From: an uncultured Pelagibacteraceae bacterium
GTDB lineage: Bacteria > Pseudomonadota > Alphaproteobacteria > Pelagibacterales > Pelagibacteraceae
DNA: 41,551 nt
Assembly: GCA_902568465.1 (NCBI GenBank)
Contig: CACFQR010000009.1
Span: 1 to 41,551, forward strand
Direction: 5' to 3'
Shown here piece after piece: positions 1 through 41,551 of the stretch. The notes under the pieces are model-generated. The model was not told the origin of the DNA. It saw only the letters and a list, made by a program, of their open reading frames with translations, and did no database searches. Position numbers and translations under genes: made by a program. How positions within the stretch are numbered: position 1 is the stretch's first letter; each line of letters starts with the position of its first letter.

Positions 1-203
1 AAAAAAAAGGATACAAATCTTGTATGCTTTATTTAGTACAAAGAGATCTTTGTGATTCTTTTAAAATAGCTGAAGATATAGACCCAGATTATAAAATTGC
101 GTTTGACGATGCGCTTAATTTTGGAGTTAAGATACTTTGTTACGATTGTAAATTATCTCCCAACGAGATAAAACTAAACAATCAAATAATTTATGAAAAA
201 TAA
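1..203 (+). CDS. sfsA: SfsA family protein (DNA/RNA nuclease SfsA), 3' end only
   Basis: Partial gene: the reading frame enters at the left edge (codons begin at position 3) and ends at TAA 201-203. The visible C-terminal ~66 residues match the end of SfsA: a hydrophobic LYLVQRD strand, an acidic IDPDY segment, an FDDALNFGVKILCY helix-strand and a final LSPNEI segment. SfsA was first named for sugar fermentation stimulation; the family is related to nucleases and its physiological role is poorly defined. The stop overlaps the start of map by 11 bp, so it probably heads the map-pur transcription unit. Recognition rests on the C-terminal third only. Confidence 0.75.
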   Translation, partial: KKGYKSCMLYLVQRDLCDSFKIAEDIDPDYKIAFDDALNFGVKILCYDCKLSPNEIKLNNQIIYEK

Positions 204-969
204 TTATAAAGAATCTTTTGAATCTACTAGAAGTGCTGGAAACCTTGCTGCTAAAGCTTTAGATGAAGTTACTAAGTACGTTAAACCTGGTACGACTACA
301 AACAAACTAGACAAAATTTGCTATGAGTATATAAAAGATAATGGCGGATATTCTGCTCCACTTTTTTACAGAGGTTATCCCAAATCCTGCTGTACATCAG
401 TTAATCATGTTGTTTGTCATGGTATTCCTACAGAAAAATATCTTAATGAGGGTGATATAATTAATATTGATGTAACATCAATTGTTAATGGCTGGCACGG
501 TGACACTAGTAGAATGTTTTGTGTTGGGGAAGTTTCAGTAAAAAGTAAAAATTTAATTGAAGCAACATACAACTCAATGATGGAAGGTATTTCAATTATA
601 AAAAGTGGAATTCATCTAGGTGATATAGGTTTTGCTATACAAAAATTTGCTGAAGAGAAAGGATTTTCAGTAGTTAGAGATTTTTGTGGTCATGGAATAG
701 GTAAAATATTTCATGAACCTCCTAATATTTTACATTATGGAAAAAAAGGTGAAGGTTTAAAAATAAAAGAAGGAATGATTTTTACTGTAGAACCAATGAT
801 TAATGAAGGTAAATATGACACAAAGTTAATGAAAGATGGATGGACAGCTGTTACTAAAGATAAATCTTTGTCTGCACAATTTGAACATACTATTGGTGTA
901 ACAGAAGATGGATTTGAAATATTCACTAAATCAAAAAAAAAATATGATAAACCACCCTACTCCGCATGA
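193..969 (+). CDS. map: Type I methionine aminopeptidase
   Basis: Cytosolic dinuclear-metal peptidase that removes the initiator methionine from new proteins. At 258 aa it has the usual length of a bacterial type I enzyme without an N-terminal zinc extension. All five metal ligands of the pita-bread fold are visible: Asp93 and Asp104 (IDVT...HGDTSR), His167 (GHGIGKIFHE), Glu200 (FTVEPM) and Glu231 (QFEHT). The substrate histidine lies in the VCHGIP segment near residue 76. The ATG at 193 lies inside the end of sfsA, and the stop overlaps the purB start (ATGA). Translational coupling with both neighbours is therefore likely. Confidence 0.97.
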   Translation: MKNNYKESFESTRSAGNLAAKALDEVTKYVKPGTTTNKLDKICYEYIKDNGGYSAPLFYRGYPKSCCTSVNHVVCHGIPTEKYLNEGDIINIDVTSIVNGWHGDTSRMFCVGEVSVKSKNLIEATYNSMMEGISIIKSGIHLGDIGFAIQKFAEEKGFSVVRDFCGHGIGKIFHEPPNILHYGKKGEGLKIKEGMIFTVEPMINEGKYDTKLMKDGWTAVTKDKSLSAQFEHTIGVTEDGFEIFTKSKKKYDKPPYSA

Positions 970-2258
970 TAGAAAGATATTCTAGAAAAGAAGCCAAAAA
1001 AATATGGGAAGAAGAAAATAAATACCGAATATGGCTAGACATAGAACTGGCGGCAGCTAGTGCTATGGAAAAGCTTAAATTAATACCCAAAGGTGTATCA
1101 AAAAAAATAAAGAAAAAGGCTAAAATTAATGTGAATAGAATTCATTTAATTGAAAAAAAAGTTCACCATGACGTAATAGCCTTTTTAACATCGATTACTG
1201 AAAAAGTTGGTGAAGAAGGAAAATACTTACATAAAGGAATGACTTCGTCAGATGTTTTGGACACCTGCTTTAATATTCAGTTAGTTCAAGCATCAAAAAT
1301 TATTTTAAAAGATTTAGATGAAATCTTGAGCGTCTTAAGAAAAAAATCTTTAAAATATAAAAATACTGTCTGCATTGGTAGAAGTCATGGTATTCATGCT
1401 GAACCTACTACTTTCGGTTTAAAGTTAGCAAGTTTTTATGAAGAGTTTAAAAGAAATAAAAAGCGACTTGAAAGTGCAGTTAATGAAATCTCTACTTGTG
1501 CTATTTCTGGAGCGGTTGGCACTTATGCAAATGTTGATCCAAGGGTAGAAATTTATGTTTCAAAAAAATTAAATTTGAAAGTAGAGCCAATCTCGACGCA
1601 AGTTATACCGAGGGATAGGCATGCCTACTACTTTTCGGTATTAGCTATAATCGCCTCATCAGTAGAAAGAACTGCGACAGAAATAAGAAACTTACAAAAA
1701 ACTGAAATACAAGAAGTTGCAGAATTTTTTGGAAAAAAACAAAAAGGCTCGTCAGCAATGCCACATAAAAAAAATCCAATATTGAGCGAAAATTTAACTG
1801 GATTAGCTCGTATGGTTAGAAGTTATGTAATTCCTGCTTTAGAAAATGTTGCTCTTTGGCATGAGAGAGATATTTCTCATTCTAGCGTTGAGCGAAACAT
1901 TGGGCCAGATTCTACTATCACGTTAGATTTTGCACTTAATAGGTTAAAAAATATTTTATTAAATATGAATGTTTTTCCAAAAAAAATGATGCAAAATTTA
2001 AATATTACAAATGGATTAATTTTTTCACAGAGAGTAATGATTGAATTAACAAACCATGGATTTTCTAGGGAAAAAGCATATAGAATAGTACAAAAAAATG
2101 CACAAAAGTCGCACAAAGAAAATATATATTTTTTTGATAGCTTAATGAGTGACCCATTGATTAATAAAAAAATTTCTAATAAAGATCTAAAGAGAATGTT
2201 TGATCTTAGTTATCATACAAAAAGAATAAATATAATTTTTAAAAGAGTGTTTAAATAA
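966..2258 (+). CDS. purB: Adenylosuccinate lyase
   Basis: Fumarase/aspartase-superfamily enzyme acting twice in purine synthesis: it splits SAICAR to AICAR and adenylosuccinate to AMP, releasing fumarate. At 430 aa it matches the short bacterial/alphaproteobacterial PurB type. Visible motifs are the HHDV segment (67-70), TSSD (93-96), the [10 protein letters not shown] block with the general acid/base His141, and the signature [10 protein letters not shown] (261-270) carrying the flexible-loop catalytic serines. It overlaps map by 4 bp and lies 5 bp before purC. It is the first of five consecutive purine genes, so co-transcription is very likely. Confidence 0.97.
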
Positions 2259-2263
2259 CAAAT

Positions 2264-3052
2264 ATGAATAAAGGGAAAAAACTTTACGAAGGAAAAGCCA
2301 AAATTATATATGAAGGTCCAGAAAAAGGTACAGCAATTCAGCATTTTAAAGATGACGCAACCGCTTTCAATAATCAGAAAAAATCTTCTGTTGAGGGTAA
2401 AGGTGTATTAAATAATAGAATATCAGAACATATTTTAAATAACCTAAATCAAGTTGGAATTAAAACCCATTTAATTAAAAGATTAAATATGAGAGAACAA
2501 CTTATTCGTTTAGTTGAAATAATTCCTGTAGAATTTATTGTAAGAAATATTGCTACTGGCTCTTTAACAAGAAAATTAGGAATACCTGATGGAACAATTT
2601 TATCAAAACCACTTATCGAGTATAGTTACAAAAATGATGATCTTGGCGACCCATTAGTTGCTAGAGAACATGTTTTAGAATTTAAATGGGTAAAAGATTC
2701 TAAGTCACTTGATTATATAAATAAAAACTGCTTAAGAATTAATGACTTTATGCAAGGCATGTTTAGAGGAGTAGGTATTAAACTTGTAGATTTTAAACTT
2801 GAATTTGGAATAATTAACCAAGATGGAAAAGAAAGCATTATACTAGCAGATGAGATAAGTCCTGATACATGTAGATTGTGGGATGTCGTTAGTGAAAAAA
2901 AATTGGATAAAGATAGGTTCAGAAAAGATTTAGGTAATATTATCCAGGCATACCAAGAAGTTGCAAGAAGATTGGGAATTATTCATGAAGAATCAAACAT
3001 TAGCGAAGTCAAATTTGGTAAACCTAAAGCTGTTAATATAAAGAACAAATAA
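2264..3052 (+). CDS. purC: SAICAR synthetase (phosphoribosylaminoimidazole-succinocarboxamide synthase)
   Basis: ATP-dependent ligase joining CAIR to aspartate in purine synthesis. The 262 aa length is normal for a stand-alone PurC. Visible landmarks are the N-terminal LYEGKAK (7-13), the [14 protein letters not shown] block (87-100), LVDFKLEFG (174-182) and the ATP/metal-binding [13 protein letters not shown] block (195-207). It starts at an ATG 5 bp after purB and ends 1 bp before the TTG start of purS. Its substrate comes from PurE/PurK, which are not in this window; its product goes to PurB next door. Confidence 0.97.
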
Positions 3053-3053
3053 A

Positions 3054-3293
3054 TTGAAAATTTCAGCAATAGTAACTTTAAAAAAAGAAGTACTTGATCC
3101 ACAAGGAAAAGTTGTAAATCAAACCTTAAAAAATATGGGATATAAAAATATAAATAATGTTAGACAGGGTAAATATTTTGAAATTGAAATAGATGAAACA
3201 AATGAGAAAAACGCAAAAAATACTATGGAAGAAATTTGTAAAAAACTGTTAGCAAACTCTATAATTGAGGATTTTACTATAAATCTTAAATAA
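3054..3293 (+). CDS. purS: FGAM synthetase small subunit PurS
   Basis: Small dimeric subunit (79 aa) that holds PurQ and small-type PurL together in the FGAM synthetase complex and helps pass ammonia between them. The sequence has the PurS pattern: an N-terminal KISAIVTLKKEVLDPQG strand and loop, then a NMGYKNINNVRQGKYFEIEID block. The start is TTG at 3054; the first in-frame ATG would remove the conserved N-terminal strand, so TTG is preferred. The stop overlaps the purQ ATG (TAATG). Its presence fits the small PurL found two genes on. Confidence 0.95.
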   Translation: MKISAIVTLKKEVLDPQGKVVNQTLKNMGYKNINNVRQGKYFEIEIDETNEKNAKNTMEEICKKLLANSIIEDFTINLK

Positions 3294-3976
3294 TGAAGTC
3301 AGCAGTAATTGTTTTTCCTGGTTCAAATTGTGATAGAGATATATCTGTTGCCTTAAAAAAATTCCAAATTAAAAATGAAATGGTTTGGCATGATGAAAGC
3401 GATTTGCCCAAATCTGATTTAGTTGTTTTACCTGGTGGATTTTCTTACGGAGATTACCTAAGAACTGGATGTATTGCTAGTAAATCAAAAATTATTAATG
3501 ATGTTATTAAGCATGCAGAAAAAGGTGGTTTAGTTCTAGGAATTTGTAACGGTTTTCAAATACTAATTGAAACTGGCCTATTACCAGGTGCTTTGTTAAG
3601 AAATAAAAAATTAAGATTCATATCAAAAAATGTTTATCTTAAAGTTAATAATGTAAACAATAAGTTTTGTCTTAATTACAAAGGTAAAAAAATTATTAAA
3701 CTTCCAATAGCACACAATGAAGGAAATTTTTTTGCTCAGGAAAAAATTTTAAAGGAACTTGAGGATAGTGATTTAATAGCTTTTAAATATTGTGATGTAA
3801 ATGGTAATACAAATGAAGCTTCCAATCCAAATGGCTCATCAAAAAATATTGCGGGAATTTTAAATGTTAATAAAAATATCTTGGGTATGATGCCACATCC
3901 TGAAAGACATATAGATCCAGTTTTATCTGGAGATGATGGATCCTTTATGTTTGAAAGTCTTCTTAAATCTTTTTAA
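3293..3976 (+). CDS. purQ: FGAM synthetase glutaminase subunit PurQ
   Basis: Class I glutamine amidotransferase that releases ammonia from glutamine for PurL. At 227 aa it is a normal PurQ. The nucleophile Cys85 lies in [10 protein letters not shown], and the other triad residues His202 and Glu204 are in MMPHPERH. The N-terminal FPGSNCDRD and the [13 protein letters not shown] block (47-59) are also typical. It overlaps purS by one base and ends 2 bp before purL, as expected for the PurSQL complex. Confidence 0.97.
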
Positions 3977-3978
3977 AT

Positions 3979-6171
3979 ATGAAAATTTCAGCAAATATTA
4001 TTGATAAACATGGAATTAAATTAAACGAATACAAAAAAATAATTAAATTAATAGGTCGAGAACCTAATCTTTTGGAATTAGGGATATTTTCTGCAATGTG
4101 GAACGAACATTGTTCTTACAAATCTTCAAAAAAGTACTTAAAAACATTACCTACAAAAAACAAAAAAGTAATACAAGGTCCTGGAGAAAATGCAGGTATT
4201 ATAGATATTGGTGACAATGATGCTATTGTTTTTAAAATTGAAAGTCATAATCACCCATCTTTTATAGAACCATACCAAGGCGCTGCAACTGGTGTAGGCG
4301 GCATACTAAGAGACATCTTCACAATGGGAGCTCGTCCTATTGCCACTTTAAATTCAATCCATTTTGGAAGTCATGACCATCCTAAAACAAAAAATTTATT
4401 AAATGGTGTTGTTTCAGGAATAGGAGGTTACGGTAATTGCATTGGTATTCCTACAGTAGGTGGTGAAGTTAAATTTGACTCTACATACAATGAAAATATT
4501 TTAGTTAATGCCATGGCTGTCGGACTTGTACAAAAAGATAAAATTTTTTACTCAAAAGCAAAAGGAATAAACCAACCGGTCATATACGTTGGTTCAAAAA
4601 CAGGAAGAGATGGAATTCATGGAGCAAGCATGGCTTCAGCAGAATTTGATGAAAATGCCGAAGAAAAAAGACCTACTGTTCAAGTTGGAGACCCGTTTAC
4701 TGAAAAATTATTGTTAGAAGCATGTTTAGAGTTAATGAAAGAAAATTCTATTATTTCAATACAAGATATGGGAGCGGCTGGACTTACCTCATCAAGTGTA
4801 GAAATGGCATCAAAAGGAAATTTAGGGATCGAAATAAATTTAGATAAAATTCCCTGCAGAGAAGAAAAAATGTCACCCTATGAAATTATGCTTTCGGAAA
4901 GTCAAGAAAGAATGTTGTTAATTTTAAAATCTGGAGAAGAAGAAAAAGCAAAAGAAATTTTTAAAAAATGGAATTTAGATTTCTCAGTGATAGGGAAAAC
5001 AACAAATACAAAAAATTTAATCTTAAAAGAAAGTAATGTAGAAGTTGCCAATCTGCCTCTCAGTTCTTTGTCGTCTGATGCTCCTGTATATAATAGAAAA
5101 TGGAAAAAAAATCTAGAATCAAAAAAAAATACTACAAATAAAAAATATACTTCATTAAATTTAGAAGATAGTTTTAAAACAATATTAAAAAGTCCTAATA
5201 ATTCTGAAAAAAGCTGGGTCTGGGAACAGTATGATCACACTGTAATGGGAGATACTTTACAAAATCCTGGTGGCAATTCTGCGGTGGTAAGAGTTCATGG
5301 AAAAGATAAGGGAGTGGCATTGACTGTAGATTCATCAGCTAAATATTGTTTAGCAAATCCAATGATTGGAGCTAAACAAGTAGTATGTGAAACCTGGAGA
5401 AATCTTATTTCTGTTGGATCAGATCCAATCGCAATAACTAATTGTCTTAATTTCGGTAATCCAGAAAAAGACATAATAATGGGACAATTTGTAGAAACTA
5501 TTCATGGAATTTCTGAAGCATGTAAATATTTAGATTTTCCTGTCGTTTCAGGCAATGTTTCTTTTTATAACGAAACACAAAACAATCCAATATCACCTAC
5601 TCCTACTATTGGTGGAGTTGGTTTGATAAAAAATATAAATTTAACAATGAGCCATAGTATTAAAGAGATTGATTCTAATATATTTGTGATTGGAAAGACA
5701 TCAGGTCATCTTTATCAAAGTGAATTTTTTAGAGAAGTCATGAAAATATATGACGGTCCCCCACCTGAAATTAATTTATTTAATGAAAAAAATAACGGTC
5801 TAATTGTACAAAAACTTATTGAAAATAAACTTGTAAACTCTGTACATGATATATCTTCTGGAGGTTTAATAATTGCATTAGCAGAAATGTGTTTATCTGG
5901 ACAAATTGGAACAAAAATGAAAGTTAAATTTAACAAAATTAATCCTTATGAATTTTTATTTGGTGAGGATCAAAGTAGATACATAATTGAAGTAAATGAA
6001 AAAAATAAGAAAAATGTATGTAAAATATTAGAAAAAAACAGTATATATTATGATATAATTGGAAAAACTCAAAAAGAGTATTTATCTTTGAATGATGATT
6101 TTAATATTAAATTGTCAGATATTAAAAATTTAAATAGTTTATGGTTCAAAGATTACTTTAAAGAAAGTTAA
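3979..6171 (+). CDS. purL: FGAM synthetase large subunit, small type PurL
   Basis: ATP-dependent subunit that turns FGAR into FGAM with ammonia from PurQ. The 730 aa length fits the small PurL class that needs PurS and PurQ, not the ~1300 aa fused enzyme. Visible blocks are [11 protein letters not shown] (41-51, with catalytic His44), ESHNHPS (88-94), the [20 protein letters not shown] nucleotide/metal loop, and a second copy of the AIRS-like fold in the C-terminal half ([17 protein letters not shown]). It is followed 4 bp later by bolA, so the operon seems to run on. Confidence 0.97.
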
Positions 6172-6175
6172 ATCA

Positions 6176-6406
6176 ATGGGACTAAAAAAAGAAGAAATAG
6201 AAAATTTAATTAAAGAATCGATGCCAGATGCTGATATTAATATTGTTGATTTAGCTGGTGATAATAATCATTATTCTGCGACAATTAAATCTAAAGTTTT
6301 TGCTGGAAAAAGTAAAATTGATCAGCATAAAATGGTATATAGTGCTTTGAAGGGTAAAATGGGAAATGATCTTCATGCATTATCGTTAACAACGAAAGAA
6401 AAGTAA
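6176..6406 (+). CDS. BolA family protein
   Basis: Small 76 aa BolA/IbaG-type protein. The BolA signature is visible near residues 43-60: VFAGKSKIDQHKMVYSAL, with the conserved histidine that helps bind a shared [2Fe-2S] cluster, then a C-terminal DLHALSLTTK strand. BolA proteins pair with CGFS monothiol glutaredoxins to sense or deliver Fe-S clusters, and such a glutaredoxin is the next gene (3 bp gap). The pair follows purL directly and is probably on the same transcript. Subfamily (BolA or IbaG) cannot be settled by eye. Confidence 0.92.
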   Translation: MGLKKEEIENLIKESMPDADINIVDLAGDNNHYSATIKSKVFAGKSKIDQHKMVYSALKGKMGNDLHALSLTTKEK

Positions 6407-6409
6407 ATT

Positions 6410-6748
6410 ATGGATAATAATGTTAAAAATATAATAAACGAAGAAATTAAAAAGAACCCAGTATGCTTATTTATGAAAGGTACTCCAGATGTACCTCAGT
6501 GTGGATTTTCAATGGCAGTTTCTAATATTTTAAAACACTTAGATGTAAATTTTAAAGGAGTAAATGTTCTTGAAAATAATGATCTTAGACAAGGTATAAA
6601 AGAATTTAGTGATTGGCCTACAATACCACAACTTTATGTTAAAGGTGAATTTATAGGTGGTTGCGATATAATTAAAGAAATGTTTGAAAAGGGCGATCTG
6701 CAAAAAAAATTTGCTGAAAAAGAAATATCTTTCAAAGAAAAATCTTAA
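6410..6748 (+). CDS. grxD: Monothiol glutaredoxin, Grx4/GrxD type
   Basis: CGFS-type glutaredoxin of 112 aa that binds and transfers [2Fe-2S] clusters as a dimer or as a heterodimer with BolA. The active site is Cys31 in PQCGFS, with the glutathione-binding Lys in FMKGTP (~23), the cis-proline WPTIPQLYVKGEFIGGCDII block near residues 68-86, and a final helix. It sits 3 bp behind bolA, its usual partner, and converges on the methyltransferase gene with 2 bp between the two stops. Assignment to the Grx4 group is firm; the client Fe-S proteins are unknown. Confidence 0.95.
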   Translation: MDNNVKNIINEEIKKNPVCLFMKGTPDVPQCGFSMAVSNILKHLDVNFKGVNVLENNDLRQGIKEFSDWPTIPQLYVKGEFIGGCDIIKEMFEKGDLQKKFAEKEISFKEKS

Positions 6749-6750
6749 GA

Positions 6751-7365
6751 CTATCTATAAAAATTTCTTATTTTTTTACTGATAAATTTTCTAACTAATT
6801 TTGTAAAAGAAAAATTAGGAAATTTAGTAGTATGTAAATTTTCATCAATTTTATAATTTATTTCATTTTCCCAAGTAAGTTCTATTATAAAACTTTCTCT
6901 GAACATTTCTTCAAATAATTTACCTGTACTTACTGTAATAAATGGCTCGACAAATTCTTTTTTTTTACATGCTAACAATTCATTATTCTCATCATCAAAA
7001 ACAAACCACCATATATGATCTGTTTTATTTTCAAATACCAAATTGTCGGCTAATCTTGTTGGTAGTTCTATATAACCCTTATCAGAAATTCTTTCTAATT
7101 CTTTTATAAAAAATTGAAAATCGTTAACATGTTCAATAACATGGCTTGCTATTACGTAATCAAATTCTTTGTCCTTAAATGGTAATTTTTTATCTAGAAT
7201 TTTAACAAATTTTTTTCCTTTATATAAAGAGGAAAGATCCTGTGCATCAGCTAGAACAGATGCATATTCATTCGCTCTGTATCCACAACCTATGTCTAAT
7301 ATATTCCAATTAGATTTCGTACTTAAATATTTATTAACGGATTTTAAAGAAGATCTTCTTATCAA
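6751..7365 (-). CDS. Class I SAM-dependent methyltransferase (type 11-like), substrate unknown
   Basis: A 204 aa protein with a Rossmann methyltransferase core: NILDIGCGYRANEY (SAM-binding loop, ~20-33), an acidic strand, LPFKDKEFDYVIASHVIEHV (~62-80, typical of the UbiE/type 11 families), and a GYIELPTR strand. The C-terminal ~90 residues are lineage-specific and basic at the end (RKFISKKIRNFYR). The likely start is TTG at 7365; no in-frame ATG would keep the SAM motif intact. It follows rpsD by 11 bp on the same strand, so it may be read from the rpsD promoter. The substrate cannot be told from sequence. Confidence 0.85.
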   Translation of the reverse strand: MIRRSSLKSVNKYLSTKSNWNILDIGCGYRANEYASVLADAQDLSSLYKGKKFVKILDKKLPFKDKEFDYVIASHVIEHVNDFQFFIKELERISDKGYIELPTRLADNLVFENKTDHIWWFVFDDENNELLACKKKEFVEPFITVSTGKLFEEMFRESFIIELTWENEINYKIDENLHTTKFPNFSFTKLVRKFISKKIRNFYR

Positions 7366-7376
7366 AATTAATCTTA

Positions 7377-7994
7377 CTACCTTGAATAATATTCGATTAC
7401 TAAATTAGGTTCCATAATTGATGGATATGGAACTTCAGAAAATTTTGGAACTCTAATTAATTTTGCTTTCTTATTTTTATCATCTATTTGAATATAGTCA
7501 GGTACATCTCTTTCTTTATTTACTAATGCTCCAGAAATTATTGTCAAATCTTTTGATTTATCTTTTATTTCGATATTATCTTCAGCTCTAACCAAATAGC
7601 TCGGGATATTTACTTTTTTTCCATTAACTTTTATATGTCCATGATTAATTAACTGTCTAGATGAAAAAACTGTTGTAGCAAACTTTGCTCTATAAACTAC
7701 GGTATCTAATCTTCTTTCTAAAAATCCAACTAAATTTTCTGTTGTATTACCCTTTTTTTTAATTGCTTTACGGTAAACATTTCTGAATTGCCTTTCGTTC
7801 ATGTTCCCATAATAAAATTTCATTTTTTGCTTGGCCTCAAGTTGAGTTCCGTAATCTGATGGTTTGCCTTTTTTTGATTTACCATGTTGTCCTGGAGGAT
7901 AATTTCTTGAATTGAAAGGGCTTTTAGGCCTGCCCCATAAGTTTGATTTTAGTCTTCTATCAACCTTGTGTTTAGATAATAATCTTTTTGTCAT
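7377..7994 (-). CDS. rpsD: 30S ribosomal protein S4
   Basis: Primary 16S rRNA-binding protein that starts small-subunit assembly. 205 aa, the normal size. The N-terminal domain has the [20 protein letters not shown] block and no zinc cysteine cluster. The S4 RNA-binding domain (~95-155) includes [14 protein letters not shown] and [22 protein letters not shown]. As in many alphaproteobacteria, it lies outside the large ribosomal clusters. It has its own promoter just upstream with a very short leader (see the promoter entry). Confidence 0.98.
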
Positions 7995-8009
7995 ATTTTA
8001 ATATCGAGA

Positions 8010-8037
8010 TTTATAAACAATGAAAAACATTTGTCAA
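8010..8037 (-). promoter_or_regulatory. Candidate sigma70 promoter of rpsD
   Basis: On the minus strand a perfect -35 hexamer TTGACA (8032-8037) is followed after 16 bp by a -10 box TATAAA (8010-8015). A start about 7 bp downstream would leave a leader of only about 9 nt before the rpsD ATG (7992-7994), and no Shine-Dalgarno is visible there. The -35 box lies beside the end of the trmJ-like gene. This is the best match to the sigma70 consensus I found in the window. Confidence 0.6.
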
Positions 8038-8038
8038 T

Positions 8039-8764
8039 TCAGCTTTTATTATTATATTCATTTAAAGTTGTGAAAATCCCAAGCAAAATACGTATTTCTT
8101 GCTCGGATAAATTTAATCTATGAAAAATGTTATTTATATTTCTAATCATACTTTTTCTTTTATGATTAGGTTGCAAAAAACCCTTTCTATCTAAACCTTT
8201 AATAATAAAATTCAAAAACTTATTTACTTCAGATTTTTTGGCTATAGAACTTTTATAACCCGTTTTATATACAACTTTATTTTTAGAAAATTTCTGAAAA
8301 AGAACAAAACAAAAAATTATTGCACTATGTGAAAGATTAAGTGAACTAAATTTTTCATTATTTGGTATTTTAACTAAATAATCAGCGCAACTAATTTCAT
8401 CATTGGATAAGCCAGAAGCTTCAGGTCCAAAAAGAATTCCTATTTTTCTACCTTTTTTAAATTTATCTTTTAAACTTGTAACTGAAATAATTTTTTTATT
8501 AACTTTTCGTATTCTGGAACTGCTGGCAAAAATTATATCTAAATCTTCAATTGATTTTTCTACAGAATTATAAATAACCGTTGACTTTAAAACATCTTTA
8601 GCACCAACTGAAGTTGCTAGTGCTTTTTGATTTGGCCAACTGCACCTTGGATTCACAATTCTAAGATGTTTAATATTAAAATTTTTTAAAGCTCTTGCAA
8701 CAGAGCCTATATTTTCTCCCAATTGTGGTCTGACTAAAATAAAATAAATATTTTTTAAACTCAT
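8039..8764 (-). CDS. RNA 2'-O-methyltransferase, TrmJ-like (SPOUT/TrmH family)
   Basis: A 241 aa SPOUT-fold methyltransferase. The N-terminal FILVRPQLGENIGSVARALKNF block and the knot motifs GILFGPEASGLSNDEI and IPNNEKFSSLNLSHSAII are typical of TrmJ, which 2'-O-methylates the ribose at position 32 of tRNAs. The C-terminal ~75 residues form the helical TrmJ extension. The start overlaps the cimA stop by one base (TAATG), which places it last in a nadE-cysS-cimA-trmJ unit. The exact RNA target is inferred from the family. Confidence 0.88.
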   Translation of the reverse strand: MSLKNIYFILVRPQLGENIGSVARALKNFNIKHLRIVNPRCSWPNQKALATSVGAKDVLKSTVIYNSVEKSIEDLDIIFASSSRIRKVNKKIISVTSLKDKFKKGRKIGILFGPEASGLSNDEISCADYLVKIPNNEKFSSLNLSHSAIIFCFVLFQKFSKNKVVYKTGYKSSIAKKSEVNKFLNFIIKGLDRKGFLQPNHKRKSMIRNINNIFHRLNLSEQEIRILLGIFTTLNEYNNKS

Positions 8765-10365
8765 TAATTGTTTGCGGGAGCTTTTTCCTTGTATAGTTTG
8801 TAATCCAAGCTATCAATTAACGCTTTAAATGAAGCCTCGATAATATTTGGCGAAACACCGATTGTGAACCAGCTTTTGCCTTCGCTATCTGTGCTTTCAA
8901 TTGAGACTCTTGTTGTTGCATTCGTTCCTGTATTTAAAATTCTCACTTTATAGTCTACTAATTTTAAATCTTTTAAATATTTAGAATATTTACCAACCTT
9001 GTCTACGTTAGATCTTATTGCGTTATCTAAAGCGTTAACTGGACCATTTCCTGTACCTTCACAAACTATTTCTTTGCCATCAACCATGATGTGGGCTTTG
9101 GCATGCGAAACTATTTTATCTTTTGAGTCTTTTTTGACCGAGACATCATATTTAGAAATTGTTAAATATTTTGGTATCTCTCCTAAAAGCCTTCTAGCTA
9201 ATAATTCGAAAGAAGCGTCTGCTCCATCATATGAATAGCCAACAAACTCTCTATCCTTAACTTCATTTAATAATTTTTGAACTTTAGGATCATTTTTATC
9301 AATTTTAATTCCATATTTTTCTAGTCTAGACATAATATTTGATTTACCAGCTTGATCGGAAACAATAATATTTCTTTCGTTACCTACTAAAATAGGATCA
9401 ATATGTTCATAAGTTTTTGGATCTTTTGAAACTGCTGAAACGTGCAAGCCACCTTTATGTGCAAATGCAGAGGGCCCAACATATGCAGCTCGTCTATTTG
9501 ATTTTTTATTTAATATCTCGTCTAACAGCCTTGAACATTGAGTTAAAGTCTTAACTTTATCTTTATTTATTTTTATTTCAAATTTATCATTAAAAGTTTT
9601 TTTTAAAGTAAGAGATGGAATTAAAGATATTAAATTTGCATTTCCACATCTCTCACCCAAGCCATTTATAGTACCTTGAACTTGACGTACTCCTGCCAAA
9701 ACTGCAGTTAAAGAATTTGCAACCGCATTTTCTGTATCATTATGAGCGTGAATGCCAAGATTAATTCCGGGAATGTGTTTGGACACTTTTGAAACGATTT
9801 CTCCGACTTCATTAGGTAAAGTTCCTCCATTTGTATCACAAAGGACAATCCATCGTGCACCTTCATCAAAAGCTGTTTTAATGCAAGCTAGTGCGTACTC
9901 AGGATTTTTTTTATATCCATCAAAAAAATGTTCGGCATCGAACATAAATTCTCTTTTTTTTTTGATGAATAATTTTGCTGATTCTTTAATGTTTTCTAGA
10001 TTTTCCTCTTTTGTAATACCTAAGGCTACATCTACATGAAAATCCCATGATTTGCCCACTAAACAAATTGCAGGTGCATTTGTATTTAATAAAGCTGAAA
10101 GTCCTGGATCATTTTCAGCACTTCTCCCAGTTTTTTTTGTCATGCCAAAAGCTGTTAAAATTGTATTTGTAAGCTTTGGAGGTTTATTAAAGAAAGTTGT
10201 ATCTAAAGTGTTAGCTCCTGGCCAACCTCCCTCAATATAATCAACACCTAAAACTGATAAAGCTTTTGCTATTTTATTCTTGTCATCAATAGAAAAATTT
10301 ACACCTTCGGTTTGAGCGCCATCTCTAAGTGTAGTATCAAATATATATATCTTTTCTTTGCTCAT
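8764..10365 (-). CDS. cimA: (R)-citramalate synthase
   Basis: Condenses pyruvate and acetyl-CoA to citramalate, giving a threonine-independent route to 2-oxobutyrate and isoleucine. The 533 aa length fits CimA of the LeuA-like DRE-TIM metallolyase family. Visible motifs are DTTLRDGAQ (10-18), AEHFFDG (144-150), the metal-binding HAHND (206-210), and the GLGERCGNANL loop. A C-terminal allosteric domain (~400-525) is present. It could be mistaken for 2-isopropylmalate or homocitrate synthase, but length and the GAQTEGVNFS motif favour CimA. It overlaps cysS by 4 bp. Confidence 0.92.
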   Translation of the reverse strand: MSKEKIYIFDTTLRDGAQTEGVNFSIDDKNKIAKALSVLGVDYIEGGWPGANTLDTTFFNKPPKLTNTILTAFGMTKKTGRSAENDPGLSALLNTNAPAICLVGKSWDFHVDVALGITKEENLENIKESAKLFIKKKREFMFDAEHFFDGYKKNPEYALACIKTAFDEGARWIVLCDTNGGTLPNEVGEIVSKVSKHIPGINLGIHAHNDTENAVANSLTAVLAGVRQVQGTINGLGERCGNANLISLIPSLTLKKTFNDKFEIKINKDKVKTLTQCSRLLDEILNKKSNRRAAYVGPSAFAHKGGLHVSAVSKDPKTYEHIDPILVGNERNIIVSDQAGKSNIMSRLEKYGIKIDKNDPKVQKLLNEVKDREFVGYSYDGADASFELLARRLLGEIPKYLTISKYDVSVKKDSKDKIVSHAKAHIMVDGKEIVCEGTGNGPVNALDNAIRSNVDKVGKYSKYLKDLKLVDYKVRILNTGTNATTRVSIESTDSEGKSWFTIGVSPNIIEASFKALIDSLDYKLYKEKAPANN

Positions 10366-11717
10366 TTATATTTCCATATAGTTTTATCTTGTTTATCTTC
10401 AATAATCACATCATTATCTTCTAATTCTTTTCTCAAAGTATCTGCTAATTTATAGTCTCCTTTAACTCTTGCTTCATTTCTATCATTAATTTTTTTATTA
10501 ATAAAATTTTCATCTACTTTTGCTCTTGATTTCTTAAAGCTATCCCATGAATTTTTATCCTCGAGCAAGCCAATTAATTGACATGCAGACAAAAATTTTA
10601 GTTTTGAGGATTTATTACCTTTAGATGATTCTTCATAAAGTGAATGAAGTTTTGCAATATATTCAGGGGTATTTAAATCCTCTTGCAAAGGTTTTGTAAC
10701 ATCTTCTGTTAATTCCTTCTGATTAATTTTTTCAAATTGGTTATACCATTTATCTAAAGTACTCTGGCTTTCACTAATTAATTTTTCATTCCAATCAAGT
10801 GGTTGTTTATAGTGAGAGCTCAATAGTGCAAGTCTTATTACTTCACCATTTACGCTTTCTCTTAGTTTGCTAATAGTAACGATGTTTCCTATAGACTTAG
10901 ACATTTTCTCCTTATCAAAAGTAACAAATCCATTATGTAACCAATAATTTGCAAATTTATCTGTTTTATTAGCACAACAAGATTGTGCAATTTCATTCTC
11001 ATGGTGTGGAAAAACTAGGTCGAGACCACCTCCGTGTATATCGAACTGTTTGCCTAAATATTTTTCACTCATAACAGAACATTCTAAATGCCACCCTGGT
11101 CGTCCTCTACCCCAAGGAGATTCCCAGCCAGGATCTTTATCATCTGAAGGTTTCCAAAGAACAAAATCAAGAGGATCTTTTTTGTATTTAGAAATTTCTA
11201 CTCTTGACCCAGCAACAAGTTCTTCGGAGTTTTTATTAGATAGTTTTCCATATTTCTTAAAAGAAGATACTGAAAAGTACACATGATTTCCTTTTTCATA
11301 TGCATTTTCATTTTTTAACAAACTTGAAATCATTTCAATCATTCCCTTGATATTTTCTGTTGCTTTAGGTTCAAAGTTAGGTTTCAGGCAATTTAAATAT
11401 TTACAATCTTCATGAAAACTCTTAGTAATCGATTCTGTTAACTCTTTAATACTTTTTCCCTTTTTTTTAGAGGAATCTATAATTTTATCATCTATATCAG
11501 TAATATTTCTAACATAAGTAACATATTTTTTTCCGTAAAGACTTTGCAAGAGTCTAAATAAAACATCAAACACAACTAAAGGTCTTGCATTTCCAATATG
11601 TGGAAAATCATATACTGTTGGTCCACAGACATACATTCCAACTTTATTTTTATTTAAAGGAAAAAATTTTTCTTTTTTGTTCGATAGAGTATTAAAAAAA
11701 TTTAAGTTTTTAGTCAT
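10362..11717 (-). CDS. cysS: Cysteinyl-tRNA synthetase
   Basis: Class Ia aminoacyl-tRNA synthetase that charges tRNA-Cys. The 451 aa length is standard. The HIGH-type motif is PHIGNAR (39-45) and the KMSKS loop is at 271-275. Zinc ligands for cysteine recognition are visible: Cys31 (YVCGPT), Cys213 (HLECSVMS) and the histidines at 238-239 (FPHHENE). It overlaps nadE by 8 bp and cimA by 4 bp, so the four genes nadE-cysS-cimA-trmJ look co-transcribed. Confidence 0.98.
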   Translation of the reverse strand: MTKNLNFFNTLSNKKEKFFPLNKNKVGMYVCGPTVYDFPHIGNARPLVVFDVLFRLLQSLYGKKYVTYVRNITDIDDKIIDSSKKKGKSIKELTESITKSFHEDCKYLNCLKPNFEPKATENIKGMIEMISSLLKNENAYEKGNHVYFSVSSFKKYGKLSNKNSEELVAGSRVEISKYKKDPLDFVLWKPSDDKDPGWESPWGRGRPGWHLECSVMSEKYLGKQFDIHGGGLDLVFPHHENEIAQSCCANKTDKFANYWLHNGFVTFDKEKMSKSIGNIVTISKLRESVNGEVIRLALLSSHYKQPLDWNEKLISESQSTLDKWYNQFEKINQKELTEDVTKPLQEDLNTPEYIAKLHSLYEESSKGNKSSKLKFLSACQLIGLLEDKNSWDSFKKSRAKVDENFINKKINDRNEARVKGDYKLADTLRKELEDNDVIIEDKQDKTIWKYK

Positions 11718-12450
11718 CTGTCATTTTGCATACAGGAATTGGATTCATTTTATGCAAATTCCTTTTTCTAATTTCTAGATATTTTTTATGATTCTTGTTT
11801 GTAGTATCTATCATTGCTTGTTCCAAATCTTGATACGTTAGGCCTAGTTGATTAACATCTGTTCTTCCATCATCCCATAGTCCATCGGTAGGCTGTGCTT
11901 CAATTATTTCTTTTAGTATTTCTAAACTTTTTCCCATTTCCCAAACTTGTGATTTTGTGCAATCAGCAATAGGTGAAATATCTACTCCACCGTCTCCATA
12001 TTTTGTATAAAAACCAACGCCAAAATCCTCTACTTTATTACCTGTTCCTACAACTATTCCATTATTAGAAGCAGCTACTTGATATAAAGTTGCCATTCTT
12101 AACCGCGCTCTAGAATTTGCTAACCCGTGTTCATTGTTAAATTTATTTAGAGATAATTTAAATGATTTAAATAAATTATCTAAATCAATAAGATGACTTT
12201 CTACATTTTTAAATTTATTTTTTAACCACTCTTGGTGCTTCAAACTCAAATTTTTTTGTGCCTTTATTTGATTTATAGGCATAGATAGTACTATAGTTTT
12301 TTTGCCTGTTAATGCACAAATAGTACTTGTAACAGACGAATCAATCCCACCAGATATTCCTACCACCAAAGACTCTGGTTCTTTTGGCATTGAACTACAA
12401 TAGTCAATGATCCACTTTTTAATATAGTTAATTCTTTCTAAAGTTTGCAT
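11710..12450 (-). CDS. nadE: NAD+ synthetase, ammonia-dependent type
   Basis: Makes NAD+ from deamido-NAD+, ATP and ammonia in the last step of NAD synthesis. The 246 aa length and the lack of an N-terminal nitrilase domain indicate the NH3-dependent form. The PP-loop SGGIDSS is at residues 33-39. The adenylation pocket segments NSRARLRMATLYQVA and VGTGNKVEDFGVGFYTKYGDGGVDISPI follow. It is the first gene of the nadE-cysS-cimA-trmJ unit. A strong inverted repeat separates it from the upstream DAHP synthase gene. Confidence 0.96.
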   Translation of the reverse strand: MQTLERINYIKKWIIDYCSSMPKEPESLVVGISGGIDSSVTSTICALTGKKTIVLSMPINQIKAQKNLSLKHQEWLKNKFKNVESHLIDLDNLFKSFKLSLNKFNNEHGLANSRARLRMATLYQVAASNNGIVVGTGNKVEDFGVGFYTKYGDGGVDISPIADCTKSQVWEMGKSLEILKEIIEAQPTDGLWDDGRTDVNQLGLTYQDLEQAMIDTTNKNHKKYLEIRKRNLHKMNPIPVCKMTDD

Positions 12451-12478
12451 AAATATTAATATCCTAATGTTAAAATAG

Positions 12479-12509
12479 ATCTTAATAATTAAAATTCAAT
12501 TATTAAGAT
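12479..12509 (-). terminator. AT-rich perfect inverted repeat between the DAHP synthase gene and nadE
   Basis: Two 12-nt arms (ATCTTAATAATT at 12479-12490 and AATTATTAAGAT at 12498-12509) pair perfectly around a 7-nt loop. The repeat overlaps the DAHP synthase stop codon (12503-12505) and lies 29 bp before nadE. In the minus-strand transcript the hairpin is followed by CTATTTTAAC, a weak U-rich tail. It may end or attenuate the upstream transcript or protect its 3' end. The stem has only two G-C pairs, so strong termination is uncertain. Confidence 0.45.
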
Positions 12510-13888
12510 GCCGCTTGAATAATATTCTTAGAATATTGGGAATTTTTCTTTATTTCATCTGAGATTAAAAAAGCGAGTTCCAATGCTTGATTAGCATTTA
12601 GTCTCGGATCACAGTGTGTATGGTATCTGTGAGAAAGATCCTTTTCTGATATTTTTTGAGCTCCACCTGTACATTCTGTAACATTTTGACCTGTCATCTC
12701 TATATGTAAACCGCCAGCATAGCTTCCCTCTGCTTTATGTACTCCAAATACCCTTTTAACTTCTTTTACTACGTTGTTAAAAGGACGAGTTTTAAAACCT
12801 GTAGCAGATTTAATAGTATTACCATGCATTGGGTCACATGACCATATAACCTTTAATCCCTCTTTTTTAATAGATCTTATTAACTTTGGTAAATATTTTT
12901 CAACATTGTCTGCTCCAAATCTTGATATAAGTGTAATTCTTCCCGCTTCGTTGTTTGGATTTAAAATATTACAAAGTTTAATTAGTTCTGAGTCTTTTAA
13001 AGTTGGCCCACATTTAATTCCAATAGGATTTTCTATACCCCTGCAAAATTCTACATGACCTCCATCAGGTTGTCTTGTTCTGTCACCTATCCACACAAAA
13101 TGCGCTGAAGTATCATGATATTTTCCTGAAGTTGAGTCTATTCTTGTCATCGATTGTTCAAATGGCAATAGTAGCGCTTCATGAGAAGTATAAAAGTTAA
13201 CCATTCGTAATCTACGATGATTTTCCGGATTAACGCCACAAGCCTCCATAAAAGCTAAAGAGTCACTTATTTTATCTTCAATTTCTTTAAATTTTTTCCC
13301 TTGAGGACTTTTATTTACAAATCCTAAATTCCATAAATGAACTTTTCTCAAATCTGCAAATCCTCCCTGAGAAAAAGCTCTTAACAAGTTTAGTGTAGAA
13401 GCAGATTGAGAATAAGCTTTAAATAATCTCATTGGATCTGGTTTTCTTGCTTTTTCACTAAACTCTATTCCATTTATATTGTCACCAAGATATGTAGGAA
13501 GCTCTTTTCCGTTCTTGCTTTCAATTGGTGAACTTCTTGGTTTTGAAAATTGACCGGCTATTCTTCCGATCTTAACAACTGGAAGTGTTGCAGAAAATGT
13601 TAAGACTAAAGCCATTTGTAAAATAACTTTAAAAGTATCTCTGATGTTGTCCGGGTGAAATTCAGCAAAACTTTCAGCACAATCCCCACCCTGTAATAAA
13701 AAAGCTTTTCCTTCAGATACAAGCGCTAAGGATTTTTTTAAAGATCTTGTTTCTCCAGCAAATACTAATGGAGGAAAAGATGTAAGCTTTTTTAAAACCA
13801 TATTAAGCTTCTTTTCATCCTCATACTTTGGGATGTGTTTAACTGGAAAATTCCTCCAACTATTTAATGTCCACTTTTTCATGTTCAA
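12503..13888 (-). CDS. Class II 3-deoxy-7-phosphoheptulonate (DAHP) synthase
   Basis: First enzyme of the shikimate pathway, joining phosphoenolpyruvate and erythrose-4-phosphate. The 461 aa length matches the plant-like/Mycobacterium class II enzyme and not the ~350 aa AroFGH class. Visible motifs are the N-terminal WTLNSWRNFPVKH typical of the class, LLQGGDCAESF with the metal-binding Cys70, GRIAGQFSKPRS, NFYTSHEALLLPFEQSMTR, the WSCDPMHGNTI metal-binding segment near the C-terminus, and HIEMTGQNVTECTGG. Two ATGs (codons 1 and 3) could serve as start. It is divergent from pgl with a 65 bp spacer. Confidence 0.95.
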   Translation of the reverse strand: MNMKKWTLNSWRNFPVKHIPKYEDEKKLNMVLKKLTSFPPLVFAGETRSLKKSLALVSEGKAFLLQGGDCAESFAEFHPDNIRDTFKVILQMALVLTFSATLPVVKIGRIAGQFSKPRSSPIESKNGKELPTYLGDNINGIEFSEKARKPDPMRLFKAYSQSASTLNLLRAFSQGGFADLRKVHLWNLGFVNKSPQGKKFKEIEDKISDSLAFMEACGVNPENHRRLRMVNFYTSHEALLLPFEQSMTRIDSTSGKYHDTSAHFVWIGDRTRQPDGGHVEFCRGIENPIGIKCGPTLKDSELIKLCNILNPNNEAGRITLISRFGADNVEKYLPKLIRSIKKEGLKVIWSCDPMHGNTIKSATGFKTRPFNNVVKEVKRVFGVHKAEGSYAGGLHIEMTGQNVTECTGGAQKISEKDLSHRYHTHCDPRLNANQALELAFLISDEIKKNSQYSKNIIQAAS

Positions 13889-13953
13889 CCTAGGGTCTAT
13901 ATAAGGTATACAATTAAAAAAACCAAGTTAGAATATGAAAGTAAGTTAATAAA

Positions 13954-14634
13954 ATGGCCAAATTTGGGAAAATAATCACTGAAAACAGTGAAAAAAAATT
14001 AATAAAAAAATTTAATACCCTATTTATACAAAAAATAAGGAAAAATAAAAAAAAGAGATTTTCATTAGTTTTAGCTGGAGGTAAAGGGCCAATTAATCTT
14101 TATAAGAATTTAAGTAATAATAAAAAAATCAATTGGAAAAAAATAGATTTTTTTATATCTGATGAAAGATATGTAAATGAACTTTCTAGTAATTCAAATA
14201 TAAGAATGTGTAAAAAAAACTTATTAGAAAAAATTAAGGCAACTAATAAGCAAATATATAAAGTTTCAACTGATAAACATACAGTTAAAAAAAGTGTTGC
14301 AGATTATGAAAAAAAAATCAAAAAATATTTTAATAAAAAAAAAATATCTTTTGATCTAATTTTGCTAGGCGTTGGAAATGATGGTCATGTCGCATCTTTA
14401 TTTAAAAATAATATAAATAAAAAAACAAATAAAAATGTTATTTCCATTAAAAAAAAAGGTTTTTTAAGAATTTCGTTAACATTAAAATGTTTGGTAAAAA
14501 GTAAAAATATTTTCCTTTGGGTTCCAAATAAAAACAAATCAGATATAATTGAAAAAATTTTACTAGATAATAAAAATAAATATCCAGCTTCCTTTTTAAA
14601 GAAAAAAAATAACTTTTTATTCCACTGTAACTGA
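13954..14634 (+). CDS. pgl: 6-phosphogluconolactonase
   Basis: Hydrolyses 6-phosphoglucono-1,5-lactone in the pentose phosphate/Entner-Doudoroff routes. At 226 aa it is in the DevB/NagB-like family. It shows LVLAGGKGPINLY (39-50), the FFISDERYV block (66-74) and the signature LLGVGNDGHVASLF (137-150), whose aspartate and histidine are catalytic. It is very lysine-rich. No zwf or edd gene is nearby, so it is separated from its pathway partners. The final 18 bp overlap the end of glmS on the opposite strand. Confidence 0.88.
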   Translation: MAKFGKIITENSEKKLIKKFNTLFIQKIRKNKKKRFSLVLAGGKGPINLYKNLSNNKKINWKKIDFFISDERYVNELSSNSNIRMCKKNLLEKIKATNKQIYKVSTDKHTVKKSVADYEKKIKKYFNKKKISFDLILLGVGNDGHVASLFKNNINKKTNKNVISIKKKGFLRISLTLKCLVKSKNIFLWVPNKNKSDIIEKILLDNKNKYPASFLKKKNNFLFHCN

Positions 14635-16437
14635 CTTAGCTAAATTTCTAGGCTTATCAATGTCACAATTTTTTAAAGCAGCAACATGATAAGCTAAAAG
14701 TTGAAGAGGTATTGTCATCAAAAAAGGTGACAGGTATTCATTTGTTTTTGCTATCTTCAAAGTAAATCTTACATTTTCACTTATAATTTTATTATCTTCA
14801 TCTGTTATTAAAATTACTTTGCCACCACGTGCTATTACTTCTTGCATGTTAGAAATAGTTTTTTCAAAATACCTGTCCTTTGGAGCTAAAATAACAACAG
14901 GTAAACCTTCTTCGATTAAGGCTAGTGGTCCATGTTTCATTTCGCCAGCAGGGTATCCCTCTGCATGAAGATAAGATAACTCTTTTAATTTTAGAGCTCC
15001 TTCTAATGCTATTGGAAAAGATAAACCTCGACCTAAAAACATTGATCCTTTTGCTTTAATAAAATCTTTAGCAATTATTGGCGTGTTGTCCTGACAATAA
15101 TTTATTGTATCTTTAATTAAATCTGGAAGCTTTTGAAGATCATCAATTTTATTCTCATAGTCTGTTTTATTTATTTCTTTTCTGATTTCTGAAATTTTAA
15201 TTGCTAAAATAAAAAGCACTAACATTTGACCTATAAAGGCCTTAGTTGACGCAACACCTATTTCAGGACCAGCGTGTATAGGCAAAACAAAATCCGAAGA
15301 TCTTGCGATAGAACTTTCAACAACATTTACAATAGAGCAAGTTTTTACATTATTTTTTTTGCACAGATCTAGAGCTGCATATGTATCTGCGGTTTCACCT
15401 GATTGAGAAACAAAAACATAGAGATTTTTATTATTAAAATTAATCTTTCTGTACCTAAATTCTGATGCAATATCAATTTCAATTGGGATATTTGTGAGTT
15501 CCTCAAACCAATACTTTGCGGTAATACAAGAGTGATAGGCAGTTCCGCATCCAATTAAAACTATTTTTTCAATATCTTTGGGATTTATAGGAAAATTATA
15601 TAAGTTTATATCTTTTCTTAATTGATCTACATATTCTTTTACACACGTTTTGGCAGTAATATTTTGCTCATTAATCTCTTTCGACATAAAATCTTTGTAG
15701 TCACCCTTATCTGTAAATTGTTTATCCTCTGAAAGTGTTAAGATTTTTTTATTTATTTTTTTATTTTCAGAATTATAAAATTCTATTTTATTATTTGTTA
15801 ATATGCACACATCTCCATCGTCCAAATATGTGATTTTATTAGTCATTGATTTTAAAGCGTAGGAATCAGAGCCTAAATAATTCTCTTCTGGACCATAGCC
15901 TACGGCCAAAGGACTTCCTCTTCTAGCTCCAACAACGATATTACTATATTTTTTAAATAAAATACCTAAAGCAAAACTGCCATTAAGTGCTTTCAAAGTT
16001 TTATTAATAGCATCTACTAAGTCGTAACTTTTTAAAAAATCAGTAAGAAGAAATGTAATAACTTCCGTATCCGTTTGTGATTTAAATTTATAGCCTTTTT
16101 CTTCCAAATTTTTTTTTAGTAAAGTAGAGTTTTCAATTATTCCGTTATGTACTACTGAAACCTCATCAGAAGAGTGTGGGTGTGCATTTAATTGACTTGG
16201 TATTCCGTGTGTAGCCCATCTAACATGGCCTATACCTAAAGAACCCTTTGATGGGTTTTTAAATAATAATTTTTCTAAATTATCAACTCTACCAGCACAT
16301 TTTTTTTCATGTATTTCATTATCAACTATAGTTGCAATTCCTGCAGAATCGTATCCTCTATACTCTAATTTTTTTAATGAATGAATTATGTTTTGAGCTA
16401 CTAATTTACTACTTGCTATACCAATTATTCCGCACAT
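14617..16437 (-). CDS. glmS: Glutamine-fructose-6-phosphate aminotransferase (isomerizing)
   Basis: Makes glucosamine-6-phosphate from fructose-6-phosphate and glutamine, the first step towards UDP-GlcNAc. It is full length at 606 aa. The N-terminal glutaminase begins MCGIIGIA with nucleophile Cys2, and has GYDSAGIA and HVRWATHG. Two SIS sugar-isomerase domains follow (~285-420, with GCGTAYHS and SQSGETADT; ~455-595, with GRG...EGALKLKE). The C-terminal DKPRNLAKSVTVE tail is conserved. It follows the glmU-like gene with a 1-base overlap. Confidence 0.98.
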   Translation of the reverse strand: MCGIIGIASSKLVAQNIIHSLKKLEYRGYDSAGIATIVDNEIHEKKCAGRVDNLEKLLFKNPSKGSLGIGHVRWATHGIPSQLNAHPHSSDEVSVVHNGIIENSTLLKKNLEEKGYKFKSQTDTEVITFLLTDFLKSYDLVDAINKTLKALNGSFALGILFKKYSNIVVGARRGSPLAVGYGPEENYLGSDSYALKSMTNKITYLDDGDVCILTNNKIEFYNSENKKINKKILTLSEDKQFTDKGDYKDFMSKEINEQNITAKTCVKEYVDQLRKDINLYNFPINPKDIEKIVLIGCGTAYHSCITAKYWFEELTNIPIEIDIASEFRYRKINFNNKNLYVFVSQSGETADTYAALDLCKKNNVKTCSIVNVVESSIARSSDFVLPIHAGPEIGVASTKAFIGQMLVLFILAIKISEIRKEINKTDYENKIDDLQKLPDLIKDTINYCQDNTPIIAKDFIKAKGSMFLGRGLSFPIALEGALKLKELSYLHAEGYPAGEMKHGPLALIEEGLPVVILAPKDRYFEKTISNMQEVIARGGKVILITDEDNKIISENVRFTLKIAKTNEYLSPFLMTIPLQLLAYHVAALKNCDIDKPRNLAKSVTVE

Positions 16438-17075
16438 TATTTCTTCCTGTAATTTTTTATTTCTATCTGAGAAGCTCTAGTCAAAGATAAAGATTTATTT
16501 TTAACATTTTTAGTTAGTGCTGAGCCAGCTCCAACTACAGAATCTTTACCAACTTTAATTGGAGCTACTAAGGCAGTATTTGATCCGATAAAAGCTCCAT
16601 CAAGTATTTTAGTTTTATTTTTTTGTTTACCATCGTAATTACAGGTGATAGTTCCAGCTCCAATATTTACATTTTTTCCAATTTCAGCATCCCCTATATA
16701 TGACAAGTGGCTGATTTTTGTATTTTTTCCTACTTTACTTTTTTTAACTTCAACAAAATTTCCTACTCTAGATCCTTTTGCTAAATAGCTGCCAGGTCTT
16801 AATCTAGAAAAAGGTCCAACATTAACATTATTCTCTAAAGTTGCGTTTTCAATATGCGTAAAGGGCAAAATTTCTACATTGTCACCAATTTTTGTTTTTT
16901 TGCCTATTACTACGTAAGGATTTATAATTACATTCTTTCCGTATTTAGTGTCTTTAGATAAAAATACCGTTTCAGGCGACTTTAAAGTCACGCCCATTTT
17001 CATGGCATTATTTCTCAATTTTTCTTGACTATATTTTTCTTTCATAGCCAATTTTTTTTTGTTTATTGAAGTCAT
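16437..17075 (-). CDS. Stand-alone glucosamine-1-phosphate acetyltransferase (C-terminal half of GlmU)
   Basis: A 212 aa left-handed beta-helix protein equal to the acetyltransferase half of bifunctional GlmU, which turns GlcN-1-P into GlcNAc-1-P. The alignment begins at the linker helix after the uridylyltransferase domain (SINKKKLAMKEKYSQEKLR). The acetyltransferase active-site blocks are intact: RLRPG (91-95), NFVEVKKS (106-113), ISHLSYIGDAEIG (121-133), GAGTITCNYDG (139-149) and FIGSNTALVAP (162-172). The ~225-residue N-terminal pyrophosphorylase is absent. An in-frame stop (17088-17090) lies four codons before the ATG and only 71 bp separate it from gph, so this is not a simple frameshift remnant. 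It lies beside glmS, the usual GlmU place. Confidence 0.88.
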   Translation of the reverse strand: MTSINKKKLAMKEKYSQEKLRNNAMKMGVTLKSPETVFLSKDTKYGKNVIINPYVVIGKKTKIGDNVEILPFTHIENATLENNVNVGPFSRLRPGSYLAKGSRVGNFVEVKKSKVGKNTKISHLSYIGDAEIGKNVNIGAGTITCNYDGKQKNKTKILDGAFIGSNTALVAPIKVGKDSVVGAGSALTKNVKNKSLSLTRASQIEIKNYRKK

Positions 17076-17146
17076 TAAGATTTCTCTTTACATTAATATA
17101 AACTTTGTAATAACTCACAAAATATTTCTTAATAATACTTATAAAA

Positions 17147-17830
17147 ATGAGTCAAAAACTAACAATTTTATTCGATTTAGATGGAACTCTGGTTAACACT
17201 GCTCCGGACTTAATGCTCGCACACAATCACGTTATGACAAAGTATGGTTTTGACGAAAGAAAATTATCAGATATAAAAAAACTCGCTGGTAGAGGATCAA
17301 AAGTAATGTTGACCAAATCAATGCATGAAATAGCAGAACTTACTGGAAAAATAAAAAAAACTGACGATGTTGTAGAAAAAATGACAAAAGAATTTATTGA
17401 TTATTATAGCAAAAATATTGTTAAAGAAAGTACTCTTAAAAACGGAGCAATAAATTTTCTTTCCTGGTGTAAAAAAAATTCAATTTCAATGGGCGTTTGT
17501 ACAAACAAGCAAGAACACTTAACAATAGATTTACTAAAGAAAATCAAGATTTATCATTTTTTTGATTATGTTGCTGGTGGCAATACTTTTAATCATAACA
17601 AACCTGATCCAAGACACTTGACTGATACATTAGAAATTATAGGCGGTAATGTAAAAAAAACTTTAATGGTCGGTGACAGTGAAACAGATTCAAATGCTGC
17701 AAAAGCTGCTAATATACCATTTATATTAATTGAGGATGGTTACACTGAAAAGAGTACAAGTGAAATATATCACGACTACTTAGTTAAAGATTTTGTAAAT
17801 CTTGATAAAATTATTAAAAAGTATTTATGA
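17147..17830 (+). CDS. gph: Phosphoglycolate phosphatase-like HAD hydrolase
   Basis: A 227 aa haloacid dehalogenase-type phosphatase. Motif I is FDLDGTLVN with nucleophile Asp10 and Asp12, motif II is GVCTNKQ (~117-123), and the C-terminal motifs are HNKPDPRHL and MVGDSETDSNAAKAA. A helical cap domain lies between motifs I and II. Gph removes 2-phosphoglycolate formed during DNA repair. HAD substrates are hard to assign by sequence, but the family match and place beside glmU fit alphaproteobacterial Gph. Its stop overlaps the next gene by 4 bp. Confidence 0.82.
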   Translation: MSQKLTILFDLDGTLVNTAPDLMLAHNHVMTKYGFDERKLSDIKKLAGRGSKVMLTKSMHEIAELTGKIKKTDDVVEKMTKEFIDYYSKNIVKESTLKNGAINFLSWCKKNSISMGVCTNKQEHLTIDLLKKIKIYHFFDYVAGGNTFNHNKPDPRHLTDTLEIIGGNVKKTLMVGDSETDSNAAKAANIPFILIEDGYTEKSTSEIYHDYLVKDFVNLDKIIKKYL

Positions 17831-18426
17831 TTGAATTTAAGCTTTTTTTTGCTTTAGTAAGTTATTATTTTGTAATGTTTGCAACTCCTGGACCAAACAA
17901 TGCAATGCTTACAGCTTCGGGTATAAAATTTGGTTTCAAAAGAACTATCCCACATGTATTCGGCATTCCATGTGGCCATGTTATTCAAATTACTTTGGTT
18001 TGTTTTGGTCTTGGAACTTTATTTCAAAAATACCCATTTATACAAGTTTATCTAAAATGGCTTTGTTTTTTTTATCTCCTTTATCTAGGGTGGAAAATTT
18101 TAGGGTCTATAGACAGTAGCAATAAAGAAACTGGTAGACCATTGAAATTTTACGAGGCTGCTCTCTTTCAATTCATAAACCCTAAAGCTTGGGTTGTAGC
18201 TTTAACAGCCGCGACAGCATTTTTTCCAAGTGAAGAGAACTTTATCGTAGCAACATTATTTGTAGCTGGCACAGCACCATTTGTTTGTGTTCCTGCAATT
18301 TGTATTTGGGCTCTTTTTGGATCCTCGATTAAAATGGTAATAAAAAATACTAAAATTAAAAAAATTATAGAATATTTATTAGCTATTTTATTAGTTGTTA
18401 CTGCTGTTATAATCGTTATTGATTAA
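17827..18426 (+). CDS. LysE/RhtB family amino-acid exporter
   Basis: A 199 aa inner-membrane protein with about six hydrophobic segments. It has the family's N-terminal pattern YYFVMFATPGPNNAMLTASGIKFGF, then GHVIQITLVCFGLGTLF, a YLKWLCFFYLLYLGWKIL helix and FQFINPKAWVVALTAATAFF. LysE/RhtB proteins export basic or neutral amino acids or related metabolites. It overlaps gph by 4 bp and is 12 bp from prpB, but the substrate cannot be told from this. Confidence 0.88.
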   Translation: MIEFKLFFALVSYYFVMFATPGPNNAMLTASGIKFGFKRTIPHVFGIPCGHVIQITLVCFGLGTLFQKYPFIQVYLKWLCFFYLLYLGWKILGSIDSSNKETGRPLKFYEAALFQFINPKAWVVALTAATAFFPSEENFIVATLFVAGTAPFVCVPAICIWALFGSSIKMVIKNTKIKKIIEYLLAILLVVTAVIIVID

Positions 18427-18438
18427 TATTTATATGTT

Positions 18439-19335
18439 ATGCACTTTACAAAAAAAAATACGACTGACAAAAGGATAGAACTAAGAAATAAATTACAGAA
18501 TAAAAAAATTTTAAGATTTCCTGGTGCTTATAATCCACTCGCTGCAAAACTAATTTCTGAAATTGGTTTTGATGGTGTTTATATTTCTGGAGCGGTTATG
18601 TCAAATGACTTAGGGTTACCTGACATTGGTTTAACAACATTAAAAGAGGTAAGTTATAGAGCAAATCAAATATCTAGGGTGACTGATTTACCTTCAATAG
18701 TTGATGCAGACACAGGATTCCAAAATTGTAAAAAAACTATAGAAACTTTTGAAAGTCTTGGACTGTCTGGTTGTCATGTCGAAGATCAAATTGAAGAAAA
18801 AAGATGTGGTCACTTAGATAATAAAGAAGTTATTAGTACTAATGAAATGGTGAAAAAAATTCAGACATGTGTAGCAGCAAGAAAAGATAAAAATTTTTTA
18901 ATAATAGCAAGAACCGATGCTAATATTGTTGAGGGGTTAGATAAAACAATTGATAGAGTTAAAGCTTATGAAGATGCTGGTGCTGATATTATTTTTCCTG
19001 AAGCTATGAAAGATGAAAAAGAGTTTGAAAAAATTAGAAAAAATTCGAAAGTATGTTTATTAGCAAACATGACAGAGTTTGGTAAATCGAAGCTTCTGCC
19101 AGCTAAAGAATTGGAAAATTTAGGTTACAATATTGTTATATATCCAGTTACTACCCAAAGATTAGCAATGAAAAACGTCGAAGATGGACTAAAAGCCATT
19201 TTTAAGGATGGACATCAAAATAATATTATCGGTAAAATGCAAACTCGTAAAAGACTTTATGAATTAGTTGAATATGAAAAATATAATACGCCTGATAAAA
19301 AAATTACAGATTTTACAACAGATGGACACGAGTAA
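18439..19335 (+). CDS. prpB: Methylisocitrate lyase (PEP mutase/isocitrate lyase superfamily)
   Basis: Cleaves 2-methylisocitrate to pyruvate and succinate in the methylcitrate cycle for propionyl-CoA. The 298 aa length fits PrpB, not the ~430 aa isocitrate lyase. Motifs are FPGAYNPLAAKL (27-38), GVYISGAVMSNDLGLPDIGL (46-65), SIVDADTGF (86-94, metal-binding aspartates), HVEDQ (113-117) and the catalytic KRCGHL (121-126). It is followed 3 bp later by prpC. Other members of the superfamily act on oxaloacetate or phosphonates, but the prpC neighbour supports PrpB. Confidence 0.93.
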   Translation: MHFTKKNTTDKRIELRNKLQNKKILRFPGAYNPLAAKLISEIGFDGVYISGAVMSNDLGLPDIGLTTLKEVSYRANQISRVTDLPSIVDADTGFQNCKKTIETFESLGLSGCHVEDQIEEKRCGHLDNKEVISTNEMVKKIQTCVAARKDKNFLIIARTDANIVEGLDKTIDRVKAYEDAGADIIFPEAMKDEKEFEKIRKNSKVCLLANMTEFGKSKLLPAKELENLGYNIVIYPVTTQRLAMKNVEDGLKAIFKDGHQNNIIGKMQTRKRLYELVEYEKYNTPDKKITDFTTDGHE

Positions 19336-19338
19336 ACT

Positions 19339-20463
19339 ATGAGCGAAGATATTAAAAAAGGTCTATTAGGAATAGTAGTAGATGAAACAACAATTTCTCA
19401 AGTAATGCCTGATATAAATTCTCTTACGTATAGAGGATATGCAGTGCAAGACCTTTGTGAAAAATGCAGTTTTGAGGAAGTTGCCTATCTAATATTAAAT
19501 AAAGAATTACCAACTAAAGCTCAACTTACAAAATTTAAAAAAGAATTGGAGTTAAATAGAAATATAACAATTAACCTTAGGGAAATTGTAAAACATATGC
19601 CTAAAAAGTCCCATCCAATGGATGTTGCAAGAACTGTTGTTAGCGTGATGGGTTTAGAGGATAAAGATACAAGTAACAACTCTCCAACATCAAATATGCG
19701 TAAAGCAATAAGAATATTTGCAAAAACACCAACTGCTATGGCTGCTTTTTTTAGAGCAAGAAAAGGTAAAAATGTAATATCACCAAAAAAAGGTTTGGGA
19801 TTTTCTGAAAATTTTTTTTATATGTGTTTTGGAAAAATACCTAATAAAGAAATTATCAAAGCGTTTGATGTTTCTTTAATTTTGTATGCAGAACACAGTT
19901 TTAATGTATCAACTTTTACTGCAAGAACAATTACAAGTAGTTTGTCAGATATCCATAGTGCTATTACTGGTGCAATAGGCAGTTTAAAAGGACCTCTACA
20001 TGGTGGCGCGAACGAGGCGGTAATGCATATTATGTATAAAATTAAAAAACCTGAAAATGCTTTAAAATGGATTAATAATGCGCTTGATAAAAAAGAAGTA
20101 GTGATGGGTTTTGGTCACAGAGTCTACAAAAAAGGTGACTCGAGAGTTCCTACTATGGAAAAATACTTTAAAAAAGTTTCTAAAATAAAAAATGATAAAA
20201 AATTTCTTAAAATTTATGAAATAATTAAAAATGTAATGATTGAAAGAAAAGATATACATCCTAATGTTGATTTTCCTACAGGCCCTACATATCATTTGAT
20301 GGGATTTGACACAGATTTCTTTACGCCAATATTCGTTTTATCAAGAATAACAGGTTGGTCCGCTCATGTTATGGAGCAACATACTGCCAATAAATTAATT
20401 AGACCATTATCTAAGTACAGTGGTGAGAAGCACCGTAAAGTAATGCTTCTCAACCAAAGATAA
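19339..20463 (+). CDS. prpC: 2-methylcitrate synthase
   Basis: Condenses propionyl-CoA with oxaloacetate to give 2-methylcitrate. The 374 aa length is that of PrpC and short citrate synthases. Citrate synthase-family motifs are present: HPMDVARTVVSVMG (92-105), AEHSFNVSTFTAR (184-196), GPLHGGANE with catalytic His221, GFGHRVYKKGDSR with His260, and Asp311 in NVDFPTGP. Its place directly after prpB favours methylcitrate over citrate synthase. No prpD or acnD lies nearby. It converges on the GYD-protein gene with a 2 bp gap and carries a hairpin in its last codons. Confidence 0.9.
   Translation: MSEDIKKGLLGIVVDETTISQVMPDINSLTYRGYAVQDLCEKCSFEEVAYLILNKELPTKAQLTKFKKELELNRNITINLREIVKHMPKKSHPMDVARTVVSVMGLEDKDTSNNSPTSNMRKAIRIFAKTPTAMAAFFRARKGKNVISPKKGLGFSENFFYMCFGKIPNKEIIKAFDVSLILYAEHSFNVSTFTARTITSSLSDIHSAITGAIGSLKGPLHGGANEAVMHIMYKIKKPENALKWINNALDKKEVVMGFGHRVYKKGDSRVPTMEKYFKKVSKIKNDKKFLKIYEIIKNVMIERKDIHPNVDFPTGPTYHLMGFDTDFFTPIFVLSRITGWSAHVMEQHTANKLIRPLSKYSGEKHRKVMLLNQR
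20424..20452 (+). terminator. Stem-loop in the last codons of prpC
   Basis: A perfect 9-nt inverted repeat (TGAGAAGCA at 20424-20432 and TGCTTCTCA at 20444-20452) with an 11-nt loop lies within the final prpC codons, 8 bp before the stop. With one bulged base the stem extends by two G-C pairs. It sits at the junction of two converging genes with only 2 bp between them, so it may serve as a 3'-end structure. No clear T-run follows on the plus strand. Confidence 0.35.
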
Positions 20464-20465
20464 TA

Positions 20466-20789
20466 TTATTTTCCAGGACCTTTATATGACCCTGCGATTT
20501 TTGCGGCATTAGCTGCAATTTCATTAATATCAATTGCTTCACAGACAGCAATATTACATAAAGCACCGCTTGCTTCAGTTGCCATCTTAATTCCAGCACC
20601 TTGAGCAAAAGTACCCTCGAATACTGCTAAAAAATCATAAGGACCTCTTAAACCTGTATATGAAACTAATTTAGCACCTACAGCTTGCGCTGCCGCTTGT
20701 GCTGCCTTTGCTCTATCTGATTTTGGATCTTTAATAAAACCCTGAAACCCTTGAGTAGTATAATTACCCAATGCATAAAAAGTTGCCAT
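20466..20789 (-). CDS. GYD-domain protein (small alpha/beta dimeric-type), function unknown
   Basis: A 107 aa protein when started at the ATG at 20787-20789, which has a strong Shine-Dalgarno (AAGGAGAT) about 5 bp upstream; the longer open frame to 20915 runs into nrdB and lacks this support. It resembles the GYD family: MATFYALGNYTTQGFQGF, a helical Ala-rich stretch, GLRGPYDFLAVFEG and a C-terminal helix. The function of GYD proteins is not established. It lies after nrdB on the same strand, but a -10 box in the gap suggests its own promoter. The strong ribosome site and fairly GC-rich Ala/Gly codons suggest high expression. Confidence 0.85.
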   Translation of the reverse strand: MATFYALGNYTTQGFQGFIKDPKSDRAKAAQAAAQAVGAKLVSYTGLRGPYDFLAVFEGTFAQGAGIKMATEASGALCNIAVCEAIDINEIAANAAKIAGSYKGPGK

Positions 20790-20828
20790 AAGATCTCCTT
20801 TCAAAAAACAGTTTACTAATAGATGTGT

Positions 20829-20834
20829 ATTATA
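20829..20834 (-). promoter_or_regulatory. Candidate -10 box of the GYD-protein gene
   Basis: A perfect TATAAT on the minus strand lies about 40 bp upstream of the GYD-protein ATG and just before the nrdB stop. No good -35 hexamer is seen 16-18 bp upstream; the sequence there is T-rich. Together with the strong AAGGAGAT ribosome site it suggests transcription independent of nrdAB. Confidence 0.4.
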
Positions 20835-20847
20835 GGAAGTGAATAAA

Positions 20848-21861
20848 TTATGAAAAAGCTTCTGCCCAAGTTCCTTTTGTTGAAGCTTTAGAATACTCAG
20901 TTGCCCTACCTTCAAAAAAATTCATATGTTCTACCGCATTCAACATTGTATCTAACCAAGTTAACGGATTCTTTTCTACTTTGTAAATTGGTTCTAGTCC
21001 AAGTTGAATTAGTCTTCTATTTCCTATCCAGCGTATGTATTGTTTTACTTCGTCTGGTGTAAGGCCATTAATGGGCCCCATCTCAAAAGCTAAATTTATA
21101 AAAGCATCTTCGTGTGATATAATCGTTCTGCAAGCTTCGTAAATTTCTTTTTTAAGATTGTCTGTCCAAATCTCAGGATTTTCTTCAATAAAAGTTCTAA
21201 ATAATTTTATCATTGAATTGCAGTGCAAAGTTTCGTCTCTAACAGACCAAGTAACAATTTGGCCCATACCCTTCATTTTATTTTGTCTCGGAAAGTTTAA
21301 AAGAATTGCAAAACTAGCAAACAATTGTAAGCCTTCTGTAAATGCACTAAAAACTGCTATGGTTTTTGCTATATCGTGATTTGATTTCATATCAAATCCT
21401 TGCATATAATCGTATTTATCTTTCATCTCTTTATACTTTAAGAAAGCAGAGTACTCGGACTCCGGCATTCCTATAGTATCCAATAAGTGAGAGTATGCAG
21501 CGATATGAACTGTTTCCATTGCTGCAAATGCAGACATCATCATTAACGTTTCTGTAGGTTTAAAAACGTTCATGTAGTGTCTTATATAACAATTGCTGAC
21601 CTCTACATCTGCTTGAGTAAAAAACCTAAATATTTGAGTAAGAAGATTTTTTTCCGCCTGGTTTAAATTCTTTTGCCAATCGCGAACATCATCTCCTAAT
21701 GGAACTTCTTCTGGAAGCCAGTGTATACGCTGTTGTGTTAGCCATGCATCATAACACCAAGGGTATCTAAATGGTTTATAAACTGGATTTCCAACTAATA
21801 AGCCTGATTGTTTTTTAATGTTTTCTGTTTTTTCTAATTTAACTACTGACATGATAGACAT
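20848..21861 (-). CDS. nrdB: Ribonucleoside-diphosphate reductase, beta subunit (class I)
   Basis: Radical-generating subunit of class I ribonucleotide reductase, 337 aa. Diiron-site motifs are visible: QADVEVSN, AMETVHIAAYSH (Glu-x-x-His, with a tyrosine four residues after the histidine, as for the radical tyrosine of E. coli NrdB), FTEGLQLFAS and RDETLHCNS. This favours a tyrosyl-radical enzyme over the tyrosine-free class Ic. No ATP-cone is present. The start overlaps the nrdA end by up to 19 bp; a second ATG three codons later is equally possible. It works with NrdA just upstream. Confidence 0.96.
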   Translation of the reverse strand: MSIMSVVKLEKTENIKKQSGLLVGNPVYKPFRYPWCYDAWLTQQRIHWLPEEVPLGDDVRDWQKNLNQAEKNLLTQIFRFFTQADVEVSNCYIRHYMNVFKPTETLMMMSAFAAMETVHIAAYSHLLDTIGMPESEYSAFLKYKEMKDKYDYMQGFDMKSNHDIAKTIAVFSAFTEGLQLFASFAILLNFPRQNKMKGMGQIVTWSVRDETLHCNSMIKLFRTFIEENPEIWTDNLKKEIYEACRTIISHEDAFINLAFEMGPINGLTPDEVKQYIRWIGNRRLIQLGLEPIYKVEKNPLTWLDTMLNAVEHMNFFEGRATEYSKASTKGTWAEAFS

Positions 21862-23774
21862 TCTTCATAATTCGTTTCACTGTTCGAATCTTTTTTTGCC
21901 TCAGGTGTTGATAATTCATTATTTACATTTTCGGCTCTTTGTATTGATTTTGATCTACAATAATAAAGGCTTTTTAAACCTTTCTTCCACGCTTGAAAAT
22001 GTATTTGATGTAGATCTTTTTTATGCACATCAGCTGGAAGGAAAATATTAATAGATTGAGCTTGAGATACATATGGGGTTCTGTCAGCACCAAGTTCAAT
22101 AATCCACTTTTGGTCTAATTCGAATGCAGTCTTAAAAACATCTTTTTCAATTTTTGTCAAAAAATCAAGATGAGAAACTGAGCCTTGATTTGTTGTTATT
22201 GTAGACCATGTTTCTTCGTCATTTTTATTATATTTTTCCAAAATTTCTTTTAAATATCTATTACGTACATTGTACGACCCTGAAAGTGTTTTGTGAGTAT
22301 AACTATTAGCAGCTACTGGCTCGACTCCAGGAGATGCACCGCCACAAATAATAGAAATTGAAGCTGTGGGAGCTATAGCTGTTTTGTTAGAAAATCTCTC
22401 TTTAAAACCATACTCTTCAGCATCGGGACAGGAGCCTCTCTCTTCAGCTAGTTTTTTAGAAGATTTATCTACATCTGTTTGAATATGTTTGAAAATTTTA
22501 TCATTCCAAACTTTGCTCATAACAGATTCTAGTGGAATTGAATTTTTTTGTAAAAAGGAATGAAAACCCATAACTCCTAACCCTACACTTCTCTCTCTCA
22601 TGGCAGAATATTTTGCATCTTTAAAAGTGTCTGGTGCCTTGTTAATAAAATCAGTTAATACATTATCTAAAAACCTCATTACATCTTCAATAAAGTTAGG
22701 TTCGTTTTTCCATTCATCGTATGTTTCTAAATTTAATGAAGATAAACAACATACCGCTGTTCTATCATTACCATCTTTATCAATTCCTGTCGGTAGAGTT
22801 ATTTCGCTACATAAATTGGATGTCTTTACATTTAATCCTGCTAACTTGTGGTGTTGAGGTATAAGCCTATTTACTGTGTCTACAAAAATTATATAAGGCT
22901 CACCTGTCTCAACTCTTGCTGTTAATAATCTTATCCATAAATTTCTTGCTGATATTGTAGACTGAATAATTCCATCTTTAGGACTTTTTAACGCCCACTC
23001 GGAATCAGTTTCAACAGCTCTCATAAATGCATCCGTAACCAAAACACCGTGGTGCAAATTTAATGACCTTCTGTTTGGATCTCCCCCTGTAGGTCTTCTC
23101 ATTTCTATAAATTCTTCTATTTCTGGATGATCAATTGGTAAATAACAAGCTGCAGAACCTCTACGTAAAGAACCTTGGCTTATAGCCATAGTTAATGAGT
23201 CCATTACTTTTATAAAAGGAATAATTCCAGAGGTCTTTCCTACTCTACCAATTTTTTCTCCTATCGATCTAAGATTTCCCCAATAACTTCCGATACCTCC
23301 ACCCTTTGCAGCTAACCAAACATTTTCACTCCATAAATCTAAAATTCCACTTAGGCTATCCCCTGCTTCATTTAAAAAACATGAAATTGGAAGTCCTCTC
23401 TCTGTCCCGCCGTTTGATAAAATAGGTGTAGCGGGCATAAACCACAAATCACTTATATAATTATAAATTCGTTGAGCATGTAAGTTATTATCTGCATAAA
23501 TACTTGCAACACGAGCAAATAAATCTTGGTAGGACTCATTTTGACCTAAATACCTATCGCTTAAAGTTGCTTTTCCAAAATCAGTTAATTTATTATCCTT
23601 AGACCTATCAATTTTTATAGTGATACCTTTATCGTTTTGAAAAAGTTCTGTATGTGAAGTTAATGAAAATAAGTCAGGTTTTCTTGATGTAGAGTTTAGT
23701 AAAGGTGATGGTCTTTCTTCAGGGCTAATTTTTTGGACAGCTTTTTCTATAACTGATGATAAGTTTTTAGTCAT
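21843..23774 (-). CDS. nrdA: Ribonucleoside-diphosphate reductase, alpha subunit (class I)
   Basis: Catalytic subunit that reduces ribonucleotides to deoxyribonucleotides. It is 643 aa, shorter than the ~760 aa E. coli NrdA because the N-terminal ATP-cone seems to be missing: the catalytic fold begins by ~residue 65. Motifs include PATPILSNGGTERGLPISCF (substrate-site cysteine), KGGGIGSYWGNLRSIG, NLCSEITLPT (the N-x-C-x-E radical-site block), PTASISIICGGASPGVEP and the C-terminal redox pair CLSCQ. It overlaps nrdB. A 173 bp divergent spacer holds candidate NrdR boxes. Confidence 0.96.
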   Translation of the reverse strand: MTKNLSSVIEKAVQKISPEERPSPLLNSTSRKPDLFSLTSHTELFQNDKGITIKIDRSKDNKLTDFGKATLSDRYLGQNESYQDLFARVASIYADNNLHAQRIYNYISDLWFMPATPILSNGGTERGLPISCFLNEAGDSLSGILDLWSENVWLAAKGGGIGSYWGNLRSIGEKIGRVGKTSGIIPFIKVMDSLTMAISQGSLRRGSAACYLPIDHPEIEEFIEMRRPTGGDPNRRSLNLHHGVLVTDAFMRAVETDSEWALKSPKDGIIQSTISARNLWIRLLTARVETGEPYIIFVDTVNRLIPQHHKLAGLNVKTSNLCSEITLPTGIDKDGNDRTAVCCLSSLNLETYDEWKNEPNFIEDVMRFLDNVLTDFINKAPDTFKDAKYSAMRERSVGLGVMGFHSFLQKNSIPLESVMSKVWNDKIFKHIQTDVDKSSKKLAEERGSCPDAEEYGFKERFSNKTAIAPTASISIICGGASPGVEPVAANSYTHKTLSGSYNVRNRYLKEILEKYNKNDEETWSTITTNQGSVSHLDFLTKIEKDVFKTAFELDQKWIIELGADRTPYVSQAQSINIFLPADVHKKDLHQIHFQAWKKGLKSLYYCRSKSIQRAENVNNELSTPEAKKDSNSETNYEECLSCQ

Positions 23775-23947
23775 TATTAGCCTATTTTATTAAAGTTTTA
23801 TGCAAAAACAACTATATGTTGTGTACACATAACCTAGATATACTACATGTTAATACAAATCAATAGAACATTATATGAACATTAATATAATATCAAGGAT
23901 AAAATTTAAATACTGATAAAAGGAAAAAAGTATTAGATAACACATAA
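23775..23947. other. Divergent intergenic region nrdA / phosphohexomutase
   Basis: The longest stretch without a gene in the window (173 bp). It contains the NrdR-like boxes described separately and a very AT-rich right half. A weak purine-rich ribosome site (AAAAGGAAAAAAG) lies about 20 bp before the phosphohexomutase start. No convincing sigma70 promoter, tRNA, or riboswitch-like fold was seen. Confidence 0.6.
23809..23846 (-). promoter_or_regulatory. Candidate NrdR-type boxes upstream of nrdA
   Basis: The segment 23809-23824 agrees at 13 of 16 positions with the known NrdR box consensus (acaCwAtATaTwGtgt). A weaker copy (10 of 16 by my count) lies at 23831-23846, about two helical turns away centre to centre; classic pairs are about three turns apart. 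A perfect 10-bp palindrome TGTGTACACA (23820-23829) lies between them. The site is 35-72 bp upstream of the nrdA start, where a repressor would act. Counted by eye, not scored by a matrix. Confidence 0.45.
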
Positions 23948-25402
23948 ATGGCTAAAGAAGAAGATCCACATATAAATCCATATGGTTTTAGAGAATATGA
24001 CGCCCGGTGGCTCTACCCTAAAGATATAAATGGTGAAGGAATCAAAAATGTTGGCCAAGGTTTAGGAACTCAAATAGCTTTAAAAATTAAAAAAAAAGCT
24101 CGAGTTATAGTTGGTCATGACTATAGATCCTATAGCGAGGAAGTTAAAAAAAAATTAGTAGAAGGATTAGTAGCTACAGGATGTCATGTTGAAGATATTG
24201 GTTTAGCTTTGTCTCCAACAGTTTACTTCGCTCAATTTAATTTAAATGCCGATGCTGTAGCTATGATTACAGCAAGCCATAATGAAAATGGATGGACAGG
24301 TATAAAAATGGGTATTGATAAAGGCTTGACCCATTCTCCTAAAGAAATGAGTGAATTAAAAAAAATTGTTTTAGAAAAAAAATTTAAAGATGGAAAGGGA
24401 ACTTATAAAGAAATCAAAGGGTTTAAAGAAATCTATATTAATAGCTTAATCAAAAATAAGATTAAAAAAAAATTAAAAGTAGTGGTTGCTTGTGGTAATG
24501 GAACTGCAGGTATATTTGCACCGAAAGTAATGAGGGATATAGGTTGTGAGGTTATAGAATTAGATTGTAACTTGGATTACAATTTTCCAAAGTATAACCC
24601 AAATCCGGAAGATTTAAATATGCTTAAAGCAATAAGTGTGAGTGTTAAAAAAAATAATGCAGATATAGGTTTTGGTTTTGATGGAGATGGAGATAGAGTT
24701 GGTGTGATAGATAATTTTGGAAAAGAAATTTTTTCAGATAAAATTGGCTTAATAATAGCTAGACATTTATCAGAAAGTCATAAAAATAAAAAATTTATAG
24801 TAGATGTAAAATCTACTGGTCTATTTACAAACGACAAAATTCTAAAAAAAAATAAATGTGAAACTATATACTGGAAGACGGGACACTCGCATATTAAAAG
24901 AAAAGTTAGAGAAATTAATGCACTAGCTGGCTTTGAAAAAAGTGGTCACTTTTTCTTTAATCAACCTCTTGGTTTTGGTTACGATGATGGAATAAAATCT
25001 GCAATTCAAATTTGTCAACTTTTAAGTAGCAAAAATAAAAAATTGTCTGAAATTATAAATGAGCTACCGCGAACATACCAAAGCCCTACTATGGCACCAT
25101 TTTGTAAGGATAGTGAAAAATACGAAGTTATAGAATCTTTAATAAAAACTATAATTAGCTGTAAAGATAATAAAAAATTAATTGATGATAAAAAAATAGT
25201 TGATGTTTTGACAGTCAATGGAATCCGATTTACCTTAGAGGATGGTTCCTGGGGTCTAGTTAGAGCATCTTCAAATAAACCTTCTTTGGTAGTTGTTTGT
25301 GAAAGTACTTCATCAGATAAAACAAAAAAAATTATTTTTGACTTTATTGATAATTTGTTAAGCGAAACCGGAAAAATTGGAAAGTACGATCAAAAAATTT
25401 AA
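23948..25402 (+). CDS. Phosphomannomutase/phosphoglucomutase (alpha-D-phosphohexomutase)
   Basis: A 484 aa four-domain phosphohexomutase that interconverts hexose-1- and hexose-6-phosphates for polysaccharide or glycolytic use. The phosphoserine motif is TASHNENGW (108-116, Ser110). The metal loop is GFDGDGDRVG (243-252, Asp245/247/249). The sugar-specificity loop is GFEKSGHFFF (~333-342), and the C-terminal phosphate-binding RASSNKPSL follows. The spacing resembles AlgC/ManB-type PMM/PGM rather than GlmM. It overlaps the end of the TSUP gene on the other strand by 4 bp. Confidence 0.9.
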   Translation: MAKEEDPHINPYGFREYDARWLYPKDINGEGIKNVGQGLGTQIALKIKKKARVIVGHDYRSYSEEVKKKLVEGLVATGCHVEDIGLALSPTVYFAQFNLNADAVAMITASHNENGWTGIKMGIDKGLTHSPKEMSELKKIVLEKKFKDGKGTYKEIKGFKEIYINSLIKNKIKKKLKVVVACGNGTAGIFAPKVMRDIGCEVIELDCNLDYNFPKYNPNPEDLNMLKAISVSVKKNNADIGFGFDGDGDRVGVIDNFGKEIFSDKIGLIIARHLSESHKNKKFIVDVKSTGLFTNDKILKKNKCETIYWKTGHSHIKRKVREINALAGFEKSGHFFFNQPLGFGYDDGIKSAIQICQLLSSKNKKLSEIINELPRTYQSPTMAPFCKDSEKYEVIESLIKTIISCKDNKKLIDDKKIVDVLTVNGIRFTLEDGSWGLVRASSNKPSLVVVCESTSSDKTKKIIFDFIDNLLSETGKIGKYDQKI

Positions 25403-26232
25403 TAAGAGTAATAATCGAAGAATAGTCTTAAAGATACTAATAATAGAAATATCCCAAATAATTTACCAATAAATTGCTTATTAACTTTGTGAACTGTTCT
25501 TGCTCCTAACTTAGCCATAAATGTTGTTATAGGGACGAATATTAAAAATGCCGGTATATTAACAAAACCTAAGCTTAAAGGTGCTTCTATATTTAAATAG
25601 CTTCCTGAAATAATAAAACCAAATGCAGCAATTAAAGCAATTAAAAAACCAAGTGCAGCAGAGCTGCCTATAGCTACATTTATTGGATATCCAAACATTT
25701 TTAATATTGGAGTATTAATAATTCCGCCGCCTATACCCATTGGTGCTGATAAAAATCCTGATGAAAAACCAGATAAAATTTTAATAAATAAATTTATTTT
25801 CTTTTTTACAGGATTTTTTCTTTCTTTAGAAATTAAAAAAAACAACGAAAAAATCATTGTCATAATTGAAAAGAATAAGATTAATTCAGCAGTTTTTAAA
25901 TTTGCGGCAAATACTGTTCCTGAAATAACGCCTAAAACAACAAAAATTCCGAAAGTTTTAACTACTTCAAAATCTACAGCTTTATATTTCATGTGGGTTA
26001 TTACTGATGAAATAGAGGTTGGTATTATTATTGCAAAAGATGTTCCTACAGCTAAGTGCATAATAAATGCTTGGTCTAATTCAAGATAACTAAAAATATA
26101 AAAAAGTACGGGAACTGTAATTAGTCCACCACCGATTCCAAATAAACCTGCCATAAAACCAACTGGAACAGCTGCGACTGCCATTGTAATAATAATAAAA
26201 ATTATTTGGTTTTGTTCTAAATTTTCAATCAT
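25399..26232 (-). CDS. TSUP (TauE/SafE) family membrane permease
   Basis: A 277 aa inner-membrane protein with about eight hydrophobic segments in two related halves. Each half carries the family's glycine-rich motif: GLFGIGGGLITVPVL (~29-43) and GFLSAPMGIGGGIINTPIL (~158-176). TSUP proteins are proposed to export sulfite or sulfonates or take up organic anions. It overlaps dusA by 4 bp (ATGA). No sulfonate or taurine gene adjoins it, so the substrate stays open. Confidence 0.9.
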   Translation of the reverse strand: MIENLEQNQIIFIIITMAVAAVPVGFMAGLFGIGGGLITVPVLFYIFSYLELDQAFIMHLAVGTSFAIIIPTSISSVITHMKYKAVDFEVVKTFGIFVVLGVISGTVFAANLKTAELILFFSIMTMIFSLFFLISKERKNPVKKKINLFIKILSGFSSGFLSAPMGIGGGIINTPILKMFGYPINVAIGSSAALGFLIALIAAFGFIISGSYLNIEAPLSLGFVNIPAFLIFVPITTFMAKLGARTVHKVNKQFIGKLFGIFLLLVSLRLFFDYYSY

Positions 26233-27215
26233 ATTATTGATTGTTTAACTTTCTCATTATTTTGAACAATTGTCATTATATGTTTAGCTTTTTGAAAATC
26301 AGAGTCTCTCGCCATCATATTATCACTTAAATACCTTTTCCAATTTTTAGAACCAACTTGTCCATGGTATAGGCCAACAGTATGTCTCATTACATGATTT
26401 ACCTTCGTACCTTGTTTAACTTCTTTCTCTAAATATTTTAGTAATTCTTTTGCTATATCTTCTCTTGTTGGATTAATTTCAACGTTAAATATCTCTTTAT
26501 TGATATCAACCAAAAAGTAAGGGTTTTGGTATATAGCTCTTCCAATCATAACACCATCGCATATTCTTAAATGATTTTTTATTTCATCTATTTTAGAGAT
26601 TCCGCCATTTATTATAATTTCTAAATCTGGATTTTCCTTTTTTATTTTATAAACTATTTCATAATTTAATTTTGGAATATTTAAATTTTGCTTAGGTGTA
26701 AGTCCTTTAAGAATTGCCTTTCGCGCATGAAGTATAAAAGTTTTACATCCAGCTTCTTTGATTTTTTGTATAAATTTATTTAAATAATCGAAATTCTCTG
26801 TATTATCAAAACCAATTCTAGTTTTAGCAGTAACAGGAATATTGCAAGAATTAACCATTTCATTAACACACTCCGAAACTAAATCTGGCTCTTTCATAAG
26901 ACATGCTCCAAATTTATTTTTTTGCACTTTTTTACTCGGACAGCCTAGGTTAATATTAATTTCGTCATATCCCATGTCTTCTGCTATTTTTGCCACTTCT
27001 GCTAGTTCTTTTCGATCTGAACCTCCTACTTGTAAAGCTAAAGGTTTTTCTTCTGGACTAAAACCCATTATTTTTTTTCTATCACCATGGATAGCTGATT
27101 TGGTAGCTATCATTTCTGTATATAGCATTACATTTTTGCTGATTAGTCTTAAAAAAAAACGGTCATGTCTATCTGTGCAATCCATCATAGGAGCTACAGA
27201 AATTAATCTATTCAT
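26229..27215 (-). CDS. dusA: tRNA-dihydrouridine synthase A
   Basis: FMN-dependent enzyme reducing uridines in the tRNA D-loop (positions 20/20a for DusA). The 328 aa length matches DusA. Motifs are APMMDCTDRHDRFFLR at the N-terminus (8-23), LQVGGSD (61-67), INLGCPSKKVQKNKFGACLM with Cys92 at the usual catalytic position, TRIGFD and MIGRAIYQNPYFL. It is 41 bp after rpoZ and overlaps the TSUP gene, so the three are probably co-transcribed. Confidence 0.96.
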   Translation of the reverse strand: MNRLISVAPMMDCTDRHDRFFLRLISKNVMLYTEMIATKSAIHGDRKKIMGFSPEEKPLALQVGGSDRKELAEVAKIAEDMGYDEININLGCPSKKVQKNKFGACLMKEPDLVSECVNEMVNSCNIPVTAKTRIGFDNTENFDYLNKFIQKIKEAGCKTFILHARKAILKGLTPKQNLNIPKLNYEIVYKIKKENPDLEIIINGGISKIDEIKNHLRICDGVMIGRAIYQNPYFLVDINKEIFNVEINPTREDIAKELLKYLEKEVKQGTKVNHVMRHTVGLYHGQVGSKNWKRYLSDNMMARDSDFQKAKHIMTIVQNNEKVKQSII

Positions 27216-27256
27216 TTATTTTAGGATGTTAATTTGAATAATATGATAACTATAAG

Positions 27257-27703
27257 TTATTCGTTTTTTAATTTACTTTCTTCTTCTACTTCTTTTTCTT
27301 TATTTTCTTCAATAGTATTAGTTTGATCTTTAGGAGCTGTATTTACTTTTTCTGGAATTCTTCTTAATCTTTTTGAAGGAAGTATTGCTGTACCACTTTT
27401 AGATATTTCTCCCTTATAAATTTTATCAAAATTATCTTCTTGTTCATCTTCAAGGTCTTCTAACTCAGAAACGTCTTCTTGTTGTTTTCTAAGCTTATTT
27501 ATTGCTGAATCCTCAAGTGTCTTGATAGAAACTTTTCCTGTACCTATTTCTCTTAATGATATTACAGTATTCTTATCATCATCTTTGGAAACTAGAGGTT
27601 GGTCTCCAGCATTAAGTTGAGCAGTTCTCTCCTTAGCAAGTAGCACCAAATCATATTGGCTATCAATTTTTTCTAAACAATCTTCAACTGTAATTCTTGC
27701 CAT
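27257..27703 (-). CDS. rpoZ: RNA polymerase omega subunit with extended acidic C-terminus
   Basis: Small RNA polymerase subunit that supports beta' folding. The conserved core (~1-75) begins MARITVEDCLEKIDSQYDLVLLAKERTAQL and includes KNTVISLREI. At 148 aa it is longer than the ~90 aa E. coli protein; the last ~75 residues are a low-complexity acidic/charged tail, as in many alphaproteobacterial omegas. The usual spoT/relA neighbour is absent; dusA follows instead. A candidate promoter lies just upstream, inside the end of the MFS gene. Confidence 0.93.
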   Translation of the reverse strand: MARITVEDCLEKIDSQYDLVLLAKERTAQLNAGDQPLVSKDDDKNTVISLREIGTGKVSIKTLEDSAINKLRKQQEDVSELEDLEDEQEDNFDKIYKGEISKSGTAILPSKRLRRIPEKVNTAPKDQTNTIEENKEKEVEEESKLKNE

Positions 27704-27730
27704 GGGATGTGCAATAAATAATGAAAAGTA

Positions 27731-27758
27731 AGTATAAAATCAAGTTTTATTTTGTAAA
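27731..27758 (-). promoter_or_regulatory. Candidate sigma70 promoter of rpoZ
   Basis: On the minus strand TTTACA (27753-27758) and TATACT (27731-27736) are each one base from consensus and 16 bp apart. The -35 lies inside the 3' end of the MFS gene. The predicted start is about 20-25 nt before the rpoZ ATG. Confidence 0.45.
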
Positions 27759-28966
27759 ATTGGCTTATAATTTTTTTGAAATACTACAATTAATACAATC
27801 GATAAGACCGTATAAACTAAACATATTAAGCTAATATTTTCGATTGTATTACCTAAATCGATTAAATACCCAAAGATAGCTGTGGCCAAAGCAGTTGAAA
27901 ATACCATTAAAGAACCTGTCAGTGCTTTTATAGATCCTAAATGATTTACACCATAAATTTCTGCCCATAATGATGATAGCAAAACATTGGTAAGACCATT
28001 TGTAACTCCTAATAAGGCCATAAATAAAAAAGCTGAATTTGGAGTTTTTAAAAAAATTAATACCATTAAACTAAGTAATAATGGAATGTTCAGAAATGGT
28101 AATAGTTTTCTGCTAGTGAACTTATCAACTAATAGTCCAGATAAAAATAAAGTAATTACTGTAAAAATTGAATAGAACATGAAAGCTTTTGCTATTGCAT
28201 ATTCTCCCCACCCCTTTGAATCAATTATAAAATTTTGATTTATGACTATGCCAGTAATAATAAATGCAGGAGCTAAAAGAGCTGGTAACATAGTATAAAA
28301 TTTTAAATCTTTAATTACTTCTTTTCTTGTCCAGCTTTTAACTGAAGAAAATTTAATTTTATTATATTGGTCATCTTCTCTTGAGTTAATGTTTATATGT
28401 TTAATGGTAAAAAAAGAAAAAATTGGTAAAATTAAAAAAATTAATATTGATATAAATACCCACAAGTCTCTCCAATATATAAATGATAGGAGATAAACGA
28501 CTAAAACTGGTAATAAAAATTCACCTAAAGACATTCCTAACCAAATATAACTTAAAGCTTTACCTCTCCTTCTTTCAAAATATCTAGATATAGCCGTTGA
28601 AGCTGTGTGTGCCATTAATCCCTGCCCAGAAAGTCTTAAAAAAAATATTCCTATTAATAGAAAGAATAAATTTTCTACAAAAGAAAAAAATAATGCCGAT
28701 ATAAAAAGAAAGATGGTAACTAAAAGAGAATAATTAAGTAATTTAACATCATCTATTTTTTTACCTAACCATATAAGAACTATACTGCTACATAATGTAG
28801 CTATTCCATAAATTGATCCAAATTCACCATGTGAAATATTTAATTCGTCTCTTATATTTGTATTAAACAGACCTACGAAAAAGCTTTGTCCAATAGATGA
28901 AAAAAACGTGAAAACAAAACCAAAAATTATTATTTTGAAATTAGATTTAACAATATCTATAATCAT
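27740..28966 (-). CDS. MFS transporter
   Basis: A 408 aa inner-membrane protein with about 12 hydrophobic segments in two six-helix halves separated by a charged central loop (~190-215). The loop 2-3 motif GKKIDDVKLLNYS (~68-80) and a matching SGLLVDKFTSRKLLP in the second half mark the major facilitator superfamily. The N-terminal NTNIRDELNISHGEFGSIYGIATL pattern is like putative monocarboxylate or OFA-type carriers, but the substrate is unknown. Its ATG is only 3 bp from the start of the divergent dehydrogenase gene. Confidence 0.9.
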   Translation of the reverse strand: MIIDIVKSNFKIIIFGFVFTFFSSIGQSFFVGLFNTNIRDELNISHGEFGSIYGIATLCSSIVLIWLGKKIDDVKLLNYSLLVTIFLFISALFFSFVENLFFLLIGIFFLRLSGQGLMAHTASTAISRYFERRRGKALSYIWLGMSLGEFLLPVLVVYLLSFIYWRDLWVFISILIFLILPIFSFFTIKHININSREDDQYNKIKFSSVKSWTRKEVIKDLKFYTMLPALLAPAFIITGIVINQNFIIDSKGWGEYAIAKAFMFYSIFTVITLFLSGLLVDKFTSRKLLPFLNIPLLLSLMVLIFLKTPNSAFLFMALLGVTNGLTNVLLSSLWAEIYGVNHLGSIKALTGSLMVFSTALATAIFGYLIDLGNTIENISLICLVYTVLSIVLIVVFQKNYKPILQNKT

Positions 28967-28969
28967 ATT

Positions 28970-29842
28970 ATGAGTTGTAAAGTTTCATTTATTGGTCTCG
29001 GTGTAATGGGTTACCCCATGGCTGGATATATATCAAAAGCAGGACATAATGTAACTGTTTATAATAGAACAAAATCAAAAGCAGAAAAATGGATAAAAGA
29101 ATATAAAGGTAATATGGCTTTATCTCCTGAGGAAGCTGCTAAAGATTCCGATTTTGTTTTCACATGTGTTGGTAATGATAACGACTTAAAAGAAGTTGCT
29201 ATTGGAAAAAAAGGAATTTTTAATACCATAAAGAAAAATGCTATATACATTGATAACACAACAGCCTCAGCAACAGTTGCTAGAGAGCTTTATAAAAATG
29301 CAAAAGCCCATGGTTTTAGTTTTTTAGATGCGCCAGTGTCAGGCGGGCAAGCTGGAGCAGAAAAAGGAGCTCTGACAGTTATGGTAGGTGGAGATAAAAA
29401 AGATTTTGATAAAGCAAAAAGTGTAATTGGTTGTTATAGCAAAAAACTACAATTATTGGGACCATCAGGAAGCGGACAGCTGGCGAAGATGGTAAATCAA
29501 ATATGTATAGCTGGTTTAGTTCAAGGTTTATCTGAAGCAATAAATTTTGGAATAAATTCAGGACTTAAAATGGAGGATGTTATTGATGTAATATCAAAAG
29601 GCGCAGCTCAATCTTGGCAAATGGAAAACAGATATAAAACAATGATCGATGATAAATTTGATTTTGGGTTTGCAGTAGATTGGATGAGAAAAGATTTAAA
29701 AATTGCAATGGATGAGGCGCAAAAAAATAACTCGCCTTTACCAATTACAAAAATTGTAGACTCCTATTACGAAGAAATTCAAAAAATGGGGGGTAATAGA
29801 TGGGACACCTCAAGTCTAATAAGAAGATTTAGAAAAAAATAA
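28970..29842 (+). CDS. NAD(P)-dependent beta-hydroxyacid dehydrogenase (3-hydroxyisobutyrate dehydrogenase/glyoxylate reductase family)
   Basis: A 290 aa beta-hydroxyacid dehydrogenase. The Rossmann motif is GLGVMGYPMA (9-18), and the YNRT at the end of the second strand (Arg33) suggests NADP(H). The substrate loop is DAPVSGGQAGAEKG (120-133) and the catalytic lysine is Lys173 in AKMVNQ. Members reduce succinate semialdehyde, glyoxylate or tartronate semialdehyde, or oxidise 3-hydroxyisobutyrate; the YNRT pattern leans to the glyoxylate/semialdehyde reductase group. It heads a four-gene plus-strand run to 32146. Confidence 0.88.
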   Translation: MSCKVSFIGLGVMGYPMAGYISKAGHNVTVYNRTKSKAEKWIKEYKGNMALSPEEAAKDSDFVFTCVGNDNDLKEVAIGKKGIFNTIKKNAIYIDNTTASATVARELYKNAKAHGFSFLDAPVSGGQAGAEKGALTVMVGGDKKDFDKAKSVIGCYSKKLQLLGPSGSGQLAKMVNQICIAGLVQGLSEAINFGINSGLKMEDVIDVISKGAAQSWQMENRYKTMIDDKFDFGFAVDWMRKDLKIAMDEAQKNNSPLPITKIVDSYYEEIQKMGGNRWDTSSLIRRFRKK

Positions 29843-30457
29843 GTGCAAAAAAATAAACCTGATTACTATAATGACCTAGATAAAATTTATCTCAAAATAT
29901 GGGATTTACTTAAAGTAGGTTTAAAAAATAGAGATCTTCCTTTTCATATTCCTGTATTTATTTGTGGCAGCAAAGACAAATCAGATGGAAGAATTGTTGT
30001 TTTAAGAGGTGTAGATGAAAATGAAAAAAAGATTTGGTTCCATACTGATATTAGATCCAATAAAATAAAAATCCTTAAATCTAACCCCGAAGGTACTTTA
30101 TTGTTCTACGATAAAAGTGAAAAAATTCAATTAAGAGTCTCTGGAATAATAAAAATCAATTATCAAAATGATAAAACTATAAAATCTTGGGAAAAAACTG
30201 CGCATTTGAGCAGACAATGCTACCTTGGTGACCAAGCCCCTGGTTTAACTACAGATATGCCTACCTCAGGATTAAAAGAAAAAATAGATAACTTAAAATA
30301 TACTTTAGAGGAAAGTGAAATTGGATATAAAAACTTTTGTGTAATTGAAACTTATATTAAATCTATAGAATGGTTATATTTAGCCGCTAAAGGTCACAGA
30401 CGTGCTTATTTTGATTTAAATAAAACAAAACTTGAAAAAAAATGGTTAATTCCTTAA
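29843..30457 (+). CDS. Pyridoxamine 5'-phosphate oxidase-like FMN-binding protein
   Basis: A 204 aa split-barrel protein of the PNPOx-like group (Alr4036 type). Landmarks are RIVVLRGVDENEKKIWFHTDIRSNKI (FMN phosphate-binding strand region), LLFYDKSEKIQLRVSGI and the C-terminal IEWLYLAAKGHRRAYF. It starts with GTG directly after the stop of the dehydrogenase gene, so the two are translated together. True PdxH has a different C-terminal signature, so activity in B6 synthesis is not assured; these proteins may be flavin reductases or oxidases of unknown substrate. Confidence 0.8.
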   Translation: MQKNKPDYYNDLDKIYLKIWDLLKVGLKNRDLPFHIPVFICGSKDKSDGRIVVLRGVDENEKKIWFHTDIRSNKIKILKSNPEGTLLFYDKSEKIQLRVSGIIKINYQNDKTIKSWEKTAHLSRQCYLGDQAPGLTTDMPTSGLKEKIDNLKYTLEESEIGYKNFCVIETYIKSIEWLYLAAKGHRRAYFDLNKTKLEKKWLIP

Positions 30458-30497
30458 TAGGCTAGATATTAAATTAATTTTAATCTATAAATAGCAA

Positions 30498-31049
30498 ATG
30501 GCAATTTCAACACCAATATGTAACTTTGGAGAAAAATCATACGAATTTAAACTTAAATCTACAGAGGGTAAATTAGTAGGTTTAAATGATGTAAAAGGTA
30601 AAAATGGTTATTTAATAATGTTTATTTGTAACCATTGTCCTTATGTTCAAGCAGTTATAAATTTTCTAGCTGATGATGCTAAATACCTAGAAAGTATTGG
30701 TATAAAGTCAGTAGCTATAATGTCAAATGATACAAAAGAATATCCCGAAGACTCTTTTGATAATATGATAAAATTTGCAAAGGAAAATGAATTTTCATTT
30801 CCATATCTTTATGATGAAAAGCAAGAAATAGCAAAAAAATATTCGGCTGTTTGTACACCTGATTTCTTTGGATACAATAAAAACTCGGAGTTACAGTATA
30901 GGGGGAGAATATTAGAAGCAAAGAAACTAAAACCAGTGCATTCTGGTGACACAGAATTAAGGAAAGCTATGAAGTTAATTGCAGAAACTGGAAAGGGTCC
31001 GCAAATACAATACCCAAGTATGGGTTGTAGTATTAAATGGTTTAAATAA
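30498..31049 (+). CDS. Thioredoxin-like redoxin family protein
   Basis: A 183 aa cytosolic-looking thioredoxin-fold protein with no signal peptide. The CxxC site is Cys44-Asn-His-Cys47 in FICNHCPYVQAV, and the cis-proline segment is CTPDFFGYN (~119-127). The C-terminal PSMGCSIKW adds a conserved cysteine. This CNHCPYV family is annotated as thioredoxin-like or AhpC/TSA-related, with no settled substrate. It lies 40 bp after the flavoprotein gene, and its stop codon abuts the glycosyltransferase start with a 1-base overlap. Confidence 0.85.
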   Translation: MAISTPICNFGEKSYEFKLKSTEGKLVGLNDVKGKNGYLIMFICNHCPYVQAVINFLADDAKYLESIGIKSVAIMSNDTKEYPEDSFDNMIKFAKENEFSFPYLYDEKQEIAKKYSAVCTPDFFGYNKNSELQYRGRILEAKKLKPVHSGDTELRKAMKLIAETGKGPQIQYPSMGCSIKWFK

Positions 31050-32146
31050 TGTTTCTAGTAGTAACAAGAAACTTTCCTCCAGATGTAGGAGGAATGCAAA
31101 TTCTAATGGGTGGATTATCTGAAAGTCTACTAAATCATGGCCCTGTTAAGGTTTTTGCTAACGAATTTACTGATTCACAAAAATACGATAAAAAATCATC
31201 TTTAAATATTGAGAGAGTTGGCGGTCTAAAAATTTTTAGAAAATACAGAAAGGCCAATTTAGTTAATAATTTTATTAGTGAAAACGCAAATATTAGGGCA
31301 ATATTTGCTGATCATTGGAAAAGTTTAGAACTTTTAAAAGAAGAAAACCTAAATAAAACAAAAACTTTTTGTCTTGTTCATTCTAAAGAAATTAATCATG
31401 AAATTGGATCAGCAATCAATAAGAGACTAGTAAAGAGCACTAATAAAGCTAATTTTGTTATTGCAAACTCACACTTTACAAAAAAATTAGCAATTAACGT
31501 TGGTATAGATAAAAATAAAATTCATGTAATTTACCCAGGTGTAAATTTGCCAAAAAAAATAAATCATGATTCAAATAATAAAGCTAAAGAAATTTATAAA
31601 GATTCTTTTCCTAAAGTTATAACAGTAGCAAGATTAGATAAAAGAAAAGGTCATGATAAAATTTTAATGTTAATTAAAAATCTAAAACCTAAATTTCCAA
31701 AAATAAAATATATTAGTGTAGGTTTAGGCGAAGAAGAAGAAAATTTAATTAGTCTTACTAAGGAGCTCTCAATTGAAAATGAAGTAACTTTTTTGAAAAA
31801 TATAAACGAAGAGTTTAAAAATGCACTAATAGCAAATTCTAACTTATTTCTAATGCCAAATAGAATAGAAAAAAAATCTGTAGAAGGTTTTGGGATTTCT
31901 TTTATCGAGGCTGCCACTTATGGTGTGGGTGCAATTGGAGGTAAAGATGGTGGATCTTGTGATGCTATATCAGATGGTAACACTGGATTAATATGCAACG
32001 GTAACGATTTAAATTCAATATACGAAAATTTTATTAAGTTTTTTCAAAATGAAAATTTTATTAATTATGGAGCAAATGCAAAAAAGTTTTCAGAAAATTT
32101 TTACTGGAACAAAATAATCAAAAATTACTTAAAACTAATAAATTGA
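31049..32146 (+). CDS. Glycosyltransferase family 4
   Basis: A 365 aa GT-B glycosyltransferase. The N-terminal acceptor domain begins FLVVTRNFPPDVGGMQ, with the GG loop typical of GT4. The donor domain holds TVARLDKRKGHDKIL (~192-206), MPNRIE and the E-x7-E motif EGFGISFIEA (~279-288). It most likely adds a sugar to a lipid or surface polysaccharide on the cytosolic face of the membrane. It converges on a GT9 gene (12 bp overlap), so two surface-glycan enzymes lie side by side. The sugar and acceptor are unknown. Confidence 0.9.
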   Translation: MFLVVTRNFPPDVGGMQILMGGLSESLLNHGPVKVFANEFTDSQKYDKKSSLNIERVGGLKIFRKYRKANLVNNFISENANIRAIFADHWKSLELLKEENLNKTKTFCLVHSKEINHEIGSAINKRLVKSTNKANFVIANSHFTKKLAINVGIDKNKIHVIYPGVNLPKKINHDSNNKAKEIYKDSFPKVITVARLDKRKGHDKILMLIKNLKPKFPKIKYISVGLGEEEENLISLTKELSIENEVTFLKNINEEFKNALIANSNLFLMPNRIEKKSVEGFGISFIEAATYGVGAIGGKDGGSCDAISDGNTGLICNGNDLNSIYENFIKFFQNENFINYGANAKKFSENFYWNKIIKNYLKLIN

Positions 32147-33070
32147 TTCTAATTTTTCCTTTATTTTGGAATATATTAATTCAGCAGACAAATCTTCTAA
32201 ATTATCTGTAACGATAGGTTTAAAGTTTTTAGTCTCTATTGAAACTTTTTCAGGTGTTGTATGATAACCAAATATAACGATACCCTCTTTGTTAAGATGT
32301 GCTGACATGTGTGCTGGACCAGTATCATTAGAAATTACAAAACTAGATTTTTTTATTAAACCAGCAAGTTCTAATATATTTAAAGCCCTTTTATCATTTT
32401 TAATTATTATTCCTTCGAAACTTTCCGCAATTTCTAATTCTTTTGGACCGGGTGCTATAAAAATATCAAAACTACTATGCTTAGACTTAATAATATTTAT
32501 TAATTTATTATAATGTGGCCATTGTTTGTGTTTTAGTTTTGGTGAGCTAAATGGAAAAATTAAAATAAATCTTTTTCCAGAAAATTTGTTAATTATTTTG
32601 TCTACATTTATGCAGGCCCAGTTTAAATCTGGTTTTAATGTATTTTCAACTTTAATATCAAAATTTTCTAATTGGGCTTTAAATCGATCAAGTACTGAAT
32701 CCTGATGGTCATTTTTTTGTTTTTGCTTTATCAAAGTAGTTTCTGCACTACACCATATAGTTTTTTTAAAAAGGTATTTTCTGTAAAAAGAAGTTCTGGA
32801 TGAGTTTTGTAAATCAAAAATTTTTAAAAAATTATATTTCTCAATCATTTTCTTTAGTTTACCCAAATAAAAAAAATTCCACCTGGGTAATCTTTTGTCC
32901 AATAGCACTCCATCGACATAAGGGCATTGTCCCAAAAGCTCAACATATGGGTTAGTGGTTAAAATAAAAATTTTTTCATTTACGTGAGATTCTCTAATAT
33001 CCTTTAGAACGCCACTAATTTGAACTATATCTCCAAGAGATCCATGTTTTATTATCAAAATATTTGACAT
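32135..33070 (-). CDS. Glycosyltransferase family 9 (heptosyltransferase-like)
   Basis: A 311 aa protein related to ADP-heptose:LPS heptosyltransferases. The N-terminus ILIIKHGSLGDIVQISGVLKDI is the GT9 signature, and the C-terminal domain has FVISNDTGPAHMSAHL (~247-262) with VIFGYHTTPEKV. True heptosyltransferases usually read SLGDxxxxxP here; the match is to the wider family, so the sugar may not be heptose. It is divergent from the DUF6165 gene (40 bp) and convergent with the GT4 gene. Confidence 0.88.
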   Translation of the reverse strand: MSNILIIKHGSLGDIVQISGVLKDIRESHVNEKIFILTTNPYVELLGQCPYVDGVLLDKRLPRWNFFYLGKLKKMIEKYNFLKIFDLQNSSRTSFYRKYLFKKTIWCSAETTLIKQKQKNDHQDSVLDRFKAQLENFDIKVENTLKPDLNWACINVDKIINKFSGKRFILIFPFSSPKLKHKQWPHYNKLINIIKSKHSSFDIFIAPGPKELEIAESFEGIIIKNDKRALNILELAGLIKKSSFVISNDTGPAHMSAHLNKEGIVIFGYHTTPEKVSIETKNFKPIVTDNLEDLSAELIYSKIKEKLESIY

Positions 33071-33110
33071 AATATATTTAAATTTAGTAAATCAACTTTA
33101 ACACACAAAA

Positions 33111-33512
33111 ATGACTAACAAATCTAAAAAAATACTAACAGAAATATCACCTGGTGAATTGCTTGACAAAATAAGCATTTTAGAAATTAAAAGTGAAAAA
33201 ATTAAGGATAAAAATAATTTATTAGAAATTAGTAAGGAGTATAAAATCTTAAAAAATGCTGAACAAACAAACATTATTAAAAATACTGAAATTGAAAATT
33301 TATGTAAAATGCTTAAAGAGGTAAATTTAAATTTATGGAATACGGAAGACCAAATAAGAATATGTGAAAAAAATAAAGATTTTAGTAAAAAATTTATTGA
33401 TTTAGCTAGAAACGTTTACCTCAAAAATGATACCAGAGCTAAAATTAAATCTGATATAAACAAAATTTTAGGTTCTCACATTAAAGAAATAAAAGAATAT
33501 ATTAAGTATTAA
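33111..33512 (+). CDS. DUF6165 family protein
   Basis: A 133 aa soluble, highly charged, mostly helical protein. The N-terminus (ILTEISPGELLDKISILEIKSEKI) matches my memory of the DUF6165 family, followed by predicted coiled-coil-like segments and a conserved LNLWNTEDQIRICEK stretch. No catalytic motif, signal peptide or membrane helix is seen. Its neighbours are glycosyltransferases, as is common for this family, so a role in surface glycan assembly can be guessed. The stop overlaps the converging permease gene by 4 bp. Confidence 0.78.
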   Translation: MTNKSKKILTEISPGELLDKISILEIKSEKIKDKNNLLEISKEYKILKNAEQTNIIKNTEIENLCKMLKEVNLNLWNTEDQIRICEKNKDFSKKFIDLARNVYLKNDTRAKIKSDINKILGSHIKEIKEYIKY

Positions 33513-34183
33513 GTATAGTTATATTTCTTTTCTAAAAGTTTTATTACATTGTGTATTACAAATGTCATTAATAAATATATACTTCCAGCTACAATAAATA
33601 CCTCTACTGGTCTAAAAGTTGTTGAAATAATATGCTTCGCTACACCAGTAAGATCAAGCAAAGTAACTGTGCTAGCTAAAGAAGTGCCTTTCAACATTAA
33701 TATCATTTCATTTCCATAAGCTGGTAAAGACTGTCTTATTGCTATAGGCAATTTAATCTTAAAAAATGTGTTTAATTTGCTTAAACCTAATCCTTCTGCA
33801 GCTTCTATGATTCCTTTATTTATTGTCTCAAAAGCGGATCTAAATATTTCTGAAGAATAAGCTCCAGTATTTAAAGTAAATGCTAGAATTGCGCATGAAT
33901 AAGGTTCTTTTAAAAAAACCCAAAGAAAAGATTCTCTAATCCACTCTAGTTGGGCAAGACCAAAATATATAATAAAAATTTGAACTAGTAATGGAGTTCC
34001 CCTAAAAATATATGAATAATAGTAAGATATATAATAAAGAACTTTGCTATTACCTGTTCTTAAAATAGCGAAAAAAACTCCTACAAATATACCAAAGAAA
34101 AGTGATAAAAGTGTTAATTCAATAGTTAATTTTGCTGCTTTCAATAACCGCGGTAAATGTTCTATTGCAAAATCTAAATCCAT
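33509..34183 (-). CDS. Polar amino-acid ABC transporter permease (HisM/ArtM type)
   Basis: A 224 aa inner-membrane permease with about five hydrophobic segments. It shows the polar amino-acid family's N-terminal pattern (LPRLLKAAKLTIELTLLSLFFGIFVG), IFRGTPLLVQIFIIYFG, and the EAA loop EAAEGLGLSKLNTFFKIKLP (~138-157) that contacts the ATPase. It starts directly after the stop of the other permease gene and would pair with it as a heterodimer. No ATPase gene follows; the next gene converges. Confidence 0.93.
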   Translation of the reverse strand: MDLDFAIEHLPRLLKAAKLTIELTLLSLFFGIFVGVFFAILRTGNSKVLYYISYYYSYIFRGTPLLVQIFIIYFGLAQLEWIRESFLWVFLKEPYSCAILAFTLNTGAYSSEIFRSAFETINKGIIEAAEGLGLSKLNTFFKIKLPIAIRQSLPAYGNEMILMLKGTSLASTVTLLDLTGVAKHIISTTFRPVEVFIVAGSIYLLMTFVIHNVIKLLEKKYNYT

Positions 34184-34876
34184 CTAATACCCCTTGCTAT
34201 AATTTTTTTCTAGCCTATTAAACATTTTCAAACTAAGAAAAGTTAGAAGCAAATATAAAACAGCAGCAAAGGAGTAAAAAAATAAAGGATCCCTTGTTGA
34301 GCCTGCTGCTATATAGGATTGCCTCATAATTTCCACTAGTCCAGTAACCGAAATCAACGATGTATCTTTTAAAGTTATTTGCCAAACATTACTTATATTT
34401 GGTAGTGCCAATCTTAACATCTGGGGTATTATTATTTTGTAATAGTAAATTTTCTTTTTAAATCCCAAAACTTCAGAAGCTTCGAATTGACCTTTGTCAA
34501 TTGATTGTACCGCTCCTCTAAATACTTCAGTTGAATATGCTCCTGAAATTATTCCTATAGAAAAAGCTCCTGTTAAAAAGGCATTTACTTCAATATAACC
34601 ATCATACCCAAATATTCTAGCTACATACATAACAGCACCACTGCCACCAAAAAAAAATAAATAAATTACTAAAAGTTCTGGAACACCTCTAAAAACAGTA
34701 GTGTAAAAACCTCCGATTAAATTTAATATTTTGTTTTTTGATAATTTAAATGATGCAAAAATTGCAGCTAAAAAGAACCCTATAAACATAGCCGCTAAGG
34801 CAACTGCTATTGTCATAAGAGTTGCAAAAAAAAGTTCGTCTCCCCAACCCGTATCTCCGTAAGCTAAAAGTCCCAT
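34184..34876 (-). CDS. Polar amino-acid ABC transporter permease (HisQ/ArtQ type)
   Basis: A 230 aa inner-membrane permease of the histidine/arginine/octopine family. Visible are an N-terminal helix with ATLMTIAVALAAMFIGFFLA, VFRGVPELLVIYLFFFG and the EAA loop EASEVLGFKKKIYYYKIIIP (~132-151). A charged C-terminus ends LEKNYSKGY. The ATG lies 4 nt after a strong hairpin that occupies the place of the ribosome-binding site, so its translation may be set low relative to the binding protein. Confidence 0.93.
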   Translation of the reverse strand: MGLLAYGDTGWGDELFFATLMTIAVALAAMFIGFFLAAIFASFKLSKNKILNLIGGFYTTVFRGVPELLVIYLFFFGGSGAVMYVARIFGYDGYIEVNAFLTGAFSIGIISGAYSTEVFRGAVQSIDKGQFEASEVLGFKKKIYYYKIIIPQMLRLALPNISNVWQITLKDTSLISVTGLVEIMRQSYIAAGSTRDPLFFYSFAAVLYLLLTFLSLKMFNRLEKNYSKGY

Positions 34877-34879
34877 AGA

Positions 34880-34914
34880 TTTTAAGGCGATAGTATTAAT
34901 CTATCGCCTTAAAA
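34880..34914 (-). promoter_or_regulatory. Perfect stem-loop between binding-protein and permease genes
   Basis: Two 14-nt arms (TTTTAAGGCGATAG at 34880-34893 and its exact complement at 34901-34914) pair perfectly around a 7-nt loop. In the minus-strand mRNA the hairpin starts 9 nt after the binding-protein stop and ends 3 nt before the HisQ-type ATG, covering the whole ribosome-binding region. No U-run follows, so it is more likely an mRNA stabiliser or translation/attenuation element than a simple terminator. Such hairpins give binding-protein excess in other ABC operons. Confidence 0.7.
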
Positions 34915-34923
34915 ATTAAATTA

Positions 34924-35754
34924 TTACATAGAAGCGTCAAAACCAAACCACTTAATGGCTAGTTCACTAATTTTACCATTTTTTCTTGCTTGGTTAATAG
35001 CCGCATTGAATTTTTTTAGAAGTGCTGCGTCGTCTTTTCTAATTCCGACACCTACTCCATTACCAAATGCTCCTCCAGAAAAGGTTGGACCAACAAGAAC
35101 AACTGGTTTTCCAGATTTTTCTGCATAATCAGTAAAAGCAACAGCTGCTGCTAATGCAGCATCTATTCTTCCTGCAGCTAAATCTAAATTTACTTCATCT
35201 TGAGTTTTGTAAGTTCTAATTTTTACACTACCTACATCTCCAGACTCTAAAAAGTTTTGGTGAATGGTTGCTGTTTGCACACCAATAGTTTTTCCAGCTA
35301 ATGCAGCTGTTAAAGTTTTCAGAGCTTTTTTCGCAGCTCCTCCACCAGTAGATAAATTTATAGCTTTAGGTGTATCCATACCTTCAAGAGATGAACCTTT
35401 CATAACTGCCAAAGAAGCAACTTCATCAGCGTAGCCTTGTGAGAAATTAATTGTTTTCATTCTCTCATCGGTAATTGACATTCCAGCCATAATAGCATCG
35501 TACTTTCTCATTATCAGTCCTGGAATCATTCCATCCCAATCCTGCTCAACTAAAGTACAGTCAGCCTTCATATAAATACAAAGCCAATTAGCAAGCTCAA
35601 CTTCAAATCCAATTAACTTTCCAGATTCGTCTTTTGCATTCCATGGTGGGTAAGCACCTTCTGTTCCTATTCTTATACTATCTGCTTTAACACTTGAAAA
35701 AAGTATCATTAACGCAGCTATAGAAGATAGAAATAATTTAAATTTATTTTTCAT
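34924..35754 (-). CDS. Periplasmic amino-acid-binding protein of an ABC importer (LAO/octopine type)
   Basis: A 276 aa secreted solute-binding protein. The signal peptide is at residues 1-24 (MKNKFK, then a hydrophobic LFLSSIAALMILFSS core, and cleavage after VKA). The mature protein starts with IRIGTEGAYPPWNAKDESGKLIGFEVELA, typical of lysine/arginine/ornithine and octopine/nopaline binding proteins, and has the CIYMKADC cysteine pair and AIMAGMSITDERMKTINFS. Basic amino acids or derivatives are likely but not proven. A strong Shine-Dalgarno (AAGGGGGA) precedes the ATG. Confidence 0.93.
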   Translation of the reverse strand: MKNKFKLFLSSIAALMILFSSVKADSIRIGTEGAYPPWNAKDESGKLIGFEVELANWLCIYMKADCTLVEQDWDGMIPGLIMRKYDAIMAGMSITDERMKTINFSQGYADEVASLAVMKGSSLEGMDTPKAINLSTGGGAAKKALKTLTAALAGKTIGVQTATIHQNFLESGDVGSVKIRTYKTQDEVNLDLAAGRIDAALAAAVAFTDYAEKSGKPVVLVGPTFSGGAFGNGVGVGIRKDDAALLKKFNAAINQARKNGKISELAIKWFGFDASM

Positions 35755-35777
35755 ATTTCCCCCTTAATAAATAAATA

Positions 35778-35783
35778 ATTATA
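35778..35783 (-). promoter_or_regulatory. Candidate -10 box of the amino-acid ABC importer operon
   Basis: A perfect TATAAT on the minus strand lies about 24 bp before the binding-protein ATG, in the 90 bp gap after the speDE stop. The -35 region is only T-rich. The strong AAGGGGGA ribosome site lies between this box and the ATG. Confidence 0.35.
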
Positions 35784-35844
35784 ATAGTAGAGTTAAAAAA
35801 AAGATTATTCCAGAAAAATTATTACGTTAAATAGTTGAATTATT

Positions 35845-36888
35845 TTAAGAATTCATTATAGAAGAGGCGAAATTCCAACGACAATCGAAGCTTGGTATCA
35901 TTGCTTCATCCAATTTAGAGTTACCAAAATTATCTGAAAGGACTTTTATCCAGTTATTCACTTGTTTTGGTTTTTTAGATAAAGTTCCAACTTGTGCTGT
36001 AATCACTCCTCCTGGTTTAAGAATTCTTTTTAGGCCTTTCATATTCTTTGCTGCTAAATCTATGCAAAATTGATCGTCATTAAGATCTACAAAAATTTTA
36101 TCATATTTTGAATCTTTAACTTTTTTAATGCTTTCAAATGCATCTCCCCAAAATGTCTTTACGTTGTTGTTAGCTTTTACATCACCACAAATTTTAGGTA
36201 AATGTTTTTGGCAAACCTTCACAACTTCTGGATCAAGTTCGTACCAATCAACTAAATCAAATCCTTTTGACAATAATTCTCTTGCAACACCACCATCCCC
36301 GCCACCAATTATGGCTGCGCTAGAATTGTCTTTAGATAAACTTAGAGCAGAATTAACAAATTGTCCGCTATATTTTTTTTCATCCTTTTCTGCAACTTGC
36401 AATTCACTATCTATAAACAAAGCGTTACCAAATTCTTCAAGTTTCATTATTTCAATATGTTGACCTACTTTCGAAACAAAATTTTCTAATACATCATTAA
36501 CGATATAATATTTTTGGTGACCTGGTGAGCTGTATATATCTTCATATAAACCTTTGTTACTTCTATCAAAACTCCTAACGACGGCTCTTTCATGTTTAAT
36601 TTCGCCTTTTAATATATCTAAAGCTGTTGTTGGGGATATTTTCCCACATGTAAAGAAGTCAAAACTAATTACACCTCTTTCAGGAAATGTATGAAAGCTC
36701 ATATGACTTTCTGCTAAAAGAGCTACGCAGGTATACCCTTGAGGTTTAAATACCTTTTCAGAGATATTTAACACCTCAATTCTCGCCTTTTTAGCTATTT
36801 TGTATATAACTTTATTGTAAAAATCAGGAGTGTAATCCTTTTTTACTCCTAAAAAATCTATTGTTACGTGTTCTCCAACTTTTTTCAT
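35845..36888 (-). CDS. Fused S-adenosylmethionine decarboxylase-spermidine synthase (SpeD-SpeE)
   Basis: A 347 aa fusion. Residues ~1-115 are a pyruvoyl-type AdoMet decarboxylase: the self-cleavage site is Glu60-Ser61 in LLAESHMSFHTFPE, with processing residues His66 and Cys81 (FFTCG) in place. Residues ~116-347 are an aminopropyltransferase: GHQKYYIVND, FIDSELQVAEKDE, the GGGDGGVARELL loop (195-206), YELDPE (216-221), GDAFESIK (248-255) and VDLNDD (267-272). Together they would make decarboxylated AdoMet and pass its aminopropyl group to a diamine, releasing MTA. The usual DE..YHE block is changed to DEKKYSG, so amine preference may differ. Confidence 0.92.
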   Translation of the reverse strand: MKKVGEHVTIDFLGVKKDYTPDFYNKVIYKIAKKARIEVLNISEKVFKPQGYTCVALLAESHMSFHTFPERGVISFDFFTCGKISPTTALDILKGEIKHERAVVRSFDRSNKGLYEDIYSSPGHQKYYIVNDVLENFVSKVGQHIEIMKLEEFGNALFIDSELQVAEKDEKKYSGQFVNSALSLSKDNSSAAIIGGGDGGVARELLSKGFDLVDWYELDPEVVKVCQKHLPKICGDVKANNNVKTFWGDAFESIKKVKDSKYDKIFVDLNDDQFCIDLAAKNMKGLKRILKPGGVITAQVGTLSKKPKQVNNWIKVLSDNFGNSKLDEAMIPSFDCRWNFASSIMNS

Positions 36889-36997
36889 TTTTTAACGACT
36901 CTCTACAATTTTTTTAACTTGTTATTTTATTTTTTACAACTAAAAATTAGTTTGAAATAAGTAAAAATTAGATGTGAATAAGTTAAAGGAGTTCTAA
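36889..36997. other. Divergent spacer between the speD-speE fusion and the aldolase-SDR gene
   Basis: 109 bp, very AT-rich. It holds a short inverted repeat, AACTAA/TTAGTT (36938-36943 and 36947-36952) with a 3-nt spacer, which may be an operator, and a good Shine-Dalgarno AAAGGAG (36985-36991) that supports the GTG start of the aldolase gene. I looked for a SAM-responsive riboswitch in front of the speD half and saw no convincing fold. Confidence 0.45.
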
Positions 36998-39031
36998 GTG
37001 AAAAATAATTGGTCAAAAAAAAATGCAAAAAAATATATAAAAAAGTACAAAAACCTTGGTTTTTCTGCTGATTTGGCACTTAGAGTATATACGACTCGTC
37101 TTTTAGGCAGAAATAAAGAATTGGTTTTACATGGAGGAGGAAATACTTCTGTTAAAACTACAATTAAAGACTTAGATGGGAAAAAATATAAAGTCTTGTG
37201 TGTAAAAGGCAGCGGTTGGGATATGGCAGACATTGAGCCGCCTGGCCTTCCTGCGGTAAAACTCGAACCACTGCTGGCTCTAAAAAATAAAAAATACTTA
37301 TCCGATGAAGATATGGTTGCATACCAAAAAAGAAATTTAATAGACATTAAATCTCCAAATCCTTCTGTAGAAACTTTTTTACATGCTTTCCTTCCATTTA
37401 AATATGTAGATCATACGCATGCTGATGCTGTTCTTAATATAACTAATAGACCAGGTGGATTAAATTTATCTAAAAAAATATTTGGAAATAAAGTTAGCAT
37501 AGTCCCTTATGTTATGCCTGGTTTTATGTTGGCTAAAAAAATACATGAAGTTTATACAAATAATCCGAATATTAATTGCTTAATATTAATGAATCATGGA
37601 ATTTTTACATTCGCAAACGATTGTAAAGAAGCATACGATTTAATGATTAAGTATGTATCAAAGGCAGAAAAAGCTATAAAAAAACTTAAAAGCAAAAAAA
37701 TTAAACAAATTAAAAATTTTTCAACCAAATTTAATCCTCACGATATTGCTCCAATAATTAGAGGATTGCTGTCAGAAAACAAAGATCAAAAATTTATTAT
37801 AAATTATAGATTAAATAATAATTTAAAATATTTTATAAATGGAAAAAATGTAAGATCTTACTCAAGAAAGGGAACTGCCACACCTGACCATGTAATAAGG
37901 GTAAAACCATTTCCTTTAATAATTACTCCTAAAAAAAATTCTACTATTAAAGAATTTGAAATAACAGCAAGAAAAGCTTTTGAAAATTATAGAAAAAAAT
38001 ACATTCAATATTTTAAAGTTAACCACAAAAAAGTTTCAGAAAAAAAAGTGATGTTAGATACATCTCCAAGAGTTATATTAATTCAAAATGTAGGGATGTT
38101 TAGCGTAGGCAAAGATTTAAGTGGTGCAAAAATTGCTGGAGATTTAACAGAAACGAACGCTAAAGTAATTTCTTCTGTCGAAGAAACTTCTACTTATAAA
38201 TTTATTCCTGAAAAAGACCTTTTTGATGTTGAGTATTGGTCTCTCGAACAAGCAAAAATTAAGAAAAAGAAAAAATTGCTAGAAGGACATGTTGTGGTCA
38301 TTACGGGAAGCACCGGAACAATAGGGTTTGAAACTTACAAAATGTTCAAAAGTTATGGTGCAGAAGTTATTTTGCTTGATAATAATTTAAAAAGTTTGGG
38401 CTTAGTTAAATCTCAAATTAAAGATCTTTGTATTCATTGTGATGTTACTAATAAAAAAAGTGTAAAGAAAGCTTTTAAAGAAATATGTGAAAAATTCGGT
38501 GGTATTGATATTTTAATTTCAAATGCTGGAACTGCTCCTGGTGGAGCTATAGGAGATGTAAGTGACGATGTTTTAAGAAAAAGTTTTGAAATTAATTTCT
38601 TTGCTCACCAGAACTGTGCTTCTGAAGCAATTAGTATAATGAGGAAGCAGAATATTAACGGATGTCTTCTTTTTAATATTTCAAAACAATCTGTTAATCC
38701 TGGAAAAAATTTTGGTCCTTATGGTTTACCAAAATCTGCTTTGTTGAGCTTATGTAAGCAATATGCTGTAGATTATGGTTCTTATGGGATTAGATCTAAT
38801 GGTGTGAACGCTGACAGAATAAGAAGCGGCATGATGACTGATCAAATGATTAAGAATAGAGCAAAGGCAAGAGCAGTAACTACTAATGATTATATGAAAG
38901 GCAACTTGTTATTAAACGAAGTAAAGGCAGAAGATGTTGCAAAAGCTTTTTTTCATCTAGCAGTATCTAAAAAAACTACAGGAGCCGTCCTTAGTGTCGA
39001 TGGTGGAAATATAGCCGCTTCTTTAAGATAA
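36998..39031 (+). CDS. Bifunctional class II aldolase / short-chain dehydrogenase fusion
   Basis: A 677 aa fusion in the family annotated as rhamnulose-1-phosphate aldolase/alcohol dehydrogenase. The aldolase half (~1-400) has the phosphate-binding HGGGNTSVK (45-53), catalytic Glu125 and metal ligands His139, His141 and His200 (VDHTHAD, MNHGIF). The SDR half (~428-677) has the cofactor loop GSTGTIG (437-443), NAG (509-511) and the triad Ser562, Tyr575, Lys579 (YGLPK). GTG start with AAAGGAG 6 bp upstream. No rhamnose or fucose gene is nearby; the neighbours make MTA and methylthioribulose-1-phosphate, which I propose as its source of substrate. Confidence 0.88.
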   Translation: MKNNWSKKNAKKYIKKYKNLGFSADLALRVYTTRLLGRNKELVLHGGGNTSVKTTIKDLDGKKYKVLCVKGSGWDMADIEPPGLPAVKLEPLLALKNKKYLSDEDMVAYQKRNLIDIKSPNPSVETFLHAFLPFKYVDHTHADAVLNITNRPGGLNLSKKIFGNKVSIVPYVMPGFMLAKKIHEVYTNNPNINCLILMNHGIFTFANDCKEAYDLMIKYVSKAEKAIKKLKSKKIKQIKNFSTKFNPHDIAPIIRGLLSENKDQKFIINYRLNNNLKYFINGKNVRSYSRKGTATPDHVIRVKPFPLIITPKKNSTIKEFEITARKAFENYRKKYIQYFKVNHKKVSEKKVMLDTSPRVILIQNVGMFSVGKDLSGAKIAGDLTETNAKVISSVEETSTYKFIPEKDLFDVEYWSLEQAKIKKKKKLLEGHVVVITGSTGTIGFETYKMFKSYGAEVILLDNNLKSLGLVKSQIKDLCIHCDVTNKKSVKKAFKEICEKFGGIDILISNAGTAPGGAIGDVSDDVLRKSFEINFFAHQNCASEAISIMRKQNINGCLLFNISKQSVNPGKNFGPYGLPKSALLSLCKQYAVDYGSYGIRSNGVNADRIRSGMMTDQMIKNRAKARAVTTNDYMKGNLLLNEVKAEDVAKAFFHLAVSKKTTGAVLSVDGGNIAASLR

Positions 39032-39039
39032 AAAAATAA

Positions 39040-39243
39040 TTATTTTTCTAGTTCTTTTTTAATTTCTTGTTCACAAAATTTTCTTGCTTTTTTTGCATCA
39101 AATGTTTTAGACTTTTTTTTTTGACCTAATATGCATGCTGAAACTGACTTTTCAAAGTTATATTCGCTAAAATTTGTTTTAATAAAATAAATAAGGATTA
39201 TAGTAATTAAAATAAAAATTACTTTGGAAATATTTTTTTTCAT
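39040..39243 (-). CDS. Small single-span membrane protein, unknown function
   Basis: A 67 aa protein not recognised as any family. It has one hydrophobic helix (~8-22, ISKVIFILITIILIYFI) after a lysine-rich start. A 45-residue charged tail follows, with Cys37 and Cys57 and a basic/acidic C-terminal helix. The 4-bp ATGA overlap with mtnA, as for the other gene pairs of this operon, supports that it is real and translationally coupled. If the tail faces the periplasm, the cysteines could form a disulfide. Confidence 0.6.
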   Translation of the reverse strand: MKKNISKVIFILITIILIYFIKTNFSEYNFEKSVSACILGQKKKSKTFDAKKARKFCEQEIKKELEK

Positions 39244-40316
39244 TTAAAAAGTTTTTTTAACCCTTCCTCAGATGCTTGACAAATACCTTTTTCTGTAATT
39301 AAACCAGTAATATATTTAGCAGGCGTTACATCAAAAGCTAAATTCATTGCTTTGCTTTTTTGTGGGTAAATTAATACTTTTATTATCTTTTTATCTTTAT
39401 CTAAACCTTCGACATGAGTTAATTCCTCCGAATTTCTTTCTTCAATGGGAATATCTTTATAATCCTTTATATTCCAATCTATCGTTGAGCTTGGCAACGC
39501 TACATAAAAAGGAACATTATTATCATGGGCTGCCAATGCCTTTAAATAAGTTCCAATTTTATTGCAAACATCTCCAGTAGATAAAGTTCTGTCAGTTCCA
39601 ACAATGCACATATCCACTTCACCTCTTTGCATTAATATTCCGCCAGTATTATCAGCGATAATTGTATTAGGAATTTTTTCTTCATTAAGCTCGTATGAAG
39701 TTAAATTAGCACCTTGATTTCTTGGTCTTGTCTCATCAACCCAGACATGAACGGGGATTCCTTTTTTATGTGCGTGGTAAATTGGAGATGTTGCGGTGCC
39801 CCAATTGATTGTAGCAAGCCAGCCAGCGTTACAATGAGTTAAGATATTTACTTTATCTTTCTTCTTTTTATAAATTTCTTCTATAATTTTTAATCCATTT
39901 AATCCGATATTTTCACAAAACTTAACATCCTCTTCACAAATTGTTTTTGCTTCATCCAAAGCTACTTTTAATATTTCGTTATTATTAACTCCTGACAGTT
40001 TTTTCATCATTCTGTCTACAGCCCACTTCAAATTAATAGCTGTTGGTCTTGATTGAATTAGATCCTCAGAGCTTTTTTTAATAAAGTTAGGATCATTTTT
40101 CTCCATAATAGCTAAAACAATACCGTAAGCTGCGGTTCCTCCAATTAATGGGGCCCCCCTAACCTCCATAACTTTGATGGCATTAATTGCGTCTTTTACT
40201 GTTTTAAGATCTTTAATTATAAATTGATGAGGTAGTTTTGTTTGATCAATAATTTTTACTGCTTGATTTTTTTCATCAAACCAAATTGTACGATATTCTT
40301 TTCCTTCAATTTTCAT
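39240..40316 (-). CDS. mtnA: Methylthioribose-1-phosphate isomerase
   Basis: Isomerises 5-methylthioribose-1-phosphate to methylthioribulose-1-phosphate. The 358 aa length is that of MtnA, of the eIF2B-like fold. Motifs are RGAPLIGGTAAYG (53-65), HCNAGWLAT with catalytic Cys162, DETRPRNQGANLTSYEL (194-210) and IVGTDRT with catalytic Asp242, then GDVCNKIGTY. The usual GADRI is here GTDRT. It overlaps the GFA-type gene and the small membrane protein gene by 4 bp each, and its substrate is made by MtnP two genes upstream. Confidence 0.95.
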   Translation of the reverse strand: MKIEGKEYRTIWFDEKNQAVKIIDQTKLPHQFIIKDLKTVKDAINAIKVMEVRGAPLIGGTAAYGIVLAIMEKNDPNFIKKSSEDLIQSRPTAINLKWAVDRMMKKLSGVNNNEILKVALDEAKTICEEDVKFCENIGLNGLKIIEEIYKKKKDKVNILTHCNAGWLATINWGTATSPIYHAHKKGIPVHVWVDETRPRNQGANLTSYELNEEKIPNTIIADNTGGILMQRGEVDMCIVGTDRTLSTGDVCNKIGTYLKALAAHDNNVPFYVALPSSTIDWNIKDYKDIPIEERNSEELTHVEGLDKDKKIIKVLIYPQKSKAMNLAFDVTPAKYITGLITEKGICQASEEGLKKLFK

Positions 40317-40720
40317 TGTTTGCTATACCTGCTAAATTTTGGAATATTTTTATCTAAAGAATAATATTTAAGTTTATTTTTTGTAAAAATATTTCTATTT
40401 GTTTTAAGCTTTAGTGATTTATCAAATAAACCTGCAGAAATACTTATTATGTTTGATTTATTCATTTTGAATAAGATGCTGGCGCCACACTTTTTACAAA
40501 AGCCTCTTTGTGCTTTTTTTGATGATTTAAACCACTTTAATGTTCTTTTGGTTATAAATTTTACATTTATGTCTTTTAATGCAGTGTACGCTGCAAAATT
40601 ACCATGTGTTTTCATGCATTGAATACAATGACAGTTAGATACTTGTCGATGAAAACCTTTTGTTTTAAACTTTACACCTCCACACAAACAACTTCCTTTA
40701 GAGCTTAATTTTTTTTTCAT
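40313..40720 (-). CDS. GFA family (CENP-V/glutathione-dependent formaldehyde-activating-like) zinc protein
   Basis: A 135 aa protein with the zinc-binding cysteines of the GFA/Mss4-like fold: CLCGGVKF (11-18), SNCHCIQC (28-35) and GFCKKCGASILF (73-84). The founding member was linked to glutathione-formaldehyde adducts, but that role is disputed and most members are uncharacterised. Here it lies between mtnP and mtnA with 4-bp overlaps on both sides, which suggests a job tied to MTA salvage, perhaps aldehyde or thiol handling. That job is inference. Confidence 0.85.
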   Translation of the reverse strand: MKKKLSSKGSCLCGGVKFKTKGFHRQVSNCHCIQCMKTHGNFAAYTALKDINVKFITKRTLKWFKSSKKAQRGFCKKCGASILFKMNKSNIISISAGLFDKSLKLKTNRNIFTKNKLKYYSLDKNIPKFSRYSKQ

Positions 40721-41551
40721 TTATTTAATACTCTTCCTGCTACTGTTTTTAATTTATCTTTTGTTTTTTGAGTTCTTTTTTCAGGAGCTGTTATAATTGC
40801 TACATCTAAACAGTTGTTTGTAGGATCTTTAGGGTCAATATATTTTTCAAAATTATCTATAAGATTTTTAATCATGCTTTTTGCTTTTGCGGCATTTCCT
40901 AAGAGAACTTTTATTACTTGTTGAACATCAACATTTTCATGATCTGGATGCCAACAATCATAGTCAGTTACCATTGAAACTGATGCATATCTAATTTCTG
41001 CTTCTCTAGCTAATTTTGCCTCAGGCATATTAGTCATTCCAATCACATCTGCTTTCCATGATCTATATAAGTTTGACTCTGCTAATGTTGAAAATTGAGG
41101 TCCTTCCATGACAACATAGGTTCCTCCTTTTTGATAATCAATATTTTCTTTTTTTATTGCTTCTTCACATGCTTTCATTAAACCATTTGATGTTGGGTGA
41201 GCCATTGACACATGAGCGACTATCTCATCATCAAAAAATGTTTTGTTCCTCGCAAAAGTTCTGTCAATAAATTGATCTACGATCACAAACTTCCCTGGAG
41301 GTAAATTTTCTTTTAATGAACCTACGGCAGAAACAGAAACAATGTCTGTTACTCCTGCTTGTTTGAGAGCATCTATATTTGCTCTAAAATTTATTTTTGA
41401 AGGCGATATAAAATGACCTCTTCCATGTCTAGGTAAAAAGCAAACTTCTTTTCCATTATACTTAATTTTTAGAATTTCATCTGAAGGTTGTCCCCAAGGA
41501 GTACTGATCATCAAAAATTCACGTTCTTTAAACTCTTCAACGTCATAGAGG
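40717..41551 (-). CDS. mtnP: S-methyl-5'-thioadenosine phosphorylase (5' end beyond the window)
   Basis: Phosphorolyses MTA to adenine and methylthioribose-1-phosphate. The reading frame runs open to the right edge (LYDVEEFKEREFLMISTPWGQPSDE), and this stretch aligns with residues ~20-45 of MTA phosphorylases, so the first ~20 residues lie outside the window. Motifs are the RHGRGHFISPSKINFRANI phosphate-binding block, SAVGSL, VDQFIDRT, the VMEGPQFSTLAES substrate loop and MVTDYDCW. The C-terminal ~35 residues are lineage-specific. It is the first gene of the operon seen here and overlaps the GFA gene by 4 bp. Confidence 0.95.
   Translation of the reverse strand, partial: LYDVEEFKEREFLMISTPWGQPSDEILKIKYNGKEVCFLPRHGRGHFISPSKINFRANIDALKQAGVTDIVSVSAVGSLKENLPPGKFVIVDQFIDRTFARNKTFFDDEIVAHVSMAHPTSNGLMKACEEAIKKENIDYQKGGTYVVMEGPQFSTLAESNLYRSWKADVIGMTNMPEAKLAREAEIRYASVSMVTDYDCWHPDHENVDVQQVIKVLLGNAAKAKSMIKNLIDNFEKYIDPKDPTNNCLDVAIITAPEKRTQKTKDKLKTVAGRVLNK

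Follow-up and report, generated by a model that had tools for sequence, protein, structure and literature searches.

The SpeD-SpeE fusion of SAR11 bacteria has been assayed in two strains. In a 2024 paper, the fusions of HTCC1062 and HTCC7211 restored spermidine in an E. coli strain deleted for speD; in one deleted for speE they produced spermine and thermospermine, and they formed norspermidine when 1,3-diaminopropane was added (PMC11107197). A passage of PMC8437039 cites Green et al. (2011) for the SAR11 fusion. The second system of interest is the DHAP shunt (MtnP, MtnA and Ald2) of R. rubrum and R. palustris, of which a variant with MtnK is found in E. coli (PMC5893883, PMC10986504). In R. 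palustris, Ald2 yields 2-(methylthio)acetaldehyde, and an unidentified alcohol dehydrogenase then reduces this product (PMC5893883). The third is RhaEW, which splits rhamnulose-1-phosphate and uses NAD+ to oxidise lactaldehyde; its genes were reported to stand in rha loci in every case (PMC3870299).

Here we analysed a window of 41,551 bp, which is the whole of contig C9 of a SAR11 (Pelagibacteraceae) genome (1.01 Mb, 80% complete). The window carries a SpeD-SpeE fusion gene (speDE) next to genes for the disposal of S-methyl-5'-thioadenosine (MTA). The assayed orthologues of HTCC1062 and HTCC7211, the family motifs and a published diamine cluster indicate that this fusion is already known for SAR11. 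The newer part is the neighbourhood, where a fusion of an aldolase and a short-chain dehydrogenase (aldolase/SDR) probably recycles the sulfur by-product of polyamine synthesis.

The SpeD-SpeE fusion protein and its orthologues

The earlier note on this DNA had described a SpeD-SpeE fusion in one reading frame, in which AdoMet decarboxylation and aminopropyl transfer are coupled. We found a single ORF on the minus strand, starting with ATG and encoding 347 aa, whereas stops abound on the plus strand of the same interval, and both the domains and the curated models bore out the fusion. The coupling was in agreement with the orthologues, which were active as AdoMet decarboxylase in vivo (PMC11107197). 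The gene and its parts are as follows:

35845..36888, minus strand: speDE, fusion of AdoMet decarboxylase (class 1b) and aminopropyltransferase, 347 aa; assigned by its domains and its identity to the assayed HTCC1062 and HTCC7211 fusions
36538..36888, minus strand: SpeD domain, approximately aa 1-117; PF02675 and TIGR03330 above cut-offs, PDB 2iii and 1tlu
36706..36711, minus strand: Glu60-Ser61 self-cleavage site, Ser61 being the predicted pyruvoyl residue; 1tlu alignment, invariant in 118 orthologues
35848..36537, minus strand: aminopropyltransferase (SpeE) domain, approximately aa 118-347; PF01564, PF17284, PDB spermidine synthases and predicted fold
36289..36306, minus strand: GGGDGG dcAdoMet-binding loop, aa 195-200; G195, G196, G197, D198 and G200 invariant, G199 replaced by Ala in 3 of 118
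36073..36087, minus strand: DLNDD at the position of the canonical DS(S/T)DP, aa 268-272; none of the five residues varies among 118 SAR11 orthologues, the assayed ones included

In Pfam, AdoMet_dc (PF02675) matched aa 7-109 (3.6e-23; 82.4 against a cut-off of 25), Spermine_synth (PF01564) matched aa 171-338 (1.9e-23; 83.4 against a cut-off of 22.9) and Spermine_synt_N (PF17284) was matched as well. The NCBIfam model SAM_DCase_Bsu (TIGR03330) scored 89.0, above its cut-off of 75.65. The SpeE equivalog models gave strong scores that were yet below their cut-offs (TIGR00417, 101 against 249.55; NF002010, 122 against 260), indicating that the SpeE half has diverged, and the protein was therefore filed under the SAR11 fusion family instead of canonical SpeE. 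For the same reason, its predicted product specificity was taken from the orthologues at 64-67% identity. Over 344 aa, the window protein was 67% identical to the HTCC1062 fusion (SpeD 61%, SpeE 70%) and 64% identical to that of HTCC7211; we took the two reference genomes of this comparison to be those of Ca. P. ubique HTCC1062 and Pelagibacter sp. HTCC7211.

The residues and motifs that had been named before (Glu60-Ser61, His66, Cys81, GGGDGG, YELD at aa 216-219, DEKKYSG at aa 169-175 and DLNDD) proved correct in the 1tlu alignment and among the 118 distinct orthologues. In that alignment, Glu60-Ser61 coincides with the cleavage site of the T. maritima enzyme (1tlu), and Ser61, His66 and Cys81 occupy the places of its serine, histidine and cysteine. 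The conservation shows these positions to be under selection. Invariant residues in the orthologues were E60, S61, H66, C81, Q143, Y173, S174, D198, E217, D249, D268, D271 and Q299, among which Q143, D198, E217, D249, D268, D271 and Q299 correspond to dcAdoMet-binding or catalytic residues of spermidine synthases. The AlphaFold model (pLDDT 81.4, pTM 0.64) displayed the expected folds, with limited confidence in the relative placement of the domains. When it was compared to the PDB, human spermine synthase was the best full-length match (E 6e-23, rmsd about 12.7 over the full length), followed by spermidine synthases covering the C-terminal part.

The changes in the YSG and DLNDD motifs had also been read as hints of a changed amine substrate. 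The tested members of the family are indeed broad in amine specificity, and the hint holds in this weak sense. However, the changes are not specific to this gene: the HTCC1062 and HTCC7211 fusions carry YSS and DLNDD, and a substrate change peculiar to the window gene was rejected because both motifs are family-wide in the 118 orthologues, where most sequences have Ser or Gly at position 175. DLNDD keeps both aspartates of DxxD, the sole change being from proline to Asp. The GGGDGG motif agrees with the Spm type defined in PMC11107197. In the same paper, Spm and Tspm synthases gave no N1-aminopropylagmatine except in named species, with Pelagibacter not among them, and from these results agmatine is an unlikely amine substrate of speDE.

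Fusions of this kind had been called known but uncommon. The first half stands, while the second needs context: the fusion is standard in SAR11, and of 29 Pelagibacteraceae genomes that are near-complete, 28 have an orthologue. In the genome collection, the candidate stretches that could be confirmed numbered at least 480, and the best 80 of these were retained. The contigs of relatives are labelled Pelagibacteraceae, Ca. Pelagibacter or Pelagibacterales (SAR11), plus one single-cell genome labelled "Alpha proteobacterium". A phage origin was rejected: no close relative was found on viral contigs, the SpeD proteins of named phages were less than 60% identical and, among the matches listed, none was annotated as a fusion.

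Neighbouring genes and the aldolase/SDR protein

The region on the other side of the start of speDE, up to the contig end, contains the following:

36889..36997, no strand: intergenic region of 109 bp common to the divergent speDE and aldolase/SDR genes; read directly
36998..39031, plus strand: aldolase/short-chain dehydrogenase fusion, 677 aa, proposed 5-methylthioribulose-1-phosphate aldolase and aldehyde dehydrogenase; NF006192, 885.8 against 639
39240..40316, minus strand: mtnA, S-methyl-5-thioribose-1-phosphate isomerase; TIGR00512, 420 against a cut-off of 279
40313..40720, minus strand: GFA-family protein in the mtnP/mtnA interval; PF04828, 1.5e-18, present here in only 2 of the compared loci
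40717..41514, minus strand: mtnP, S-methyl-5'-thioadenosine phosphorylase, truncated at its 5' end where the contig stops; TIGR01694, 285.6 against 274.85

The TIGR01694 match begins at profile position 28, with about 25 N-terminal residues missing; they were cut off by the contig end, and the TTG start is thus an artefact. An Rfam scan of the entire window returned no match, hence none in the interval between speDE and aldolase/SDR, and a riboswitch upstream of speDE was rejected on this basis. Directly downstream of speDE (33509-35754, minus strand) lies an ABC transporter of the lysine/arginine/ornithine type, consisting of a binding protein and two permeases; many other SAR11 loci have a carbon-nitrogen hydrolase in its place. 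For SAR11 binding proteins resembling this one, our literature search found no paper on the substrate.

We compared 87 distinct SAR11 loci and found three MTA-disposal modules adjoining speDE, exactly one of them at each locus: mtnP-mtnA with a stand-alone class II aldolase (61 loci), mtnP-mtnA with aldolase/SDR (23 loci, the window included) and a nucleosidase-like gene (3 loci). mtnA was present in 59 of the 61 loci with the stand-alone aldolase and in 22 of the 23 with aldolase/SDR; in the remainder it was not found within the stretch covered. The apt gene (adenine salvage) is usually next. A match to fucA-like models was seen for the stand-alone aldolase, which was taken as putatively Ald2-type. 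The picture from 60 whole genomes, many of them incomplete, was similar: 24 had aldolase/SDR, 6 had the stand-alone aldolase and none had both, distant hits of about 30% identity aside. No Ald2 homologue was found at 1e-10 in the 80% complete genome of the window.

The nucleosidase-like genes (174-178 aa) adjoin speDE at 10320-10844 in locus L170, 8953-9480 in L179 and 10538-11074 in L172. Those of L170 and L179 were below the NCBIfam cut-offs, and no mtnP-mtnA was found at the speDE-adjoining place of the three loci, whose genomes are presumably those of HTCC1062, HIMB5 and IMCC9063. In several SAR11 loci, including L177 (12613-12951) and L178 (7029-7367), mtnA is separated from aldolase/SDR by the gene of a small multidrug resistance-type transporter, near the place of the GFA-family gene in the window; this transporter may export a compound formed in the breakdown of MTA.

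The aldolase/SDR protein falls into NF006192 (PRK08324.1-6), a family annotated without a substrate. Its zinc-binding histidines are conserved, as are the catalytic glutamate and the YxxxK of the SDR domain. Of 385 Alphaproteobacteria sampled, 70 carry aldolase/SDR; mtnA occurred in 66 of these 70 genomes compared to 115 of the 315 others (Fisher P = 2e-20, shared ancestry being ignored). In 28 of the 54 genomes for which mtnA coordinates were compared, the two genes were within 2 kb of each other and on the same strand, except for the window pair. Some members unlinked to mtnA scored equally high on the same model, indicating that mtnA linkage does not split the family into two subfamilies.

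The protein could be an ordinary sugar enzyme, for rhamnulose-1-phosphate (RhaEW-type) or another substrate, and stand beside mtnA and speDE by chance. In fact, RhaEW is the nearest assayed relative (PMC3870299), and related models bear annotation names that suggest a rhamnulose-1-phosphate aldolase. However, the score of the window protein on TIGR02632 (rhamnulose type) was 445.4, below the cut-off of 567.75. Furthermore, neither RhaA nor a rhizobial-type rhamnose isomerase was found in 36 relatives including the window's own genome, and a role in rhamnose use was rejected on this ground. The protein was never found together with Ald2 in the 87 loci or the 60 genomes, and it tracks mtnA across the class. 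A sugar enzyme placed here by chance was therefore regarded as unlikely.

We consider it fairly probable that in many Alphaproteobacteria NF006192 serves as the aldolase of MTA salvage, with a second domain that oxidises or reduces the aldehyde, and that it replaces Ald2 in SAR11. It would cleave 5-methylthioribulose-1-phosphate (or 5-deoxyribulose-1-phosphate) to DHAP and (methylthio)acetaldehyde. We infer that both steps, the aldolase reaction and the aldehyde conversion, are performed in one protein; with the aldehyde handled by the second domain, this reactive compound need not be released. The SAR11 locus would then be a compact one, in which spermidine is made and its sulfur by-product recycled. 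As far as is known, SAR11 cells depend on reduced sulfur compounds. If true, the proposal would assign a role to a protein family that 70 of the 385 sampled genomes carry, and would explain how the methylthio group left by polyamine synthesis is handled in some SAR11 cells. A full-text literature search, which covered subscription papers incompletely, found no report of aldolase/SDR in MTA salvage.

Diamine source and direction of the reaction

The earlier note held the diamine source to be unclear and proposed a genome search for diamine genes. This search answered the point: another contig of the same genome (C1) carries, side by side on the same strand, an agmatinase (TIGR01230, 211.5 against 174.3), a deoxyhypusine-synthase homologue (NF002699, 580 against 500) and a 392-aa ODC-like decarboxylase, whose only NCBIfam match was lysA, far below the cut-off. 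In the Ca. P. ubique cluster of matching order, the ODC-like protein is an arginine decarboxylase (PMC9992855), and from the cluster order and this published homologue the gene on C1 can be read as a putative arginine decarboxylase. The name of NF002699 refers to the agmatine-homocoupling product known from Thermus (PMC10981699), by which some agmatine may go to homospermidine. One genome of the same family (G026; single contig, 99% complete) has two ODC/lysA-type genes and a deoxyhypusine-synthase homologue, and neither speDE nor mtnA was found in it; this SAR11 relative may make homospermidine only.

It was proposed for SAR11 that the transferase works mostly in reverse in the cell and degrades imported spermidine and norspermidine, for SAR11 cultures use spermidine without a known dehydrogenase and a reversible SpeE was suggested (PMC8437039). 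However, SpeE reversal is not known elsewhere according to the same paper, and in the window the fused decarboxylase supplies the forward substrate while the adjoining genes remove MTA. The forward direction is thus favoured, and a mainly reversed transferase appears quite improbable. Still less credible is a SpeD half shifted to arginine or ornithine decarboxylation and supplying agmatine or putrescine to its own transferase: such shifts, seen in some homologues of pelagiphages, bacteria and archaea, are widespread (PMC10407285) and a SAR11-infecting phage carries a shifted SpeD (PMC9992855), but TIGR03330 (AdoMet decarboxylase) was above its cut-off, and we rejected the shift because two orthologous fusions with identical catalytic residues restored spermidine in the speD deletion and a separate ODC-like gene and agmatinase can supply the diamine.

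The speDE product is very probably the SAR11 SpeD-SpeE fusion that makes spermidine, spermine, thermospermine and MTA from dcAdoMet. The proenzyme would cleave itself at Glu60/Ser61 and convert Ser61 to the pyruvoyl group; provided that Ser61 is processed, the pyruvoyl group would head the C-terminal chain that also carries the transferase, as had been foreseen. The pyruvoyl domain would decarboxylate AdoMet, and dcAdoMet may be passed from one site of the protein to the other. The transferase would move the aminopropyl group to putrescine and next to spermidine, giving spermidine, spermine, thermospermine and MTA. Putrescine would come from arginine via the ODC-like decarboxylase (published as an arginine decarboxylase) and the agmatinase encoded elsewhere in the genome, and MTA would be taken over by the proteins that the neighbouring mtnP, mtnA and aldolase/SDR genes encode. 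Since assayed orthologues exist for the speDE of this abundant ocean group, no new mechanism is needed.

Comparison with known systems

The fusions of HTCC1062 (WP_011282223) and HTCC7211 (WP_008544956), which were assayed in PMC11107197, have the same architecture, catalytic residues, DExxYS, DLNDD and GGGDGG as the window protein, and their gene neighbours are partly common to it. The upstream gene is nucleosidase-like in HTCC1062; HTCC7211 has mtnP-mtnA-Ald2, and the window has mtnP-GFA-mtnA with the divergent aldolase/SDR. Human spermine synthase (3c6k/3c6m) likewise consists of a SpeD-like N-terminal domain and an aminopropyltransferase domain. However, its N-terminal domain has lost AdoMet decarboxylase activity, whereas the window protein keeps Ser61, His66 and Cys81. 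Animal spermine synthase is thought to descend from a bacterial fusion of this architecture. As close bacterial fusions, the paper on the animal enzyme chose one deltaproteobacterial and one of Krumholzibacteria, and Pelagibacter is not named in its text.

The aldolase/SDR protein resembles RhaEW in its domain order and in the zinc-ligand and SDR YxxxK residues. It differs in standing in an mtn/spe locus, and in falling short of the TIGR02632 (RhaD_aldol-ADH) cut-off, and no rhamnose isomerase was found in the 36 genomes. In common with the DHAP shunt, mtnP and mtnA (both above cut-offs) stand beside speDE, and most SAR11 loci have the Ald2-type class II aldolase as well. In contrast, the window and 22 other SAR11 loci have the two-domain aldolase/SDR on the opposite strand in place of a stand-alone Ald2, and for this reason we describe the locus as one that works like the known DHAP shunt rather than one that is identical to it.
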